A stretch of DNA of 64,000 nt from Hymenobacter artigasi (GTDB lineage: Bacteria > Bacteroidota > Bacteroidia > Cytophagales > Hymenobacteraceae). Location: positions 1 to 64,000 of the forward strand of contig NZ_JAAVTK010000004.1 of the NCBI RefSeq assembly GCF_012275535.1, read 5' to 3'. Below are positions 1-64,000 of this stretch, in pieces (the first letter of the stretch is position 1; the number at the start of each line of letters is the position of its first letter). The notes under the pieces were generated by a model. It had not been told where the DNA came from, did not search any database, and was given only the letters and a program-made list of their open reading frames with translations. Position numbers and translations under genes: made by a program.

Positions 1-78
1 AAACTCGTGCACCTGCTCTTTGCCTGTGCCCTGAACCAGCGAAAATATGACGAAAAATATGCCACGGCCCTTGCCTGA
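1..78 (+). pseudogene. 3' end of a probable transposase gene (partial at window edge)
   Basis: Frame 1 is open from the first base and ends in TGA at 76-78. The 25 readable residues include KLVHLLFACALNQRKYD, which resembles the C-terminal tail of IS110-type transposases of Bacteroidota as I recall them. The gene body lies outside the window, so it cannot be said whether the copy is intact. The inverted repeat at 91-156 follows 12 bases later. The call rests on a short tail only and could be wrong. Confidence 0.45.
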
Positions 79-90
79 ATCATAGAAATC

Positions 91-156
91 GCATCCTTGC
101 GTCTCATCGTTGAACGAAACCCGCCGTTATTGTTCAACGACGAGACGCAAGGATGC
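91..156. repeat. Inverted repeat, 25-bp arms (GAGACGCAAGGATGC family)
   Basis: Arms at 91-115 and 132-156 are reverse complements with one mismatch and a 16-base loop. The core GAGACGCAAGGATGCGTCTCTACA recurs at 48323-48433, so this is a dispersed family and not a one-off terminator. It lies between the transposase-like tail and the 3' end of the esterase gene. Confidence 0.85.
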
Positions 157-202
157 GTCTCTACACCGTTCTGGTTACTTTCTAAATAGCTTCAATCAGC
201 CG

Positions 203-1081
203 CTACTCGACGGCTGCTCCATTGACTTTCAGTACCTGCTGTAAAAACAGCACCTGGTAGGGCAGCGCGGTCTGCCAGTATTCCCAGGTGTGGGCGCCGG
301 GGCGCTCGGTGTAATCATGCGGGGTGTGGTTGTACACGAGGCGGCGGTGCAGCTCGCGGTTGATGTCGATGAGGCCATCATCTACCCCGCAATCGATGAT
401 GAGGGGCAGGCCGTTGCGGTGCATTTGTTCGACCAGGGTCAGCACTGAATTGTCGGCGAACCGCTCGGGATTATCGGCTTCTGAGCCGAGGATGGGGGCC
501 CAGAGCCTGGCGCGGCCGGCGGCCTCGGCGGGTGCCAGCTTGCGGTTCCAGGTGCGCAGGTCGAGGGCACCGCTCATGCTGCCGGCGGCGCAATACAGGT
601 CGGGGTGGCGGGCCGAGAGGAAGAGCGCGCCGTGCCCGCCCATGCTCAGCCCGGCGATAACGCGGCCCTTGCGGTTGGCCACGGTACGGTAGGTCTGGTC
701 GATTTTCGAGATGACTTCCTGGGTCAGGTAGGTTTCGAACTGGCTATCGAGGCTCACGGGACTGTTGAGGTAGAAGCTGAAGGTTTCGCCCTCGGGGTTC
801 ACGATAATCAGGTTGTAATCATCGGCCAGGCGGTGCAGCAGCTGCTTATCAGGCGTCTTATTCAGCCAATCGGAAAAGTGGCCCCAGGCCCCGTGCAGCA
901 GGTAAAGCACCGGGTAATTTGCCTTTTTATTCTTGGCGTAGGAAGCCGGCAGCACCACGGCGGCCCGATAGGTTTTGTGCATGGCCGCACTCGGAATAGC
1001 CAGGGTGTCGACGCGGGCGGCGCGGGCCGCGGCGGCGGAGAGAAGTAGGCAGGCGAGGAGGAGCAGGCGAAAACGGGACAT
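203..1081 (-). CDS. Secreted alpha/beta-hydrolase esterase (putative esterase / antigen-85-like family)
   Basis: The protein has 292 residues when started at the ATG at 1081, which opens a good signal peptide (MSRFRLLLLACLLLSAAAARA). The frame stays open upstream, but that part runs through the palindrome at 1127-1225 and is not protein-like. The core shows YPVLYLLHG, an AGLSMGGHGAL nucleophile elbow with the catalytic Ser, and a late GAHTWEYW supplying the His. This pattern fits the esterase D/feruloyl-esterase-like family, which hydrolyses acyl esters outside the cytoplasm. The substrate cannot be told from sequence. It is divergent from the amylase gene, and the two share the spacer with the palindrome. 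Confidence 0.85.
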   Translation of the reverse strand: MSRFRLLLLACLLLSAAAARAARVDTLAIPSAAMHKTYRAAVVLPASYAKNKKANYPVLYLLHGAWGHFSDWLNKTPDKQLLHRLADDYNLIIVNPEGETFSFYLNSPVSLDSQFETYLTQEVISKIDQTYRTVANRKGRVIAGLSMGGHGALFLSARHPDLYCAAGSMSGALDLRTWNRKLAPAEAAGRARLWAPILGSEADNPERFADNSVLTLVEQMHRNGLPLIIDCGVDDGLIDINRELHRRLVYNHTPHDYTERPGAHTWEYWQTALPYQVLFLQQVLKVNGAAVE

Positions 1082-1126
1082 AGGTGGGGTAGGATTTTTG
1101 GTGGGAGAAGAGGCGAAAGTAACGGA

Positions 1127-1225
1127 GCCGCCTGTCATCCTGAGCGCAGCGAAGGACCTTATCACCGCTGAACGATTTATACAGACGCGATAAGGTCCTT
1201 CGCTGCGCTCAGGATGACAGGCGGC
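1127..1225. repeat. Perfect 37-bp-arm palindrome (TGTCATCCTGAGCGCAGCGAAGGACC family)
   Basis: Arms 1127-1163 and 1189-1225 are exact reverse complements with a 25-base loop. Diverged relatives occur at 5561-5649 and 46601-46705, with fragments near 34877 and 55004. It occupies the divergent promoter region between the esterase and the amylase, so it may form a cruciform or affect both transcripts. Confidence 0.9.
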
Positions 1226-1283
1226 AAGGGGTTCCGGCAGCGGTGGGCGTAACTTTACCCCTCGATTTTTAGCAACTAGCATA

Positions 1284-3854
1284 ATGAGGTTTCGCTTACT
1301 ATTTATTGCCCTGCTGGCCAACTGGGGCAGCGCCCAGGCCAATCAGCTCACCTTTCGGGTCGATATGGGCACCACGGCCGTGCCCGCCGGGGGCGTGCAC
1401 GTAGCCGGTAATTTCCAGGCCGCCGCCGGCTTTCCGGCCGACTGGAACCCCGCCACCACGGCCCTCACCGACCCTGACGGTGACCACGTCTGGGAAGCCA
1501 CCGTGAACGTGCCGGCAGGTACCTACCTCTACAAATTCGTGAACGGCAACGCCTGGGGCGTTTCCGAGCTGGTGCCCGCCACCTGCGGCATCACCGACGG
1601 GGGCGGCAACGTGAACCGCCAGGTAGTGGTGGGCGGCTCGGCCGTGCGCCTGCCCATCGTGGCCTTCGCCGACTGCGCTACGCAGCTGCGCTTCGCCGTG
1701 GACATGACCGGCCAGACCGTGGCCCGCACCGGCGTGCACGTCGTGGGTAATTTTCAGGCTCTGGCCGGCTACGGCGCGAATAACGACGCCACCGCGCTGC
1801 CGCTGACCGACGACAACAGCGACGGCATCTACGAGGTGACGATTGCGCTGCCGGCCCCCGGCATGTTCCAGTACCGCTTCGTGAACGGCAACACCCTGGC
1901 CGGGGCCGAAACCGTGCCCGCCGCCTGTGGCACCGCCGATGCCACCGGCACCCTCACCCGCGTGGTGAGCGCCATGGCCGTCGTGAATACCACGCCCAGC
2001 TACTGCTTTGGCACCTGCGCGGCCTGCAATGGGGCCACGCTCACCAATTACCCCACGTACTGGTGGAATGATGCCGTGTTCTACGAAGTATTCGTGCGCA
2101 GCTTCTACGACAGCAACGGCGATGGCAAAGGCGACTTCGCCGGCCTCACCCAGAAGCTTGACTACCTCAACGACGGCAACCCCGCCACCACCACCGACCT
2201 GGGCGTAACCGGCCTCTGGCTGATGCCCATCATGGACTCGCCCAGCTACCACGGCTACGACATCAGCGACTACAAAGCCGTAGAGCCGGATTATGGCACC
2301 ATGGCCGACTTCGATGCCTTCCTGGCCGCCGCCCACCGGCGCGGCATCAAGGTCATTCTGGACATGGTGCTGAACCACTCTTCCAGCCAGCATCCGTGGT
2401 TTACGCAGGCCGCGGCCAGCACTACCAGCCCGTACCGCAACTGGTATTTGTGGTCGCCCACCGACCTGGGCTACGGGCCGTTTGGCGGCAGCGGCTGGCA
2501 CCCGCGCAACGGCAACTATTTCTACGGCGCGTTCTGGGAAGGCATGCCCGATTTGAACTGGCGCAACCCCCAGTTGAAGGCCGCCATGTGGGACGCCGAC
2601 CGGTTCTGGCTGCGCAAGGGCGTCGACGGCTTCCGGCTCGATGCCGTGCGCTACCTGGTGGAAACCGGCAGCAACACCGCCGACACGCCCGAAACCTTCG
2701 GCATTCTGGAAGAATTTCACGACTCGCTGAAGGCCGTGAACCCGGCCGCGCTATCCGTAGGCGAGGCTTGGACCAACACCAGCGCCGTAATCCCCTACGT
2801 AAGCAACCGCCGGCTCGACCTCTGCTTCGAGTTCGACCTGTCCAGCAGCATCGTCAACGCCGTGAGCCAGGGCAGCCCCACGGCCCTGCGCACCCAGCTC
2901 AACCTCGTCACCAGCCTCTACCCGCGCCTGCAGTACGCCACCTTCCTCACCAACCACGACCAGAACCGCGTGTTCGATGGCCTGGGCAGCAATGTAGCCC
3001 GCATGAAACAGGCGGCGGCGCTCTACCTCACCATGCCCGGCGTGCCCTTTCTTTATTATGGCGAGGAAGTGGGCATGGCCGGCACCGGCCCCGACGAAGA
3101 CAAGCGCCGCCCCATGCAGTGGACGGCCGGCACCCAGTCGGGTTTCACCACCGGCACGCCCTGGCGCAGCCTCAACTCCAACTACGCCACCTACAACGTA
3201 GCCACCGAGCAGGCCGACGCCAACTCGCTGCTCAGCCATTACAAGAAGCTCATTGGCCTGCGCACCGCCAACGAAACCCTGCGCAAGGGCTACTACCTGC
3301 CCGTCACCTCGTCGGCCACGTCGGTACTGGCCTACGCCCGCGTTTTCAATCAGGAAGCTACCGTGATTGCCGCTAACCTGGGCAGCACGGCCGTGAGCAG
3401 CTCCACGCTTTCGCTCACCATGTCGACGCTGGCCGCTGGTACCTACCAAGTGACGGAGCTATACACCGGCCAGGCCGCCGGCACCGTCACGGTGAACGCG
3501 CAGGGCGGTTTCAGCAGCTTTGCCACAACGCTGCCGGCCCTGGTCGCTAATCAAACCTGGGTGCTGCGCCTGCGCTCCACCACGGCCACCGCTACGGCCA
3601 GCGCCCAACCCACCTTCGCCCTGGCGCTTTACCCAAATCCCACGGCCGGCGCGGTGCGCCTGGCGCTGGCCGCCGCCCCAGCCGCCCAAAGCCAGCTGCA
3701 GGTATTCGACCTCACCGGCCGCCTGCTGCAAACCCGTAGCTTCAGCGGCAGCAGCTACGTGGTGGAAACCAGTGGCTGGGCTGCTGGGACTTACTTTGTG
3801 CGGGTGCAGTCAGGGGCAGCTGTGGCTATGCAGCGGCTGGTGGTGGAGCGGTAA
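1284..3854 (+). CDS. T9SS-exported GH13 alpha-amylase with two N-terminal starch-binding-like repeats
   Basis: 856 residues. A signal peptide (about 1-19) is followed by two related modules of about 110 residues (near 20-130 and 135-235), each with an FxVDM start, a GxHVxGNFQA strand and YxFVNGN; these look like starch-binding beta-sandwich repeats. The GH13 barrel starts near 262 ([12 protein letters not shown]) and has all four conserved regions: DMVLNH (360-365), GFRLDA with nucleophile D453, GEAW with acid/base E494, and NHD with D559. Residues from about 780 on (LYPNP ... GTYFVRV ... QRLVVER) form a type A T9SS sorting domain. The enzyme should therefore cleave alpha-1,4-glucans outside the cell or on its surface. 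The exact specificity is not resolved. Confidence 0.93.
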
Positions 3855-3860
3855 GACCAA

Positions 3861-4031
3861 GTCACCTCACCCCCCGACCCCCTCTCCAAAAAAGAGGGGG
3901 AGCCATACGACTTTCTGATTTAGGTCAAATTATAACAAAAAAGCCTCGCAGGTGCGAGGCTTTTTTGTTAGCGCAACTCTGCGCCGCCGTGGCTCCTCCT
4001 CTTTTTTGGAGGGGGGGCGGGGGGGGAGGTG
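3861..4031. repeat. Nested inverted repeat between convergent stop codons
   Basis: The left block 3861-3905 (CCTCACCCCCCGACCCCCTCTCC then GAGGGGGAGCC) is matched in inverse by 3990-4031, with the terminator at 3934-3970 in the middle. The whole structure fills the interval from the amylase stop (3854) to the aspartase stop (4038). Each outer block is itself a small hairpin. Confidence 0.75.
3934..3970. terminator. Bidirectional rho-independent terminator
   Basis: GCCTCGCA/TGCGAGGC stem (3943-3950 with 3953-3960), preceded by AACAAAAAA and followed by TTTTTTGTT. The A and T tracts are symmetric, so it can end both the amylase and the aspartase transcripts. Confidence 0.9.
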
Positions 4032-4037
4032 AACGAC

Positions 4038-5444
4038 CTACTTCATAAACACCGGCCGAATCAAATTCTCAAACGTGAAAATCTCGTCCCACTTTTCCTG
4101 GGTCAACAGCCCGCGCTCGGTCACGGCGATGTCGTGCACCGACTTGCCGGTTTTTAGCGCTTCCTTGGCAATTTCGGCTGAGGCTTCGTAGCCGATAACC
4201 GGGTTGAGCTGCGTGACAATGCCGATGCTGTTGCGCACGAGGCTCTCGGCGTGCTCCTTATTGGCCGTGATGCCCACTACGCACTTGTCGCGCAGGGTGC
4301 GGCAGGCGTTGGTCATGTAGGAAATGGAGGTGAATAGCGCGAAGCTGATAACTGGCTCCATTACATTGAGCTGGAGCTGGCCGGCTTCGGCGGCCATGGT
4401 CACCGTGAGGTCGGCCCCGATGACGTAGAATGCGGTTTGGTTCACTACTTCGGGCACCACCGGGTTCACCTTGCCGGGCATGATGCTGGAGCCTGGCTGC
4501 AAGGCGGGCAGGTTGATTTCGTTGAAACCGGTGCGCGGTCCGGACGAGAGCAGGCGTAGGTCGTTGCAGATTTTGGAGAGCTTCACGGCCGTGCGCTTCA
4601 GTACGCCGGAGAGCTGCACGTAGGCGCCCGTGTCGTAGGTGGCTTCGAACAGGTCGCCGGCCAGCAGCAGGTTGAGGCCGGTGATGGTGCGTAGGTGCTC
4701 GGTCACGAGCTCGGGGTAGCCGGTGGGGGCGTTGATGCGCGAGCCGATGGCGGTGGCGCCCATGTTGATTTCATTAATCAGGCGGCGCGAGTCGTCGATG
4801 CGCAGCAGTTCCTCGCGCAGGTTGGTGGCGAAGGCCTGGAACTCGTCGCCCATGCTCATCGGCACGGCATCCTGGAGCTGGGTGCGGCCCATTTTGAGGA
4901 TGTCGTGGAATTCCTCGCCTTTTTGGGCGAAGGCGTCGGCCAGCACTTTCAGGGTTTCGCGGTAGCCCACCAGCTTGTTGTTGAGCGCGATGCGGAAGGC
5001 GGTGGGGTAGGCGTCGTTGGTGCTTTGCGAGCAGTTGACGTGGTTGTTGGGGTGGCAGAACTGGTACTCGCCCTTGGCGTGGCCCATGATTTCCAACGCG
5101 ACATTCGCAATCACTTCGTTGGCATTCATATTCACCGAAGTGCCCGCGCCACCCTGAATCATGTCGGTCAGGAACTGATTATCGAACTCGCCGGTGGCCA
5201 CGCGGTCGCAGGCATCGGCAATGGCATCGGCAATGTTGGCGGGCAGCACGCCGAGCTCTTTGTTGGCCAGGGCCGCGCCTTTTTTCACGTAGGCCAGCGC
5301 CTGCACAAACAGCGGCTCGTTCTTAATAGGAATACCGGTGATGTCGAAGTTTTCGAGCGCGCGCAGGGTCTGGATGCCGTAGTAGGCGGTATCGGGCAGG
5401 CTGCGTTCGCCGAGGAAGTCGTGTTCGATGCGGGAAGTGGACAT
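4038..5444 (-). CDS. aspA: Aspartate ammonia-lyase
   Basis: 468 residues from the ATG at 5444 (MSTSRIEHDFLGERSLP). The open frame extends further upstream but only into the 5561-5649 repeat. Family landmarks are clear: GERSLPDTAYYGIQT near the start, TSVNMNANEV, the substrate-binding QSTNDAYPTA, and the signature GSSIMPGKVNP of the aspartase/fumarase superfamily. The reaction is L-aspartate to fumarate plus ammonia in the cytosol. Fumarase class II is the main alternative, but the N-terminus and overall pattern favour aspartase. It is a single-gene unit convergent with the amylase. Confidence 0.93.
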   Translation of the reverse strand: MSTSRIEHDFLGERSLPDTAYYGIQTLRALENFDITGIPIKNEPLFVQALAYVKKGAALANKELGVLPANIADAIADACDRVATGEFDNQFLTDMIQGGAGTSVNMNANEVIANVALEIMGHAKGEYQFCHPNNHVNCSQSTNDAYPTAFRIALNNKLVGYRETLKVLADAFAQKGEEFHDILKMGRTQLQDAVPMSMGDEFQAFATNLREELLRIDDSRRLINEINMGATAIGSRINAPTGYPELVTEHLRTITGLNLLLAGDLFEATYDTGAYVQLSGVLKRTAVKLSKICNDLRLLSSGPRTGFNEINLPALQPGSSIMPGKVNPVVPEVVNQTAFYVIGADLTVTMAAEAGQLQLNVMEPVISFALFTSISYMTNACRTLRDKCVVGITANKEHAESLVRNSIGIVTQLNPVIGYEASAEIAKEALKTGKSVHDIAVTERGLLTQEKWDEIFTFENLIRPVFMK

Positions 5445-5560
5445 GGGGAATTTTGGGGTGGGAGGATGGATAGTTAAGGAATGGCCAGATGGCGGGACAA
5501 ACCTACGGCGGCGCATTGCAACGTGGCGGGTTTTTGCGTGTGTGTGGGTTTGTCGCACGT

Positions 5561-5649
5561 CATGCAGCGCGCAGCGAAGCATCTTTACCGCTTCGTTGCA
5601 TTCGTGTTAATTACTATTGAGGTAAAGATGCTTCGCTGCGCTCTGCATA
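5561..5649. repeat. Inverted repeat, 29-bp arms (diverged relative of 1127-1225)
   Basis: Arms 5561-5589 and 5621-5649 pair with two mismatches around GCGCAGCGAAGCATCTTTACC. It lies in the divergent spacer between aspA and the DUF885 gene. The CGCAGCGAAG core is shared with the 1127-1225 and 46601-46705 elements. Confidence 0.85.
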
Positions 5650-5680
5650 ACGGTCTTTTTTCATCGTTCAAACCCCACCC

Positions 5681-7447
5681 ATGAAATTCAGCTACCTGCC
5701 TATCCTGGCCCTGGCCCTCGCCAGTTGCTCACAGGCCGATAAATCGGCCACCGCCACCGGCCCCGATGCCCGCTTCGATGCCTCTAAAGGTCAGTTTATC
5801 GAAGCCCTGTGGAAGCAGAATCCGGACTATGCCTCCGGCATGGGCTACCACAAATACGACTCGCTGCTGCTGATTCCCAACGCTGCCCAGCGGCAGGCCG
5901 ACGATGCTTTCGCCCAAAACAAACTGGCCACGCTGGGCAAATTCACCCTCGACAGCCTCTCGCCCAACAACCAGATTGACCTGCGCCTGCTCCGCAACGA
6001 GCTGCGCGCCGAGCGCTGGTACGCCGACACTCTCAAAAACTGGCAGTGGAACCCGGCCAGCTACAACCTCGGGGCCTCGGTGGGCGACCTGCTCAACGGC
6101 CGCCACTTCCCGCTCGACCGCCGCCTGCGCAACATCTCCGATAAAATCAGCCACGCGGCCGAGTTCTACGCCGCCGCCCGCGCCAACATCAGCAACCCGA
6201 CGAAGGAGCATACGCAACTGGGCATCAAGCAAAACGCGGGCGGCCTGGCCGTTTTCGGTTCCGCGCTGGCCGATTCGGTACGCAAATCGAGCCTGACTGA
6301 AGCCGAGAAAAAGACGCTGACCGACCGCGTGGCCGCCGCCAGCAAGGCCGTGCAGGGCTACATGGATTTCCTCAAAAACGACGTGCTGACCAAGGGCTCG
6401 TTCCGCTCGTTCCGCATCGGCAAGGAGCTGTTCGACCAGAAATTTGCCTACGATATTCAGTCGCGCTTCACTGCCGCCGAAGTGTATGAGCAGGCCCTGA
6501 CCCATAAGGCCGAGCTGCTGCACGACATGGGCCACCGCGCCGCCCGCCTCTATCCCAAGTACTTCCCCGGCCAGAAAGCCCCGGCCGACACCCTCGCCCT
6601 CATCACGGCCGTCATCAACCAGCTCACCCTGAAGCACGCCCCGCGCGACGGTTTCGTAGATGCCGTGAAGCGCCAGATTCCGACCCTGGTAGCCTTCGTG
6701 AACGAACATAAATTATTGACTCAGGACCCCAGCAAGCCGTTGGTGGTGCGCGAAACGCCACTTTACATGCGCGGCAGCGGCGCGGGCGCCAGCGTATCGG
6801 CCCCCGGCCCCTATGATAAGGGCGCGAATACCTACTACAACGTGGAGCCCCTGCCCGCCGAGTGGACGCCCGCCCAGGCCGAAAGCTACCTGCGCGAATA
6901 CAACGACTACACCCTCCAGATTCTCAACATTCACGAGGCCATTCCGGGCCACTACACCCAACTCGTTTACGCCAACCGCTCGCCTTCGCTGGTGAAAAGC
7001 ATCTTTGGCAACGGCGCGATGGTAGAAGGCTGGGCCGTGTATTCGGAGCGCATGATGTTGGAAAGCGGCTACGGCAACAACTCCGACGAAATGTGGCTGA
7101 TGTGGGACAAATGGAACATGCGCTCGACCCTGAACGCCGTTATCGACCACGCCATTCAGGCCGAAAACATGAGCGAAGCCGCCGTGGTGGCCATGCTCCG
7201 CCGCGAGGGCTTCCAGGAAGAAGCCGAGGCCCGGGGCAAGTGGCTGCGCGCCACCCTCAGCCAGGTGCAGCTCAGCAGCTATTTCACCGGCTACACCGAA
7301 ATCTACGCCTTGCGCCAGGAGCTGAAGCAGAAAGAAGGCAAAGACTTTGACCTGAAATCGTTCAACGAAAAATTCCTCAGCTACGGCAGCGCCCCGGTGA
7401 AATACATCCGGGAGCTGATGCTGCGGCCAAATCAAGCCAACCGGTAG
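5681..7447 (+). CDS. DUF885 family lipoprotein, probable zinc-dependent peptidase
   Basis: 588 residues. The N-terminus MKFSYLPILALALASCSQ has a lipobox (LASC), so the protein is lipid-anchored after cleavage. The DUF885 hallmark HEAIPGH is present (H418, E419, H424), an HExxxGH-type zinc site, followed by WAVYSERMM and FTGYTEIY, which are typical of the family's C-terminal helical part. Length is normal for the family. Members are thought to be metallopeptidases but few have been characterised, so the substrate is open. The ATG at 5681 follows the repeat by about 30 bases. Confidence 0.88.
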   Translation: MKFSYLPILALALASCSQADKSATATGPDARFDASKGQFIEALWKQNPDYASGMGYHKYDSLLLIPNAAQRQADDAFAQNKLATLGKFTLDSLSPNNQIDLRLLRNELRAERWYADTLKNWQWNPASYNLGASVGDLLNGRHFPLDRRLRNISDKISHAAEFYAAARANISNPTKEHTQLGIKQNAGGLAVFGSALADSVRKSSLTEAEKKTLTDRVAAASKAVQGYMDFLKNDVLTKGSFRSFRIGKELFDQKFAYDIQSRFTAAEVYEQALTHKAELLHDMGHRAARLYPKYFPGQKAPADTLALITAVINQLTLKHAPRDGFVDAVKRQIPTLVAFVNEHKLLTQDPSKPLVVRETPLYMRGSGAGASVSAPGPYDKGANTYYNVEPLPAEWTPAQAESYLREYNDYTLQILNIHEAIPGHYTQLVYANRSPSLVKSIFGNGAMVEGWAVYSERMMLESGYGNNSDEMWLMWDKWNMRSTLNAVIDHAIQAENMSEAAVVAMLRREGFQEEAEARGKWLRATLSQVQLSSYFTGYTEIYALRQELKQKEGKDFDLKSFNEKFLSYGSAPVKYIRELMLRPNQANR

Positions 7448-7460
7448 AATAGTGGGAGCA

Positions 7461-7492
7461 GCCGGAAAGCGGGAATCTTTCCGCTTTCCGGC
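7461..7492. terminator. GC-rich hairpin after the DUF885 gene
   Basis: GCCGGAAAGCGG (7461-7472) pairs exactly with CCGCTTTCCGGC (7481-7492) over an 8-base loop, starting 13 bases after the DUF885 stop. There is no T-run after it, so it may act as a weak terminator or a 3'-end stabiliser. Confidence 0.45.
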
Positions 7493-7561
7493 GTGTATGG
7501 GGGCCGCATGCCTGCTTCGGCTTGTGCTGCCCCCTTTTTCCCTGCAACTACGCTTATTTCA

Positions 7562-7921
7562 ATGGCTGATTTATTACTCACCAATCCGGTGCTCGATACC
7601 AACGACGAAGGCTTGCGTCACCGCATCTACGAGCACCAAAAAGTCTTTGCCAAATTCACGGCCGAAGACTGCGCGATATGCAAGCTGCTGGGTCCGGGCT
7701 TCGCCAAATTTGCAGAAGACGAAGAATACCGCGACATTCAGTTTGTGCGCCTTTCGTCGGAGGAAAATCCCGTGGCCAAGCAGTTGATGAATGAGCGCGC
7801 CTCGCCGTTTTTCGTGAGCTACTGTCAGGGCCGACTCCTGGAGTGCGACTCCCTCAAAACGGACGTTGCCGTACAGGCTCAGCTTGACCGCCTCCGCGCC
7901 TTTGTGCCCGATAACGGGTAG
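7562..7921 (+). CDS. Thioredoxin-like protein with CAIC active site
   Basis: 119 residues from the ATG at 7562. An in-frame ATG at 7493 would add 23 residues with no family resemblance. FTAEDCAICKLLGPGF places a CxxC pair where thioredoxins have theirs, then comes a strand (IQFVRLS) and the conserved cis-Pro region RASPFF. It probably reduces or monitors disulfides in the cytosol; no export signal is seen. CAIC is not the classic CGPC, so the redox potential and partner may differ from thioredoxin A. Confidence 0.8.
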   Translation: MADLLLTNPVLDTNDEGLRHRIYEHQKVFAKFTAEDCAICKLLGPGFAKFAEDEEYRDIQFVRLSSEENPVAKQLMNERASPFFVSYCQGRLLECDSLKTDVAVQAQLDRLRAFVPDNG

Positions 7922-7939
7922 TCCGTCCCGGCTGGGCGC

Positions 7940-7947
7940 TACCTTTG
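7940..7947 (+). promoter_or_regulatory. Possible -7 element TACCTTTG
   Basis: Exact match to the Bacteroidota -7 consensus TAnnTTTG, ending three bases before the GTG at 7951. If used, the ydcF-like transcript would be leaderless or would start at a later codon. No convincing -33 TTG is seen at the usual spacing. Confidence 0.35.
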
Positions 7948-7950
7948 GGC

Positions 7951-8715
7951 GTGTTTTTTCTGCTCTCGAAGGTTCTCGACTTTGCGCTGCTGCCCACCGT
8001 GTGGCTGGTGGCACTGCTAATTGCGGCATTGGTAGCGCGGCCGCCGCGCCAGCGGCGCTGGCTGGTGGCTGCGCTGGTGCTCACGCTGCTCAGCACCAAT
8101 CCATTCCTGGCCAATGAGCTGCTGCTGGCCTGGGAACAGCCCCCCGTAGCCCTGGCCGCCCTGCCCCGCCACGCCGATGCCGCCGTGCTGCTCACCGGCA
8201 TCACCAGCGTCAACAAGTCGCCTCACGACCGGGTGTATCTCGGCCCCGGGGCCGACCGCCTCACCAGCGCGCTGTGGCTGTACCGGGCCGGCCGGGTGCG
8301 CCGCATCATCATTTCCGGCGGCTCGGGCACCGTGAAAACGGCCGCCCACACCGAGGCCAGCGACCTGGCCACGCTGCTACGGCTCGCGGGCGTGCCCAAC
8401 TCCGCCATTTTGCTCGAAGACCAGAGCCGCAACACCCGCGAAAACGCGCTGTTCACGCAAAAGCTGGTGGCCGCCCGGCCCGAGCTGGATACGCTCATTC
8501 TTGTTACCTCCGCCTTTCACCAGCGGCGGGCCATGGGCTGCTTCGCCAAAGTCGGGCTGCACCCCATCAGCTTCCCGGCCGGCTACCGCAGCGCCGACCG
8601 CCGCTTATCGCCCGATGCCTGGCTGGTGCCCAGCCCGGAGGCAATGGTCAATATCAGCCTGCTGGTGCACGAAATGACGGGCTGGCTGACGTACAAAGTG
8701 TTGGGGTATTTGTAG
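7951..8715 (+). CDS. YdcF-like DUF218 membrane protein
   Basis: 254 residues from the GTG at 7951 (MFFLLSKVLDF). A TTG at 7945 would add two residues. Two hydrophobic N-terminal helices (about residues 5-25 and 30-48) are followed by a soluble DUF218 domain: DAAVLLTG, the strand IIISGGSG, EDQSRNTRENA with the acidic/Arg pair typical of the family, and LVTSAFHQRRA. Relatives such as YdcF and SanA-like proteins are linked to envelope functions, but the biochemical role is unknown. It is convergent with the aldehyde dehydrogenase gene. Confidence 0.85.
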   Translation: MFFLLSKVLDFALLPTVWLVALLIAALVARPPRQRRWLVAALVLTLLSTNPFLANELLLAWEQPPVALAALPRHADAAVLLTGITSVNKSPHDRVYLGPGADRLTSALWLYRAGRVRRIIISGGSGTVKTAAHTEASDLATLLRLAGVPNSAILLEDQSRNTRENALFTQKLVAARPELDTLILVTSAFHQRRAMGCFAKVGLHPISFPAGYRSADRRLSPDAWLVPSPEAMVNISLLVHEMTGWLTYKVLGYL

Positions 8716-8752
8716 GGAAAGCAGCGGGCAACGGAATACCCAGAACGTCATA

Positions 8753-10147
8753 CTACTCCGTTTTTGCCACTGGCACCACTTCCTTGCCAATCCAAATCGA
8801 CTTCTGATTGACGAACTCGCGGATGCCCAAATACGAAAGCTCGCGGCCGTAGCCCGATTTCTTCACGCCGCCAAACGGCATTTCAGACATCGACTTCACC
8901 AGGCCGTTTACAAACACCGCCCCGCTTTCAATCTGGCGGGCCATGGCCTCGCCCTTTTTGGGGTCCCCGGTCCACACGGCGGCCCCCAGGCCGAAACGCG
9001 AATCGTTGGCGAGGCGCACGGCATCGTCGGCATTTTTAGCTTCGAGCACCAGCGCCACGGGGCCGAATAATTCCTCGGCATAAGCCCGCTGGCCGGGCTT
9101 GATGTTCGACAGAATCATGGGCCGGAAGAGGGCGGTACCGGGCTTGGCCTGCCCGCCGTACAGCTCCACTTTGGCACCCTGGGCTACCGAGTCGTTCACC
9201 TGCTCGCTGAGCTCGTCGGCCAGGTCGGGGCGGGCCATGGGGCCGTATTGCGTAGCCTCGTCGAGCGGGTCGCCGGGGCGCAGGGCCAGCAGGTGGGTTT
9301 TGAGGTGGCTGATGAATTCCTTAATTACCTTTTTCTCCACGATGAAGCGTTTGGCCGCGATGCAACTCTGGCCGCTGTTTATCATGCGGCTTTGGGCGGC
9401 GGTTTTGGCGGCTAGGGCCACGTCGGCATCGGCCAGCACGATGAACGGGTCGGACCCGCCCAGCTCCAGCACGGTTTTCTTGATGTGCTGCCCGGCGGTG
9501 GCGGCCACGGCCGCGCCCGCGCCCTCGCTGCCCGTGAGCGTCACGGCCATCACGCGGTCATCGGCAATGAGCTTCTCCACCAAATCGGACCCGATGAGCA
9601 GCGTGCGAAAGCAGGCCGGCGGCAGGCCCGCGTCGTGAAATATCTTCTCCAGCGCAAGGGCGCACTGCGGCACGTTGGAGGCGTGCTTGAGCAGGCCTAC
9701 GTTGCCGGCCATGAGGGCCGGCGCGGCAAAGCGCACCACCTGCCAGAAGGGGAAGTTCCAGGGCATCACGGCCAGCACCACGCCAATGGGCTGGTAGCTG
9801 ATGAAGCTGCGGCCGGCGTCGGTTTTGATGAGTTCGTCGCTGAGAAATTCCTCGGCGTGCTCGGCGTAGTAGTCGCAGCAGGTGGCGCATTTCAGGGCTT
9901 CGGCGCGGCCGTCGGCAATGGGCTTGCCCATTTCCAGGGCCATGAGGCGGGCCAACTCGTCCTGGCGTTCGCGCAGCAGGGCGGCGGCCCGGCGCAGCAC
10001 CCCGGCGCGGTGGGCAAACGTGGTGGCGGGCCAGGTGGCCGCCGCCCGGTGGGCCTGGCCGAGAATGCGCTCGGTTTTGGCCCAGCTAAAGGCGGTGAAG
10101 CGGCGCAGGACGCGGTTGGTGTAGGGGTTGTAGGACTCGATGGGCAT
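8753..10147 (-). CDS. NAD(P)-dependent succinate-semialdehyde-type aldehyde dehydrogenase
   Basis: 464 residues, full length for this ALDH subgroup. MPWNFPFWQ carries the conserved Asn (N131) of the oxyanion hole, LELGGSDP carries the general base E228, and SGQSC carries the catalytic Cys (C262). EMPFGGVKKSGYGRE near the C-terminus is the usual ALDH ending. The compact N-terminus MPIESYNPYT and the SGQSCIAAKRF block match Sad/GabD2-like succinate-semialdehyde dehydrogenases, which oxidise succinate semialdehyde to succinate. No GABA transaminase lies nearby, so the physiological substrate is inferred only. Confidence 0.88.
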   Translation of the reverse strand: MPIESYNPYTNRVLRRFTAFSWAKTERILGQAHRAAATWPATTFAHRAGVLRRAAALLRERQDELARLMALEMGKPIADGRAEALKCATCCDYYAEHAEEFLSDELIKTDAGRSFISYQPIGVVLAVMPWNFPFWQVVRFAAPALMAGNVGLLKHASNVPQCALALEKIFHDAGLPPACFRTLLIGSDLVEKLIADDRVMAVTLTGSEGAGAAVAATAGQHIKKTVLELGGSDPFIVLADADVALAAKTAAQSRMINSGQSCIAAKRFIVEKKVIKEFISHLKTHLLALRPGDPLDEATQYGPMARPDLADELSEQVNDSVAQGAKVELYGGQAKPGTALFRPMILSNIKPGQRAYAEELFGPVALVLEAKNADDAVRLANDSRFGLGAAVWTGDPKKGEAMARQIESGAVFVNGLVKSMSEMPFGGVKKSGYGRELSYLGIREFVNQKSIWIGKEVVPVAKTE

Positions 10148-10412
10148 TGCGAAAAAGAAAATCAGTAAAATAAGGAGCGTGCACGGGCTATTGCTGCCGC
10201 AAAAAGCGGCGGCTACGAACCGTAGATAAGTAGCTGGTCAACATCATAGCCCCGTTGCGGGTTGTGGCGGCGGCGGCAACCAAAATAGCGGTTGCCGGCT
10301 TTAGTTGCGGCCCGCGTAAGGCCGTATACGGGCAATTGCGCGGCACACCGTATTTTCGTGCGCTCCGTAAGGCCCCGCCTTTCCGCTTTATTACTCACTT
10401 TCAGTCACTCCC

Positions 10413-10973
10413 GTGTCCGATAATCCGTTAATTTCCCTCCCACCTGCCGCCGAGGAGGACCTGGTCCGGCGCCTGCAGGCCCGCGACCAGACGGCCATGA
10501 CGCTGTTCTACGACCGGTATTCGGCCGCGCTCTACGGCGTCATCTTTCGCATTGTGAAGGCCGAGGACGAGGCCGAGGACGTGTTGCAGGAAGCCCTGGT
10601 AAAAATCTGGAATGCCTTTGCCAGCTACGACCCCACCAAGGGCCGTTTATTCACCTGGGTACTGAACATTTGCCGGAATCTGAGCATCGATAAAATCCGC
10701 TCACGACAGCACCGCGTAGGTAGCAAAACAACGGGGCTGGACGATAGTTTGACGGCGCAGCGCCAGGCCGCGCCCACAACCTTCCGCCCCGAGCACATTG
10801 GCCTGCAGGAAATTACCCAAAAGCTAATTCCTGAGCAGCGCCAGATTATCGACATGCTCTATTTCGAGGGCTTCACCCAAAGTGAGGTGGCCGAGGAGCT
10901 CAACATCCCCTTGGGGACGGTGAAAACCCGCGCCCGCACCGCTATCAAAGTCCTAAGCAAACTTATTCGCTGA
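10413..10973 (+). CDS. ECF-type RNA polymerase sigma factor
   Basis: 186 residues from a GTG at 10413. Region 2 is seen in FYDRYSAALYGVIFRIV, EDEAEDVLQEALVKIW and LFTWVLNICRNLSIDKIRS (core binding and -10 recognition); region 4 is the helix-turn-helix near FEGFTQSEVAEELNIPLGTV. There is no region 1 or 3, as expected for ECF sigma factors. The next gene, 7 bases on, encodes a membrane anti-sigma factor, so the pair is almost certainly an operon. The sensed signal is unknown; the SigK/RskA pair is the closest model. Confidence 0.93.
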   Translation: MSDNPLISLPPAAEEDLVRRLQARDQTAMTLFYDRYSAALYGVIFRIVKAEDEAEDVLQEALVKIWNAFASYDPTKGRLFTWVLNICRNLSIDKIRSRQHRVGSKTTGLDDSLTAQRQAAPTTFRPEHIGLQEITQKLIPEQRQIIDMLYFEGFTQSEVAEELNIPLGTVKTRARTAIKVLSKLIR

Positions 10974-10980
10974 ACCTACC

Positions 10981-11898
10981 GTGGAAAACTTCCAAGACTA
11001 TATAGAATCGGGCATCCTGGAGCAATATGCTCTGGGCGAGCTCTCGGCCGCCGAGCAGGCGGCAGTGGAAGCCCAGGCCGCCAGCCACCCCGCCATCCGG
11101 GCCGAGCTGGAGCAGGTTCAGGCAGCGTTGGGTTTCTACGCCGAAGCCCACGCCATTGCGCCCCCCGCCGCCATGCGCGAGCGGGTACTGAGCAACGTAC
11201 TGGCCCAGATTGCGGGCCCCGCCGCCAATGCCAGCCTCCGCGCCGACGTGGATGCCGTAGCCCAGACCACCAGCCGCCCCGGCCCCGTAGCCAGCGCTCC
11301 GCAGCCGGTGGCCGCCGCGCCCGAAGCCGTGGTGCGGCCCATGTCCTCCGCGCCCGTGCAGGCGCCGGCCAGCCGCTCGGGTTGGGCCATTGCTGCCTCG
11401 GTAGCCCTGCTGCTGAGCCTGGGCGGCAATATGCTGCTGTATTCGAACTGGAAAAACGCCAGCTCGGAACTGGTAGCGCTGCAAAACAACCAGTCCCGCT
11501 TTGCCGCTACCACGCAGGTCGTGAACGAGAAGCTGGGCGCGCTGCAACAGGAAAACCAGGTGCTGCGCAACGACGAGTTTCGCGCCGTGGCCCTGGCCGG
11601 CACCAAAACCGCGCCCTCGGCTCACGCCCGGGTGCTGTTCAACGTGGCCACCCACAAGGTGTACATAGACGTGCGCAGCCTGCCGCCGCTGCCCGCCGAC
11701 AAGCAGTACCAGCTCTGGGCCCTCGACAATGGCAAGCCGATTGATGCCGGGGTGCTCACCGTGGCCACGGCCTCGGGCGAAGGCCTCCAGCACATGAAGG
11801 ACATTGCCAGCGCCCAAACCTTTGCCATGACCATTGAGCCCGCTGGCGGTAGCGCCGGCCCCACCCTGAGCACGATGACGGTGGTAGGCAATATTTAG
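10981..11898 (+). CDS. Membrane anti-sigma factor, RskA-like
   Basis: 305 residues from a GTG at 10981. The N-terminal part (about 1-70) has the zinc-less anti-sigma pattern ILEQYALGELSAAEQAAVE and presumably binds the sigma factor encoded just upstream. A Pro/Ala-rich linker (about 80-135) leads to one membrane helix (about 138-158), a heptad-rich coiled coil (about 160-195) and an RskA-type periplasmic domain (ARVLFNV, YQLWALDNGKPIDAGV). The layout puts sensing outside and sigma sequestration inside. Release could be by regulated proteolysis, as in RskA (family knowledge, not seen here). Confidence 0.88.
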   Translation: MENFQDYIESGILEQYALGELSAAEQAAVEAQAASHPAIRAELEQVQAALGFYAEAHAIAPPAAMRERVLSNVLAQIAGPAANASLRADVDAVAQTTSRPGPVASAPQPVAAAPEAVVRPMSSAPVQAPASRSGWAIAASVALLLSLGGNMLLYSNWKNASSELVALQNNQSRFAATTQVVNEKLGALQQENQVLRNDEFRAVALAGTKTAPSAHARVLFNVATHKVYIDVRSLPPLPADKQYQLWALDNGKPIDAGVLTVATASGEGLQHMKDIASAQTFAMTIEPAGGSAGPTLSTMTVVGNI

Positions 11899-11957
11899 CC
11901 CGCCCCGAATTTGGTTTCATTGCTGTTGCCTAGTGACTTGTGCAGCGTCTGGTTTTG

Positions 11958-12023
11958 TTGCTGGTTTCTCGTTGCTGGTTTCTCGTTGCTGGTTTCTCGT
12001 TGCTGGTTTCTCGTTGCTGGTTT
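11958..12023. repeat. Tandem repeat, 14-bp unit TTGCTGGTTTCTCG, about 4.7 copies
   Basis: Four identical 14-base units start at 11958, 11972, 11986 and 12000, then a partial unit 12014-12023. It begins 60 bases after the anti-sigma stop. Copy number may vary by slippage. Confidence 0.95.
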
Positions 12024-12158
12024 AAAGCTTTTGAGCCGTTTTTCAGGATGAGAAATCAGCAACGATGTACCGGTTGAAATTTGCGGCACAAGCGTTGCCA
12101 GCGTAACATCAGTTATTCAGTCAGTGAAAAAAGACAGCATCTGGTTTCGTCGAAAATG

Positions 12159-12203
12159 AACAATGCCGCCTGCTGGCCGTTTGGGCTGGCAGGCGGCATT
12201 GTT
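12159..12203. terminator. Perfect 15-bp hairpin upstream of the H-NOX gene
   Basis: AACAATGCCGCCTGC (12159-12173) pairs exactly with GCAGGCGGCATTGTT (12189-12203), followed by TTG. It can terminate read-through from the sigma operon or act as an attenuator ahead of the H-NOX start 31 bases downstream. Confidence 0.6.
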
Positions 12204-12233
12204 TGTCACTTAAAAAATGCATCTTTAACGTCT

Positions 12234-12773
12234 ATGCACGGCACCATTCTGACCCTGCTAAAGCGCTATGTGCAAACCCAGTACGACCACAGTACCTGGG
12301 TGAAGCTGGTAGAGCTTGCGGGCCTCGATAAAGTAGAGTTCAACCACAAAACCGTTTATCCCGACGAGCATATTTATGCCCTCGTGGGCCACGCGGCCGA
12401 AATGACTGGCCTCTCGGCCGGGGAATTGCACGAAAAATTTGGCGAATACCTCGTGCCCGACCTCATGTATATGTATCAGCGCCTGCTCAAGCCCGAGTGG
12501 AAAACGCTGGATATGCTGGAGCACACCGAGCTAACCATGCACAAGCAAGTGCGCCAGGAGCATACCGAGAATTCGCCGCCCGTGCTCGCAGTCAGCCGCC
12601 TCGGCCCCAACGAGCTGATGATTGACTACGTGTCGCCGCGTCGCATGAGCGGGCTGGCGGTGGGTATCGTGCGTGGCCTGGCCGCGTATTACGACGAAGC
12701 CGACCGTATCGACGTGATGCCCACGACCACCGAAGACGGCGAGCGGGTCCGAATTCACGTACGTCGGCACTAG
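12234..12773 (+). CDS. Stand-alone H-NOX (heme nitric oxide/oxygen binding) protein
   Basis: 179 residues, the normal size of a bacterial single-domain H-NOX, from the ATG at 12234 (MHGTILTLLKRYV). The likely proximal heme ligand is H97 in LDMLEHTEL, and the YxSxR motif that holds the heme propionates is intact (Y132, S134, R136 in DYVSPRR). Such proteins bind NO, and some bind O2, and signal to a partner kinase, cyclase or chemoreceptor. No such partner is adjacent. The next gene begins 45 bases on in the same direction and opens the arsenosugar-type set, so co-transcription is plausible. Confidence 0.9.
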   Translation: MHGTILTLLKRYVQTQYDHSTWVKLVELAGLDKVEFNHKTVYPDEHIYALVGHAAEMTGLSAGELHEKFGEYLVPDLMYMYQRLLKPEWKTLDMLEHTELTMHKQVRQEHTENSPPVLAVSRLGPNELMIDYVSPRRMSGLAVGIVRGLAAYYDEADRIDVMPTTTEDGERVRIHVRRH

Positions 12774-12818
12774 CTTATCTTTCCCTGATTCAACTTCCTT
12801 CATTTATTTCTTCAATCC

Positions 12819-13157
12819 ATGAGCGACGCTTCGTACTACAACCCGGCCGACCTGGCCAAATTTGGAAAAATCTCCGAATGGCAGCCCGAAATGGGCCGTA
12901 AGTTTTTTGATTATTACGGCGAGGTATTCAAGGAAGGCGCGCTGAGCGAGCGCGAGAAAGCGCTGATTGCCCTGGCCGTGGCCCATGTGGTGCAATGCCC
13001 GTACTGCATCGACGCCTACACGGCCGACTCGCTCCAGAAAGGGGCCGATGAAGCCCAGATGATGGAAGCCGTGCACGTGGGGGCGGCCATTAAAGGCGGT
13101 GCCACGCTGGTGCACGCCACCATGATGATGAACAAAGCCAAAGAACTGTCGATGTAA
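12819..13157 (+). CDS. Arsenosugar-biosynthesis-associated peroxidase-like protein (AhpD/carboxymuconolactone decarboxylase family)
   Basis: 112 residues. ALIALAVAHVVQCPYCIDAYT gives the AhpD-type CxxC (C60, C63) with the family's downstream His-bearing helix, and TLVHATMMMNKAKEL closes the fold. The sequence matches the small AhpD-like proteins that sit beside arsS genes and are named for that association. A redox role on a thiol or arsenic intermediate is inferred from the fold and has not been demonstrated. It starts 45 bases after the H-NOX stop and 110 bases before ArsS. Confidence 0.88.
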   Translation: MSDASYYNPADLAKFGKISEWQPEMGRKFFDYYGEVFKEGALSEREKALIALAVAHVVQCPYCIDAYTADSLQKGADEAQMMEAVHVGAAIKGGATLVHATMMMNKAKELSM

Positions 13158-13267
13158 GGATTGGGGCGGTGCGCTGTCTAAGCAGTTCGAAAGGCCTACC
13201 TCCGTTTTACGATAACCTATCTGTGTTCAGCATTATCGTGCCTTACATCCTCCTGTAAATTAAATTC

Positions 13268-14317
13268 ATGAAATCTCTCCACGCCCAGCATCACGCGCTG
13301 GCTGATTCCACTTACCAGCTCGACGTCCTCAACCCGGCGCAGACGGTGGGTGCCCGCTTTCCCGCTTTCGCCGCCAAGCTGCGCGAAACCGGCCTGTTGC
13401 CCTTGCGGCCCACCGAAATGAAGGTGATGCAAATAAACGTGGGCAAAATGTGCAACCAGGTGTGCAAGCACTGCCACGTAGATGCCGGCCCCGACCGCAC
13501 CGAAATCATGACCCGCGAAACCATGCAGCAGTGCCTGGATGCGCTGGCGCAGACCGATATTCAGGTGGTAGACCTCACCGGCGGCGCCCCCGAGATGAAC
13601 CCGGATTTCCGCTGGTTCGTGGAGGGCATTTCGGCCCTGGGCCGCCAGGTTATCGTGCGCTGCAACCTGACCATCATCGTAGCAAACAAGAAGTACAACG
13701 ACCTGCCCGAGTTTTTCGTCAAGCACGGCGTGCAGGTGGTGTCGTCGCTGCCGCACTTCGCGGCCGGCCGCACCGACGCCCAGCGCGGCGAAGGCGTGTT
13801 CGACCGCTCGATGCGGGCCCTGCACATGCTCAACGCCGTGGGCTATGGCATAGAAGGCTCGGGCCTGATGCTGGATTTGGTGTACAACCCGTCGGGCGCA
13901 TTCCTGCCCGGCAACCAGGTTAGCCTGGAGCGCGAGTTCAAGCAGCGCCTGACCCGCGACCACGGCGTGAGCTTCAATAACCTCCTGGCTATCACCAACC
14001 TGCCCGTTAGTCGCTTTCTTGATTATTTAATTGAAAGCGGCAACTACGACGGCTACATGGACAAGCTGGTGCAGGCCTACAACCCCGTAGCCGCCGCCAA
14101 TGTGATGTGCCGCAGCACCATCTCGGTGGGCTGGGACGGCCTGCTCTACGACTGCGACTTCAACCAGATGCTGGACCTGCCGGTAGCCACCGCCTCGGCC
14201 CGGCACATCCGCGATTTTGACCTCGATGCGCTGCAAAACCGGAACATCGTGGTGAACCAGCACTGTTATGGCTGCACCGCCGGCGCGGGCTCCAGCTGCG
14301 GCGGGGCTACGGCTTAG
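13268..14317 (+). CDS. arsS: Arsenosugar biosynthesis radical SAM protein ArsS
   Basis: 349 residues. The radical-SAM cluster motif is CNQVCKHC (C62, C66, C69), followed by the GG-motif-like TGGAPEMNP. The C-terminal DUF3641 part ends with HCYGCTAGAGSSCGG, a second Cys-rich set typical of ArsS. In characterised cyanobacterial systems ArsS joins a 5'-deoxyadenosyl radical to dimethylated arsenic on the way to arsenosugars. The usual methyltransferase ArsM is not in this window. A rhodanese and a TIGR04282-like transferase follow in close order, which supports the assignment. Confidence 0.9.
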   Translation: MKSLHAQHHALADSTYQLDVLNPAQTVGARFPAFAAKLRETGLLPLRPTEMKVMQINVGKMCNQVCKHCHVDAGPDRTEIMTRETMQQCLDALAQTDIQVVDLTGGAPEMNPDFRWFVEGISALGRQVIVRCNLTIIVANKKYNDLPEFFVKHGVQVVSSLPHFAAGRTDAQRGEGVFDRSMRALHMLNAVGYGIEGSGLMLDLVYNPSGAFLPGNQVSLEREFKQRLTRDHGVSFNNLLAITNLPVSRFLDYLIESGNYDGYMDKLVQAYNPVAAANVMCRSTISVGWDGLLYDCDFNQMLDLPVATASARHIRDFDLDALQNRNIVVNQHCYGCTAGAGSSCGGATA

Positions 14318-14346
14318 TGGCAAATCGAACTTTAAATCTTCTCCCC

Positions 14347-14883
14347 ATGAGCTGGCCCCGACTCATTCGTATTAGCCTGAGTGCCGGATTACTGGCGCTG
14401 GGGGCCTGCGGGAGCGGAGCCGGTGATGAAACGGCCGGTCCCGGCATGCTCTACAAGCAGCTACTACGCACGCTGTACCACAACACTGTGCCCACGGTGC
14501 CCGCCGCTGCCTTGGCAACGGAGCTGGCCAAGCCCGCTCCGCCGCTGCTGCTCGACGTGCGCACGCCCATTGAATACCAAGTGAGCCACCTGCGCGGAGC
14601 GCGTTTCGTGCCGTTCGACTCCGTTGCTACCGTGCAGCTTGCCGGCATCGACCGTAGACAGCCCGTGGTGGTGTACTGCTCGGTGGGCGTGCGGAGCGAG
14701 CGGCTGGGCGAGCGCCTGCACGCCCTGGGGTTTCGCGATGTGCGCAACCTCTACGGCGGGCTGTTTGAGTGGGTGAACGAAGGCCACCCCGTGGTGGACT
14801 CCGCCGGTCCCACCAACAATGTGCATCCTTATTCCACGTTCTGGAGCCCCTGGCTGAAGCGGGGCCGAAAAGTTTATGAGTGA
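14347..14883 (+). CDS. Rhodanese-domain lipoprotein
   Basis: 178 residues from the ATG at 14347. A GTG at 14317 overlapping the arsS stop is also in frame but would spoil the lipoprotein signal (LLALGAC, C21). One rhodanese domain covers about residues 45-160: LLLDVRTPIEYQVSHLRGA, then the active-site loop CSVGVRS with Cys111, then GFRDVRNLYGGLFEW. It should carry a persulfide or handle thiols or oxyanions at the envelope. Rhodaneses are common in arsenosugar gene sets. Its end overlaps the next gene by 8 bases, so the two are translationally coupled. Confidence 0.88.
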   Translation: MSWPRLIRISLSAGLLALGACGSGAGDETAGPGMLYKQLLRTLYHNTVPTVPAAALATELAKPAPPLLLDVRTPIEYQVSHLRGARFVPFDSVATVQLAGIDRRQPVVVYCSVGVRSERLGERLHALGFRDVRNLYGGLFEWVNEGHPVVDSAGPTNNVHPYSTFWSPWLKRGRKVYE

Positions 14884-15526
14884 AGACCTTGCGGCCCACG
14901 CTGCGCAATCAGATAGCGACTCCCATTTGCTGGTATTTGCCCGTGTTCCGGCCCTGGGCCGGGTAAAAAGCCGGCTCGCGGCCGGGGTGGGAGCACCTGC
15001 CGCGCTGGCTGTCTACCACGAGCTGCTGGCCATTACCAACACCGCCGTGATGGCCACGGGCGTGCCAGCCACCGTGTGGCTGGCCGATACTGCCGGGCCG
15101 GAGCCCACCACGGCCGAAACCCGCGAGTGGGCAGCCCACCACGCTAAATGCCAGCCTGAGGGCGACCTCGGCGCGCGCATGACCACCGCGTTTGCGGCGG
15201 CCTTTGCCGCGGGGGCAGGGCGCGTGGCCATCATCGGAACCGATTGCCCGGGCCTGCGCGACACGCACCTGAACGAGGCTTTTGCGCTGCTCGAAACCAA
15301 CGACCTGGTGCTGGGGCCGGCCACCGATGGCGGCTATTACCTGCTCGGCCTGCGCCAGCCCCAGCCCGAGCTGTTTCTGAACAAAACCTGGAGCACCGAT
15401 TCGGTTCTGACCGATACGCTGGCCGATGCCACCCGGCTGGGCTTGCGGGCAGCCTTTTTGCCTACCTTGCGCGACGTGGACAACGCCGACGACCTGGCCG
15501 TCTGGCGCGCTGCGAGCGGAAGCTAG
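14876..15526 (+). CDS. TIGR04282-type (DUF2064) glycosyltransferase of arsenosugar clusters
   Basis: 216 residues. LLVFARVPALGRVKSRLAAGVG is the typical opening of this nucleotidyl/glycosyltransferase-like family (compare F(A/V)K.P..G..KTRL), followed by IIGTDCPGL and LGPATDGGYYLLGL, which form the nucleotide-sugar site. These proteins are annotated as arsenosugar-biosynthesis glycosyltransferases because of their linkage to arsS; activity is not proven for most. The start lies inside the rhodanese gene (8-base overlap). Confidence 0.88.
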   Translation: MSEDLAAHAAQSDSDSHLLVFARVPALGRVKSRLAAGVGAPAALAVYHELLAITNTAVMATGVPATVWLADTAGPEPTTAETREWAAHHAKCQPEGDLGARMTTAFAAAFAAGAGRVAIIGTDCPGLRDTHLNEAFALLETNDLVLGPATDGGYYLLGLRQPQPELFLNKTWSTDSVLTDTLADATRLGLRAAFLPTLRDVDNADDLAVWRAASGS

Positions 15527-15618
15527 ACCTATTTTGGCTGGCTTGCTTTGCCAGTATCGCATTCAGGCCCGTTCGTAGCGTACCGCTCCTCTCTTCGTCT
15601 TTCCAACGCCTGCCCGAT

Positions 15619-16515
15619 ATGATGAGCTGCCCGCCGCTACGCCGCTTGATGCCCTTGCTGCTTACCGGCCTGCTCCTGAGCGGCTGCACGCCGACCGAAG
15701 ACAAGCCGGCGAAAGCGCGAACGCCGGTTTCGGCCCAGGCCTTGCAGGCCGTGATGCCTGCTTTCGACCAGCAATGGGCCATGCACAAGCTGTGGGAAGA
15801 CGGCCTGGCCGAAGTAGCAACCTACGATGCCGAACGGGTTGTTTATAAGAAGAAGCGGCTGTTTGAGTACACCCAGATTACGGTGAAGGAGGAGTTCAAC
15901 CAGCAGTTCAACGTGAAAACGGACGACTACAAGCGGGATGACCTGTTTCCGGTGATGAAAATCAACCAGTTTTGTAATATTCAGACCGACCAATACCCGT
16001 ACCATTACCTCACGTCGCTGTTCTTCCGGCGCGACCAGCCGGTGTCGCTGTTCAAAATGTCGTCGTCGTCGCAGGAATGGTGCGGCAATACCTTCAAGTC
16101 CATCATCGACGACGGGGTGAATTTCGAGATGTGGTTTCATTCTTACTGGGACGGCCAGGGCGATAACAACCGCGACCTGCGCCGCGATATCATTCTCGAA
16201 GATGCCCTGCCGTACACGCTCCGCGCCCTGAGATTCGACCAAAAGCCCAGCTTCAACCTGACGGTGCTGGATTTGCAGCAAACCAACAAGGCCACGCCGC
16301 CGGTCTACTATCAGGCCCGCCTCACCACCGCCGAAGCCCCCGCCGCCGATGCGGCCGAGCCCGCCTGGCGCGTGGCCCTGGCGCTGGCTCCCGGCAAGGA
16401 AAGCGTGTACTGGTTCGCCAAAAAGTACCCTAATATCCTGCTCCGCCAGGCTACCTGGGATGGCCGCATGCTGCGTCTGAAATCAGTGCGCCGCTACGCC
16501 TATTGGCCTAAATAG
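15619..16515 (+). CDS. Lipoprotein of unknown function next to the arsenosugar set
   Basis: 298 residues from the ATG at 15619 (a second ATG follows at once). The lipobox is LLLSGC. The mature part contains VVYKKKRLFEYTQITVKEEF, YPYHYLTSLFF, a Trp/Cys-containing SSSQEWCGNTF and HSYWDGQGDNN, then a C-terminal strand-rich region. I do not recognise a named family. It starts 92 bases after the glycosyltransferase in the same direction and may be the last gene of that transcript. Function unknown. Confidence 0.8.
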   Translation: MMSCPPLRRLMPLLLTGLLLSGCTPTEDKPAKARTPVSAQALQAVMPAFDQQWAMHKLWEDGLAEVATYDAERVVYKKKRLFEYTQITVKEEFNQQFNVKTDDYKRDDLFPVMKINQFCNIQTDQYPYHYLTSLFFRRDQPVSLFKMSSSSQEWCGNTFKSIIDDGVNFEMWFHSYWDGQGDNNRDLRRDIILEDALPYTLRALRFDQKPSFNLTVLDLQQTNKATPPVYYQARLTTAEAPAADAAEPAWRVALALAPGKESVYWFAKKYPNILLRQATWDGRMLRLKSVRRYAYWPK

Positions 16516-16641
16516 CCCTCAGTTGCGGAGTTGGAGCCGCATAGCGGTGGCATTTTTGCAGAAACTCAGATGCGCCGTTTGCTAGCTTTAAAGGGGCTGT
16601 AAGAAAATGCGCTGCGTTTGGTGTGTCTTGCTTTTCTACTA

Positions 16642-17997
16642 TCATTCTGCTGCCCGATTGCGTAAACCCAGCGTCAGCTCCCACACCAGTACCCCGAGCG
16701 TAACCACATATTCCAGCGCTACCAGCCACAGGTTTTCGGTGTAGGCGCTGCTGCGGTAGGCGGCGTAGGAAAGCACCGCCAGCCCGCCCCACACCAACGG
16801 AAAGCGGAAGCGCGACAGCGCCCCCAGCCCGATGAGCAGCGTGAGATACCACGGATGCACGGTAGTGGCCAGGGCATAATACGCGGTAAGCATCAGCAGC
16901 AGCGTTTGGGCCAGCGAGGCTACGGTGAGGTGGCGCTCGCGCCACGCCAGCGCCAGCCCAAGCAGGCCGCCGGTGAGCGCCAGCGCCGGGCCGATTTGGG
17001 CAATTTCGTTGTACGTAGTGAGTTGGTAGCCAATGGCCCGTACCACGTAGTAGATGCTGGCATTGAACTCGAAGCTGCGGAAATACAGGTTCAGGCTGCG
17101 GCTGATGTTGACGACCAGCGCTACCGACAGGAACGGGCTGAACAGCACCAGCAGCGTGCCCGCCACCATGCCCGCGTATGCCAGAAATCGCCGCCAGCCC
17201 AGCCGCCTGATTAGCAAGGGCAGCACCAGCAGCGGCAGCAGCTTGGCGGCCACGCCCAGGGCCAGCGCCCCCGCCGACTTGGCCCATTGCTGCCGGCTCA
17301 GCAGCCAGATGGCCAGGAGTAGAAAGCACAGGGCCAGCGCCTCGAAGTGCAGGTTGCCAGTGAGTTCCATGATGGGCAGCGGGTGCAGCAGGTAGCGCAG
17401 CGCCCGAACCCGGGGCCAGCCCATGGCGGCCAGCAACGCCAGCAGGAGCCAGGCGGTGCCGGCTTCGGCGGCCATAATTACCAGGCGCAGGCAGGTGACA
17501 AACCCGTGCTCGGAAGCCGGAAACAGGCGGGCCGCGCCCCCGAATATCGCCTGGCACACCGGCGGGTATACCGAGTAGTAGTGCGGCGAGTTGAGCTGCC
17601 GGTATAGCTGCTGAAGCTCGGGCAATACCGCGTTGCGCACGCTGGCATCGGGCAGGGCGGTGCGGGCACCGTCGGCAATTATCTCATCGGGCCGAAACCG
17701 GAACGGGTTCACGCCGTGCGCTACCAGCAGGCCATCCCAGTGAAAGCGGAAAAAATCGTCGGAAAAAGCCGGCGTGGCCGGCAGCCACAACAGCCGGAAC
17801 GCCAGCGCCGCACCCAGCCCCCAGCGCAGCGGCAACCGGCTGTGCAGCAGCCACGCATACGCCCCCAGCGCCACCGCAAACAAGCCCGCAAGCTGGCCAA
17901 AATTTACCCTTGGGGTGGCAAATGCTAAGCCCGCGTACGCCCCGCCGGCCAGCAGCAGCGCCGCAACCTGAGAAACGGAAGGCAGCTTGAGAGACAA
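16642..17997 (-). CDS. Polytopic GT-C-type glycosyltransferase (GT87/mannosyltransferase-like)
   Basis: 451 residues with about ten to twelve hydrophobic segments. The start is a TTG at 17997; no better in-frame start is visible. A short loop near residues 78-95 has DDFFRFHWDG and GVNPF, the acidic loop expected in GT-C enzymes using polyprenyl-phosphate sugars, and HPWYLTLL occurs near the end. It should transfer a sugar on the periplasmic side of the inner membrane. It shares strand with two GT2 genes upstream and probably serves a common glycan or glycolipid. Confidence 0.8.
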   Translation of the reverse strand: MSLKLPSVSQVAALLLAGGAYAGLAFATPRVNFGQLAGLFAVALGAYAWLLHSRLPLRWGLGAALAFRLLWLPATPAFSDDFFRFHWDGLLVAHGVNPFRFRPDEIIADGARTALPDASVRNAVLPELQQLYRQLNSPHYYSVYPPVCQAIFGGAARLFPASEHGFVTCLRLVIMAAEAGTAWLLLALLAAMGWPRVRALRYLLHPLPIMELTGNLHFEALALCFLLLAIWLLSRQQWAKSAGALALGVAAKLLPLLVLPLLIRRLGWRRFLAYAGMVAGTLLVLFSPFLSVALVVNISRSLNLYFRSFEFNASIYYVVRAIGYQLTTYNEIAQIGPALALTGGLLGLALAWRERHLTVASLAQTLLLMLTAYYALATTVHPWYLTLLIGLGALSRFRFPLVWGGLAVLSYAAYRSSAYTENLWLVALEYVVTLGVLVWELTLGLRNRAAE

Positions 17998-18033
17998 GGG
18001 TTTCAGCGTTCTGTTGAGTAGGTAGTCCGGAAT

Positions 18034-18104
18034 AAGTAGTCAGTAATCAGATTTCAGCTATCTAAAAATCAGTCAATTAATTTCCGTCTGATTATCGACT
18101 ACTT
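18034..18104. repeat. Imperfect palindrome with core TTTTTAGATAGCTG
   Basis: Outer arms 18034-18050 and 18088-18104 pair with two mismatches. The inner stretch (about 18049-18080) is nearly identical, in reverse orientation, to 40035-40066. The right arm reaches the stop codon of the 18103-19560 gene. Confidence 0.75.
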
Positions 18105-19560
18105 AGTTGTCGTCGCGGACGGAATAGTAGCAAATCGCCGCGAAGCCAATGGTGAGCAGCGAGTGAAACGGCAGCAGTCCGAAGTCGTTGAGGTAAAGGC
18201 CGGCCGCGAGGCCAAACGCGAAGTACACTGCCAGCACGCCTTCCAGAATTACAAGGCCGCCCACGCCGCCGGTGCGGTAGCGCCGCTTGCGGGCGGGGCT
18301 GCCGGTGCCGGCCTTGGGCGTACGCACAAACGGCGTGCGCTTGCCCCACCAGCCCAGTACCACGGCCCGGGCATTGTGCAGCGACAGGCCCATCGAAACC
18401 GATAAAAACAACAGGAAAAATACCGGGTAGCGCCACAGTGGCTTGGTGGGGTGGGCCAGCCGCCAGGCAGTGTAGTAGTAATAAATGAGCGGCGTGAACC
18501 CAATCAGAAATACCGAAGCCAATCGAAACACGCCCTTAAACTCCTGGTGCTGCGCCCGCACAAACACCAGTGGCACGCTAAGGAGTGCCATGAGCATGAT
18601 GACGATGTACACGCTGCTGTTGAGCAGGTGGAAGGTGGCCTGCAGCTTCACGCCCAGCGGCTGCTGGGAGCGCCACATGTTGCCGAGGTGCTTATGGGCG
18701 GTTTCGGCCGCGCCCTTGGTCCAGCGGAACTGCTGCGATTTGAGAGCATCCATCATGGCGGGCAACTCGGCGGGGGCCACTATTTCGGGGCGGAAGATGA
18801 AGCGCCAGCCGCGCAGCTGGGCGCGGTAGCTCAGGTCGAGGTCTTCGGTGAGGGTGTCGGTGTGCCAGCCGCCGGCATCGTCAATGCAGGCGCGTCGCCA
18901 CACGCCGCCCGTGCCGTTGAAGTTGATGAAAAAGCCCGCCGCCGTGCGCCCCACCTGCTCAACGAGAAAGTGCGCGTTCAGCCCAAAGGCCTGCAGGCGG
19001 GTCAGCAGCGACTCGTTCTCGTTCAGGTGCCCCCAGCGGGTTTGCACCACGCCCACTGCTTTATCCTGCAAAAAGAAGGGGATGGTGCGCCGCAAAAAAT
19101 CCGGGTCGGGCACGAAATCCGCGTCGAAAATGGCCACGAACTCATCCGCATTTTCTTCCAGCCCATAGCGCAGCGCGCCGGCTTTGTAGCCCTCCCGGTC
19201 GGGCCGGCATACGTGGCTGATGCGCAGGCCCCGGGCGGCGTAATGGGCCACGCGGGCGGCGGCCAGGGCCACGGTGGCATCGGTGGAGTCGTCGAGCACC
19301 TGGATGTGCAGGCGGTCGGCGGGATAGTCGAGGGCAGCGGCGGCGTCGATAATGCGCTCCACCACGTTTTGCTCGTTGTAGAGCGGCAGCTGCACCAGCA
19401 CACGGGGCCACTTGGCCGGCGCGGGTGGGGCCGGAGCCAGCCCCTTGGCATACGCCCGCAGGGCCAGCCGCGTGAGCTGCCACTGCCCCGCGCTAAACCC
19501 CAGGATGAACAGCAGGCACAGGGTGTACAGCACCACCAGCAAAAGGGGCAGTACCGCCAT
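18103..19560 (-). CDS. Membrane-bound GT2 glycosyltransferase, cellulose-synthase/glucan-synthase-like
   Basis: 485 residues from the ATG at 19560. One N-terminal membrane helix is followed by the catalytic domain with the D,D,D,QxxRW set: VLDDSTDAT, FDADFVP, TEDLDLSYR and QQFRW. Several membrane helices follow (about 310-420) and two more near the C-terminus. This is the architecture of processive or semi-processive beta-glycosyltransferases that use UDP-sugars on the inner face of the membrane. The product could be a glucan, mannan or glycolipid; no PilZ domain or BcsB partner is seen. Its stop lies at the edge of the 18034-18104 repeat. Confidence 0.87.
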   Translation of the reverse strand: MAVLPLLLVVLYTLCLLFILGFSAGQWQLTRLALRAYAKGLAPAPPAPAKWPRVLVQLPLYNEQNVVERIIDAAAALDYPADRLHIQVLDDSTDATVALAAARVAHYAARGLRISHVCRPDREGYKAGALRYGLEENADEFVAIFDADFVPDPDFLRRTIPFFLQDKAVGVVQTRWGHLNENESLLTRLQAFGLNAHFLVEQVGRTAAGFFINFNGTGGVWRRACIDDAGGWHTDTLTEDLDLSYRAQLRGWRFIFRPEIVAPAELPAMMDALKSQQFRWTKGAAETAHKHLGNMWRSQQPLGVKLQATFHLLNSSVYIVIMLMALLSVPLVFVRAQHQEFKGVFRLASVFLIGFTPLIYYYYTAWRLAHPTKPLWRYPVFFLLFLSVSMGLSLHNARAVVLGWWGKRTPFVRTPKAGTGSPARKRRYRTGGVGGLVILEGVLAVYFAFGLAAGLYLNDFGLLPFHSLLTIGFAAICYYSVRDDN

Positions 19561-19657
19561 CAGAAACAAAGAATAAAGATTCGCAACACAACCAAAAAAA
19601 CAGCTCCACCGACCGGGCAGACGCGGGCCGGGCCGGAAACTTACCGACCGGAAAAAA

Positions 19658-20356
19658 TTACCAGTATTTAAAAATCGTCCACAGAATTTTGTAGCCCGCC
19701 CCGAGGGTGCCGCGCACCGTGCCCGACACCTTGCTCGTGCCGATGCGCTTGCGGTAGCGCACGGGCACTTCCACGGTGCGCAGGCCCAGGCGGGCAGCTT
19801 TCACCTGCATTTCCACGGTCCAGCCGTAGGTTTTGTCTTCCATGCCAATGCGCAGCAGGGCCGGGGCCGTAACCGCCCGGAACGGTCCCAAATCGGTGAC
19901 GGTGCCGCCGTAGCGGATGTTGAGCAAGCGGGCGGCCAGCCAGTTGCCAAACCGCTGCTGGGGTAGGAGGGAGCCCTTTTCGCGCACGCCCAGGGCGCGG
20001 GAGCCGATGACCAGGTCGGCCTCCCCGCGTAGGAGCGGGGCCAGTAGTTCGGGCATTTGTTCGGGGAAATCGGAATGGTCGCCATCGAGAAATACGACGA
20101 AGTCGGGCTGTTCGGATTGCGGCCGGCCAAAGGCGTGGGCCATGCCTGCCAGGCAGGCGTAGCCGTAGCCGGGCCGGGGCTCGCGCAGCACGGTGGCCCC
20201 ACCGGCCCGGGCCATTTCACCGGTGTTGTCGGTCGAGTTGTTATCGACCACAATCACCTCCTGCGCCAAACCAGCCGGGATTTCGGCCAGTACCAGGCCA
20301 ATGGCGGCGGCCTCGTTGTGGGCGGGAATGATAACGCTGACGCGGGGCTGGGGCAT
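19658..20356 (-). CDS. GT2 glycosyltransferase, polyprenyl-phosphate sugar synthase-like
   Basis: 232 residues from the ATG at 20356. VSVIIPAHNEAAAI, VVDNNSTDNT, FLDGDHSDFP and GSRALG are the usual signatures of the DPM1-like GT2 subgroup, and RYRKRIGTSKVSGT is its basic C-terminal signature. There is no membrane helix, fitting a DPM1-type enzyme that loads glucose or mannose onto a polyprenyl phosphate. The adjacent membrane GT-C enzyme (16642-17997) uses exactly such donors, so a donor/acceptor pair is a reasonable inference. Confidence 0.88.
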   Translation of the reverse strand: MPQPRVSVIIPAHNEAAAIGLVLAEIPAGLAQEVIVVDNNSTDNTGEMARAGGATVLREPRPGYGYACLAGMAHAFGRPQSEQPDFVVFLDGDHSDFPEQMPELLAPLLRGEADLVIGSRALGVREKGSLLPQQRFGNWLAARLLNIRYGGTVTDLGPFRAVTAPALLRIGMEDKTYGWTVEMQVKAARLGLRTVEVPVRYRKRIGTSKVSGTVRGTLGAGYKILWTIFKYW

Positions 20357-20450
20357 GAAGCAAATGGTGTAACGGGCCACAAAGATGCCGCCGCCGCCGT
20401 AAAGCCGCACCGTGCCGCTACCTTGCGGCTCTTTTTCAATCCCCCGTTGT

Positions 20451-20906
20451 ATGCTCCAGGTAGGCCAGCCCGCTCCCGATTTCACGCTCACCACCACTTC
20501 CGGCGAAACATTCCGCCTGGCCGACCAGCGTGGCCGGCACCTGGTGCTTTACTTCTACCCCAAGGACGATACCCCCGGCTGCACCGCCGAAGCCTGCTCG
20601 TTCCGCGACCAGTACGAGGATTTCAAGGACCTCGGGGCCGAAGTCATCGGCATCAGCTCCGACAGCGAGAAGTCGCACCAGAAATTCACCCAGAAGCACC
20701 GCCTGCCCTTCGAGCTGCTGGCCGATACCGACGGGAAAGTGCGCAAGCTCTACGAGGTGCCCCGCGCCCTGCTGGGCCTGCTGCCCGGGCGCGTCACATT
20801 TGTGATTGATAAAGAAGGAGTTGTTCAGTATATCTTCAACTCCTTGAGTGGCGCTACCGACCATGTGAGCAACGCCAAAAAGGTGCTGCAAGGGCTGCCC
20901 GCCTAA
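20451..20906 (+). CDS. bcp: Thioredoxin-dependent peroxiredoxin, BCP/PrxQ type
   Basis: 151 residues from the ATG at 20451. FYPKDDTPGCTAEAC has the peroxidatic Cys44 and, five residues later, Cys49, the spacing of alpha2-to-alpha2 PrxQ enzymes that form an intramolecular disulfide. AEVIGISSDS and VTFVIDKEGVV are conserved family blocks. It reduces H2O2 and organic hydroperoxides in the cytosol with electrons from thioredoxin. It is divergent from the GT2 gene and 7 bases ahead of the SRPBCC gene, so it leads a two-gene unit. Confidence 0.93.
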   Translation: MLQVGQPAPDFTLTTTSGETFRLADQRGRHLVLYFYPKDDTPGCTAEACSFRDQYEDFKDLGAEVIGISSDSEKSHQKFTQKHRLPFELLADTDGKVRKLYEVPRALLGLLPGRVTFVIDKEGVVQYIFNSLSGATDHVSNAKKVLQGLPA

Positions 20907-20913
20907 CCAATAA

Positions 20914-21369
20914 ATGGCGCGCATTGAGCTGGAAATGATGGTGCAGGTGCCCCCCGAGGCTTGCTATGCGCTGGCGCTGAACGTGCAGGCCCACCTCGCT
21001 TCCACGCTCCAAACGGGGGAGCGCGTGGTAGCTGGCCCCGCTGATGGGCAGCTGAAGCTTGGCGACGTAGTGACCTGGGAAGCGCGGCACCTGGGCATCC
21101 GCCAGCGCCTGACGGTGCGGATTTCGGCGGCCACGCCACCCCATCATTTCCGGGATGAGATGGTCAGGGGTGCATTCCGAACGCTGCGGCACGACCATTA
21201 TTTTGAGGCGGTGCCGGGTGGTACCCGGGTGCGCGATATTTTTGAGTTTAGTAGTCCGCTGGGGTTCGTGGGGCGCTGGTTCGATAAGCTGTTTTTGAAG
21301 CGGTACCTAACCCGGTTTCTGCGGGCTCGGAATGCGATGTTGAAACAGCAGCTTGAGCAAAACCGCTAG
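20914..21369 (+). CDS. SRPBCC-fold ligand-binding protein
   Basis: 151 residues. The N-terminal IELEMMVQVPPEACYAL, the middle LGDVVTWEARHLGIRQRL and TPPHHFRDEMVRGAFRTLRHDHYFE, and the amphipathic C-terminal helix (LFLKRYLTRFLRARNAML) give the START/SRPBCC hydrophobic-cavity pattern. The bound ligand is unknown. It starts 7 bases after the peroxiredoxin stop and is probably co-transcribed with it. Confidence 0.82.
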   Translation: MARIELEMMVQVPPEACYALALNVQAHLASTLQTGERVVAGPADGQLKLGDVVTWEARHLGIRQRLTVRISAATPPHHFRDEMVRGAFRTLRHDHYFEAVPGGTRVRDIFEFSSPLGFVGRWFDKLFLKRYLTRFLRARNAMLKQQLEQNR

Positions 21370-21406
21370 GTTTCCCGTAGAAGCAACCTCACCAATTGCT
21401 TCCACG

Positions 21407-22399
21407 ATGCCCCGTTTCCTGCTCTTTCTCTTGCTGCCCCTGTTGCTGGCCACTACTGCCGCCCCGGCCCAGACCGCGCCTATCAACGCCACGCTCGACG
21501 GCTACGAATATCCGTTCCCGGTGCGCTACCTGCCGCTGAAGCTGGAAGGGCAGGCCCTGCGCATGGCCTACATGGACGTGCCGCCCACCGCCAAGACCAA
21601 CGGCCGCACCGTAGTGCTGCTGCACGGCAAGAACTTCTTCGGGTCCTACTGGCGCGAGACGATAAAGACGCTGGCCGCCGCTGGTTTCCGGGTGGTGGTG
21701 CCCGACCAACTGGGCTTTGGCAAGTCGGATAAGCCGGATATCCACTACTCGTTTCATCAGCTGGCCCGCAATACCAGGCACTTGCTCGACACGCTGGGCG
21801 TGAAAAATGCCGTAATAGTGGGCCATAGCATGGGCGGCATGCTGGCCACCCGCTTCGCCCTGATGTACCCCGAAACCACCGAAAAGCTGGTGCTCGAAAA
21901 CCCCATCGGCCTGGAGGATTACCGCGTGGGTGTGCCCTTCCAATCCGTGGACCAGGCCGAAGCCAACGAGCTGAAAAGCACCGAAGCCAGTATCCGCAAG
22001 TACCACGCAACTTATTACCCCAACGGCTACCCGGCGGCCCACGACCAGTGGCTGTTGCCCTTGGCCGCCCAAACCCGCAGCCCCGATTTCCCCAAAGTAG
22101 CCCGTGCCAACGCCCTCACCTTCGAGATGATATACCAACAGCCGGTGAGCTACGAATTCAGCCGCATAACCATGCCCACGCTACTCATCATCGGTCAGGC
22201 CGACCGCACGGTGGTGGGCAAAGGCCTGATAAAAGACCCCAAAATACTGGCCCAAATGGGCCAATACCCGGCGCTGGGCCGCCGCACCGCCGCCGAAATA
22301 AAGGGCGCAAAACTGGTGGAGATTCCGAACGTGGGGCACATCCCGCATCTGGAAGCTCCGGCGCAGTTTTACAAGGCGCTGCTGGGGTTTTTAGGGTAG
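21407..22399 (+). CDS. Secreted alpha/beta hydrolase
   Basis: 330 residues from the ATG at 21407 with a signal peptide (MPRFLLFLLLPLLLATTAAPAQ). The frame is open back to 21353 inside the SRPBCC gene, but the signal peptide sets the start. VVLLHGKNFFGSYW is the oxyanion-hole strand, GHSMGGMLATR holds the nucleophile Ser, and NVGHIPHLEAP holds the catalytic His near the end. It hydrolyses an ester, lactone or similar bond in the periplasm; the substrate is unknown. Confidence 0.88.
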   Translation: MPRFLLFLLLPLLLATTAAPAQTAPINATLDGYEYPFPVRYLPLKLEGQALRMAYMDVPPTAKTNGRTVVLLHGKNFFGSYWRETIKTLAAAGFRVVVPDQLGFGKSDKPDIHYSFHQLARNTRHLLDTLGVKNAVIVGHSMGGMLATRFALMYPETTEKLVLENPIGLEDYRVGVPFQSVDQAEANELKSTEASIRKYHATYYPNGYPAAHDQWLLPLAAQTRSPDFPKVARANALTFEMIYQQPVSYEFSRITMPTLLIIGQADRTVVGKGLIKDPKILAQMGQYPALGRRTAAEIKGAKLVEIPNVGHIPHLEAPAQFYKALLGFLG

Positions 22400-22522
22400 G
22401 GTTAAGAATACGACCCGACTTTGGCAGTACGTAAGTACTCTGTCCACTGTACCTTAACCCCCGTTTAGGTTAACGCCTGCTAGTGAGCAGAGGAGGCTTA
22501 TAACTTGGTAACTAAGTGGCCG

Positions 22523-22915
22523 TTACTCGTCTTTTTTTTGCACTAATGCCTTGGTTACTTCCAAGTAATAGAATGTGCGACCAGCAGGTCCAAGAGGCGG
22601 CTGCTTATCGTATGGTTTATAAGTGCCGCTAAACAGCACTTGGTTGCCCACCCTTTGCAGGTTTGTCGGCAAGGTCCCACAAAGCATACCGAAATCCACC
22701 GAATCATACGTGCCTGGTATTACCCGACGGACGTAATACTGTTGCAGTGCAGGTTCGAAGCCAATCGTGCCTTCTACGTTCGTCACCGTTTTCACGGGCT
22801 GCTTATCTGAGGCACAGGATTCAGAAGTAACTGCGGGGGCTTCCTCGCATTTCTGACACCCACTGCTGGCAAATAGCAGTCCGCTCAGCAGGCAGCACGA
22901 AAAAATCGTTTTCAT
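22523..22915 (-). CDS. Small Cys-containing lipoprotein, unknown
   Basis: 130 residues with a lipobox (ASSGC) near residue 20, then CQKCEE, a further Cys at TSESCA, and a folded-looking part (VEGTIGFEPALQQYYVRR, MLCGTLP, VLFSGTYKP). Base composition is visibly more AT-rich than in the flanking genes, which may mean recent acquisition. No family is recognised. About 240 AT-rich bases separate it from the redox operon, leaving room for its own promoter. Confidence 0.75.
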   Translation of the reverse strand: MKTIFSCCLLSGLLFASSGCQKCEEAPAVTSESCASDKQPVKTVTNVEGTIGFEPALQQYYVRRVIPGTYDSVDFGMLCGTLPTNLQRVGNQVLFSGTYKPYDKQPPLGPAGRTFYYLEVTKALVQKKDE

Positions 22916-23152
22916 AAAATAGGGGAATGATTACATGGACGTGACCGCTGCTGCTGTGTATTAGTTGCTTGCACTCAAAATATAGGGCAAAAGATTACTT
23001 TCATCTTTTCAGTGAGCAGTAACTAGTTGACTGAAAATTATTTGCAGCAAGCCTCTGCCAAGTACTGTTAGTTTAATGAACTCGTTCATCTTTCAAAGTT
23101 CGGAAATCATTCGCTATCAAGCTGGTGAAACGCTGTTAAACTTCTGAATCAG

Positions 23153-24514
23153 CTAGCTCAAAATCCGCAGCGAATCGGCGTGAATCAACTGCGAGGCCTG
23201 ATACCGGCCTTCGCGCGGGCCGTTTTCCAGGTTGAGCACGCCGCGGGGGCATGCGGTGCTACACATGCCGCAGCCCACGCACGAGGCCCGGATGATGGGC
23301 TCGCCGCGCTGGGCATATTGCTGCACGTCGATGCCCATCTCGCACACGTTGGAGCAGTTGCCGCACGAGATGCACTGCGCGCCGTTGGTGCTGATGCGGA
23401 AGCGCGAGAAATGCTTTTGCAGCAGACCCAGGTAAGCGGCCATGGGGCAGCCGAAGCGGCACCACACCCGCGAGCCCATCAAGGGGTAGAAGCCCACCCC
23501 GATGACCCCCGAAAACACGGCCCCGATGGCAAAGCCGTACCACTTGGCCCCTACATTACCGGCCTCGCCCAGCAGCGTGCCGCCGGTGGCGAAGTGTACC
23601 CACAGCAGCGCCGTAATGGCAATTATCAGCCCCAGCACGGTGTAGATAATGCGGACCTCCCAGCGCCAGGCGGTGCGGCTTTTGTCGGATAGATGGCGGT
23701 AGGGGTCGCCGGCGGTTTCGGCCAGGCCGCCGCAGCCGCACACCCACGAGCAGTACCAGCGCTTGCCGTAGAAGTACGTGAGCACGGGCGTGGCCACAAA
23801 TGACATCACCGCGCCCCAGAACACCATGAACACGCCCAGCGCCTGCCCGTTCTGGACGAGGCTATGCACATCGCTGGGCCACAGGTACTGGTAGTGCAGC
23901 GGCCAGAAGTAGGTGAAATAAAACTCCGGCTGCTGGAAAAACTGGAGCAGCCCCGGAATCAGAAACGCAAAGCCCAGCTGGAAAAACATCACCGAAGCCG
24001 TGCGGATAACCTGGTAGCGCGAGTGGCGGTATTTCCACAGCGCCCGGCCGCCCATCAGCAGTATCGCCAGCGTGTAGAACGTGCCGTAGAGAAACCATTG
24101 GTCGGCCGGCCGGCCCCGCAGGGCCTGGCTAAAGCTATCGAGTGGATGCACCAAGTTGTTGAGCAGGCCAAAATTGCCCTTGCCATCGTCGCCGCTGTAC
24201 CAGTACAGCACCACGTAGAAGCCGGTGAGCACCAGCCCGGTAATCCAGGCAATGGCGCCGCGTCCGGTGCTGGCCCGTAGCCAAAGGTTGTCCTGCTGCA
24301 CGCCCGCCGGGTGCTGGCCAAACTTCAGCCAGCTCCAGGCTAAGGTACCGGCGCTCACCAGGCCCAGGGCCAGCCAGAACCAGGTAGTGCGGCGCGCGGG
24401 GTCGGCATCGGCCCAGGCCAGGAGCAGGGCCAGCAGGCCGCCGGCCACCACGGCCAGCGTGAGCTTTTCGGCGGGCGAAGTCGCGGGCAGGGGCGGGGAG
24501 AGGGTAGGCGTCAT
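23153..24514 (-). CDS. NapH/NosR-like polytopic membrane ferredoxin (two 4Fe-4S clusters)
   Basis: 453 residues. About eight membrane helices run to residue 340. A membrane Cys pair is in YCSWVCGCGG and another in WCRFGCPM, as in NapH/NosR/CcoG-type proteins. Two classic 4Fe-4S motifs, CISCGNCSNVC and CVGCGMCSTACP, follow in the C-terminal soluble part. Such proteins pass electrons between the quinone pool and a partner. No nitrate, nitrous oxide or cytochrome oxidase maturation genes are nearby; the neighbours are a FAD oxidoreductase and a tiny membrane protein, so the partner is probably new (inference). Confidence 0.87.
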   Translation of the reverse strand: MTPTLSPPLPATSPAEKLTLAVVAGGLLALLLAWADADPARRTTWFWLALGLVSAGTLAWSWLKFGQHPAGVQQDNLWLRASTGRGAIAWITGLVLTGFYVVLYWYSGDDGKGNFGLLNNLVHPLDSFSQALRGRPADQWFLYGTFYTLAILLMGGRALWKYRHSRYQVIRTASVMFFQLGFAFLIPGLLQFFQQPEFYFTYFWPLHYQYLWPSDVHSLVQNGQALGVFMVFWGAVMSFVATPVLTYFYGKRWYCSWVCGCGGLAETAGDPYRHLSDKSRTAWRWEVRIIYTVLGLIIAITALLWVHFATGGTLLGEAGNVGAKWYGFAIGAVFSGVIGVGFYPLMGSRVWCRFGCPMAAYLGLLQKHFSRFRISTNGAQCISCGNCSNVCEMGIDVQQYAQRGEPIIRASCVGCGMCSTACPRGVLNLENGPREGRYQASQLIHADSLRILS

Positions 24515-24521
24515 TCTTTGG

Positions 24522-24594
24522 TTAATGAAGAATTAGGAATGAAGTATTAGGAATTGCTGAATGACGCTTCGGCCAATTCTTCATTCCTCATTAA
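24522..24594. repeat. AT-rich imperfect inverted repeat in the redox operon
   Basis: TTAATGAAGAATTAGGAATGAAG-like sequence (from 24522) faces AATTCTTCATTCCTCATTAA (24575-24594). It fills the 81-base space between the 74-residue membrane protein and the ferredoxin gene. Confidence 0.6.
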
Positions 24595-24595
24595 A

Positions 24596-24820
24596 TTAAT
24601 GATGGTGGTGCGGCTCGTCGGGCTTGCCGAAGATGTTGATGAGCGTACCTACGAGATAAAAGCCCGTCCAGCATACGTAGAGCCAGTTGAAGCCGGCCGG
24701 TAGGTAGCCCACGAAAAAGTGCAGAATCAGGTGCGCGCCGGCACTCATCAGCAGGCCCGTGAGCGCGATGAACTGGAAGCTGTTGAGGGCCGAGGGGCGG
24801 TATAGCTTGGAGAAATCCAC
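24596..24820 (-). CDS. Small two-helix membrane protein, unknown
   Basis: 74 residues from a GTG at 24820. Two hydrophobic segments (about 17-37 and 44-62) are followed by a short tail ending in four His (PDEPHHHH), a natural metal-binding-looking end. It lies between the FAD oxidoreductase and the membrane ferredoxin, so it may be a small subunit or anchor of a complex with them. No family is recognised. Confidence 0.78.
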   Translation of the reverse strand: MDFSKLYRPSALNSFQFIALTGLLMSAGAHLILHFFVGYLPAGFNWLYVCWTGFYLVGTLINIFGKPDEPHHHH

Positions 24821-24830
24821 GGATTAGGAA

Positions 24831-24935
24831 ATTAAAAATTTATAATTAAAAATTAAAAATGGGTGCGCCAGCACTGCAGCTACAAGCTGCTTTTCAGGTC
24901 GCCAAAAACGGAATATTTAATTATTAATTTTTAAT
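24831..24935. repeat. AT-rich inverted repeat (TAAAAATTAAAAAT family)
   Basis: Left block 24831-24860 and right block 24912-24935 are AT-rich and complementary. The right block contains the last codons and the stop of the upstream oxidoreductase. A similar element lies at 31220-31310. Confidence 0.7.
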
Positions 24936-26258
24936 TGAAAAAAGTCCTTTGCGCTGCTTCAGGGCCACGGGCTGCCCGGGAAACTGCCGGTTGTAATCGG
25001 CCACGATGGCTTTTTCGTGCTGCGGAAAAAACTCGGGGTCGAAGTTGGCCGACCCAAACTGGCTCATGACCGTGGCCACGGGCGTGCGCCGGGCAATCCA
25101 CTGCTCGCATACGGCGTGGCGCAGGCGCAGCCCCAGTGCGTTGAAGCCTACCACGGCGTGCGGGGCCTCGCTGCGGAAATACACCCGCACCGCCGCCCGG
25201 CTGCCCGGGTGCTCCCAGTAGAAGCTGCTGAGGCCCGGCACCGGGCCGGCCGGAGCGTAGCCGTAGGTCTGGTATTCGAGGTTAAAGAATTTGGCCGAGT
25301 TGAACCAGATGCCGCGTCGGTAGGGCGTGGCCTGCCCGCAAATGGTGTGGGCCACGGTTTCGCCCTGCATCCGGCCGGTGTACCAGAGCTGTTCGATGGG
25401 CACCTCGCCCGCGCCGGGCTGGCGGTGCTGGGCACAGTCGCCGGCCGCGAAAACGTTGGGCACGTTGGTGCGCAGAAATTCATCGACCAGAATGCCCCGG
25501 TCGGTTTCCACGTTCGAGGTGCTGGCCAGCGCGAGGTTGGGTGTGACGCCGGTGGCCAGGCCCACCCACTGGCAGGCAATTTCTTCGCCGGCCGTGGTCA
25601 CCACGGCGCGCACGCGGCCCTGGGCATCGCCCAGAATCTCGCGTAGCTCTGTCTGGTAGCGCACCGAGATGTGGTTTTCCTGGAACTGGCGGTCCACCAG
25701 GTTGGCTTCTTCGGGCGGCAGCACCGCGCCCCAGTAGCGGGCGTCGCGCACCAGCACCACGGGCTCGATGCCCCGGGTGTGCAGCATTTCGGCCAGCTCT
25801 ACACCAATGAGGCCGCCGCCCACCACCACGCCCCGGCTGATGCCGTGCGTGTCGCGGGTCATGGCTTCCAAATCGGGGAGGTTATACAGGCCCTGCACGC
25901 CGGCCAACTCCTGCCCGGGCCAGTCAAACAGCTTGCTTTCGGAGCCGGTGGCCAGCAGCAGCTGGTCGTAGGCGAGGGTGGTGCCGTCGGCGAGGCTGAG
26001 TAGGTTCTCGGCGGTGTTGAGCGCGGTGGCGGTGGCGTGCACCAGGGCCAGCCGGTTTTCATTCCAGAACCAGTCCTCGTAGGGCTTAATGTCCTGCGCG
26101 CGCAGGTGGCCCATGTACACGTACATGAGCGCGGTGCGGGAGTAGTGGTGGGCGCTTTCGCTCGATACCAGCGTGATGCGGGCTTCGGGCTGCAGCCGGC
26201 GCACTGTGAGGGCGCACGTCACGCCGGTAATGCCGTTGCCGAGAATGACGAGGTGCAT
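24924..26258 (-). CDS. FAD-dependent pyridine nucleotide oxidoreductase
   Basis: 444 residues. The N-terminal FAD fold shows LGNGITGVTCA, the second dinucleotide fold is VVGGGLIGVELAE (about 143-155) for NAD(P)H, and NVFAAGDCAQ is the second FAD contact. The layout matches rubredoxin/nitrite-reductase-type (NirB N-terminal) oxidoreductases rather than disulfide reductases: there is no CxxxxC pair near the FAD. It heads the redox operon with the 74-residue membrane protein and the NapH-like ferredoxin and could feed NAD(P)H electrons to it. The last residues SIKN and the stop are written by an AT-rich repeat arm. Confidence 0.88.
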   Translation of the reverse strand: MHLVILGNGITGVTCALTVRRLQPEARITLVSSESAHHYSRTALMYVYMGHLRAQDIKPYEDWFWNENRLALVHATATALNTAENLLSLADGTTLAYDQLLLATGSESKLFDWPGQELAGVQGLYNLPDLEAMTRDTHGISRGVVVGGGLIGVELAEMLHTRGIEPVVLVRDARYWGAVLPPEEANLVDRQFQENHISVRYQTELREILGDAQGRVRAVVTTAGEEIACQWVGLATGVTPNLALASTSNVETDRGILVDEFLRTNVPNVFAAGDCAQHRQPGAGEVPIEQLWYTGRMQGETVAHTICGQATPYRRGIWFNSAKFFNLEYQTYGYAPAGPVPGLSSFYWEHPGSRAAVRVYFRSEAPHAVVGFNALGLRLRHAVCEQWIARRTPVATVMSQFGSANFDPEFFPQHEKAIVADYNRQFPGQPVALKQRKGLFSIKN

Positions 26259-26648
26259 GGGATGGGAAGGGAGAAAAGTCAGGTGTCAAATGTAGCGACA
26301 AGGTTGGCCGGATGGCGGCCCGAAGATTTGGGCCCGGAGAACGCCGGGTGAAGCCACTACGCGCCGGGCATCGCAGCCGGCTGGTTTAGGAATATAGTCG
26401 GGCCAGCTAGCATGTTGCGTTGTGAAAGTGGGTTTTCACCCGATGAACAACCTGAAATGAACGACCAACCTAAAAAAGCCAGACTATTTTTTGGAAAAAA
26501 TATTCCTTCAACCCATAATCCTCGTCAGAATGCCGGAAACGGGAAAACGGGGCTGTTTCAAAATGGGAAAGTTAAAAAAGGGCGAATCCGATGCTTCCAC
26601 TCGCCAGTAAGTTTCGAGTCTTCAAACAATTGCTACACTTCCAATTTT
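26259..26648. other. Divergent intergenic region, 390 bases
   Basis: It separates the redox operon (minus) from the DUF547 gene (plus). An in-frame extension of DUF547 is open from 26412, but its residues are Lys/Asn-rich and not domain-like. I see no clear promoter consensus, repeat or RNA element. Confidence 0.55.
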
Positions 26649-27440
26649 ATGAAATCCTTCTACACTTTCGGAAAGTTTTGGGCCGTGCTGCTGCTGAGCC
26701 TGATTTTGGGTGGTACGGCGGCGGCCGGCACCGGTACGCCCCTCACAGCTACGTCCATTACTACGCAGACGACGGCCTTCCTGCAAAAATTTGTGAACAA
26801 GGAGGGCAAAGTGAACTACGAAGCCCTGCAGCGAAACCCCGAAATGCTGGACGCGCTACTGAGCAATATTGCCGGTTTCGACGTGAGCAAAGCCGAGATG
26901 GCCGACCAATACGCCTTCTATCTGAACGCCTACAATACACTGGTAATCGGCGAAATAGTGCGAAACTACCCGCTCACGTCCGTGCAGGACATGCCCGGCT
27001 TTTTCAACCGTGCGCAGATGCGCGTTGGCCGCGAGGTGCTCACCCTCGACCAGATTGAAACCGACAAGCTCCGTAAAATCTACGACGACCCGCGCCTGCA
27101 TTTTGCCCTGGTATGTGGCACCAACAGCTGCCCCCGCCTGAGCCGCGCCGCCTACGTGGGCAAAGACCTGTTTGTGCAGCTGAACAACCAGGCCCAATTT
27201 GCCCTGCTCGACCCCAGCTATGTGAAGGTGGACGATGCGAATAAACTCGTGCGGCTGCCCGAAATATTCCAATGGTACGAGGGCGACTTCAGCACCAGCG
27301 GCAAAACCGGGGTGATGTACGTGAACCAGTTCCGCAAGAATGGCCGCATTCCCACCTGGTATACCGTCGAATACTACCCCTACAACTGGACGCTGAACGA
27401 CCAGAAGCGCACCGACGCCGAAACCGTGGCCAGCAAATAA
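26649..27440 (+). CDS. Secreted DUF547 protein
   Basis: 263 residues from the ATG at 26649, with a signal peptide of about 27 residues. DUF547 landmarks: QYAFYLNAYNTLVI, DPRLHFALVCGTNSCPRLS with its Cys pair, and FQWYEGDFS. The family resembles transglutaminase/papain-like folds but its function is not established. Residues after about 240 (VEYYPYNWTLND) match other Bacteroidota members. It appears to be a single-gene unit. Confidence 0.86.
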   Translation: MKSFYTFGKFWAVLLLSLILGGTAAAGTGTPLTATSITTQTTAFLQKFVNKEGKVNYEALQRNPEMLDALLSNIAGFDVSKAEMADQYAFYLNAYNTLVIGEIVRNYPLTSVQDMPGFFNRAQMRVGREVLTLDQIETDKLRKIYDDPRLHFALVCGTNSCPRLSRAAYVGKDLFVQLNNQAQFALLDPSYVKVDDANKLVRLPEIFQWYEGDFSTSGKTGVMYVNQFRKNGRIPTWYTVEYYPYNWTLNDQKRTDAETVASK

Positions 27441-27512
27441 GCCCCGTCGGGCGTAACGCATTGCCGGGGCCTGCGTAAGCCAGAGACACTTCATCCTCAG
27501 TCTTCCCAGCTT

Positions 27513-27938
27513 ATGATTCCCGATAACATCTCCGGCGACGGCACCGACCCCAACGAAGGCGAACACGCCGACATCACTGAAAACAAGAAGTTTCCGAAGA
27601 ACGAAGAGCTGGAAAAACAGAAAGAGTACCAGCAGGAAGAGAGCAACGGCAAAGCCAGCAATGACCCTACTGCCGCTCGCAACGTGGGCCCCAACGGCTA
27701 CACCCAGCGCAACAACCAGAAGGACCAGCTGGAAAACCTCCACATCGGCGGCTCCGAAACCACCCCGCAGGGCGGCAACAACCACACCACGGCCGGCGAG
27801 CAGGCCCAGGGCCCCGGCTTTGAAGCCGAAGGCAGCTACGAGCTCGACAAGCTGCGCACGAAGGAGCAGAAATTTGGTGAAAAGGCCCCCAGCGGCCCCG
27901 CCAAGCCTGTCAGCGACGGCGAAGCTTCCGCCGAGTAA
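27513..27938 (+). CDS. Hydrophilic, probably disordered small protein
   Basis: 141 residues very rich in Glu, Lys, Asn, Gly and Gln, with no hydrophobic segment (for example NEELEKQKEYQQEES and GGSETTPQGGNNHTT). It lacks a signal peptide and any recognised domain. Such composition is common in stress or desiccation-related proteins, but that is only analogy. It starts 72 bases after DUF547; a strong GC hairpin follows it. Confidence 0.65.
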   Translation: MIPDNISGDGTDPNEGEHADITENKKFPKNEELEKQKEYQQEESNGKASNDPTAARNVGPNGYTQRNNQKDQLENLHIGGSETTPQGGNNHTTAGEQAQGPGFEAEGSYELDKLRTKEQKFGEKAPSGPAKPVSDGEASAE

Positions 27939-27971
27939 GGCGTTGCCAGACGCGTAATGCAATAATCGACC

Positions 27972-28025
27972 AGCCGGGCCGGAGCCCGCCATGACTACGG
28001 TCGGGCGGCTCCGGCCCGGCTTGCT
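27972..28025 (+). terminator. Long GC-rich hairpin
   Basis: AGCCGGGCCGGAG (from 27972) pairs with CTCCGGCCCGGCT (ending 28021), with an extra inner stem, and is followed by TTGCTTATG. A likely terminator of the 27513-27938 gene. Confidence 0.6.
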
Positions 28026-28229
28026 TATGCCTTAGCCACCAAGGTACTAGGCGGGCATGGGTCATCAACAATCGCATCCGGACTCCGGCGATAATTTACT
28101 GCTCCAAAAAAAAGAGAAGCCGGGGCAGATAACGCCGCAAAAGCTTAACTTGCGCAGCCTATTTGGAAAGGTGTCTTTGACCAATAAAAAAATCTGCGCA
28201 AGCTTTAATCCACAGTTTACTTTTTTACG

Positions 28230-28937
28230 ATGAATTCAGAAAATCTACCCAAGGTTGATAACGAGCCCTACAATCCAAATCTGGATGCTCAGGATGAGGA
28301 TGTTGTGTCGGGAGGTAATAACAAGCTTACCTACATTCTGGTAGGCGTAATTCTGGCGCTGGTGCTGGGCTACGTGGCCCTGCCCAAGGGCGGCGGCAGC
28401 GGCATGGCTTCGGTCACGCCCACCTTTATGCTCGACGATGCGGCCGTGACGGCCACGGCCCCCACTGCGGCCGACAGCATTGCCGCCGGCCTCAAAGCCA
28501 CCCCGGTAGTGGCCGAAGAAGAAAACTCCGCCAAAACCACTACCAAAACGACCACCAAAACGACCACTGCCGCCCCGGCTGCCATGGCCGCTGCTGCGCC
28601 CGTTGTAACCGATGCGGCCGCGCCCGTGGAAGATGCCCCGGCCCCCGCGCCCGTAGCTGCGCCCGAGCCCGCCGCGCCCACTACCGTCACCATGTCGGGC
28701 AAGATTGAGGATGAGAACGGCCGGCCGCTGGTGGGGGCCACCGTGCTGCTGAAAGGCAGCAGCAAAGGCACCAGCACCGACGCCAACGGCAACTATACCA
28801 TGGAAGTGCCCAGCGGCGACAACACGCTCATTTACGGTTACGGCGGCTACGACGACGAAGTGCTGCGCAACAGCGGCGGCAAGCCCGTAAACGTGACCCT
28901 CACGCCCCGCGCCAAAACCGGCCGCAAGCGCCGCTAA
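28230..28937 (+). CDS. Membrane-anchored protein with carboxypeptidase-regulatory-like (CnaB-type) domain
   Basis: 235 residues. A short acidic cytosolic part, one membrane helix (about 32-52: TYILVGVILALVLGYVAL), a long Ala/Pro/Thr/Val-rich spacer with TTTKTTTKTTT (about 60-150), and a C-terminal beta-sandwich: MSGKIEDENGRPLVGATVLLKGSSKGTS ... GNYTMEVPSG. The last domain is the CarboxypepD_reg-like module found at the start of SusC/TonB-dependent proteins, here used alone. The topology suggests a periplasmic adhesion or spacer role. Function unknown. Confidence 0.8.
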   Translation: MNSENLPKVDNEPYNPNLDAQDEDVVSGGNNKLTYILVGVILALVLGYVALPKGGGSGMASVTPTFMLDDAAVTATAPTAADSIAAGLKATPVVAEEENSAKTTTKTTTKTTTAAPAAMAAAAPVVTDAAAPVEDAPAPAPVAAPEPAAPTTVTMSGKIEDENGRPLVGATVLLKGSSKGTSTDANGNYTMEVPSGDNTLIYGYGGYDDEVLRNSGGKPVNVTLTPRAKTGRKRR

Positions 28938-28956
28938 GCTTCCGGGCAAGTTATCA

Positions 28957-28999
28957 GCACAAAAAAAGGCCTCCCAGTGCGGGAGGCCTTTTTTTGTGC
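28957..28999. terminator. Bidirectional rho-independent terminator
   Basis: GGCCTCCC/GGGAGGCC stem with flanking GCACAAAAAAA and TTTTTTTGTGC, so the arms extend to 19 bases. It ends the 28230-28937 gene and can also stop the convergent permease transcript. Confidence 0.92.
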
Positions 29000-29020
29000 C
29001 AATGAAATAGCGGTTTGACA

Positions 29021-29086
29021 TTCCGACGAAGGAGGAACCTGGGTGAAAACGTAACGTGTCTTCTTCAGATTTCTCCTTCGTCGGAA
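29021..29086. repeat. Inverted repeat, 14-bp arms (TTCCGACGAAGGAG)
   Basis: 29021-29034 pairs exactly with 29073-29086. It lies between the terminator and the permease stop codon. Confidence 0.7.
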
Positions 29087-29100
29087 GGAAAGAATCGGTG

Positions 29101-30579
29101 CTAAGCTTCGGCCTTGCCTCCAAAGCGGCGGCCGAACAGGAAGTATACCGGCAGGCCCAGCGCCACTAGGCCCAGGCCCCGGCGCGAGAATTCGGCGGTG
29201 TCGGGGGCGATGAGCAGGATGATGCAGAAGGCCGAGGCCAGCAGCACGTAGAGGCCCGGCACCAGCGGGTAGCCCCAGGCGCGGTAGGGGCGCGGGGCCT
29301 CTGGCCGGGTGCGGCGCAGCACGAAAATACCGATGATGGTGACGACGTAGAACAGAATCACGGCGAACATCACGTAGTTGAGCAGCTGGCCGTAGGAGCC
29401 GCTGAGGCAGAGCAGGCAGGCCCACAGGCACTGGGCCCACAGGGCACGGCCGGGCACGCCGGCCCCGTTCAGCTGGGCCAGGCCGGGGAAGAAAAGGCCA
29501 TCTTTGGCCATGGCAAAGTAGGCGCGGGAGCCGCTGAGAATGATGCCGTTATTGGCCCCGAAGGTGCTGAGCATGATGAGCACGGCCATGACGTAAGCGC
29601 CGGCCTTGCCGAGTACCGATTCGGCTACGGCGGTGGCCACGCGGTCGTCGGTGGCGTACTGAATGCCGCGGCCGGCCAGCGTGGCGGCTTCGGGCGCGCC
29701 GTGCAGGGGCAGCACCAGCAGGTACACGATGTTGATGAGGATGTAGAGGGCCGTGACGATGGCCGTGCCGATGGCCATGCTGCGCACCAGCGTGCGCTCG
29801 GGGTTCTGGATTTCCTCGCCCGCGAAGCCGATGTTGTTCCACGAATCGGAGGAAAAGAGCGAGCCCGTCATGGCCATGCCGATGGCAATGACCAGCGAAT
29901 AGCCGCTGATGGGCAGCGGCGCGGCGCTCACGCCCGGGGCCGGGTAGCGGGTGGCCGTCCAGAGGTCGGCAAAGTTGGCGGATATAGCCTCGTGGTTCAG
30001 GCCCAGCGCCACGCCGAAGATGATGAGCAAGGCCAGCGCCACCAGCTTGGTGCTACCCAGCACGTTCTGGATAATCTTGCCGGTGCGCACGCCCTGCGCA
30101 TTGAGGGCCGTGATGCCGATGATGAGCACGATGGCCAGCAGCTGGACACTGCTGAACTCGAAGCTGACGGTTTTAAACAGCAGGTTCTTCACGCTGAAAT
30201 AAGGCAGGAGCACGCCCGTGAACTTAGCGAAGGCCACGGCCACGGCCGCAATCACGCCGGTTTGAATAACGAGGAACAGCGTCCAGCCATAGAGGAAGGC
30301 GGTGAGGCGGCCGAAGGCTTCGCGCAGGTACACGTATTGCCCGCCTACCTTGGGAAACATGCTGGCCAGCTCGCCGTAGCTGATGGCCCCGGCCATGGTG
30401 ATGAAACCGGTGAGCAGCCACACCACCAGCAGCCAGCCGGCGCTGCCCACCTGCCGGGCAATATCGGCCGAAACAATGAAGATACCGGAGCCTATCATGC
30501 TGCCGGTGACCAGCATAATGGCGTCGAAAAGATTGATGGCCCGCTTGAAATGCGGTTGGTCGGGTTGAGGTTCGGTCAT
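29101..30579 (-). CDS. APC-family amino acid permease
   Basis: 492 residues from the ATG at 30579 with about twelve membrane helices. Near the N-terminus FDAIMLVTGSMIGSGIFIV is the APC substrate-binding unwound helix (GSGIF), followed by AGAISYGELASMFPKVGGQYVYLREAFG, a strongly conserved block of LAT/cationic amino acid transporter relatives. NIGFAGEEIQNPERTL and GANNGIILSGSRAYFAMAKDG also fit. It imports or exchanges amino acids; the substrate is not determinable. A hairpin upstream separates it from the lipoprotein genes. Confidence 0.92.
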   Translation of the reverse strand: MTEPQPDQPHFKRAINLFDAIMLVTGSMIGSGIFIVSADIARQVGSAGWLLVVWLLTGFITMAGAISYGELASMFPKVGGQYVYLREAFGRLTAFLYGWTLFLVIQTGVIAAVAVAFAKFTGVLLPYFSVKNLLFKTVSFEFSSVQLLAIVLIIGITALNAQGVRTGKIIQNVLGSTKLVALALLIIFGVALGLNHEAISANFADLWTATRYPAPGVSAAPLPISGYSLVIAIGMAMTGSLFSSDSWNNIGFAGEEIQNPERTLVRSMAIGTAIVTALYILINIVYLLVLPLHGAPEAATLAGRGIQYATDDRVATAVAESVLGKAGAYVMAVLIMLSTFGANNGIILSGSRAYFAMAKDGLFFPGLAQLNGAGVPGRALWAQCLWACLLCLSGSYGQLLNYVMFAVILFYVVTIIGIFVLRRTRPEAPRPYRAWGYPLVPGLYVLLASAFCIILLIAPDTAEFSRRGLGLVALGLPVYFLFGRRFGGKAEA

Positions 30580-30613
30580 ATAAAAGCAGGAATTTTTGTC
30601 AAAGAAAACGAAA

Positions 30614-30637
30614 AGGCCCGCCGTGGAAGGCGGGCCT
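30614..30637 (-). terminator. Terminator for the minus-strand lipoprotein gene
   Basis: AGGCCCGCC (30614-30622) pairs with GGCGGGCCT (30629-30637). On the minus strand it is followed by TTTCGTTTTC, so it ends transcription from 31191 before the permease gene. Confidence 0.8.
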
Positions 30638-30660
30638 CGCAATTAAAAGCCGGAAAAGCG

Positions 30661-31191
30661 TTAAAATTCGCTGCGGTCGTACCAGCTGCGCATGCGCCAC
30701 GGGTCGTTGCGGTTTTTGCGCACCAGCACCAGCCGGGCCGTGCCCGAGCCCGAAAACCGCTCGTTGTCGCGCTGCTCAATGGTGAGCAGGAAGGAGCGCT
30801 CCACGCTGGCCAGCGTGTCGGAGGCCAGCGTGTCGGAGCTGGGCAGGTATTGTGTCCATTGCAGATTGATGGAGCGGGCGGCCCGAAAGAGGCGGTAGGT
30901 GGTGTTGGCATCCACGTCGCGGGTCCAGGAGCGGTCGAGGTTGGCGGCGAAGTCGCGGTAGGTGAACTTGAACTTCGGCGAAAGCAGCTGGCCGTAGAGG
31001 GTGGAATCGCGCAATTGGTAGGCCGACCGGAACCGGTCGAAGAAGCCACGCACGTACACGGGGTTGCCCAGCAGCTCGTTCTGGTCGGCGGGCACCTCGT
31101 CGAGGGCCGGGGCGAAAGGGTTGCACGCCGGAACCGTCAGCATGAGCACAATGCCCGAGAGCAGCACAGTGGGACGGGACGGTAATTTCAT
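30661..31191 (-). CDS. Lipoprotein of unknown function (paralogue A)
   Basis: 176 residues. The N-terminal signal ends near VPAC, a lipobox variant with Pro at -2. The C-terminal half (TARLVLVRKNRNDPWRMRSWYDRSEF) resembles the end of the neighbouring 197-residue lipoprotein (RLILRRRNNEWRIVSWRDQRT). Both look like small NTF2/SnoaL-type folds by pattern (long first helix, then a curved sheet ending in W-x-x-x-x-W), which is my inference. Function unknown. Confidence 0.75.
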   Translation of the reverse strand: MKLPSRPTVLLSGIVLMLTVPACNPFAPALDEVPADQNELLGNPVYVRGFFDRFRSAYQLRDSTLYGQLLSPKFKFTYRDFAANLDRSWTRDVDANTTYRLFRAARSINLQWTQYLPSSDTLASDTLASVERSFLLTIEQRDNERFSGSGTARLVLVRKNRNDPWRMRSWYDRSEF

Positions 31192-31219
31192 GAGGCGAAA
31201 TATACGCGGGCGCTACGCT

Positions 31220-31310
31220 TAAATTAAAAATTACGAATTATAAATTAAAAATGAGGAAGCTGGGCTCGACTGCAGCTCAATCATTCACATTCATAATTTC
31301 TAATTAAAGC
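31220..31310. repeat. AT-rich inverted repeat (TAAAAATTAAAAAT family)
   Basis: AAATTAAAAATTACGAATTATAAATTAAAAATGAG on the left faces CATAATTTCTAATTAAAG on the right. It occupies the space between the two paralogous lipoprotein genes and resembles 24831-24935. Confidence 0.6.
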
Positions 31311-31316
31311 ACCGCA

Positions 31317-31910
31317 TCAATGCGAGCTGAAGTACTTCTTCAAATCCGTCCAGCACAGGCCGGGGGTGGTGCGCTGGTCGCGCCAGGATACGATGCGCCA
31401 CTCGTTGTTGCGGCGGCGCAGGATGAGGCGGATGTTGCCCTGCAAAAGGCCGGCACGGAAGGCCGTGTCCTGCTGCGTGATTTTGAGCTGGTACAGGGCC
31501 GAAACCTCGGCCGAATCGGTGGTGTAGAGCTGGTCGCGTCGGCCGCTGAGGGTGAGCGTGTTGGCGGTGCCGGTGGCCGTGCGGCGGCGCAGGCTGCTGA
31601 AGTAAGTGGTTTCTTCGGGCACGCTCCAGTTGGCAAACAGGGCGGGCGAGGAGCCGGCGCTGGTGGGGTCGGGCACGAAGCGGTAGTCGGGCCCGCTGAA
31701 GGTGCGCTCGTAGTTGCCCACGTTCACGCTCTGCACGGCGGTGGTGAAGTTGGCCAGCAGAATATCAATCTGGGTGGGCTGAATCCACTCGCTGGCCGTG
31801 GCTGCGGGCTCGGGCTCGCGCAGCTGGAAACAGGCCGGCAGCGCCAGCAGGGCCAGCCCTGCCAGGAGGCGGGCCGCGTTGCCGGTTAATGCCTTGGGCC
31901 AGTTGTTCAT
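31317..31910 (-). CDS. Lipoprotein of unknown function (paralogue B)
   Basis: 197 residues with the lipobox-like LALPAC near residue 27. Its C-terminal part matches the 176-residue lipoprotein downstream (see paralogue A), so the two arose by duplication or form a two-subunit pair. The middle contains NYERTFSGPDYRFVPDP and YFSSLRRRT. No named family is recognised. It is divergent from the DUF3352 gene. Confidence 0.76.
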   Translation of the reverse strand: MNNWPKALTGNAARLLAGLALLALPACFQLREPEPAATASEWIQPTQIDILLANFTTAVQSVNVGNYERTFSGPDYRFVPDPTSAGSSPALFANWSVPEETTYFSSLRRRTATGTANTLTLSGRRDQLYTTDSAEVSALYQLKITQQDTAFRAGLLQGNIRLILRRRNNEWRIVSWRDQRTTPGLCWTDLKKYFSSH

Positions 31911-32012
31911 GATGAAGCAGGGGAGAGGTATTCAGCAGAAAGATACGCGGTGCAGGGCGTTCTAAAAACAAGCCGGCGCGGGGCCGCCCATCGGCCAAAC
32001 CGCATCCCGCCG

Positions 32013-32020
32013 TACTTTCG
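32013..32020 (+). promoter_or_regulatory. -7-like element TACTTTCG
   Basis: A TAnnTTTG-type box 26 bases before the DUF3352 ATG. The same TACTTT core in GC-rich context recurs upstream of the genes at 37537 and 58511. Confidence 0.35.
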
Positions 32021-32045
32021 TCGCCCGTCATCCGCTGTCCCCTGC

Positions 32046-34808
32046 ATGTCCCGAAAGCTTCTGGCGTTACTCACCACGCTGCTGTTGCTGCTCACGCTGG
32101 CCACGTACGTCTACTACCGGCGCACGCTGGCGGCCGTGCCCGTCGACCCCTACGCCCTGGTGCCCGACGATGCCGTGCTGGTCCTCAGCACCCACGACCA
32201 CCCCACGCTGGTGCGCCATCTGCAGGAAACCGAGCTATGGGACAACCTCACGGCCGTGCGCTACTTCCAGCAGGCGGCCGGCCACCTGGCCCTGGCCGAC
32301 AGCCTGGCCGGCGGCAACTCGCGCCGCCGCAACGGCCTGCTCAACCTGCTGGGCCGCAAGCTGGTCATCACCTCGGTGCACGTAACGGGGCCGGGCGAGT
32401 TCGACGTGCTCTACCAGGTGCCGCTGAGCCGCGTGAGCGAGTACCGGCAGGTGCGCGGCCTGCTCGAAACCCTGGGTCGTGACGCCCGCTACCGCCTCGC
32501 CACCCGCGACTACGAAGGCCAGGAGCTGACCGTACTCACCGAGCGGCGAAGCGAGCTGAGCCTCACCGTTTTCAATTACCGCAACCACCTGCTCATCAGC
32601 ACTAATGCCGGCCTGGTGGAAGCGGTGGTGCGCCGCCTGGCCCACCCCGATGCGCCCACCGTGCTGGCCAGCTTTGGCACCACCGATTTGCTGAAGCTGC
32701 GCGGCGTGGATGGCTCGCTGCTGATTAACTACCGCCGCCTGCCGCAGTTTCTCGACGTGCTGTTTCGGCGCGATGCCCACGGGCAGGTCGACCAGCTCGC
32801 CGGGCTGGTGTCGCAGGGCCTGCTGGGCCTGAAGCTGGATGGTAGCCGGGCGCAGCTCCAGGGGTTTTCGAACCCCGAAACGGCCCGGGGGGCGCTCCAG
32901 CAGCGCCTGAGCGGCCAGCCGGCGCAGCCCCTGCGGCTCAGCGAGTTCATCAGCACGCGCACGGCACTGCTGCTGCATCTGGCCGCCCAGCCGGCCCGCA
33001 CCTGGCCCCGGGCCGGCACGCCGTTGGTCGACTCGCTGGGGCGCAATGCCGCGCTGGACAGTTTGCGGGCCACTTTTGGGGGTGAGATGGCCATTGGCTA
33101 CCTGGCCGCCGTGGCGGCGGGCAGCCGGCCGGGGCGGCTGGCGCTGGTGCGCTGCCCGGCGCCGGCACGCACGGCCCAGTGGCTGGCCCGCCTGCGCCGC
33201 ATCGAGGGCAGCTCGCCCGCTTTCACCAAAGTGGGGCCTTACGAAATCCACCCTGTCGGCTTCACGGAGGCGGAGGTGCTGGGGCCGCTGCTGGCCCCGG
33301 CCCGCCCCGGCGCGGTAGAAGTGGCGGCCAGCGCCGGCGTGCTGGTGGGCAGCTACCTCGTGCTTTCTGATGAGCTGACCCTGAACGGCTACCTTGCCGA
33401 CGTGATGGCCGGCCGCACCTGGGCCCAGACCCCGGCCCAGGTATCTTTCCTGCAGGAAACACTGCCCCGCGCCCGCCTGAGCATTTTCGTGGATACGCGC
33501 AATAGCTGGAACGCCCTGCTGGGCGTACTCACCGAAGACCGCCGGGCCGGCCTGCTGCGCAACGAGGCCCTGTTCAAGCGTTTCCCGCAGTTCGCCTTCC
33601 AGCTGATGCCAGCCGAGAACGAGGCCGCGCCCGATGCCCAATATTATACCCAGCTGCTGCTGCGCCACCCCGACCTGGGCCCGGCCATCACGCAGGCCGG
33701 CGGCGCGGCGGCCAATGGCCGAGTGCTGGCTTTTCAGCACTCGTTGGTGGGAATGCCCACGGTGCTACCCGCGCTGGGCACCCGCATTCCGGCCGTGGTG
33801 GTGCAGGACTCGGCCGGTACGCTGCACTTCGTGAGCGCCGATAATGCGGTACTGTGGTCTGATACGCTGGCCGGGCCGGCCGTGGGCCAGGCGCTGCTGC
33901 CCAGTGGCGGCGGGGTGCCGGGCGGCCTGCTGCTGGGCGCGGGCCACCGCCTGCACCTGCTGGCCAACGACGGCCGCGAAGTGCTGCCCTTTCCCCTCAA
34001 CCTGCCCGATACCGTGCACATCGCCGCGCTGCTGGCTGCCCCCGCCGGCCCCGATGCGCCCGCCCGCCTACTGGCCCGCACTGCCGGCCACGAGCTGCGG
34101 CTGCTCGATGCCCGGGGCCACCTCTTCCCCGGCTGGCAGCCCAAGCGCCTCGATTTCCCGCTGGCCGGCGAGCCCGCGCTGCTTAGCGTGAGCGGGCGCG
34201 ATGTGGTGGTGGCCCCCCTCCAGAACGGCTACGTGTATGCCTTCGATGGCCAGGGCAACCTGTTCCCGGGCTTTCCGCTGAGCCTGGGGGCGCGGCTGGC
34301 CGGCAACCTGCTGGTGCAGGCCGGCACCACCCTGGGCCGCACCCACCTCACCGCCATGAACCAGCACGGCGAGCTGGTGACGTTCACGCTCAGCGGCGAC
34401 ATCCTGACCCGCCGCCGGGTGGCTACCTGGAGCCGCACCGCCCGCTTTCACTTGGTGCCCGATGCCCGGGGCCGCAGCTTCGTAGTTACCCGCGAAGATG
34501 GTAACCAGCTCGATGTGTATCTGCCCAATCAGGCGGCCCCGCTGCTCACCCAGCGCTTCGTAACCTCGGGCGAGATGCCGGTGCAGCTCTTCGATTTCAG
34601 CAATGGCCGGCGGCTGGTGGCCGTCACGGAGCCCGGCCCGGGCCAGGTGTACCTCTATAATGGCAAGGGCCGGCTGCTGGGCGATGCGCCGCTGCCCAGC
34701 ACCGGCACTGGTATAGGCCTCAGCTACGACGCCACCACGGATGCGTACCAGCTAGTCCGCATTGTGGGCCGTGAGCTGCGCCGCACCGAGCTGAAACTGG
34801 CGCAGTAA
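32046..34808 (+). CDS. Large DUF3352-type membrane-anchored protein
   Basis: 920 residues from the ATG at 32046. One N-terminal membrane helix (about 5-25), then a region typical of DUF3352 (ALVPDDAVLVLSTHDHPTLVRHL, FDVLYQVPLSR) to about residue 540. The C-terminal third has repeated blade-like strands (LHFVSADNAVLWSD, HELRLLDARGHLFPGW, YVYAFDGQGNLFPGFP) suggesting a beta-propeller. The protein would be anchored in the inner membrane with a large periplasmic part. Its role is not known; many Bacteroidota carry one copy. Confidence 0.83.
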   Translation: MSRKLLALLTTLLLLLTLATYVYYRRTLAAVPVDPYALVPDDAVLVLSTHDHPTLVRHLQETELWDNLTAVRYFQQAAGHLALADSLAGGNSRRRNGLLNLLGRKLVITSVHVTGPGEFDVLYQVPLSRVSEYRQVRGLLETLGRDARYRLATRDYEGQELTVLTERRSELSLTVFNYRNHLLISTNAGLVEAVVRRLAHPDAPTVLASFGTTDLLKLRGVDGSLLINYRRLPQFLDVLFRRDAHGQVDQLAGLVSQGLLGLKLDGSRAQLQGFSNPETARGALQQRLSGQPAQPLRLSEFISTRTALLLHLAAQPARTWPRAGTPLVDSLGRNAALDSLRATFGGEMAIGYLAAVAAGSRPGRLALVRCPAPARTAQWLARLRRIEGSSPAFTKVGPYEIHPVGFTEAEVLGPLLAPARPGAVEVAASAGVLVGSYLVLSDELTLNGYLADVMAGRTWAQTPAQVSFLQETLPRARLSIFVDTRNSWNALLGVLTEDRRAGLLRNEALFKRFPQFAFQLMPAENEAAPDAQYYTQLLLRHPDLGPAITQAGGAAANGRVLAFQHSLVGMPTVLPALGTRIPAVVVQDSAGTLHFVSADNAVLWSDTLAGPAVGQALLPSGGGVPGGLLLGAGHRLHLLANDGREVLPFPLNLPDTVHIAALLAAPAGPDAPARLLARTAGHELRLLDARGHLFPGWQPKRLDFPLAGEPALLSVSGRDVVVAPLQNGYVYAFDGQGNLFPGFPLSLGARLAGNLLVQAGTTLGRTHLTAMNQHGELVTFTLSGDILTRRRVATWSRTARFHLVPDARGRSFVVTREDGNQLDVYLPNQAAPLLTQRFVTSGEMPVQLFDFSNGRRLVAVTEPGPGQVYLYNGKGRLLGDAPLPSTGTGIGLSYDATTDAYQLVRIVGRELRRTELKLAQ

Positions 34809-35007
34809 GTGAGTTGGTGGAATGGCTGGTTGGTGGGTTGATGGAATGGCGGGTTCACATGGTATAAAGCCTTTGTGCTGAGCGCAGTCGGGGTATCTCT
34901 ATCGCAGCAATAATCCAATCAGGGAGGTAATCCAATCACAAGGAGCAGCTACTCGGTAGCGATGCTTCGGCTGCGCTCAACAGGACGTTTTGGTAAATAA
35001 AAAAAGC

Positions 35008-36057
35008 ATGACTTCTTCCGCCCGCACCGGCCTCGTGGTCGGCAAGTTCTGGCCGCCGCACCGGGGCCACCAGCTGCTGCTTGAAACCGCTGCTGCCCAA
35101 GTCGCCGAGTTGTTGGTGCTGGTGTATGCCCGCCCGGATTCTGAAACGATGCCCGCGCCCGTGCGCGCCCAGTGGCTGCGCGAGCTGTATCGGGGCGATA
35201 AGCTGGCCGATGGGCCGCGCATTGGCCGTACGCCATTGCGCATCTTCGCCCTCACCGCCGAGGCCGACGGGGTACCGCCCGACGCCGCCGACTATACCAC
35301 CCAGCGCGAGTTTGTGCGCCAGTGGCTGGCCCGGCAGGGCCTGGTAGTGGATGTGATTTTCAGCAGCGAGGACTACGGGCCGGGCTTCGCCGCGCATTTG
35401 GGCGTGGCCCATGTCGCCGTGGATAATGCCCGCCAGCTGGTGCCCGTATCGGGCACGCTGGTACGCAACAACCCGATGAAATATGCCCGTCACCTGCACC
35501 CATTGGTAGCCGCGCAGCTGGGCGTGGTGCCGCCCACTGAGGTGCCGCGCGTGGTATTTCTGGGAGCCGAAAGCAGCGGCAAATCGACATTGTGCGCGGC
35601 GCTGGCCGAGGCCTGCGCTACCGTGTGGGTGCCCGAATACGGCCGTACCCTGCACGAGCAGAAAAACGGTAACCTCGACTACGATGACCTGCTCTACATT
35701 GCCCGCCGCCACGCCGAGCTGGAGGACGAAGCTGCCGCCCAGGCCCACGGCGTGCTATTCTGCGATACCAACGCGGCCACCACGGCACTGTATTCCTACT
35801 ACTATTTCCATCGCTGCGACCCGGCCCTGCAAGCCATGGCGGCCGTGTGCGGGCAGCGCTATGCCCACACCTTCGTGTGCGCCCCCACCGTGCCCTTCGA
35901 GCAGGACGGTTGGCGCGGCCCCGAGGCACTCCGCAGCTTCCAGCACGGCATGATACTGATGCAGCTGGACTACTTCAACATTCCTTACACGCTGGTAGAG
36001 GGTACCGTGGCCGAGCGGGTAGCGCAGGTGCAGAGTCATTTAACATTTATCAATTAA
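35008..36057 (+). CDS. nadR: NadR-like bifunctional NMN adenylyltransferase / ribosylnicotinamide kinase
   Basis: 349 residues from the ATG at 35008 (a TTG at 34990 is also in frame). The N-terminal nucleotidyltransferase has GKFWPPHRGH (HxGH at 18-21) and PVSGTLVR, the ISxTxxR-type loop. The C-terminal kinase has a P-loop, GAESSGKST (186-194). The reactions are NMN + ATP to NAD and, for the kinase, nicotinamide riboside to NMN. There is no N-terminal DNA-binding domain, so it lacks the E. coli repressor function. The last residues (HLTFIN) and the stop lie in the left arm of the repeat at 36037. Confidence 0.85.
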   Translation: MTSSARTGLVVGKFWPPHRGHQLLLETAAAQVAELLVLVYARPDSETMPAPVRAQWLRELYRGDKLADGPRIGRTPLRIFALTAEADGVPPDAADYTTQREFVRQWLARQGLVVDVIFSSEDYGPGFAAHLGVAHVAVDNARQLVPVSGTLVRNNPMKYARHLHPLVAAQLGVVPPTEVPRVVFLGAESSGKSTLCAALAEACATVWVPEYGRTLHEQKNGNLDYDDLLYIARRHAELEDEAAAQAHGVLFCDTNAATTALYSYYYFHRCDPALQAMAAVCGQRYAHTFVCAPTVPFEQDGWRGPEALRSFQHGMILMQLDYFNIPYTLVEGTVAERVAQVQSHLTFIN

Positions 36058-36133
36058 CATTTAACAGCCGTTCAACGGGTCATTTCTGGCTCGTTGAACG
36101 GCTGTTTAAATGTTAATTGATAAATGTTAAATG
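36037..36133. repeat. 40-bp-arm inverted repeat (ATGTTAATTGATAAATGTTAAATG family)
   Basis: Left arm 36037-36076 and right arm 36093-36133 are reverse complements apart from one inserted base. The element contains the NadR-like stop codon and ends six bases before the corA stop. Its right arm is nearly identical to 56778-56820. Confidence 0.92.
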
Positions 36134-36138
36134 AAAAC

Positions 36139-37344
36139 CTACCTATTTGTCAGCCAGCCCTTGCGGTAGAAGTAGTAGAGCTGCATAGCCACCACGCCAA
36201 ACATCACCAGCAGCACCATGGGGTAGCCCCAGGGGCTGTAGAGCTCGGGCATGTTGCGGGGCAGCATGTGGCCGTGCTCGTCTACGTGCTGGAAGTTCAT
36301 GCCATAGAGGCCCACCACGAAGCTGAGGGGAATGAAAATGGTGCTGATGATGGTGAGCACCTTCATTACCTCGTTCATGCGGTTGCCCTGGTCCGACATA
36401 TACAGGTCGGTGAGCGAGGAGATGTTGTCGCGGTAGCTTTCGGCCAGGTCCAGGGCCTGAATGGCGTGGTCGTAGGCGTCGCGGTAGAACATTTTGAGGT
36501 TTTCGGGCATGATTTCCTCGGGCAGGCGCAGGATTTCCGCGATTTTGTCGCGCTCCGGGTACACCAGCCGACGGAAGCGCACCACATCCTTTTTAATGCG
36601 CAGGATGCGGTTGAGCAGGCGGCGCGGGCGCTGGTCGGCAAAAATGGCTTCCTCCAGGTCCTCGATGTAGTCGCCGATGGCGGCCATGGTGGGGTAGTAG
36701 TGGTCGAGCACCACGTCGGTGAGGGCGTAGGCCAGGTAGAGCACCGGCTGGCGACGCAGGTTGCTGAAATTGGCCCGGATGCGGGTGCGCAGCGAATCGA
36801 GGCAATCGTCGTAGTCGTCCTGAAACGTGAGCACGTAGTTCGGGCCGGTGAAGATGGAAAGCTGGTCGTCGTCGATTTCCAGGCTGCGGGTGAAATCGGT
36901 CATGCGCGACACCATGAACAGGCGGTTGTCGTCGAAAACGTCGATTTTGGCCCTTTGGTAATCGTTCAGCACATCTTCCATCTGCAGCGGGTGCAGGCCA
37001 AAATCCTGCATCATGCGCTCAATGAGAGGCAGGTTGCCGTAGCCGCGCACGTCAATCCAGTGCTTGAGCTCGGCGTGCTGGCGCAGCTGGTCGAGCAGCT
37101 CGTCGTAGCGGTCGGTGTATTCGGCTTCGGTGAAGTTGCCGTCGCTGTACGACATCAGAAACAGGCGCGGCTTGAGGGCCCCGGGGCGAATGTTGAGCGT
37201 GCCGGGGCGCTGGCCCACCTGCTGCTCGCGGGCCAGCCGGGTGGCCTCCCGGTCGGCGATGCTGTAAGGGGCGGTACCGGCGGGCTCGGTGAGCGCCGGC
37301 GAGCGGTTGGGCGCGGCCTGAGGAGAAGAGCTGAGAGGATTCAT
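36139..37344 (-). CDS. corA: CorA-family magnesium/cobalt transporter
   Basis: 401 residues from the ATG at 37344. The long N-terminal cytosolic funnel ends in two membrane helices: the first near ISTIFIPLSFVVGLYGMNF contains the signature GMN motif, the second is near MVLLVMFGVVAMQLYYFY, with the acidic loop between them (DEHGHM). The C-terminus is the basic YRKGWLTNR. CorA proteins form pentameric channels for Mg2+ uptake gated by cytosolic Mg2+. It is convergent with the NadR-like gene, the spacer being almost wholly a palindrome. Confidence 0.93.
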   Translation of the reverse strand: MNPLSSSPQAAPNRSPALTEPAGTAPYSIADREATRLAREQQVGQRPGTLNIRPGALKPRLFLMSYSDGNFTEAEYTDRYDELLDQLRQHAELKHWIDVRGYGNLPLIERMMQDFGLHPLQMEDVLNDYQRAKIDVFDDNRLFMVSRMTDFTRSLEIDDDQLSIFTGPNYVLTFQDDYDDCLDSLRTRIRANFSNLRRQPVLYLAYALTDVVLDHYYPTMAAIGDYIEDLEEAIFADQRPRRLLNRILRIKKDVVRFRRLVYPERDKIAEILRLPEEIMPENLKMFYRDAYDHAIQALDLAESYRDNISSLTDLYMSDQGNRMNEVMKVLTIISTIFIPLSFVVGLYGMNFQHVDEHGHMLPRNMPELYSPWGYPMVLLVMFGVVAMQLYYFYRKGWLTNR

Positions 37345-37478
37345 GCAGCAGGGAAGAAGCGAAAGCAAGGCGCAATTTCGGCCCTTACGCGTGGCGATGC
37401 GATGAAGATGTCTTCATTGGGCCGGCAGCAGGCATGTAAGCGAAGCGTAGGGCAGTGCCGGGCACTCATTCTGTGCCG

Positions 37479-37485
37479 TACTTTG
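37479..37485 (+). promoter_or_regulatory. -7-like element TACTTTG
   Basis: Lies 51 bases before the ATG at 37537 and 24 before the alternative TTG at 37510. The spacing supports either start. It is one base short of the TAnnTTTG consensus. Confidence 0.3.
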
Positions 37486-37536
37486 CCGGGAAAGCCACAC
37501 GTTTAAGCGTTGAAAAGTACGGATTCTCTGGTTGCA

Positions 37537-38526
37537 ATGGAAGCGGGTGCGATGGGCCGCGCGGCGGCGCTGGTCGTAGCCGTGGCCGAAAGCGGCCCCC
37601 TTGGCCCGGCCGAGCCCCGGCTGCCGCTGGCCTTCGAGTCGTTTCTGTACCTGCGGCCCGCGCACCAGGCCCTGCAGGCGGCGGCCGGCCCGGTGCTCAG
37701 CTTTTACCTCGAAGACCCCGCCGCCGGCCGCACCGTGGCGCAGCTGCACGTAGCCTTCGATGCAGCCACCGGCGCGGCCCACAGCCCCGCGCAGGCCCCT
37801 TTTGGCGGGGTGCAGCTGGCACCCGGCCTGTCGCTGGCCGCCCTGCACCTGTTGCTGGATGCCGCCGAAGCCGCGCTGCGCCAACGGGGTGTGCGCCGGC
37901 TGGCCCTGCGCGGCTACCCCTTTGCCTACGACCCCACCGGCGCCGCCACGCTGGCCGAGGCCCTGCGCCAGCGCCACTACCGCGTGGCCCTGGCCGAGCA
38001 GAACTACCACCTCGACCCCGCACTGCCCTACGAAGCCCACCTGCACCCTTCCGAGCGCCGCCGGCTGCACAAGTGCCGCCGGGCCGGCCTGCACTTCGAG
38101 CAGGAGCCGCCGTTTCTGCTGCCGGCGGCCTACGCCTTTATCCAGGCCTGCCGGCAGGAGCGGAGACAGGAGCTGTCGCTGCCCCTGGCGCGGGTGCAGG
38201 AGCTGTTTCGGTGCTTCCCAAAGGAGCATTTCCTGTTCTCGGTGCGCCAGGCCGATGGGGAGTGGGCGGCCCTCACCGTGGCCATTCAGGTGGATAAGCT
38301 GGTGCTGTATAATTTCTACCCGGCCAGCCCGCTGCGCTGCAATTCCTTCAGCCCCGTCGTGCTGCTGAATGAGGGCCTGCACGCCTTCGCCAAAGCCAGC
38401 GACATGGCGGTGCTCGACCTCGGCACTTCCACGCTGGATACCGGGCCTAATGCCTCGCTGCTGCGGTTCAAGCGGCATCTGGGCGGCGTGGCGGGGCTGC
38501 GGCTGAGCTGGGAGCGGGAGCTGTAG
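37537..38526 (+). CDS. Acyltransferase-like protein (GNAT/FemAB-like C-terminal half)
   Basis: 329 residues from the ATG at 37537; a TTG at 37510 would add nine. The first half has strand-helix patterns (FLYLRPAHQAL) and a helix around ALHLLLDAAEAALRQRGVRRLAL. The second half holds EAHLHPSERRRLHKCRRAG and a last block LDLGTSTLDTGPNASLLRFKRHLGG, which is characteristic of FemAB/GNAT-type peptidyl or acyl transferases used in surface-glycan clusters. The substrate is unknown. It shares orientation with the flippase and glycosyltransferase downstream, although a 32-bp repeat pair intervenes. Confidence 0.72.
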   Translation: MEAGAMGRAAALVVAVAESGPLGPAEPRLPLAFESFLYLRPAHQALQAAAGPVLSFYLEDPAAGRTVAQLHVAFDAATGAAHSPAQAPFGGVQLAPGLSLAALHLLLDAAEAALRQRGVRRLALRGYPFAYDPTGAATLAEALRQRHYRVALAEQNYHLDPALPYEAHLHPSERRRLHKCRRAGLHFEQEPPFLLPAAYAFIQACRQERRQELSLPLARVQELFRCFPKEHFLFSVRQADGEWAALTVAIQVDKLVLYNFYPASPLRCNSFSPVVLLNEGLHAFAKASDMAVLDLGTSTLDTGPNASLLRFKRHLGGVAGLRLSWEREL

Positions 38527-38540
38527 GGAGAAAAGTGAAG

Positions 38541-38729
38541 CGGAAACTCCCCTCCTTACCAAGGAGGGGACGTGGTCGCGAAGCGCGGCCACTGGGGTGG
38601 TGCCACCGGAGGGTAGCATCGGCATCAACTGAACGAAGCTGAGCCACACAGAACCCGTTCAACGCCTGCAACCGCCCCAGCCCGCGCTTCGCGCTGGCGT
38701 CCCCTCCTTGGTAAGGAGGGGAGTTTCCG
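38541..38729. repeat. Perfect 32-bp inverted repeat pair (CTCCCCTCCTTACCAAGGAGGGG)
   Basis: Arms 38541-38572 and 38698-38729 are exact reverse complements, and each arm is itself a short palindrome. The 125-base middle contains another inverted GCGAAGCGCGG pair. It sits 15 bases before the flippase ATG. Confidence 0.9.
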
Positions 38730-38743
38730 TTCTTTGCGCTCCT

Positions 38744-40015
38744 ATGCCCACTACTGCTCCCATTAAATCACCCATCCGGCACTTTGTGCGGGGCTCGCTG
38801 GGCACGGGCGTGGCGGTGGCGGCGCGGGCGGCGGGCTCGCTCATCGTCAACAAGCTGTTTGCTACTTATGCGCCGGCCGGCGGGCTCACCCTGCTGGCCC
38901 AGTTCCAGAACCTGATGGCCCTGCTCACCACCCTGCCGTACGATGGCGTGCAGGTGGGCCTGGTGAAGTACCTCGCGCCGCTGCGGCCGGGCAGTCCGCG
39001 CTACCGTGCCTGGCTGGGCGCGGCCACCGTGCTGAACGCGGCGGCGCTGCTGGCCGGGGGCGGGGTGCTGGCTGCGCGGGGCCTGCTGGGCTGGGGGTGG
39101 GGCAGCCTGGTGGTGTTCATGCTGGGTATTTCGTTGATTACCGGCCAGGCGCTGCTGGGCTCGGCGCTGCTGGCGGCGGGGCGGTTGCAGGCTTATATCG
39201 GCCTGTCGGTGACGCTGGCCGTGCTGGGCACTGCCGCCACGGCGGCCACGCTGCTGGGCGGCTGGCCGCTGCGGGTGGTGGTGCTGGCCTACCTGGTGGC
39301 GCAGGGCCTCACGCTGCTGCCGGCGCTGGGACTGGCGGCGCGGGCCGGGCTGCTGCGGCATCTGCGGCCGGCTGCGCCCGTCAGCCGCTTGGCGCTGCGC
39401 CGGCTCAGCCAGTTCCTGCTGATGGCCGTGAGCACGCTGCTCTTCGGCAAGGCCGTGGATTACGTGCTGCGCGATTACCTGCTGGCCACCTTCGGCCCGG
39501 CCCGCACCGATTTGTGGCAGGCTGTGGCCAAGCTCTCGGACAACTACACCATGGTATTTGGGGCGGTGATGAGCAGTGTCTTTTATCCCCGGCTGGCGGC
39601 TATGGCGGGCCAGCCGCTGGCGGCGCGGCGCTACCTGCGCGGTGTACTGGCGCTGCTGGCCCCGGTGCTGGCCGTGGGCCTGGGGCTGATATTCTGGTGC
39701 CGCGACTGGCTGCTGCCGCTGCTGTTTGCGCCCCGGCTGCTGGGGGCGCGGGAGTTTCTGGCCCCGCAGCTGCTCGGCGACTGGGCCAAGCTGCTGAGCT
39801 GGCTGTTCATTTTCCAGCTCACGGCCCGGGCGCGTACGGGGCCGTACGTGGCGGTGCAGGCGGGCTCGGCGGCGGTATTTGCGGTGCTGCTGGCGGTGCT
39901 GCTGCCGCGCCTGGGGCTGGCCGGAGCGGTGTGGGCGCACGCGGTGCGGTATGGGTTGCTGCTGCTGGCGTGCGGCACGCTGCACCTGATTAGTAATAAG
40001 GCTGAAGGGCGATAA
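38744..40015 (+). CDS. Wzx-like polysaccharide flippase (MOP/MATE superfamily)
   Basis: 423 residues from the ATG at 38744, with about twelve membrane helices. IRHFVRGSLGTGVAVAARAAGSLIVNKLFATYAPAGGL matches the N-terminus of O-antigen/teichuronic flippases, and RLSQFLLMAVSTLLFGKAVDYVLRDYLL sits at the start of the second half. It should move lipid-linked glycan units across the inner membrane. Neighbours are a GT2 enzyme and other surface-glycan proteins, consistent with a small polysaccharide locus. The N-terminal helix begins only a few residues after the repeat. Confidence 0.88.
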   Translation: MPTTAPIKSPIRHFVRGSLGTGVAVAARAAGSLIVNKLFATYAPAGGLTLLAQFQNLMALLTTLPYDGVQVGLVKYLAPLRPGSPRYRAWLGAATVLNAAALLAGGGVLAARGLLGWGWGSLVVFMLGISLITGQALLGSALLAAGRLQAYIGLSVTLAVLGTAATAATLLGGWPLRVVVLAYLVAQGLTLLPALGLAARAGLLRHLRPAAPVSRLALRRLSQFLLMAVSTLLFGKAVDYVLRDYLLATFGPARTDLWQAVAKLSDNYTMVFGAVMSSVFYPRLAAMAGQPLAARRYLRGVLALLAPVLAVGLGLIFWCRDWLLPLLFAPRLLGAREFLAPQLLGDWAKLLSWLFIFQLTARARTGPYVAVQAGSAAVFAVLLAVLLPRLGLAGAVWAHAVRYGLLLLACGTLHLISNKAEGR

Positions 40016-40095
40016 TTAGTCATTCATCAGTAATCAATTGACTGATTTTTAGATAGCTGCAATCTGAGTATTGGCTACTTATTACTGACTATTTA
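40013..40095. repeat. AT-rich palindrome, inverse relative of 18034-18104
   Basis: Contains AATTGACTGATTTTTAGATAGCTG, which matches the reverse complement of the 18 kb element with one mismatch over about 32 bases. It begins at the flippase stop codon. Confidence 0.72.
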
Positions 40096-40188
40096 CTTAA
40101 GACTTATGCGCCGATGTGCCGGCCAGCCATTGACTGCGTAAGTCCTTGGTGAATTAATCTTGTGCTCCCGTTTGCCGCCTGTCGTTTC

Positions 40189-41139
40189 ATGCCCAATTCC
40201 GCATCCTTCTTTCCTCATGCTCCATTAAGCGAAGCGCCCAGCGTCAGCATTATCGCGCTGTGCCACAACCACGCGCCGTTTCTGCGCGAGGCGCTCGATT
40301 CCATTCTGGCCCAGACCTACCCGCACCTGGAGGTATGGCTCGTGGACGATGCCAGCACCGACGGTAGCCCCGACATCCTGCGCGAATACGCCGCCCGCCA
40401 CCCCACCTGGCACCTGCTGCTGCTGCCCGAAAACGTGGGTAACTGCCGCGCCTTCAATACTGCCTTATTACAAAGCGAAGGTGAGCTCGTGATTGACTTC
40501 GCCACCGATGACGTGCTGCTGCCGGCGCGGGTGGCGCAGCAGGTAGCGCAGTTTCAGGCCGCCGACACAGTAGTAGGCATGGTGTATTCCAACTGCGAGC
40601 TCATTGACGAAGCCGGCCACTCGCTGGGCCTGCACCACCGGCCCAACGGCCCCAGCCAGCTGCGCCCCGCGCCCGCCAGCGGCTGGGTCTTTGCCGAAGT
40701 GCTGCGGCGCTACTTCATCAGCACGCCCACTATGATGATGCGCCGCGCCTGCCTCCAAAGCCTGGGTGGCTACGACGATACCCTGGCCTACGAGGACTTC
40801 GATTTCTGGGTGCGGGCCAGCCGCGACTGGCAATTTCTGTACCTCGACGAAGTGACCACCCGCAAGCGCAAGCACCCGCGCAGCATGAGCGCCAAGGCCT
40901 ACCAGCGCCACGACCCCTACCTGGCCTCCACCATCCGCGTCTGCACCAAAGCCCTGGCCCTGGCCCGCACCCCCGCCGAGCGTGCCGCCCTGGCCGTACG
41001 CCTGCGCTGGGAGCTGCGCCAGGCCGTGCGCCGCCACCGCTACGCCGAAGCGCGTGCCCTGAGCCAGCTGCTGGGCCAAACCACCCGCCTCACGCTCCTC
41101 GACCGCGCATTGGCCGCGTGGAGTAAGCTGTTGGAGTAG
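40189..41139 (+). CDS. GT2 glycosyltransferase
   Basis: 316 residues from the ATG at 40189. VSIIALCHNHAPFLREALDSI and WLVDDASTDGS are the nucleotide-sugar-binding motifs, DFATDDVLLP gives the DxD-like metal site, and AYEDFDFWVRAS is the acceptor-side ED motif. No membrane segment. The enzyme is of the GT-A fold and acts on cytosolic lipid-linked glycan intermediates. Its place right after the flippase argues for a role in the same surface polysaccharide. Confidence 0.9.
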   Translation: MPNSASFFPHAPLSEAPSVSIIALCHNHAPFLREALDSILAQTYPHLEVWLVDDASTDGSPDILREYAARHPTWHLLLLPENVGNCRAFNTALLQSEGELVIDFATDDVLLPARVAQQVAQFQAADTVVGMVYSNCELIDEAGHSLGLHHRPNGPSQLRPAPASGWVFAEVLRRYFISTPTMMMRRACLQSLGGYDDTLAYEDFDFWVRASRDWQFLYLDEVTTRKRKHPRSMSAKAYQRHDPYLASTIRVCTKALALARTPAERAALAVRLRWELRQAVRRHRYAEARALSQLLGQTTRLTLLDRALAAWSKLLE

Positions 41140-41197
41140 ATTTCCTGTTAATTTTGACGACTCCAATCCCAACGTCTACCGCGAGCCCTACCCCGCC

Positions 41198-42049
41198 ATG
41201 AATCCGACCGACCCGGCCGCCGATGCCATGCCCTTCGACCATCTGCACCTCGATGGGCAGCCCCTGGCCTACCGGGTAGAGGGCGCGCCCGTGGCCGTGG
41301 CCAGCGAGCAGGTGCTGCTGGCCCATGACACCGACCTGAGTGCCCGCGCCCCGTGGGCGGCGGCGGGCTTTGCCGTGGTGCCGGGCCTGTCCGGCGGCGC
41401 CCAACGGCAGCTGCAAGCGGGCCTGGCCGAGCTGCTGCGCGAAGCCCTGCGGGCCGCCGGCTGCCCCGTAGCCCCCGATTTCGACATCACGCAATACCAC
41501 CACGCCGTGGGCGACGACCCTGCCCGCCACCTGGCCGTCATCACCCAGACCAAAGCCTACGACCTGGCCCGCCTGCCCGTGGCCCCGGCTCTGCTGGAGC
41601 AGCTGGTGAGCGCCGCCTGCGGCCAACAGGTGCGGGCGCACAACCCAAACGTGAACGAGGCCGTGTTCCACCTGCGCATCGTGCGGCCCCACCGCTCCGA
41701 CCAAAACCCCCTGCACCGCGACGCCTGGCTGCCGCGCTACCGCAACGCCCTGAATATTTACCTGCCCGTGGCGGGCAGCACCGCGCAGTCGTCGCTGGTG
41801 CTGGTGCCCGGCAGCCACCACTGGCCCGAAAGCGCCGTGGAGCGCACGGCCGGCGGGGCCATTTACCACGGCGTGGCCTACACGGTGCCCGGCGTGCTGC
41901 GCCCGGTGCGCCCGCTGCACCCCCTGCGCCCCAACCCCGGCCCCGACGAGGTGCTGGTGTTTTCGCCCTACCTCCTGCACGGGGCCGCCGCCAATCTCAA
42001 CGCCGATGCCACCCGGGTGTCGCTCGAAATGCGCTTCTGGCCCGCCTGA
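41198..42049 (+). CDS. Phytanoyl-CoA-dioxygenase-like Fe(II)/2-oxoglutarate enzyme
   Basis: 283 residues. NPLHRDAW holds the HxD of the 2-His-1-carboxylate iron site and YLLHGAAANLNADATRVSLEMRF holds the distal His and the 2-oxoglutarate Arg. The rest matches the PhyH double-stranded beta-helix (LNIYLPV, LVLVPGSHHWPES). In surface-glycan loci such enzymes may hydroxylate a sugar or lipid, but the substrate here is unknown. It lies 58 bases after the GT2 gene and 45 bases before the next. Confidence 0.84.
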   Translation: MNPTDPAADAMPFDHLHLDGQPLAYRVEGAPVAVASEQVLLAHDTDLSARAPWAAAGFAVVPGLSGGAQRQLQAGLAELLREALRAAGCPVAPDFDITQYHHAVGDDPARHLAVITQTKAYDLARLPVAPALLEQLVSAACGQQVRAHNPNVNEAVFHLRIVRPHRSDQNPLHRDAWLPRYRNALNIYLPVAGSTAQSSLVLVPGSHHWPESAVERTAGGAIYHGVAYTVPGVLRPVRPLHPLRPNPGPDEVLVFSPYLLHGAAANLNADATRVSLEMRFWPA

Positions 42050-42094
42050 TGCCGCCGAACCAGCTTTCTTAGCGGCTTCATTCACTTTGCCGCC

Positions 42095-43762
42095 GTGCCG
42101 CTTTCCGCCCGATTCACCGTTTTTATTCGCGTAGCGCTGCTCCCGTTGGCGCTGGTGGCCGCAACGGTGGCCGGCCTGGGCAGCTACTTCGAAGCCAGCG
42201 ATGACTTGCTGCTGGCATGGCTGTTTTCGGGCGTCATTGCGTTGCGGCCGGTGCCTTCGGTGCCGCTTTATTTCCACGGGTTTGGGCATGCGCTGGCGGC
42301 CGCCTACACGGCTGTGCCCACCGTGCCGTGGTTTGGCCTGCTGCTGGGGGGCGGCCTGCTGCTGGCCACGGTGCTGACCTTCGCGGTGCTGGATAAGATG
42401 TTGCGGCCGCGGTGGCGGGCCGGGGGCGTAGCCCTGGCGCTGGTGGTTTTTTTTGGGCTGGCCTGGGTCGAGCACTGGCTGTGGTTTAGCTACGTGCGGG
42501 TGGCGCTGCTGCTGGCCGGCGCGGCGGTGCTGTTCGCAGCGCAGCGGCCGGGCAGCCGGAAAGCCCTGGCAGTGGGCTTTGTGGGGCTTCTGGCCGCGTG
42601 GTGCATGCGGCCCAGCCTGGCCGTAATGGGGCTGGCGGTTGCCCTGCCGGCGGCGGTATGGCTGGCCGGCAGCTGGCGGCAGGCGCGGGCCACGTTGGCT
42701 GGCAGCGTGGCCGTGCTGGTGCTGGCTACCCTGCTGGCCGCCGCAGTTCAAACGCCCAACGAGGCCCACACCCAGGCCCGGGACCGTTATTTTGCCCGTA
42801 TTCTCGATTTCGACCAGCTCCGGCCCCAGCCGCGCACGCCGGCCGATAGCCTAGGCACGGCTGCCCTGAGCCTGTGGCTGATGGGCGACGTGACCGTGGT
42901 GAACGAGGAAATGTGCCAGCGGGCTTACCAGTTCGACGTGCGCGATTTTCTCGCCCGGGAAGTGCCGGCCAAGCTGTACCTGCGCGCCGGCCTGCTGCTG
43001 CGCGACTATTTCCCGCTGCTGCTGGCCCTGGCGGCCACGGCTGTGGCCGCCGGGCGTCGGCCCGGGTTCGCGGGGGCCTTCTGGCTGGTGCAGGCGGCCT
43101 TTGCCGGGATGCTGGTTTTTTTGGCGGGCTGGCTCAAGCTGCCCCCGCGACTGGAGCTGCCCATTCTCGATTTCTGGTTGCTGGCCAATGGCGCATTTCT
43201 GCTGAAGCCAACCGAGAGTTCGGCGCGCCGGGCAATGCCGGCGTTCGTGTGGCCGGCCTTCGCCTTGGCCGGGGCGGTGGCGGGGCTGCTCTACGGGGCC
43301 AAAACCTGGCACCGCCACCAGGTCCTGAGCCAGGAGAGGCGCCAGCACGAAAGCGGCCTGCGCTACATTCAGGCCCGGAGTGGCGGCGCGGTTCGCATAT
43401 TGGCCGGCACCAACGATTTGCTGAAAAGCCTCTCGCCCTTTCGCGGTTATTCCCTTGGCCCCGGCCCGGTGCTGCTGCTCACCGGCTGGTCTTCGCACGA
43501 TGCGTCCCAGGCCCGCCTGCGCCAGGCCCTCACCGGCACCACCGACCAGACCGAATGCCTCCGCCGGCTGGCCCGGCGGCCTACTTTTGGGGTGTCGCCC
43601 CAGGCGCTGTGGGTGCTCAGCCCCGAAACGGCGCACTGGCTCAGCCGTCGCTTCGGCCTGGACGGGCCGCGCCTGCTGCTCTACCCCGAAGCGGCCGCAA
43701 TACCCTGCGGCCCCGACTCGTGGGTGCGGGTGTACCACTTTCAGAGGCCGAATAATCCGTGA
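42095..43762 (+). CDS. Polytopic membrane protein with C-terminal soluble domain, unknown
   Basis: 555 residues from a GTG at 42095. About ten to eleven membrane helices occupy residues 10-420, with a periplasmic-looking loop near 205-290 (RDRYFARILDFDQLRP). The last 130 residues are soluble (RYIQARSGGAVRILAGTND, TDQTECLRRLARRP). It has no recognised catalytic motif, though the layout resembles polysaccharide assembly proteins. It closes the glycan-related cluster on this strand. Confidence 0.72.
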   Translation: MPLSARFTVFIRVALLPLALVAATVAGLGSYFEASDDLLLAWLFSGVIALRPVPSVPLYFHGFGHALAAAYTAVPTVPWFGLLLGGGLLLATVLTFAVLDKMLRPRWRAGGVALALVVFFGLAWVEHWLWFSYVRVALLLAGAAVLFAAQRPGSRKALAVGFVGLLAAWCMRPSLAVMGLAVALPAAVWLAGSWRQARATLAGSVAVLVLATLLAAAVQTPNEAHTQARDRYFARILDFDQLRPQPRTPADSLGTAALSLWLMGDVTVVNEEMCQRAYQFDVRDFLAREVPAKLYLRAGLLLRDYFPLLLALAATAVAAGRRPGFAGAFWLVQAAFAGMLVFLAGWLKLPPRLELPILDFWLLANGAFLLKPTESSARRAMPAFVWPAFALAGAVAGLLYGAKTWHRHQVLSQERRQHESGLRYIQARSGGAVRILAGTNDLLKSLSPFRGYSLGPGPVLLLTGWSSHDASQARLRQALTGTTDQTECLRRLARRPTFGVSPQALWVLSPETAHWLSRRFGLDGPRLLLYPEAAAIPCGPDSWVRVYHFQRPNNP

Positions 43763-43907
43763 TATTGAGGCTGCAAAGGCACTTTTCAGGTGCCGAATCG
43801 GTCACAATGCCATAATCTTATACCCGCCCCCCTACGGTTGAGTAAGACCTTTGTTGCGCGAAAAGCGTTTCTTCATTAACCCCTCACGCTTTTTTTGCCC
43901 CATTTCC

Positions 43908-44888
43908 ATGCAAACCTCCATATCGACTACCCGCAGCGAAGTCCTGCAACAGATGGAAGGCTTCGTGAAATCGAACATGAGCACCTTCCTCAAAAGTGTG
44001 GAAGAAAGCTGGCAGCCCGCCGATTTCCTGCCCGATTCGCGCCGCGATACTTTTTTTGACGAAGTAAAAGAGCTGCGCGAGAAAGCCGGCAGCCTCAGCT
44101 ACGACCTGCTGGCCGTGCTCATCGGCGACACCATCACCGAGGAGGCCCTGCCCAACTACGAAGCCTGGTTCCACGAGCTCGACAACATCAACCGCGACCG
44201 CAACAACGGCTGGGCCGAGTGGATTCGGGGCTGGACGGCCGAGGAAAACCGCCATGGCGACCTCCTCAACCGCTACCTCTACCTTAGCGGCCGCGTGAAT
44301 ATGCGCGAGTTTGAGGTGAGTACCCAGTTCCTCATCAACGACGCCTTCGACCTCGGCACGGCCAACGACCCTTACCGTGCTTTTGTGTACACGAGCTACC
44401 AGGAGCAGGCTACCAACATTTCGCACCGCCGCGTGGGTCAGCTGGCCCGCACCGCCGGCGACGACCAGCTCTCCAAAATCTGCGGCATGATTGCCGGCGA
44501 CGAAAACCGCCACGCCCGCGTGTACAAGTCCTTCGTGACCGAGATTTTCAAGTACGACCCCTCGGAAATGATGCTGGCCTTCGAGGACATGATGCGCAAG
44601 AAGATTGTGATGCCTGCCCACTACATGCGCGAAATGGGCGTGGAGATGGGCAAAACCTTCGGTCACTTCACCGATGCTGCCCAGCGCCTGGGTGTGTACA
44701 CCAGCGCCGACTACACCGATATCCTCGATTCGCTCATTGCCGACTGGGACATTGAGCACCTTGGCGGCCTCACCGGCGAGGCCGAAAAGGCCCGCGACTA
44801 CGTGATGGCCCTGCCCAACCGCCTGCGCCGCGTGAGCGACCGCATGGCCGTGCCCAAGCTAGAATACAAGTTCAAGTGGATTTCGTAG
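43908..44888 (+). CDS. Acyl-ACP desaturase, ferritin-like di-iron
   Basis: 326 residues from the ATG at 43908. The di-iron ligands are clear: AEENRH (E113, H116) and GDENRH (E199, H202), with EQAT (E166) between, the EExxH-type pair of stearoyl-ACP desaturases. Length and helical pattern are normal. It introduces a cis double bond into acyl-ACP using O2 and electrons from ferredoxin. It appears monocistronic, closed by a strong terminator. Confidence 0.93.
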   Translation: MQTSISTTRSEVLQQMEGFVKSNMSTFLKSVEESWQPADFLPDSRRDTFFDEVKELREKAGSLSYDLLAVLIGDTITEEALPNYEAWFHELDNINRDRNNGWAEWIRGWTAEENRHGDLLNRYLYLSGRVNMREFEVSTQFLINDAFDLGTANDPYRAFVYTSYQEQATNISHRRVGQLARTAGDDQLSKICGMIAGDENRHARVYKSFVTEIFKYDPSEMMLAFEDMMRKKIVMPAHYMREMGVEMGKTFGHFTDAAQRLGVYTSADYTDILDSLIADWDIEHLGGLTGEAEKARDYVMALPNRLRRVSDRMAVPKLEYKFKWIS

Positions 44889-44915
44889 CCCCGCGCTACT
44901 GCCTGAAAACCAAAA

Positions 44916-44946
44916 AAAGCCGCTTCCCATGTTGGGAAGCGGCTTT
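44916..44946. terminator. Rho-independent terminator
   Basis: AAGCCGCTTCCCA/TGGGAAGCGGCTT-type stem with leading A-run and trailing TTTTG. Symmetric enough to serve the desaturase and the convergent DUF427 gene. Confidence 0.88.
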
Positions 44947-45033
44947 TGTCATTTGGCGATAGCTGCCCCAAAACCTTAATCAAAGCCAGCATTGGCCCGA
45001 CGTTCTGGCGCTCGGTAGTAATGCTGGCGGCGA

Positions 45034-45315
45034 TTACTTCTCCACTTTCACGCCTTTCCAGAAGGCTACGCGGCCTTTTATTTCTTTGGCGGCGTCCTTC
45101 GGCTCGGGGTAATACCAGGCGGCGTCTTTGTTCTTTTCGCCGTTCACACTCAGCGAGTAGTAGCTGGCGCGGCCTTTCCAGGGGCAGCTGGTTTGGGCCA
45201 CGCTTTCCTCAAAAAACTCCTTTTTGATGGAATCGGCGGGGAAATAGTGGTTGTTCTCGACCACTACGGTGTTGTCGCTCTCGGCCACAACGGTGTTGTT
45301 CCAGATGGCTTTCAT
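45034..45315 (-). CDS. DUF427 protein
   Basis: 93 residues from the ATG at 45315. KAIWNNTVVAES, NNHYFPADSI, TSCPWKGRASYYSL and DAAWYYPEP are the standard DUF427 blocks, including the CPWKG loop. The fold is known but the activity is not. It is divergent from the VWA gene, with 165 bases between starts. Confidence 0.92.
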   Translation of the reverse strand: MKAIWNNTVVAESDNTVVVENNHYFPADSIKKEFFEESVAQTSCPWKGRASYYSLSVNGEKNKDAAWYYPEPKDAAKEIKGRVAFWKGVKVEK

Positions 45316-45480
45316 TTGAATGGGAATAGGGGAGCAGGGAATAAGGAATATGGAGTTGGCAGCAAAGAACCGCGCCACTCGCCAAGACTGAACATTAATA
45401 CGGGCCCAGGGGTTTATCAGTCCGGGTTGCACGGTAGCATACTGCCCGTATTTTCTATTCCCTTCCCCTTATCCCTTGCT

Positions 45481-46587
45481 ATGGCCGTTGGCTTCCGCTT
45501 CCGCGATTTTATTCCCGAAGACCAGCCCGAAAAGGGCTTTGAGTCGTTATTTAAGCTGTTTATGCAGCTCGTTACCATCACCTCCGGCGACGTGGGCGAG
45601 GCCCTACAATGGCTCAATGAGCTTGACAAGCAGTACGGCCTAACCGATGACAACTACGGCATGGGCAACTTCATCGATGACCTGAAGAAAAAGGGCTACA
45701 TCGATGAGAATGAGCAAGCGAAGGGCGAATTTAAGATTACGCCCAAAACCGAGCAGGGCATCCGCAAATCGGCCTTGGAGGAGATTTTTGGCAAGCTCAA
45801 AAAGAGCAGCACCGGCAACCACCGCACGCCCCACACCGGCCAGGGCGACGAGCAGAGCACCGACCTGCGCGAGTTCCGCTTCGGCGACAGCATGGAGTCG
45901 ATTCAGATGACCGAGTCCATCCGCAATGCCCAGCTGAACCACGGCATGGAAAGCGACGAGTTTATGCTGACCGAGGGCGACCTCGAAGTGCGCGAAAACG
46001 AGCACAAGTCCCAGACCAGCACCGTGCTGATGATTGATATCTCGCACTCGATGATTCTCTACGGCGAGGACCGCATCACGCCGGCCAAGAAGGTGGCCAT
46101 GGCCCTGGCCGAGCTCGTGAAGCAGAAGTACCCCAAGGATTTCCTCGACGTCATCGTGTTCGGCAACGATGCCTGGCAGATTGAAATCAAGGACCTGCCT
46201 TACCTGCAAGTCGGCCCGTACCACACCAACACCGTGGCCGGCCTGGAGCTGGCCATGGACCTGCTCCGCAAGCGCAAAACGCCCAACAAGCAGATTTTCA
46301 TGATTACCGACGGCAAGCCCACCTGCCTGAAAGAAGCCGGCGGCTACTACAAAAACAGCTTCGGCCTCGACCGCAAAGTGGTGAACAAGACCCTGAACCT
46401 GGCCGCTGCCGCCCGCCGCGTCAAAATCCCCATCACCACGTTCATGATTACCTCCGACCCGTACTTGCAGAAGTTCGTGGAGGAATTCACGGAGGTGAAC
46501 CAGGGCAAGGCGTATTATTCGGGCCTGAAAGGGCTGGGCCACCTGGTGTTCGAAGACTACAAGAAAAACCGGCGCAAGACGCTGTAA
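45481..46587 (+). CDS. VWA-domain protein with intact MIDAS
   Basis: 368 residues from the ATG at 45481. The N-terminal 170 residues are helical and charged. The von Willebrand A domain (about 178-365) starts at STVLMIDISHSM, with the metal site DxSxS (D186, S188, S190), then DFLDVIVFGNDA and IFMITDGKPT. It is likely the substrate- or partner-binding half of a ChlD/ChlI or MoxR/VWA type pair with the AAA+ gene 132 bases downstream. It is cytosolic: no membrane helix or signal peptide is seen. The target is unknown. Confidence 0.88.
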   Translation: MAVGFRFRDFIPEDQPEKGFESLFKLFMQLVTITSGDVGEALQWLNELDKQYGLTDDNYGMGNFIDDLKKKGYIDENEQAKGEFKITPKTEQGIRKSALEEIFGKLKKSSTGNHRTPHTGQGDEQSTDLREFRFGDSMESIQMTESIRNAQLNHGMESDEFMLTEGDLEVRENEHKSQTSTVLMIDISHSMILYGEDRITPAKKVAMALAELVKQKYPKDFLDVIVFGNDAWQIEIKDLPYLQVGPYHTNTVAGLELAMDLLRKRKTPNKQIFMITDGKPTCLKEAGGYYKNSFGLDRKVVNKTLNLAAAARRVKIPITTFMITSDPYLQKFVEEFTEVNQGKAYYSGLKGLGHLVFEDYKKNRRKTL

Positions 46588-46600
46588 ACCCCAACTTTCC

Positions 46601-46705
46601 TGTCATACTGACGAAGGAAGCATCTTATCACGGCTGCATTCGTCGGTGCCACTTATTTCAACCAGTGCGAACGTGGTAAGGTCCTTCGCGCTGCTCAGGA
46701 TGACA
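46601..46705. repeat. Diverged inverted repeat (relative of 1127-1225)
   Basis: TGTCATACTGACGAAGGAAGCATCTTATCACG (46601-46632) faces CGTGGTAAGGTCCTTCGCGCTGCTCAGGATGACA (about 46672-46705). It lies between the VWA and AAA+ genes and would not stop their being co-transcribed. Confidence 0.7.
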
Positions 46706-46719
46706 ATTTAACCCTTTTC

Positions 46720-48267
46720 ATGGCCAACAACCAGCTTCCAATTAATCATTCCGCCCACATCACCACCCTCGGTCAGCTGAAAAAGTCTGGTTACAAGCCC
46801 CGCACGGTGAAAGCTGAGCTGCGGGAAAACCTCATTCGTAAGCTTCGTCTGAAGGAGGACGTGTTTCCCGGCATTTTTGGCTACGATGAAACCGTGATTC
46901 CGGAGTTGCAGCGCGCCATTCTGGCCGGGCACCACATCAACCTGCTGGGTCTGCGCGGGCAGGCCAAAACCCGCATTGCGCGCCTGCTCATCAATTTGCT
47001 TGACGAGTACATGCCCGTAGTGGCCGGCTCCGAGCTGAACGACGACCCGCTGCAGCCGCTGTCCGTCTTCGCCAAAAACCTCATTGCTGAACACGGCGAC
47101 GACACGCCCGTGACCTGGATGCACCGCAACGACCGGTACACCGAGAAGCTGGCCACGCCCGATGTATCGGTGGCTGACCTCATCGGCGACGCCGACCCCA
47201 TTAAAGCCGCCACGCTGAAACTGCCGTATTCCGACGAGCGGGTGATTCACTTCGGCCTGATTCCGCGGGCGCACCGGGGCATTTTCGTGATTAACGAGCT
47301 GCCTGACTTGCAGGCCCGCATTCAGGTGTCGCTGTTCAATATTCTGCAGGAAGGCGATATCCAGATTCGCGGCTTTAAAGTGCGGCTGCCGCTCGATATC
47401 CAGTTCGTGTTCACGGCCAACCCGGAGGACTACACCAACCGGGGCAGCATCGTGACGCCGCTCAAGGACCGGATTGATGCGCAGATTATCACGCACTATC
47501 CCAAGTCGATTGAAATCGGCAAGCGCATCACTAAGCAGGAAGCCCGCATCAAAGACGAGCAGAAGGGCATGGTGACCAGCAACGAAGTAATCCACGACCT
47601 CGTGGAGCAAGTGGCCGTAGAGGCCCGCGGCTCCGAGTTCGTGGATGCCAAGTCGGGGGTGTCGGCCCGCCTCACCATCTCGGCCTACGAGCAGGTGATT
47701 GCCGGGGCCGAGCGCCGCGCGCTGGTGAACGGCGAAGCCAATACCTACGTGCGCCTGGGCGACTTTATTTCTGCCGTGCCTGCCGTGACGGGCAAGGTGG
47801 AGCTGGTGTACGAAGGCGAGCAGGAGGGTGCGGGCATCGTGGCTGAGAAGCTGATGGGCAAGGCCATCCGCACGCTGTTCCTGAACTACTTCCCTGACCC
47901 CGACAAGAGCAAGAAACTCAAGAACCGGGTGTCGCCCTACAAGGCCATTCAGGAGTGGTTCGGCAACGGCCACACGCTGGATTTGCTGCACGACGCCAGC
48001 ACCGAGGACTACAAGCACGCGCTCGACCTAGTGCCCGGCCTGCGCGACATCGTAACCGAGCTGCACCCCAACGAAACGCCCGAGCACACCTACTTCCTCA
48101 TGGAATTCCTGCTCCACGGCCTGAGCGAGCACAGCCTGATTTCGCGCAACCGCCTCACGGCCGGCGCGCAGTTCAAGGATTTGCTGTCGTCGATGTTCAC
48201 CATGCCTACCTTCGGCGAGGATGAGGACGACGAGGACGAGGAGGAAAAGCCGCGCCGCCGCCGGTAA
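46720..48267 (+). CDS. AAA+ ATPase, ChlI/MoxR-like, with variant P-loop
   Basis: 515 residues. The Walker A region is GLRGQAKT (77-84), in which the residue before the catalytic Lys is Ala instead of Gly. A Walker-B-like HRGIFVINELPDL and a sensor-type VFTANPEDYTNRG follow, matching the magnesium-chelatase-I/MoxR group. The end is a long acidic and basic tail (DEDDEDEEEKPRRRR). With the VWA gene it forms the usual AAA+/VWA chaperone pair thought to insert metals or remodel a client. The client is not evident here. Confidence 0.87.
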   Translation: MANNQLPINHSAHITTLGQLKKSGYKPRTVKAELRENLIRKLRLKEDVFPGIFGYDETVIPELQRAILAGHHINLLGLRGQAKTRIARLLINLLDEYMPVVAGSELNDDPLQPLSVFAKNLIAEHGDDTPVTWMHRNDRYTEKLATPDVSVADLIGDADPIKAATLKLPYSDERVIHFGLIPRAHRGIFVINELPDLQARIQVSLFNILQEGDIQIRGFKVRLPLDIQFVFTANPEDYTNRGSIVTPLKDRIDAQIITHYPKSIEIGKRITKQEARIKDEQKGMVTSNEVIHDLVEQVAVEARGSEFVDAKSGVSARLTISAYEQVIAGAERRALVNGEANTYVRLGDFISAVPAVTGKVELVYEGEQEGAGIVAEKLMGKAIRTLFLNYFPDPDKSKKLKNRVSPYKAIQEWFGNGHTLDLLHDASTEDYKHALDLVPGLRDIVTELHPNETPEHTYFLMEFLLHGLSEHSLISRNRLTAGAQFKDLLSSMFTMPTFGEDEDDEDEEEKPRRRR

Positions 48268-48288
48268 TTGCCTATAATCGTCAGAAAT

Positions 48289-48320
48289 AAGCCCCGCGTA
48301 CTGAATGGTACGCGGGGCTT
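48289..48320 (+). terminator. Rho-independent terminator
   Basis: AAGCCCCGCGTA (48289-48300) pairs exactly with TACGCGGGGCTT (48309-48320), followed by TTGTG. It ends the VWA/AAA+ unit. Confidence 0.88.
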
Positions 48321-48322
48321 TT

Positions 48323-48433
48323 GTGTAGAGACGCATCCTTGCGTCTCGGCGTCCGCACCGTGTCATGTCGCATCCCGGTGTTCGCGCCATCTTCTGTCGT
48401 TCAACGGAGAGACGTAAGGACGCGTCTCTACAC
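48323..48433. repeat. Inverted repeat (GAGACGCAAGGATGC family)
   Basis: Arms 48323-48347 and 48409-48433 pair with two mismatches. It is the same family as 91-156, here with a 61-base centre. It directly follows the terminator. Confidence 0.85.
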
Positions 48434-48533
48434 CTTGCGGATAATTCTCTTTAACCAGAGGGGAATTTTCCGACAACAGGAAATCAACAGGAATTGCGGC
48501 AACTTTCGCGCTTTCGTCACGGTAAGCTCTCCC

Positions 48534-49295
48534 ATGAATAAAATCGCCCAAGTCACCCTGCTGTTCTGGATTACCAAAATCTGCGCCACCACGCTGGGCG
48601 AAACCGCCGGCGACCTGCTGGCCCAAACCATGAACGTGGGCTACGGCACCAGCTCGCTTATTCTGCTGGGCATTTTTCTGTTGGTGCTGGCCGGGCAGCT
48701 GGCCGTGTCGCACTACATTCCGGCGCTGTACTGGGCTACCATTCTGGCCACGAGCACGGCCGGTACTACCATGTCGGACTACATGGACCGCACCCTAGGC
48801 CTGGGCTACGCCACCGGCTCGCTGATTCTGGTGTCGCTGCTGGGACTGGTGCTGGGCCTGTGGTGGCTGCGCGAAAAGTCGCTGTCCGTCACCGAAATCA
48901 GGACGCGCACCGGGGAGGTCTTTTACTGGGCCGCCATTCTGGTGTCGAACACGCTGGGCACGGCCCTGGGCGACTTTCTGGCCGATGATTCCGGGCTGGG
49001 CTTTGGGGGCGGGGCCTTGCTCATTGGCGGCCTGCTGGCGGTGCTGGTGCTGGCCTATTACTTCACCGGAATCTCGCGGGTGCTGCTGTTTTGGGCGGCG
49101 TTTGTGCTCACGCGGCCGTTTGGGGCCACGTTTGGCGACCTGCTCACCAAGCCCACCGCGAAGCAGGGGCTGGGCTTCGGTACCGAAGGCTCCTCGCTCA
49201 TCCTGTTTGGGCTGCTGGTGGCGCTGGTGCTGTATGAAACGCTGCGCCGCAAGCCGGCGGGCGTGGCTGAGCCGGGCAGCATCGCGGCCCGCTAG
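48534..49295 (+). CDS. COG4705-like repeated membrane protein
   Basis: 253 residues from the ATG at 48534, with about eight membrane helices. Four internal repeats share a xxTxGxTxGDxL core: ICATTLGETAGDLLAQT, TSTAGTTMSDYM, SNTLGTALGDFLADD and RPFGATFGDLLTKP, each followed by an LGxGxxxSSLIL-type helix. That fits the uncharacterised COG4705 family. Repeated Asp/Thr positions inside the helices suggest an ion-conducting path, but this is inference; the substrate is unknown. Confidence 0.85.
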   Translation: MNKIAQVTLLFWITKICATTLGETAGDLLAQTMNVGYGTSSLILLGIFLLVLAGQLAVSHYIPALYWATILATSTAGTTMSDYMDRTLGLGYATGSLILVSLLGLVLGLWWLREKSLSVTEIRTRTGEVFYWAAILVSNTLGTALGDFLADDSGLGFGGGALLIGGLLAVLVLAYYFTGISRVLLFWAAFVLTRPFGATFGDLLTKPTAKQGLGFGTEGSSLILFGLLVALVLYETLRRKPAGVAEPGSIAAR

Positions 49296-49376
49296 GCCCG
49301 GGCCGTCGGGCCGGTTTGGCGCCGCGTGGGCCATCGTTTAGTCGTCGATGTACGTACTGCCTCGAAAGCCCTGCTT

Positions 49377-49874
49377 ATGCTTCCCCGAACTCAGCCACCA
49401 CTACCGTTGCCTTCTTTAGATGCCGATGAGCGTCTGCGCTGGGTCGAGCGCGTGGCCCGGCTCATGGACAGCCAGTTTCAGCTGCCGGGCACCCGCTTCC
49501 GCTTCGGGCTCGACCCGCTGCTGGGACTGCTGCCCGTGGTCGGCGATTTATCGACCACCGTGGTTTCCATCGCCTTGCTGCTCACCATGGTGCGGCACGG
49601 GGCCAGCGGGGCGGTAGTGGTGCGTATGGCGCTCAATATTCTCATCGATACGGTGGTGGGCGGCATTCCCATCCTCGGCAACGTGTTCGACTTCGCCTAC
49701 AAAAGCAACGAGCGCAACGTGGCCCTGCTGCGCCGCCACTATGCCGAGGGCCGGCACGGCGGCAGCGGCCGGGGCCTGATACTGCTATTGCTGGTGGTGC
49801 TGGTGGCCATTGTGGGGTTGGTGGGCTGGGGCAGTGTGGTGCTGCTGCGCTGGGGCTGGCACCAGCTCAGCTAA
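49377..49874 (+). CDS. DUF4112 membrane protein
   Basis: 165 residues from the ATG at 49377. The family block is complete: WVERVARLMDSQFQLPGTRFRFGLDPLLGLLPVVGD, then a helix, NILIDTVVGGIPILGNVFDFAYKSNERNVALL, and a C-terminal membrane helix (about 135-158). No function is known for DUF4112. It follows the COG4705-like gene by 81 bases on the same strand. Confidence 0.92.
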   Translation: MLPRTQPPLPLPSLDADERLRWVERVARLMDSQFQLPGTRFRFGLDPLLGLLPVVGDLSTTVVSIALLLTMVRHGASGAVVVRMALNILIDTVVGGIPILGNVFDFAYKSNERNVALLRRHYAEGRHGGSGRGLILLLLVVLVAIVGLVGWGSVVLLRWGWHQLS

Positions 49875-49988
49875 GGAGTTGCTGCTGAGACATCCATTCG
49901 CATAAGGTCGCCGTCTGGCTGATAGAATTTTTCCTAATATCAAGCAAAAAGGAAAGATTTGCCGGCCATAACGTCTTGCACATACAAA

Positions 49989-50018
49989 AAAAGGCGGACC
50001 CATTCGGTCCGCCTTTCT
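49989..50018. terminator. Terminator between DUF4112 and the amylase
   Basis: AAGGCGGACC/GGTCCGCCTT stem (about 49991-50000 with 50006-50015), with a T-run on the minus strand (TTTTTTTGTATG). It suits the minus-strand amylase best. Confidence 0.85.
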
Positions 50019-50040
50019 AATGTGTCGCAAAAGCCAGGCC

Positions 50041-51858
50041 TTACTGCCAAGTGTCGTTGCGCGTCTGGCTGGTGCCGGTGGGGGTGAAGGTGCGGTCCGC
50101 GCCGCCCTCGTACAGCACGTTGCCGGCCGCGTCCTTGCGGATGTATTTAAAGCTGACCGAAGTACCGCTGGTCAGGTTGATGGTGCCTTTCCAGATGGGG
50201 TAGGCCGCGCCGCTGAGCTTGATGGCGTTGGCCGTGTTCCAGGCCCCGAGCTGGGCGGTGCTGCCCAGCACGTACACATCCTGGCCGCTCACGGTGCCGC
50301 TGTAATTCACGTTGAAGGCTACGGCCGTGGTTCCGCCCGTGGGGGGCGGGGTGGTGGTGCCGCCGGTGGGCACCCATACGGCGTAGGAGCGGGCCCCTAC
50401 CGGGAACACTGCGTAGCCGTTGGCATCGGTGGTGATGGTGCCGGCGTTGTTGCCGGTGGCATCGGTGAGCGAGGCGCTCTTGAAAGGGGTGGTAATGCCT
50501 TTGCTGGCGGCGCTGCCACCGTCATTCAACAGCTCCAGCAGGCCCTTGTGCGAGGCGTCGCCGGCGCGGGAGTAGGCATACACGTTGGCATCGTTCACGC
50601 TGGTGTACTCGGCGGCCGCGCCGTAGCCATTGGCTTTGCGGATGGCGATGAGCTTCTTAATCTGCGCGCCCAGGCCGTACTCGTAGTAATCGCGGTAGAA
50701 CACGCAGGGGTAGCCCTTGTCGCGGGTGAGAATGTAGGCGTAGGCCAGCATTTTCAGGTTGGAAACCGGCGAGAACAGCGCACCGCCGGTCTGGTCGGTG
50801 TCGTGGTTATCGACGAAGCTCACCGACAGCGCGCCGTTGGCCTCGGTGAAGCCGGCGAACTGCAGGCCGCGCATGTCCCAGTTGCCGTTGCCGTTGCTCA
50901 TGTCGTTGAACAGGTAGTGCAGCGGCACGTCGAAAAGGCTGGTACGGCCGCCGGTGCTGGCGGCGTAGTTGTTCATGTCGCCCAGGTTGCGAAACCAGGC
51001 CTCGCTTACGGCAAAGCGGCCGCTGGTGCCCTTCACCGCATCCAGCCACTGGTTCACGAAGGGCGTGTACATGTGCTTGGTGGCATCGAGGCGGTAGCCG
51101 TCGAGGCTGAGTTTGGTGGTAATCCAGTTGCCCCAGCCGATGGTTTCGTTAACGTTCGAAGGGTTGTTGTTGTACTGAATCTCGGAGCCGAGCAGGTTAT
51201 CGTAGGCGTCGCCGTTGGCGTAGGGCTGGAAGTCGTAGGCTTTCCACTGGTACCAGCCGTTGTTGGGAGCCTGCTGGGTGGCGGTGAAATTACCCCAGTG
51301 CCACTGGTAGTTGCTATAGGTATTGTTGCGGCCGGGGTAGGTGAAGCTGGTGTACACGTTGTACTGGCCATTGGCCAGCTCCTGGGCATCGGCCGAAGTG
51401 AAGTGATTCATCACCATGTCCTCGTATACCTGCACGCCCTGGCCGTGCAGCGCCCCAATGGCGCTTTGCAGCTGCCCGATGGTGCCATAGCGCGTGGCCA
51501 CGGTGCCCTTCTGGTTGAATTCGCCGAGGTCGTAACGGTCATATACGCCGTAGCCCACGTCCAGCGCGCCGGAGCCCTTATAGGCCGGCGGCAGCCACAC
51601 GGCCGTGATGCCAGCCTGGCTCAGTTCGGTGGCTTTGCTGCCCAGGTTCTGCCACCAGGTGCCGGCGGGTGTGCTGGTGGGCACGTCCCAGTAGAAGCCC
51701 TGCATCATCACCCCATTTACCACGGTGGCGTTGGAGGTGGCGGGGGCCACGGCGGTGGGCGCGCCTGCGCCCGGCGTGAGGGTTTCTTTTGCGCAGCCCG
51801 TCAGCAACAGGGCAGCAGCGAGCGATGCGCGGGCTGCCCCGCGGAGAAAGTGTGTCAT
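50041..51858 (-). CDS. Lipoprotein GH13 alpha-amylase with CBM20
   Basis: 605 residues. The lipobox LLLTGC (Cys22) anchors it. The catalytic barrel begins near residue 50 (MMQGFYWDVP) and matches liquefying-type GH13_5 amylases: EDMVMNH, DGYRLDATKH with nucleophile D258, AVSEAW with acid/base E286, and VDNHDT with D353. A Gly/Thr/Pro linker (about 488-503) leads to a C-terminal CBM20 starch-binding domain (VYVLGSTAQLGAWNTANAI). It cleaves alpha-1,4-glucans at the cell surface. Unlike the amylase at 1284 it has no T9SS tail. A palindrome upstream may be its operator. Confidence 0.93.
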   Translation of the reverse strand: MTHFLRGAARASLAAALLLTGCAKETLTPGAGAPTAVAPATSNATVVNGVMMQGFYWDVPTSTPAGTWWQNLGSKATELSQAGITAVWLPPAYKGSGALDVGYGVYDRYDLGEFNQKGTVATRYGTIGQLQSAIGALHGQGVQVYEDMVMNHFTSADAQELANGQYNVYTSFTYPGRNNTYSNYQWHWGNFTATQQAPNNGWYQWKAYDFQPYANGDAYDNLLGSEIQYNNNPSNVNETIGWGNWITTKLSLDGYRLDATKHMYTPFVNQWLDAVKGTSGRFAVSEAWFRNLGDMNNYAASTGGRTSLFDVPLHYLFNDMSNGNGNWDMRGLQFAGFTEANGALSVSFVDNHDTDQTGGALFSPVSNLKMLAYAYILTRDKGYPCVFYRDYYEYGLGAQIKKLIAIRKANGYGAAAEYTSVNDANVYAYSRAGDASHKGLLELLNDGGSAASKGITTPFKSASLTDATGNNAGTITTDANGYAVFPVGARSYAVWVPTGGTTTPPPTGGTTAVAFNVNYSGTVSGQDVYVLGSTAQLGAWNTANAIKLSGAAYPIWKGTINLTSGTSVSFKYIRKDAAGNVLYEGGADRTFTPTGTSQTRNDTWQ

Positions 51859-52164
51859 AAAGTGGTGGGAATTGGAGTGTGAAGCCGAAAGGTATAGCGC
51901 TGGCTAAATCCTATTAAAGTATAGGATTTTGGCATTTGCATTCCTGCTAATTTACCCCCACAATCGATACCGGAAATTGTATTTCGCTCCAAAGCACAAC
52001 GATTGCACTTGCTAATATCATAAAAATATTGCCTAAAAAAATTAAATAATGCAAACGTTTGCTCAGAATATAGGCCTTGTTTGAAATATTTTCAACGTGT
52101 CTGGCTCCAGCGGTGCCGGGCTGCCCGGGTGGTAAGTGCTGCGCCCCGGCGGGCGGTGCTGGCC
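51859..52164. other. Regulatory gap upstream of the lipoprotein amylase
   Basis: About 300 AT-rich bases between the amylase start and the M14 peptidase stop. It holds a 9-bp inverted repeat AAATCCTAT/ATAGGATTT (51906-51929) in the predicted leader and the LacI-like palindrome at 52051-52062. A weak minus-strand -7-like TATTTTTA lies close to the palindrome. No gene is seen. Confidence 0.65.
52051..52062. promoter_or_regulatory. Perfect palindrome GCAAACGTTTGC, LacI/CcpA-type operator candidate
   Basis: The 12-base perfect palindrome has the central CG and AAACGTTT shape of LacI-family operators and lies about 195 bases upstream of the amylase ATG. No LacI-type regulator gene is in the window. 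Family resemblance only. Confidence 0.5.
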
Positions 52165-53955
52165 CTACTCGCCCAGCTTGCCCACACCCAGCCAGCGCGC
52201 CACCGGGTAGCGGTTGTGGCCGGGCTCGTGGTAGGCCGAGCTTTGGTACACCCATTCGAGCTGAGCAGGGCCGTTGGCGGCAAAAGCCGCGTTGTCCTGC
52301 TTGAGTTTCTCCAGCCGCTCGCGCAGCTTCGGGTCGCGGCGGAGCAGGTCGGCGGCCAGGTCTTCAAACACGTAGTCGGAGAAATGCTCCTTCTGCTGAA
52401 GCACGCTGTCGAAAAAGCCCCAGGCGAAGAAGGAGTCGGTGGCCTGCGGCTCCAGCGTCTCCATCAGGTAGCGGATGGGGGCGGCATCGTTTAGGTACAC
52501 CACTAGGTCGCCGGGGAGAAAGGTGGTGGTTTCGGGGCGGGTTTGCAGGCGCACCTGGCTGTGCACGTAGTGGCCCTCGAAGGGCTTTGGCGTGGTTTTG
52601 AAATCCTCGAAGTAATACGTTTCCACCGGCGCGGTCACCTCGTGGGTCAGTGGCTCCAGCGTGGCCCCGTTGCGGCGCAGGATATCGGCCACTTCGGTCC
52701 AGGCTTTGGGAATGATGTAGGCCGTGGGCCGGCCGGCGGTGGCAGTTGGTTTGAAGGTGTTGAAATATTGCACGGGCCGGGTGAAGGGCGCGGTACGGTC
52801 GTAGTAGAGGCGAGGCTGGCCGCTCACATCGCTGGGCTTCATCCGGCCCTCGTAGCCCCGGAACTGCACGGTTTCGTGCTGGGTTTCATCCAGCGCCCAG
52901 GCGAGGGGGAAGGTGGTCTGGGCGGCCATGTCGGCAGCAGCAAGGGTACGCGCGGCGGCCAGGGCAGGGGCCTGCTGGCCCACGGTTTCCAGCATGGTGA
53001 GCAGGAAGTCGTAGGTGGCGTGCACGCGGGGCGCGAAAGCTTTCAGCATGTGCGTTTCGGGCATGAAGCCGATGGTGTTGAACAGCGCCGCGTACCCGGT
53101 AGAATAGCGCGGCGACTCCAGAAAAGCGCGCAGGCCGCTCTCCGGCGTCTGGCCCTCAAAGTCGACATAGGGCGTCATCGGCCATTTCTTTTTCTCCATG
53201 CCCTGGTACAGCGCCGGCAGCAGCTGGCCCTGGAGGAAAGTGCCCAGCGCCGGGGCCAGCTTGCTGTGCTGGGTGGCAATAAGCGTCATGGTGTATTGAT
53301 AGTCAGCCCCATTGGAAGTGTGCGTTTCCACGAACACGTCGGGCTGCCACTTTTGAAACAGCGCCGCGAAGGACTGCGCGTTGCGCGATTCCTGCTTGAT
53401 GTAGTCGCGGTTCAAATCCAGATGCCGGGCATTTCCCCGGAAGCCGTAGGCCACCGGCCCGTTCTGGTTCACGCGGGTGGTCGAGTTCCGGTTCAGCATC
53501 CCATCGATGTTGTACACGGGCACGATGACGACCGTCACCGCTTCAAGCAGCTTGCGCAGCCGGGGCTGCTGCATCAGGTCCCGCGCCAGCATCATGCTCG
53601 CGTCGATGCCCTCCGGCTCGCCGGGATGAATGCCGTTCTGGATGAATAAGACGGGCTTGCGTGCGGTAAGCTTTAGCTTGCCGTCCGGGCTTTCCTTCGA
53701 CGGCAAGCTAAAGCTTACCGCACTACTCAGTACCACTTCGTGCAGCGGCCGGCCGGCATCCGTCGGCCCGGCCTCGGCCAGGTGCAGGTAAGCCGGGTAG
53801 GCGGCGGCCAGCTTCTGGTAGTAGGAAATGCATTCGGTATAGGTGGCCGTGGTATTGCCGGCGGGGTCGTTCTCGAAGGGCGTGCGCCAGGCCGGAGCGG
53901 GGGCCGGTGGGGTGGGAGCGAGGGTCATGAGCGAAGCAAGGAGCAGGATGAACAT
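52165..53955 (-). CDS. M14-family zinc carboxypeptidase, secreted, with repeat-derived insert
   Basis: 596 residues with a signal peptide. QNGIHPGEPEG holds the zinc ligands H110 and E113 (HxxE), and FVETHTSNGADYQYTMTL holds the third His. About 490 residues follow, with little motif content. Residues 78-98 are written by a perfect 25-bp-arm palindrome (53661-53723). This insert sits just before the HPGE strand, and the reading frame is kept. The start ATG abuts another palindrome at 53955-54044. Probably cleaves C-terminal residues from peptides in the periplasm. Confidence 0.88.
   Translation of the reverse strand: MFILLLASLMTLAPTPPAPAPAWRTPFENDPAGNTTATYTECISYYQKLAAAYPAYLHLAEAGPTDAGRPLHEVVLSSAVSFSLPSKESPDGKLKLTARKPVLFIQNGIHPGEPEGIDASMMLARDLMQQPRLRKLLEAVTVVIVPVYNIDGMLNRNSTTRVNQNGPVAYGFRGNARHLDLNRDYIKQESRNAQSFAALFQKWQPDVFVETHTSNGADYQYTMTLIATQHSKLAPALGTFLQGQLLPALYQGMEKKKWPMTPYVDFEGQTPESGLRAFLESPRYSTGYAALFNTIGFMPETHMLKAFAPRVHATYDFLLTMLETVGQQAPALAAARTLAAADMAAQTTFPLAWALDETQHETVQFRGYEGRMKPSDVSGQPRLYYDRTAPFTRPVQYFNTFKPTATAGRPTAYIIPKAWTEVADILRRNGATLEPLTHEVTAPVETYYFEDFKTTPKPFEGHYVHSQVRLQTRPETTTFLPGDLVVYLNDAAPIRYLMETLEPQATDSFFAWGFFDSVLQQKEHFSDYVFEDLAADLLRRDPKLRERLEKLKQDNAAFAANGPAQLEWVYQSSAYHEPGHNRYPVARWLGVGKLGE
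53661..53723. repeat. In-gene palindrome, 25-bp arms
   Basis: GTGCGGTAAGCTTTAGCTTG at the start of the left arm (53661-53685) pairs with 53699-53723, perfect over 25 bp with a 13-base loop. It is in frame within the M14 gene (codons for residues about 78-98) and contains no stop. Confidence 0.93.
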
Positions 53956-54044
53956 AGTAGCGCGAACTTTGTAGTTCGCGTCCCCGCGCCGTTTGCAATC
54001 GTTGCAACGGCGCGGGAACGCGAACTACAAAGTTCGCGCTACTA
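53955..54044. repeat. Long palindrome (TAGTAGCGCGAACTTTGTAGTTCGCG family)
   Basis: Arms 53955-53998 and 54002-54044 pair over about 43 bases with small mismatches or indels near the centre. It separates the M14 start codon from the surE promoter, so M14 transcription must begin within or beyond it. Confidence 0.9.
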
Positions 54045-54085
54045 CACGCTACTTGCGCTAGTTCGTACCCTGCAAAGCGCCCACC

Positions 54086-54093
54086 TACCTTTG
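54086..54093 (+). promoter_or_regulatory. Promoter -7 element TACCTTTG of surE
   Basis: Exact TAnnTTTG. TTCG at 54062-54065 is a weak -33 about 20 bases upstream. The surE ATG is 25 bases downstream. Confidence 0.5.
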
Positions 54094-54117
54094 CCCTAAT
54101 CCAAACACCCCTTGCCC

Positions 54118-54984
54118 ATGTCCGCTGCCCTCCCGCGTCCCCTCATTCTCGTTTCCAACGACGATGGCATCACTGCCCCCGGCATCCGCTACCTCGTCGA
54201 AGCCATGGTGGCCCTCGGGGCCGAAGTGGTGGTCGTCGCCCCCGATTCGCCGCAATCCGGCATGGGCCACGCCATCACCATCGGCCACCCGCTGCGCCTT
54301 ACCAACAACCCGGTGTTCGGCCCCGAGGTGGCTGCCTACGAATGCTCCGGTACCCCGGCCGACTGCGTGAAAATTGCCAAGCACTATGTCCTCAAAGACC
54401 GTACCCCCGACCTCGTGGTGTCCGGCATCAACCACGGCTCCAACGCCTCGGTAAACGTGCTGTACTCAGGCACTATGTCGGCGGCCATTGAAGCGGCCAT
54501 TGAAGGCCTGCCCGCCGTGGGCTTCTCCCTCTGCGAGTATGGCCCGAACGCCGATTTCTCGCACACGGCCGAATGGGTGACCCAGGTATGCCGCCACGCC
54601 CTCGACCACGGCATCCCCGCCGGCACGGCCCTCAACGTGAACATCCCCAAGAAATCTGAAACGCCCATTGCCGGCCTGCGCCTGGCCCGCCAGGCCCGCG
54701 CCAAGTGGCAGGAGGAATTCGACCGCCGCCTCGACCCCTACCAGCGCCCGTACTACTGGCTGGTGGGCCAGTTCGTAAACCTCGACCCCGGCACCGACAC
54801 CGACGAGTGGGCCCTGGCCCACAACTACGTGTCCATCGTGCCCTGCAAGTTCGACCTCACTGCCGTGCATGGCCTGGCCCACCTCAGCCAGCAGTGGCAG
54901 CTGCCCCTGCCCGAAGCGCAGGAAGTGGCCACCCCACCCCAGCCCATATCCTCGGAAGATTACGGAGTAGCCAACCAGGAGTAG
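54118..54984 (+). CDS. surE: 5'/3'-nucleotidase SurE
   Basis: 288 residues from the ATG at 54118 (a TTG at 54112 is in frame). LILVSNDDGITAPGI has the metal-binding N14-D15-D16 set; SPQSGMGHAIT, SGTPADCV and SGINHGSNAS complete the SurE active site. It removes phosphate from nucleoside 5'- or 3'-monophosphates in the cytosol and is linked to stationary-phase survival in other bacteria. The protein is about 30-40 residues longer at the C-terminus than the E. coli form, as often seen in Bacteroidota. Confidence 0.95.
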   Translation: MSAALPRPLILVSNDDGITAPGIRYLVEAMVALGAEVVVVAPDSPQSGMGHAITIGHPLRLTNNPVFGPEVAAYECSGTPADCVKIAKHYVLKDRTPDLVVSGINHGSNASVNVLYSGTMSAAIEAAIEGLPAVGFSLCEYGPNADFSHTAEWVTQVCRHALDHGIPAGTALNVNIPKKSETPIAGLRLARQARAKWQEEFDRRLDPYQRPYYWLVGQFVNLDPGTDTDEWALAHNYVSIVPCKFDLTAVHGLAHLSQQWQLPLPEAQEVATPPQPISSEDYGVANQE

Positions 54985-55028
54985 CCAATTGATATGTGCC
55001 ATCCTGAGCGGAGCTTAGGATGAGAGAA

Positions 55029-55066
55029 ACCACAACGCCCCGGCTAATCAGCCGGGGCGTTGTGGT
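55029..55066. terminator. Perfect 17-bp GC-rich hairpin
   Basis: ACCACAACGCCCCGGCT (55029-55045) pairs exactly with AGCCGGGGCGTTGTGGT (55050-55066), loop AATC. On the minus strand it is followed by TTCTCTC. The stop of the small gene at 55044-55298 falls in the loop-proximal stem. Confidence 0.7.
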
Positions 55067-55298
55067 GAACGGGGACCGCCGCGTTGCGCGGGCGGGCTGG
55101 CGGGGGGTGATGTGCCACCACCAGCCGCACCGTTTTGGGCGGCATGGGGGCCGTGGTCGATTTGCGCACCACCATCGGCGGGGCCGTCTGGCCGGGCAGG
55201 GGCAAGGCGCTGCGGTGCAGGGCCACTACCTCGGTACCCAAGGCCACCAGCAGCAGCAGCAATAGGCTACCAAGAAGGATTTTAAGCAGAGTACGCAC
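55044..55298 (-). CDS. Short membrane-anchored protein, unknown
   Basis: 84 residues: one strong N-terminal membrane helix or signal anchor (MRTLLKILLGSLLLLLLVALG) and a Pro/His/Val-rich tail (PLPGQTAPPMVVRK, VVAHHPPPARPRNAAVPVHH). Its last dozen codons lie inside a terminator hairpin, which is unusual and casts some doubt on the gene. No family is recognised. It could be a short envelope protein or a spurious frame. Confidence 0.45.
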   Translation of the reverse strand: MRTLLKILLGSLLLLLLVALGTEVVALHRSALPLPGQTAPPMVVRKSTTAPMPPKTVRLVVAHHPPPARPRNAAVPVHHNAPAD

Positions 55299-55334
55299 GG
55301 AAAGTAGAATGACTTCCCGAAACTACCAGTACCC

Positions 55335-56714
55335 CTATGAAGCCGGCATGAATCCTACCAATAATTTGGTGGCCGGCTGAAAATCCAGGATAAATGCCGT
55401 GCCCCGGCCTACCTCCGACTCGGCCCGCAGCGTGGCCCCGTGAAAGCCCGCAATGGTCTGGGCAATGGGCAGCCCCAGCCCGTAGCCCTCCGGCGAACCG
55501 GGCGCGTTGGAGTTGAAGCGCCGAAACCGGTCGAACAGATATGGGATGTTTTCCGGAGCGATGCCGGGGCCGGAATCCTCCACGCGCAGTGTGTAGCCGC
55601 CGGTGGACAGGGGGCGGCCCAGCACCCGAATGCTGCCGCCCTCGCGGTTGTACTTTATGGCGTTGGAGAGCAGGTTGCGCACCAGCGTGTGCAGCAGGCT
55701 GGCGTTGGCGAGGGGGCGGGTGTCGTCGCCGGCAATGTCCACTTCCAGGGTAATGTCGCGCTGCTGGCGGCGGTCGTCCAGCTCCTCGGCCACCTCGGCC
55801 ACGGCGGTGCTGAGGCGCACCGATTCGTTGCGCAGGTACTGCTCGTTTTCGATGTTGGCGATGAGCAGCAGGGTGCGCACGGTGTTGCGCAGGCGGTAGA
55901 GCGTGCGCTGCGATTCCACGATTTGCTGGGCGTGCTGCTCGGGCAAAGTCGGGTCCTGCAGCATGTTCTCGAAGCGCGATTGCAGGATGCTGGCCGGGGT
56001 GAGCAGCTCGTGGCTCACGTTGCTCATAAACTCCCGTTCCTTGGCAAAAGCCGACTGTACCTGCCGCATCAGCGAGTTCAACCGGTCGTCGAGGCGACGG
56101 AAGTCAGTGGTATCGGTATCAATGGGTTCAAACTGAAAATCCGACGGCTGCCGGATGCCCCGCAGCTTGCGCACGGTCAGCTCGCGCAGGGGCTCCAGGA
56201 GGTAGTGGGCAAAGGCCGCATCGGAAAATACGGTGAGCAGCGAAGCCGCCACCAGCACCCACAGGGCCAGGTTGCGCAACGTCCCCGTCAGCAGCTCCAC
56301 CGTTTCTAGGGAGGAGCCAATCTCGACCCGAAACGCCGGCTGGCCCGCCGCCTGGGCCGGCCGCGCAAAACTCAAAATCCGAAAATCCTCCACCTGCTGG
56401 TCTACCTGCCGGGGCTCTTCGAAGATGTGCTCGGGCGGCAGGGCTTTGCCGGCGGCCAGCGGCGTGAGGGTAATGTATTCCTGCTTGAAGATGTTGTAGT
56501 CGGCATAGGTTTCGGCCCGCTCGCCGCGCTCGAACGCCTGCAGGCCATCGCGGGCAATGAGGGCCAGCACCTGCTGCTTTTTGGCCCGCAGGTACAGGTC
56601 GGTGTGGGCCACGGCCACGCGCTGCACAATGGGCGGAATCACCAGGGCCCCCAGCAGCACCAGCAGCAGCTTGGACAGGGCATTAAAGAGGGCAAGCTTG
56701 GCTTCGAGTCTCAT
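55335..56714 (-). CDS. Two-component sensor histidine kinase
   Basis: 459 residues from the ATG at 56714 (a TTG at 56726, inside the repeat, is also in frame). Two membrane helices (about 10-30 and 145-170) flank a periplasmic sensor region with no recognised domain. The dimerisation helix has SNVSHELLTP with phospho-acceptor H235; the ATP lid shows NLLSNAIKYN, DSGPGI and GYGLGLPIA. It works with the OmpR-type regulator encoded just upstream on the same strand. The signal is unknown. Confidence 0.93.
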   Translation of the reverse strand: MRLEAKLALFNALSKLLLVLLGALVIPPIVQRVAVAHTDLYLRAKKQQVLALIARDGLQAFERGERAETYADYNIFKQEYITLTPLAAGKALPPEHIFEEPRQVDQQVEDFRILSFARPAQAAGQPAFRVEIGSSLETVELLTGTLRNLALWVLVAASLLTVFSDAAFAHYLLEPLRELTVRKLRGIRQPSDFQFEPIDTDTTDFRRLDDRLNSLMRQVQSAFAKEREFMSNVSHELLTPASILQSRFENMLQDPTLPEQHAQQIVESQRTLYRLRNTVRTLLLIANIENEQYLRNESVRLSTAVAEVAEELDDRRQQRDITLEVDIAGDDTRPLANASLLHTLVRNLLSNAIKYNREGGSIRVLGRPLSTGGYTLRVEDSGPGIAPENIPYLFDRFRRFNSNAPGSPEGYGLGLPIAQTIAGFHGATLRAESEVGRGTAFILDFQPATKLLVGFMPAS

Positions 56715-56820
56715 TTCATTTAACAATTAACATTTATCATTTAACAGGTTGATGTGTTCAGATGCGCAAAATTGCCGGTTGAACAGCTGTTAAATGTTAA
56801 TTGATAAATGTTAAATGAAA
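56712..56820. repeat. Inverted repeat, same family as 36037-36133
   Basis: The right part 56778-56820 (GTTGAACAGCTGTTAAATGTTAATTGATAAATG...) is nearly identical to 36093-36133. The left part is a rearranged inverse copy. It fills the space between the response regulator stop and the kinase start. Confidence 0.85.
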
Positions 56821-56821
56821 A

Positions 56822-57502
56822 CTACTCCGCCGCCCGGTAGCCAATGCCGCGTACCGTTTCCAGAAAGTCGGCGGAGGCGAACTGGGCCAGCTTCTTGCGC
56901 ACATTTTTAATATGCACGTCGATGTAGTTCGAGTCGGAATCGTCTTCGAGCACGTTGCCCCACAGGTGCTCGCCCAGCTGCAGGCGCGTGAGCACGCGGC
57001 CCCGGTGCAGCAGCAGGTAGTGCAGCAGGTCGAACTCCTTTTTGGTGAGGGGCACTTCCTGGCCGCCGTGCCGCACGATGCGGGCGTTGGGGTCCATGCT
57101 AAATCCCTGGCCGAAGGTGATTTCCGGGCGTTTCAGGTTGAACTTGCGGCGCGTGATGGCCTGCATGCGGCTGGTGAGCTCCAGCAGCGAGAACGGCTTG
57201 GGCAGGTAGTCGTCGGCCCCGAGGTCGAGGCCGTGAATGCGGTCATCGAGAGCGCCGCGCGCGGTGAGGATGATGAACGAGGCCTCCTGGTTTTCATTCA
57301 GGCGGGCTTCCCGGAGCAGGTCCAGGCCATCGCCGCCGGGCAGGCCCAGGTCGAGCAGCACGAAGTCGTAGCTGCTCACGTAGAGCTTTTCCGAGGCCTC
57401 GGCGTAGGTGTAGGCCGAATCGACCAGGTACTGGGCTTGCAGCAAAAACTGCCGCATTTCCTGGTGCAGGCTTTTTTCGTCTTCGATGAGCAGAACGTGC
57501 AT
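56822..57502 (-). CDS. OmpR/PhoB-type response regulator
   Basis: 226 residues from the ATG at 57502. The receiver domain has the acidic EDE (8-10), phospho-acceptor D51 in LLDLGLPGGDG and K100 in DYLPKPFS. The winged-helix effector domain follows (KKEFDLLHYLLLHRGRVLTRLQL, SDSNYIDVHIKNVRKKL, VRGIGYRA). It is transcribed just before the histidine kinase, with which it forms a two-component system. The regulon is unknown. Confidence 0.95.
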   Translation of the reverse strand: MHVLLIEDEKSLHQEMRQFLLQAQYLVDSAYTYAEASEKLYVSSYDFVLLDLGLPGGDGLDLLREARLNENQEASFIILTARGALDDRIHGLDLGADDYLPKPFSLLELTSRMQAITRRKFNLKRPEITFGQGFSMDPNARIVRHGGQEVPLTKKEFDLLHYLLLHRGRVLTRLQLGEHLWGNVLEDDSDSNYIDVHIKNVRKKLAQFASADFLETVRGIGYRAAE

Positions 57503-57679
57503 GGGGCAAAAAAGAGAGTAACGGGTGAGGCTTTCGGGTACAACATACGACATGCGCATCTGAACGGCGCATGAAGGAAGGTTTTCACTCCAGCCCCGGC
57601 CAACTATCCCTACCCCCTCAAACTTTGCGGCGTATCTTGCCCCCATAATATCCTTCCACGCTTTCTTCCTGCTTTTCCG

Positions 57680-58294
57680 ATGAAATACCGCTTCCCATTC
57701 TGGCCGCTGCTGCTGGCTGCTCTGGTCGCGCTGGTCAACAGTGCTGCGGCCCAGGCTCCGGCCAAATCCAAATCCAAGGCCAAGCCCATTGTCACGACGG
57801 TGTACATTGTGCGCCACGCCGAAAAAGATACGACCACCGACCGCACCGACCCCACGCTCTCAGCCCTGGGCCAGACCCGCGCCCTGGCCCTGCGCAAAAC
57901 CCTGATGAGCCACAACCCGGTGGCCCTCTTCACCACCGAAACCAAGCGCACCCGCGCCACCCTGGCCCCCCTGGCCGAGGCCCTGAAGCTGGAGCCCCAG
58001 GTATACGACCCTCGCCGCGGCCGTGACCTGACCGACCGCATCCTGAAAGAATACGCCGGCAAATCGGTGGTTATCGTGGGGCATTCCAACAATGTGCTCT
58101 CGCTGATTGATGATTTCGGAGCCACCCCGCCGGTAGATGAAATCGGCGAAAATGACTACGAATACCTCTTTACCGTGCGCGTGGTAGAAGGGGCCATGCC
58201 CACCGTCGACGTGCGTGGCTATGGCCCCGAGCGCCGGCAGAGCCCCAAACCAGGCAAGTCTGCACCCATGGTTCAGACTGCACCCATGAAGTAG
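57680..58294 (+). CDS. Secreted histidine phosphatase-family protein
   Basis: 204 residues with a signal peptide (about 1-24). VYIVRHAEKD has the RHG-type catalytic His46, and VVIVGHSNN has the second His, as in SixA/phosphoglycerate-mutase-like enzymes. Export suggests a periplasmic phosphatase, unlike cytosolic SixA. A C-terminal tail (RRQSPKPGKSAPMVQTAPMK) is low complexity. The substrate is unknown. It is divergent from the response regulator. Confidence 0.87.
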   Translation: MKYRFPFWPLLLAALVALVNSAAAQAPAKSKSKAKPIVTTVYIVRHAEKDTTTDRTDPTLSALGQTRALALRKTLMSHNPVALFTTETKRTRATLAPLAEALKLEPQVYDPRRGRDLTDRILKEYAGKSVVIVGHSNNVLSLIDDFGATPPVDEIGENDYEYLFTVRVVEGAMPTVDVRGYGPERRQSPKPGKSAPMVQTAPMK

Positions 58295-58330
58295 CCGCTG
58301 CGGCTTACCAAAGCCGGTAAAGATGCCCAA

Positions 58331-58380
58331 GGCCGCCGCTTCTCACCGCTCTGCGTGAGGGGCGGCGGCTTTATCTTTTG
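58331..58380 (+). terminator. Rho-independent terminator
   Basis: GCCGCCGCTTCTCAC faces GTGAGGGGCGGCGGC, followed by TTTATCTTTTG. It ends the histidine phosphatase gene. Confidence 0.85.
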
Positions 58381-58458
58381 AGGCCCTGCACCAGTAGCTG
58401 CTCCGGCAGCTCCCGGCCTGCTGCTGGCCGGGGCCAACGCCGCAATGGCCCGCCGCCG

Positions 58459-58466
58459 TACTTTCG
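58459..58466 (+). promoter_or_regulatory. -7-like element TACTTTCG
   Basis: TACTTTCG sits 45 bases before the ATG at 58511, close to the TAnnTTTG pattern. It follows the terminator of the upstream gene. Confidence 0.35.
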
Positions 58467-58510
58467 CCCACGCCCGGCCACTACGGTCGCGGATTTCAGC
58501 TTGTCGCTCT

Positions 58511-59953
58511 ATGCCTTGTTACGTAAAAAAAATGCTGGTTTTGGCCGGCACGCTATTGGTTATCAACGCCCCGGCTGAGGCCCAGTCGCGCAAAAAAGCC
58601 AAGGGCACGCCCGCGCCCGTTGCTTCAGTCAAAACCGACCAGACCGACTCGCTGGCCCTGCGCAAAATCTTCGACGAAGCCTTGCTGCGCGGCGAGAGCT
58701 ACGACAACCTGCGCTACCTCACCGGCACCATCGGGCCGCGCCTGTCGGGCTCGCCGCAGGCCCAGCAGGCCGTGGACTGGGGCAAGGCCACCATGGAAAA
58801 AGCCGGGTTCGACCGCGTGTACCTGCAGGAGGTAATGGTGCCGCATTGGGTACGCGGCAGCAAGGAGCGCGGCGAAATCATTGGGAATAAGGACAAAGGC
58901 GTGCGGGTGCCGGTGTGCGCCCTGGGCGGCTCGGTGAGCACCGGCGGCAAGCTGAAGGCTGGTGTGATAGAAGTGCACAGCCTGGAAGAAGTGAAAAATC
59001 TGCCCGAAGCGGCCGTGAAAGGCAAGTTCATATTCTACAACCGGCCCTTCAACGATGCTCTCATCGAGCCGGGCGCGGCCTACGGCGGGGCCGTGGACCA
59101 GCGCGCCAACGGGGCCATCGAAGCCGCCAAGCGCGGGGCCGTGGGGGCCCTGGTGCGCTCCATGACCAGCGCCCGCGACGATAACCCGCACACCGGCACC
59201 ATGCGCTACGCCGAGGGCGTGGCCAAGGTGCCCGGCGCGGCCCTCAGCACCAACGCCGCCGACCGGCTCAGCCAACTCCTCAAGGCCAACCCCGACCTGC
59301 AGTTTGAGCTGGAAATGGAGTGCATCACCCTGTCCGACGAAAAAAGCTACAACGTGGTGGGCGAAATCAAGGGCAGCAAATTCCCGCAGGAAATCATCAC
59401 CGTGGGCGGCCACCTCGATTCCTGGGACCTGGCCCAGGGCGCCCACGACGACGGCACCGGCTGCGTGCAAAGCATCGAGGCCCTGCGCTTACTGAAAGCC
59501 GCCGGCTTCAAGCCCGAGCGCACGGTACGCGCAGTGCTCTTCATGAACGAAGAAAACGGCACCCGGGGCGGCAACGAATACGCCCGCCTGGCGGCCCAGA
59601 ACCAGGAAACCCACCTCGCCGCCATCGAGTCGGACGGGGGCGGGTTCACGCCGCGCGGCTTCACCGTGGAGGGCGACCCCGCCACGGTGGCCAAGCTGGC
59701 CCGCTTCGCCCCGCTGCTGCGACCCTACCACGCCGCCGACGTAACGGCCGGCCACTCCGGTACCGACATTGAACCCCTGCAAGCCGCCGTGCATCCCAAA
59801 GCCCTTATCGGCTACAAGTGCGACTCGCAGCGCTACTTCGACATCCACCACACCGCCGCCGACACCTTCGACAAAGTGAACCGCCGCGAGCTGGAGCTGG
59901 GCGGGGCCAGCATGGCATCGCTGATTTACCTGCTGAGCAAGTACGGCCTCTAA
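58511..59953 (+). CDS. Secreted M28-family zinc peptidase with PA-like insert
   Basis: 480 residues from the ATG at 58511 (an ATG at 58532 is also possible). A signal peptide ends near APAEAQ. The zinc-site set is VGGHLDSWDLAQGAHDDGTGC, FMNEENGTRGG, ESDGGG and IHHTAADT, matching M28 aminopeptidases/carboxypeptidases related to PGCP. A PA-like region lies about 110-260. It removes residues from peptides in the periplasm or outside. Its stop codon is the first three bases of the 59951-60131 repeat. Confidence 0.9.
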   Translation: MPCYVKKMLVLAGTLLVINAPAEAQSRKKAKGTPAPVASVKTDQTDSLALRKIFDEALLRGESYDNLRYLTGTIGPRLSGSPQAQQAVDWGKATMEKAGFDRVYLQEVMVPHWVRGSKERGEIIGNKDKGVRVPVCALGGSVSTGGKLKAGVIEVHSLEEVKNLPEAAVKGKFIFYNRPFNDALIEPGAAYGGAVDQRANGAIEAAKRGAVGALVRSMTSARDDNPHTGTMRYAEGVAKVPGAALSTNAADRLSQLLKANPDLQFELEMECITLSDEKSYNVVGEIKGSKFPQEIITVGGHLDSWDLAQGAHDDGTGCVQSIEALRLLKAAGFKPERTVRAVLFMNEENGTRGGNEYARLAAQNQETHLAAIESDGGGFTPRGFTVEGDPATVAKLARFAPLLRPYHAADVTAGHSGTDIEPLQAAVHPKALIGYKCDSQRYFDIHHTAADTFDKVNRRELELGGASMASLIYLLSKYGL

Positions 59954-60131
59954 ATCACTGATTTTCGTGGATTAACCGTGATTTCGCTGATTCGTTAACG
60001 GGGTTTCCCGGCTATTCCGAACACAAGCCTGCTACGAAACAGAACGGCCCCACCCGCGCAAGCAGGTGGGGCCGTTTCTACGGAAAAAAAATCAGCGAAA
60101 TCACGGTTAATCCGCGAAAATCAGTGATTTA
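59951..60131. repeat. 42-bp-arm palindrome spanning stop to stop
   Basis: Left arm 59951-59992 and right arm 60090-60131 are reverse complements with one mismatch. The M28 stop (59951-59953) and the OmpA-like stop (60129-60131) are the outermost bases of the two arms, and a terminator lies in the centre. Confidence 0.93.
60043..60076. terminator. Bidirectional terminator in the palindrome centre
   Basis: AACGGCCCCACC (60043-60054) pairs exactly with GGTGGGGCCGTT (60065-60076). It serves the convergent M28 and OmpA-like genes. Confidence 0.82.
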
Positions 60132-60971
60132 GTTTTGGCCCAGAATCGAGAACAGCTCATCCAGCTTGGGCGTGAGGATGATGTCGGTGCGGCGGTTCAG
60201 GGCCTTGTTGGCGGGGGAGTCGTTGGCCACCACGGGCATGTACATCGAGCGGCCCGATGGCGTAACCTGGGCGGGGTCCATGCCGGCCGTGGTGAGCAGG
60301 CGGGTGATTTCCGTGGCCCGCATCACGCTCAGGTCCCAGTTGTCCTTGGCCCCGCTGGCGGTGGTGCCTTTGATAGGCACGTTGTCGGTGTGGCCTTCAA
60401 CCAGCACGTTCACGTCCTTGTTGTCTTTGAGGGCAGTGGCCAGCTTGCGCAGGGCATCCTGGCCTTTGGGGTCAACTTTGGTCGAGCCCGATTTGAAGAG
60501 CAGCTGCTCGGAAAGCGACACGTACACCTTGCCGTTTTTCACGCTCACCTGCAAGTCCTGGGCATTGAAGCCCAGCAGGGCATCCGAAACGCGCTGGCGG
60601 AGGGCTTTGGTAGCGGCATCTTTCTGGGCGAGAGCATTTTGTAGGTCCGCGATGCGGGCGTTTTTGTTTTGCAGGTCGGCCTCCTTGCTTTGCAGGTCGG
60701 CATTCTTGTTTTTGATGTCCGTTTCGGCATCGCCCAGATTCTGGTTCAGCTGGCTAACCTGCTGGTTTTTGTTGAGAATCGAGTTGCGCAGCTCATCCTC
60801 GTTGCGGGCTTTGGCCGAGGCCAGGGCATTTTTTTCCAGCGCGAGTTGGTCGCGCGATTTGGTGAGGTCGGAGTTCTGCTGTTGCAGGGCGGCAATTTCT
60901 TTTTGGTTGCAGCCGGGCAGTGCCAGCAGCGTGGCACCTAGCAGCAGGGTGGGGAGGAGGCGGAAATTCAT
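60129..60971 (-). CDS. OmpA-like lipoprotein with coiled-coil stalk
   Basis: 280 residues. The lipobox is LALPGC. A long heptad-rich coiled coil (about 22-125) is followed by an OmpA-type peptidoglycan-binding domain (about 160-275: NVLVEGHTDNVPIKG, YMPVVANDSPANKALNRRTDIILTP). This is the layout of Pal/MotB-like or stalk lipoproteins that tether the outer membrane to peptidoglycan. It is convergent with M28 and divergent from the subtilase. Confidence 0.9.
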   Translation of the reverse strand: MNFRLLPTLLLGATLLALPGCNQKEIAALQQQNSDLTKSRDQLALEKNALASAKARNEDELRNSILNKNQQVSQLNQNLGDAETDIKNKNADLQSKEADLQNKNARIADLQNALAQKDAATKALRQRVSDALLGFNAQDLQVSVKNGKVYVSLSEQLLFKSGSTKVDPKGQDALRKLATALKDNKDVNVLVEGHTDNVPIKGTTASGAKDNWDLSVMRATEITRLLTTAGMDPAQVTPSGRSMYMPVVANDSPANKALNRRTDIILTPKLDELFSILGQN

Positions 60972-61048
60972 AAGCGTGAAAGAGAAGTAAAGAAGTCAAT
61001 TAGACCTCGAAATGGTCCAGCCTTAAAACGGAGCCCACCCGCAGGGGT

Positions 61049-61056
61049 TACCTTTG
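61049..61056 (+). promoter_or_regulatory. -7 element TACCTTTG upstream of the subtilase
   Basis: Exact TAnnTTTG; the ATG follows 11 bases after its end. The -33 is not clear. Confidence 0.45.
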
Positions 61057-61066
61057 GCGAAATTCT

Positions 61067-62935
61067 ATGCACGTTTCTCCTCTACTTACCACCGTTTGGA
61101 AGCGCATGGGGCCGGCGTGCCGGGCCACCGGACTGGCCCTGGCCCTGCTGGGCGCGGCCGGTCCAAGTGCTGCGCAGGGGCAGTCTGGGAGTGCATTGCC
61201 CGTAAATCAGCAAGCTCCTGCGCGCTACTGGGTATCGCTGGCCGATAAGGCGGGCGTCCGTTTTAGTCCGAAGCACTATTTTTCACCCGCTGCGCAGGCC
61301 CGCCGCGTCCGCCAGCACCTGCCGGCTTTTGACGCCACCGACCTGCCCGTGCGGGCCGATTACGTGGCCGCCATCGCGGCGCGGGTCGATACCGTGACGC
61401 TGGTCAGCCGCTGGTTCAATGCCGTGGCCTGCCGGGCCACTCCGGCCCAGGCCGCCGCGCTCCGGGCACTGCCCGGCGTGGCCAACGTCGAAGCGTGGCC
61501 GCAGCGCACCGCTGAAGCCGCCGCTCATCAGGCAACCAAACCAGTACGCTACCAACCTACCAGCGCGCCCAAACCCATTTCCGCCAACGACTACCTGCTG
61601 GCCCGCCGCCAAACGGCCTACCTCGACGGGGCCGCGCTGCGAGCGGCCGGGATGGCCGGGCAGGGCATGCGCATTGCCGTGTTCGATGTGGGCTTTCGGG
61701 GGCTGCCCGAGCACCCGGCGTTTCGGGAACTGGTGGCGGGCAAGCGCATCGTGGCCACCCACGACTTTCTGCGCAACCGCGATGATGTATTTATCGGCGG
61801 CAGCCACGGCACCGAGGTGATGGGCTGCCTGGCCGGCCGCCTGCCCGGTGGTCCCGGGGGCACGTCGGGCCCGGCCCTGGGCCTCGCGCCCGATGCCGAG
61901 TACCTGCTGGCCCGCACCGAGCAGTTGCACCGCGAGCGCTACGCCGAGGAGGAGGCCTGGCTGGCCGCCGTGGAATGGGCCGACCGCCTCGGGGCCGACA
62001 TCATCAATTCCTCGCTGGCCTACACCGAGCAGCGCTATTTCCCCGAGCAGATGGACGGGCACCGTAGCCTCATTGCCCGCGCCGCCAACCTGGCCGCCCG
62101 CAAGGGGGTGCTGGTGGTGAGCGCCGCCGGCAACGACGGCGACGACGACTGGGTCCGCATCGGCACGCCCGCCGATGCCGACTCGGCGCTGGCCATTGGC
62201 GGCCTCGACCCCGAAACCGGCCTGCACGTCGCTTTCAGCTCCTACGGCCCCACCGCCGACCGCCGTCCGAAGCCCAACCTGGCGGCGTTCGGCATTGTGC
62301 TCACCACCACGCCGGGCGGCGGCTACGAGCGGCTGGAGGGCACATCCTTTGCCTCGCCGCTGGTGGCGGGCTTCGCGGCCTGCCTGTGGCAGCAGCACCG
62401 GGAGCTCACGGCCATGCAGGTGTTTCGGGGGCTCGAAAAATCGGCGGAGCTGTACCCATATTTCGACTATGCCCACGGCTACGGGCGGCCCCGCTTCGCG
62501 CACTTTGCGCTTTCGGTGCCGGCGGTTGCGGCCGGGCCCACGTTCGATTTTGTGCCCCATGACAGCCTGATTGCCGTCGTTATTCGTCCCGAAGCCGCCC
62601 TGCGGCCCGCCGAAATCCTTCCGCTCATGGCCGACCAGAGCGAGCCCATGCTCCCCGCTGCCCTGCCCGCCCCGGAAGCGAAAAGCCCCGCCGACAACGT
62701 CCCGCACGTAGGCCGCGAGCAGCCCGTGGGCCCCAGCCCCGCGCCGCTGCCCGAGCCCAGCTACCCGGCCTACCTCTACTGGAACCTGGCGGACCGGCGC
62801 GGCGTGCTGCGTCGCTACGAAACCCGCGCCGTGACGCAGCGGCTGGTGGTGCAGGTGCCGCGCCGCCTCCTGGGCGGGGGCAACGTGCTACGCGTTTATT
62901 TCAAAGGCTACACGGCCACATTTTCAGAGGAATGA
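61067..62935 (+). CDS. Secreted S8 (subtilisin-like) serine peptidase
   Basis: 622 residues with a signal peptide (about 1-36). A prodomain region to about 190 is followed by the catalytic triad: D207 in IAVFDVGF, H247 in GGSHGTEVMG and S427 in GTSFASPLVAG, with the oxyanion Asn (AAGND, N356). A C-terminal 130-residue extension (Pro/Ala-rich, then LVVQVPRRLLGGGN) has no T9SS signature. It digests proteins outside the cytoplasm. Its last four bases overlap the ATG of the next gene (ATGA), so the two are translationally coupled. Confidence 0.92.
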   Translation: MHVSPLLTTVWKRMGPACRATGLALALLGAAGPSAAQGQSGSALPVNQQAPARYWVSLADKAGVRFSPKHYFSPAAQARRVRQHLPAFDATDLPVRADYVAAIAARVDTVTLVSRWFNAVACRATPAQAAALRALPGVANVEAWPQRTAEAAAHQATKPVRYQPTSAPKPISANDYLLARRQTAYLDGAALRAAGMAGQGMRIAVFDVGFRGLPEHPAFRELVAGKRIVATHDFLRNRDDVFIGGSHGTEVMGCLAGRLPGGPGGTSGPALGLAPDAEYLLARTEQLHRERYAEEEAWLAAVEWADRLGADIINSSLAYTEQRYFPEQMDGHRSLIARAANLAARKGVLVVSAAGNDGDDDWVRIGTPADADSALAIGGLDPETGLHVAFSSYGPTADRRPKPNLAAFGIVLTTTPGGGYERLEGTSFASPLVAGFAACLWQQHRELTAMQVFRGLEKSAELYPYFDYAHGYGRPRFAHFALSVPAVAAGPTFDFVPHDSLIAVVIRPEAALRPAEILPLMADQSEPMLPAALPAPEAKSPADNVPHVGREQPVGPSPAPLPEPSYPAYLYWNLADRRGVLRRYETRAVTQRLVVQVPRRLLGGGNVLRVYFKGYTATFSEE

Positions 62936-63684
62936 AACCTGCAGAACTGAACAGGCAATGGAGGCCGGCCGGTGCCAGGTGCCGGGGGCTGCTGCTGCTG
63001 GGCCTGCTGGCCGGGGCCCTGCCCGCTGCCCGTGCCCAGCAGGTGCTGGTGCAGGCCAACGTGGCCGATGACACCGTGAAAACGACTTTCGGCCCCAATC
63101 GGCGCTATTTCGGACACGCTTATTTTGGCTATGGGCTGCTGGCCGGCCCGGCGGGTACCGGCGCGGCCGTGCGCTACGGGCTGGGCTCGGCGGAGCTGCG
63201 CGCCGGGGGGCGGCTCAAGGTTCGCCTCAGCCAGGCGCTGGCGTTCAATGCCGACTTGGGCTATGCCTACCAGCGCTACAACCTGGCCCAAAACGGCCAG
63301 AAACTCGTGCCGGCTTTTACCCAGCATCGCAGCGAAAGCCTTGCCCTGCACCAGCTGTATTCCGAGCTCAGCCTGCGGCTGAACTACGGCCGTCGGGGCA
63401 ACGCCGTGGGTCGCTACGTCGACCTGCTGGCCGGTGGCGGCTGGGTGGCCGCCACCTCCCACACCACCGAAGACGACCCCGCGCCGGGCATCGCCTCCGT
63501 CGAAACCACCGAGCGGGGCCTGCCTTATTTGCGCCGCTGGTCAGGGTTGGTTGGGGCGCGCGTGGGCGTCGACCGCTATGCCCTCACGGCCCGCTACCGG
63601 CTCTCGCCGGTGTTTGCGTCCGGCTACGGGGCCTTGCCCGAGCTGCCCCGCTGGATGCTGGGGGTTGAAGTAGGCTTGTTCTGA
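62932..63684 (+). CDS. Probable outer-membrane beta-barrel protein coupled to the subtilase
   Basis: 250 residues starting in the subtilase stop (ATGA). A signal peptide (to about ARAQ, residue 36) precedes alternating strands: YFGHAYFGYGLL, LRAGGRLKVRLSQALAFNADLGYAYQRY, LHQLYSELSLRLNY and a final LGVEVGLF ending in Phe, the usual beta-barrel terminus. No family is named. Coupling suggests a role in the export, anchoring or activity of the subtilase (inference). Confidence 0.78.
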   Translation: MKPAELNRQWRPAGARCRGLLLLGLLAGALPAARAQQVLVQANVADDTVKTTFGPNRRYFGHAYFGYGLLAGPAGTGAAVRYGLGSAELRAGGRLKVRLSQALAFNADLGYAYQRYNLAQNGQKLVPAFTQHRSESLALHQLYSELSLRLNYGRRGNAVGRYVDLLAGGGWVAATSHTTEDDPAPGIASVETTERGLPYLRRWSGLVGARVGVDRYALTARYRLSPVFASGYGALPELPRWMLGVEVGLF

Positions 63685-63797
63685 GTGGGCCAGTGGGCCG
63701 GGTTCAAACCCATTGTTGGGCTTTTGCCGTAAAATCCCCGGGCTGGCTCCCCTGGGCCGGCAGGTTTTTTATATAGTATCGGCCTCATTACTCTCCT

Positions 63798-63805
63798 TAC
63801 CTTCG
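63798..63805 (+). promoter_or_regulatory. -7-like element TACCTTCG
   Basis: One base from TAnnTTTG, 36 bases before the ATG at 63842. Confidence 0.38.
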
Positions 63806-63841
63806 TGCACTGAGCCTTCCTTTGGCCTCGCTTTATCTTTT

Positions 63842-64000
63842 ATGAAAACTAAATACTTTCGACTTTCTGCCCAAGTTCTGCTGGCCGCCGGGCTCACGCT
63901 GCAACTGGCCTCCTGCGTAAGCACCGAGCGCGAAGTAAGCAGCTCCTCCACCGACCCGCGCTCCACGTATACGCCGCCGCCCGCCGGCAGCCGTGTGCGC
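63842..64000 (+). CDS. Lipoprotein, N-terminal part (runs off the window)
   Basis: 53 codons are visible from the ATG at 63842. A signal peptide ends in LASC (lipobox), then a Ser/Thr/Pro-rich stretch (STEREVSSSSTD, YTPPPAGS). The rest lies beyond the window. The family cannot be named from this part. Confidence 0.7.
   Translation, partial: MKTKYFRLSAQVLLAAGLTLQLASCVSTEREVSSSSTDPRSTYTPPPAGSRVR

Follow-up and report, generated by a model that had tools for sequence, protein, structure and literature searches.

A REPIN-type palindrome in frame within an M14 carboxypeptidase gene of Hymenobacter artigasi, with a probable RAYT partner

The palindrome and its host gene

The window—the whole 64,000-nt stretch of Hymenobacter artigasi DNA that was analysed—contains a gene for a zinc carboxypeptidase of the M14 family, within which a short palindromic element is embedded (Table 1). 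The Pfam Peptidase_M14 match (60.5 bits) covers residues 44–196 of the 596-residue ORF and hence spans the element. A sequence-only reading of this locus had described a perfect inverted repeat with 25-bp arms and a 13-base loop that runs in frame, without a stop, and writes 21 residues. All of this holds: the two arms are 100% complementary, and on the coding strand the element occupies codons 78–98, which read SAVSFSLPSKESPDGKLKLTA. Folded as single-stranded DNA, it forms one hairpin of −32.7 kcal/mol against a mean of about −9 for shuffled sequences; the z-score is −11.8 for one strand and −10.9 for the other. One arm alone reaches −6.2 kcal/mol (z = −3.1), and five of 200 shuffles were equally good. 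The left arm is free of stops in one frame of three, that which encodes AVSFSLP, and the right arm in two of three; the restriction on the left arm means that only a minority of insertions into genes could be kept.

Table 1. Coordinates of the M14 element, its parts, its host gene, and sites occupied differently in a sister genome. Ranges are positions in the window; the last row gives contig positions in the H. artigasi genome (G000).
Feature	Position	Strand	Remarks
Two-armed palindromic element, REPIN-type	53661..53723	-	63 nt, in frame in M14 gene
Arm 1, 5' in gene sense	53699..53723	-	GTGCGGTAAGCTTTAGCTTGCCGTC; encodes AVSFSLP; on its own folds into an 8-bp stem closed by a TTTA loop
Inter-arm loop, 13 nt	53686..53698	-	Identical in G000, G029, and G135; differs in G044, G038, and G119
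Arm 2, 3' in gene sense	53661..53685	-	Reverse complement of arm 1; encodes DGKLKLTA
M14 family zinc carboxypeptidase gene, element host	52165..53955	-	596 aa; codons 78–98 are the element
G000 sites with other-family palindrome in G029	C1:95016, C2:109804, C8:53841, C9:134658, C9:145397, C9:160189		

In an AlphaFold2 model of the protein (mean pLDDT 74.4), residues 77 to 101, approximately, make up a low-confidence stretch that contains no strands of three or more residues and lies between strands 71–76 and 102–107. Confidence falls below 50 at residues 85–90 and 92–97; a folded insert is therefore not asserted, nor any claim made on its shape. The position of the insert in the model fits a permissive loop.

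The 5′ end of the M14 gene has a second and unrelated palindrome (53955–54044, with 39-bp arms of the GTAGCGCGAACTTTGTAGTTCGCG type), beyond which is a divergent gene that we take to be surE-like. Further long inverted repeats of several kinds occur in the window at 1127–1225, 5558–5652, 38541–38729, 48323–48433, and 59950–60132.

The protein closest to the query, at 95% identity, is that of H. siberiensis, a close relative whose M14 gene bears this insert too. The stretch from VVL to F[IV]QNG measures 81 nt in H. artigasi, as against 57 nt in 21 of 27 compared genes, these 21 being free of the element. The net gain is thus 24 nt (eight residues), and by length some 39 nt of an older loop would have been replaced. 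Forms of that older loop (VVLSADGDADPASTRRKNRRILF and relatives) can be recognised in genera as distant as Pedobacter. Judged by these lengths, the element probably replaced a conserved loop and is not a clean insertion of 21 residues; residues 78–98 had been read beforehand as an extra segment, and they are indeed absent from most homologues examined, but the protein is longer by eight residues and not by 21.

A repeat family in the H. artigasi genome

The 25-mer arm has 47 forward and 44 reverse matches in the H. artigasi genome at up to three mismatches, whereas the reversed control has none. Around these matches 52 elements were kept, of which 43 are two-armed and nine one-armed. The two-armed copies have 86 arm ends, whose consensus, GTG[C/A]GGTAAGCTTTAGCTTGCCGT, is near-invariant. 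A GTAG tag is not conserved (it adjoins seven of the 86 ends); what is conserved ahead of the stem is GTG. Within the genus, the arm is present at up to one mismatch in 27 of 120 genomes, H. artigasi included.

Two features of REPINs are found in this family: two inverted REP hairpins with a spacer occur in many copies per genome (43 two-armed copies), and the copies are mostly extragenic, with two of the 43 lying in genes that have family support on both sides. A third, the alignable spacer of fixed length that is a trait of the SBW25 GI family and is not known to be general among REPINs, is absent, as the inter-arm loops range from 12 to 100 nt and are unrelated between copies (best local pair score 12, against 10–11 in three shuffled sets). 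Two sources for these loops were considered and set aside. Native DNA of the site is ruled out for the copy in murC (see below), where the empty site has another sequence, and copying from elsewhere in the genome finds no match for the two loops tested (those of E37 and murC), which occur once each. Many copies adjoin an ATG: by raw count, 36 of the 43 two-armed copies have one at most about 40 nt beyond an end, and 28 have one at most about 8 nt away.

The RAYT gene and its flanking copies

The H. artigasi genome has seven Y1_Tnp matches, six of them above the cut-off. One, the RAYT gene at C1:9739–10413, is bracketed by two-armed copies of the arm family; it scores 36.5 bits against Pfam Y1_Tnp and 80.2 bits against NCBIfam NF047646 (REP_Tyr_transpos), barely over the cut-off of 80. 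Relatives of this gene with 84%, 67%, 64%, 63%, and 61% identity were found among the 120 genomes of the genus (the 64% match, in G058, is partial and covers residues 73–224), and each is likewise bracketed. Two-armed copies therefore stand on both sides of the gene at all six loci of 61%–100% identity, H. artigasi included. Loci of 55% and 50% identity have one arm each, that of the latter with three mismatches in 17, and no arms were found at the other 22 of the 30 RAYT loci examined, which are more distant; these 30 are the stronger of the matches.

The eight genomes with the highest arm counts include six whose RAYT is at least 61% identical. Arm-rich genomes without a close match are G051 (59 + 64 arms; best match 48%) and G144 (46 + 46 arms; 83% complete; no match). 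The next in arm number, G127 (21 + 20), G135 (20 + 17), and G029 (16 + 20), have best matches of about 50%, and G029 has no RAYT at the site corresponding to that of the H. artigasi gene. This RAYT probably moves the element.

Two other Y1_Tnp genes of H. artigasi (C11:80211 and C1:380971) have palindromes of their own on both sides. Their flanks suggest that the genome may hold several RAYT/REP families.

Copies within genes and the murC insert

Candidates for in-gene copies were elements within an ORF of at least 100 residues that reaches at least 30 codons on both sides of the element. This applies to twelve of the 52 elements, and in only two of these, M14 and murC, does a family match extend across the element. 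The remaining candidates were rejected. In E05 (SpoU methylase) and E34 (FabG-like), the family match starts after the element, so that the true start codon probably lies downstream of it; neither profile library searched gives a family for E25 or E28; E02, E24, E23, E48, and E50 have no Pfam family; and in E13 a single, diverged arm precedes an NTP-transferase domain. In G044, another carrier of the M14 insert, that copy is the only one accepted as in-gene among 30 loci inspected for ORFs around the 51 arm matches listed (C50:1078, which lay off-centre, was judged by eye).

The murC copy is two-armed, lies at C9:63669–63751, and occupies residues 162–189. Its host scores 362.5 bits against TIGR01082 (cut-off 335.1), and the Pfam Mur_ligase_M match, at 116–329, spans the element. 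The M14 and murC copies share a reading frame, AVSFSLP...GKLKLTA. The gene murC is essential in other bacteria. The insert is absent from all 20 other genomes examined, including the sister genomes G029 and G135 as well as G011 and G120, and these carry a short loop, e.g., LLLPATPEAPIVVEADEYDRSF. In H. artigasi, the element and a few extra bases take the place of the 14 bases that otherwise separate CTGCCCG from CCCATC, the shared flanks. That a mobile palindrome can enter coding DNA and be translated had been proposed from the M14 copy; the family of 43 two-armed copies and the second in-gene copy in murC strengthen the proposal, in which the element would move and its codons would presumably be translated.

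The 120 murC proteins listed comprise 115 with the short loop and five with a longer one. Two of the five (P0121 and P0125) resemble a decayed insert of this kind, and the other three (P0122–P0124) may be so, though less certainly. In 29 more distant genes (the best-scoring others), the murC loop is longer and variable. That of G131 contains another REP-like inverted pair, in frame, with a score of 17 against a shuffled maximum of nine; L340 scores ten against eight, and the other 27 are not above the shuffled maximum. Some other long murC loops in this set of 29 have AATTAAAAATT- and CCAACAACC-like repeats. The idea of a slot for palindromes within genes would rest on few clear cases.

Distribution of the M14 insert

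Among 80 M14 loci from named genomes, the element occurs only in Hymenobacter ruricola, in decayed form. The other 79, from other Hymenobacter, Adhaeribacter, Pontibacter, Pedobacter, and others, have no element, and the expectation that homologues would lack residues 78–98 is thus borne out; the other finding that would have spoken against the sequence-only reading, an arm without further copies in the genome, is likewise contradicted. These loci overlap in part with the G genomes discussed below.

The loop is covered by 118 of 120 aligned M14 proteins. Arm-like residues are seen in seven (P0001, P0003, P0007, P0009, P0010, P0020, and P0092), those of P0003 being weak, and odd or short loops occur in, for example, P0015, P0076, P0078, P0082, P0086, P0094, P0096, and P0111. 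The loops of P0015 and P0078 (GFSPQ...GLKPA) could encode a palindrome of another family; as these were seen as protein only, they were not counted.

Of 118 G genomes with a match, 45 had their M14 gene read as DNA, and six of these carry the insert. Its arms are perfect in G000, G029, G135, and G044 and decayed in G038 (H. ruricola) and G119, and the loop region is longer in the six carriers (81–90 nt) than in 21 non-carriers (57 nt). With the loop left out, a DNA tree of the same 27 genes distributes the carriers over four distinct lineages (G000/G029/G135; G038; G119; and G044). A single clade of carriers is rejected (AU p = 1.5e-6), with four changes forced by well-supported branches. A larger protein tree, with many weak branches, also mixes carriers among non-carriers; its counts set carriers against the odd-loop group only.

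In all six carriers the old loop is gone, and the element is joined to its surroundings in the same way, with CTGAG[C/T]A preceding GTG on the left and GCAA[A/G]CC following on the right. In addition, the loops of G038 and G119 are related to each other, and an unusual right flank is common to both. The M14 genes of G044 and G000 have a third-codon identity of 0.678, and the arms in G044 are perfect around a different loop. Identity between these two genes is not raised beside the insert, and recent recombination is hence unsupported as the source of the G044 copy.

Comparison with the sister genome G029

Eighteen of the 52 H. artigasi elements are without a counterpart in the stretches of G029 compared. 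Eight such sites could be aligned across their flanks, and none is a clean empty site. At six of the eight (E04, E08, E28, E34, E36, and E37; Table 1), G029 has a palindrome of another family in the same place, with scores of 18–31 against shuffled maxima of 8–11; at E20 and E49, its inverted repeat is not above the shuffled maximum. As a baseline, 300 pieces of 150 bp were drawn at random from the window at large, genes included, and four of them contain an inverted repeat scoring at least 12.

The M14 element itself does not differ between the two genomes at any of 48 arm and 15 loop positions, as against 49 of 400 flanking bases. Over 13 shared copies, arms differ at 16 of 623 positions and flanks at 242 of 5193 (p = 0.013); these copies were chosen by arm similarity and the comparison is thus biased, so that slower evolution of the arms was set aside as evidence.

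Relation to known systems

REP pairs within ORFs are described for the GTAG/CGTC REPs, where more than half of the intragenic REPs are dimers or groups encoding 20–30 residues, supposed to be neutral in linkers and loops (PMC3733652). The same account has GTAG REPs accompany tyrosine transposases and reports two Xanthomonas species with different REPs at about the same site in recB (PMC3733652). Translated intragenic REP pairs are therefore already in print for other bacteria, and the kind is known (PMC3733652). The Hymenobacter pairs resemble these in being in frame within genes; they differ in family and phylum, in the position of GTAG at only seven of 86 ends, in their hosts (M14 and murC), in the scatter of one site's carriers over a tree, and in the replacement of the target. 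The main text of PMC3733652 does not mention Hymenobacter.

REPINs, as described in PMC3116915, consist of two inverted REPs that make one hairpin, lie near a RAYT gene, and are mostly extragenic; the GI REPINs of SBW25 have a fixed spacing (71 bp between 16-mers) and a spacer that is less conserved but alignable (PMC3116915). The Hymenobacter element is likewise a two-armed hairpin that adjoins a RAYT and is mostly extragenic; it departs from the SBW25 GI type in its unrelated loops and in the two copies within genes. As for the enzyme, REP recognition by TnpA-REP is described in PMC8266576, and cleavage and strand transfer in vitro are reported in the literature for other TnpA-REP enzymes.

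Rickettsia RPEs are about 150 bp long, and nearly half of their copies lie in ORFs, in frame in unrelated genes (PMC10969869). The Hymenobacter palindromes share the latter behaviour; as far as that description goes, they are set apart from RPEs by a length of 63 nt, by a RAYT with flanking copies, and by the exceptional status of in-gene copies (two of 43). The main text of a 2025 REP survey (PMC12306157) mentions neither Hymenobacter nor RAYT, and no account of a REP-type or palindromic repeat, or of its transposase, in Hymenobacter was found in the openly available literature. Going by these literature searches, the arm family is undescribed, as are the two genes that host it and the in-gene site at which it recurs. 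What is unusual here is that loops are unrelated between copies, that the target is replaced, and that the in-gene site is recurrent.

Origin of the M14 insert

It is highly probable, in our view, that a REPIN-type palindrome, likely mobilised by the RAYT of its own genome, replaced a loop of the M14 protein and left the frame open, with its 21 codons predicted to be translated. The RAYT would transpose the element as a single strand; target DNA would be replaced rather than plainly inserted into; the M14 insert would be tolerated at a site that is presumably a flexible loop; and the insert would have spread among four Hymenobacter lineages. A chance palindrome in an ordinary, variable loop might be entertained, given that the M14 loop does vary in several relatives (the eight odd or short loops listed above), but this is refuted by the 47 + 44 genomic matches to the arm, against none for the control, and by a fold with a z-score of about −11. 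A palindrome of the Rickettsia type that reached Hymenobacter is very improbable. The sequence-only reading had drawn this likeness, and it stands as far as behaviour goes, both palindromes lying in frame in unrelated metabolic genes; the architecture is that of REP/REPIN with RAYT and not of RPE, the lengths differ (63 nt against the ~150 bp given in PMC10969869), and the arms occur in 27 of the 120 genus genomes. The hairpin arms, the RAYT bracketed by copies, and the two-armed design together argue for an element of REPIN type. That the palindrome is retained for a function in RNA or DNA (an mRNA stem, attenuation, or protein binding), and is not merely tolerated, is unlikely. The lack of any difference between G000 and G029 in arms or loop, amid diverged flanks, and the perfect arms of G044 would suit such a function, but the arms have decayed in H. 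ruricola and G119, and the M14 gene of most relatives read is intact and free of the element.

The closest contest concerns how often the REPIN-type element arrived. On one account, the RAYT family struck the same M14 codon at least four times, making it a true hot spot. The scatter of carriers over the tree and the four forced changes speak for repeated insertion, as do the perfect arms of G044 around another loop at a third-codon identity of only 0.678 and the flank identity to G000 that is not raised. Against it stand the identical left and right junctions of all six carriers, with the same loss of the old loop, and the related loop and unusual right flank of G038 and G119. The alternative is one origin followed by old short-tract exchange. 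On the sequences compared, the two would be about evenly matched; the shared junctions tip the balance slightly towards one origin, leaving repeated insertion a serious contender a little short of even.

Implications

The unrelated loops and the replaced target are a poor fit to simple copy-and-paste of a whole REPIN. A broader and rather doubtful idea is that some enzyme loops of Hymenobacter are standing slots for palindromes, into which RAYT-type families swap in frame with only the arms templated and the loop new each time; such slots would be a source of new protein loops from hairpin DNA. What the M14 and murC copies offer is a palindrome in frame in genes that is tied to a recognisable transposase, where the passage on RPEs in the review cited above names none (PMC10969869). 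As sister genomes with and without the murC insert are available, an old question becomes testable, namely whether small palindromic DNA makes new protein segments and by what means a RAYT places it.
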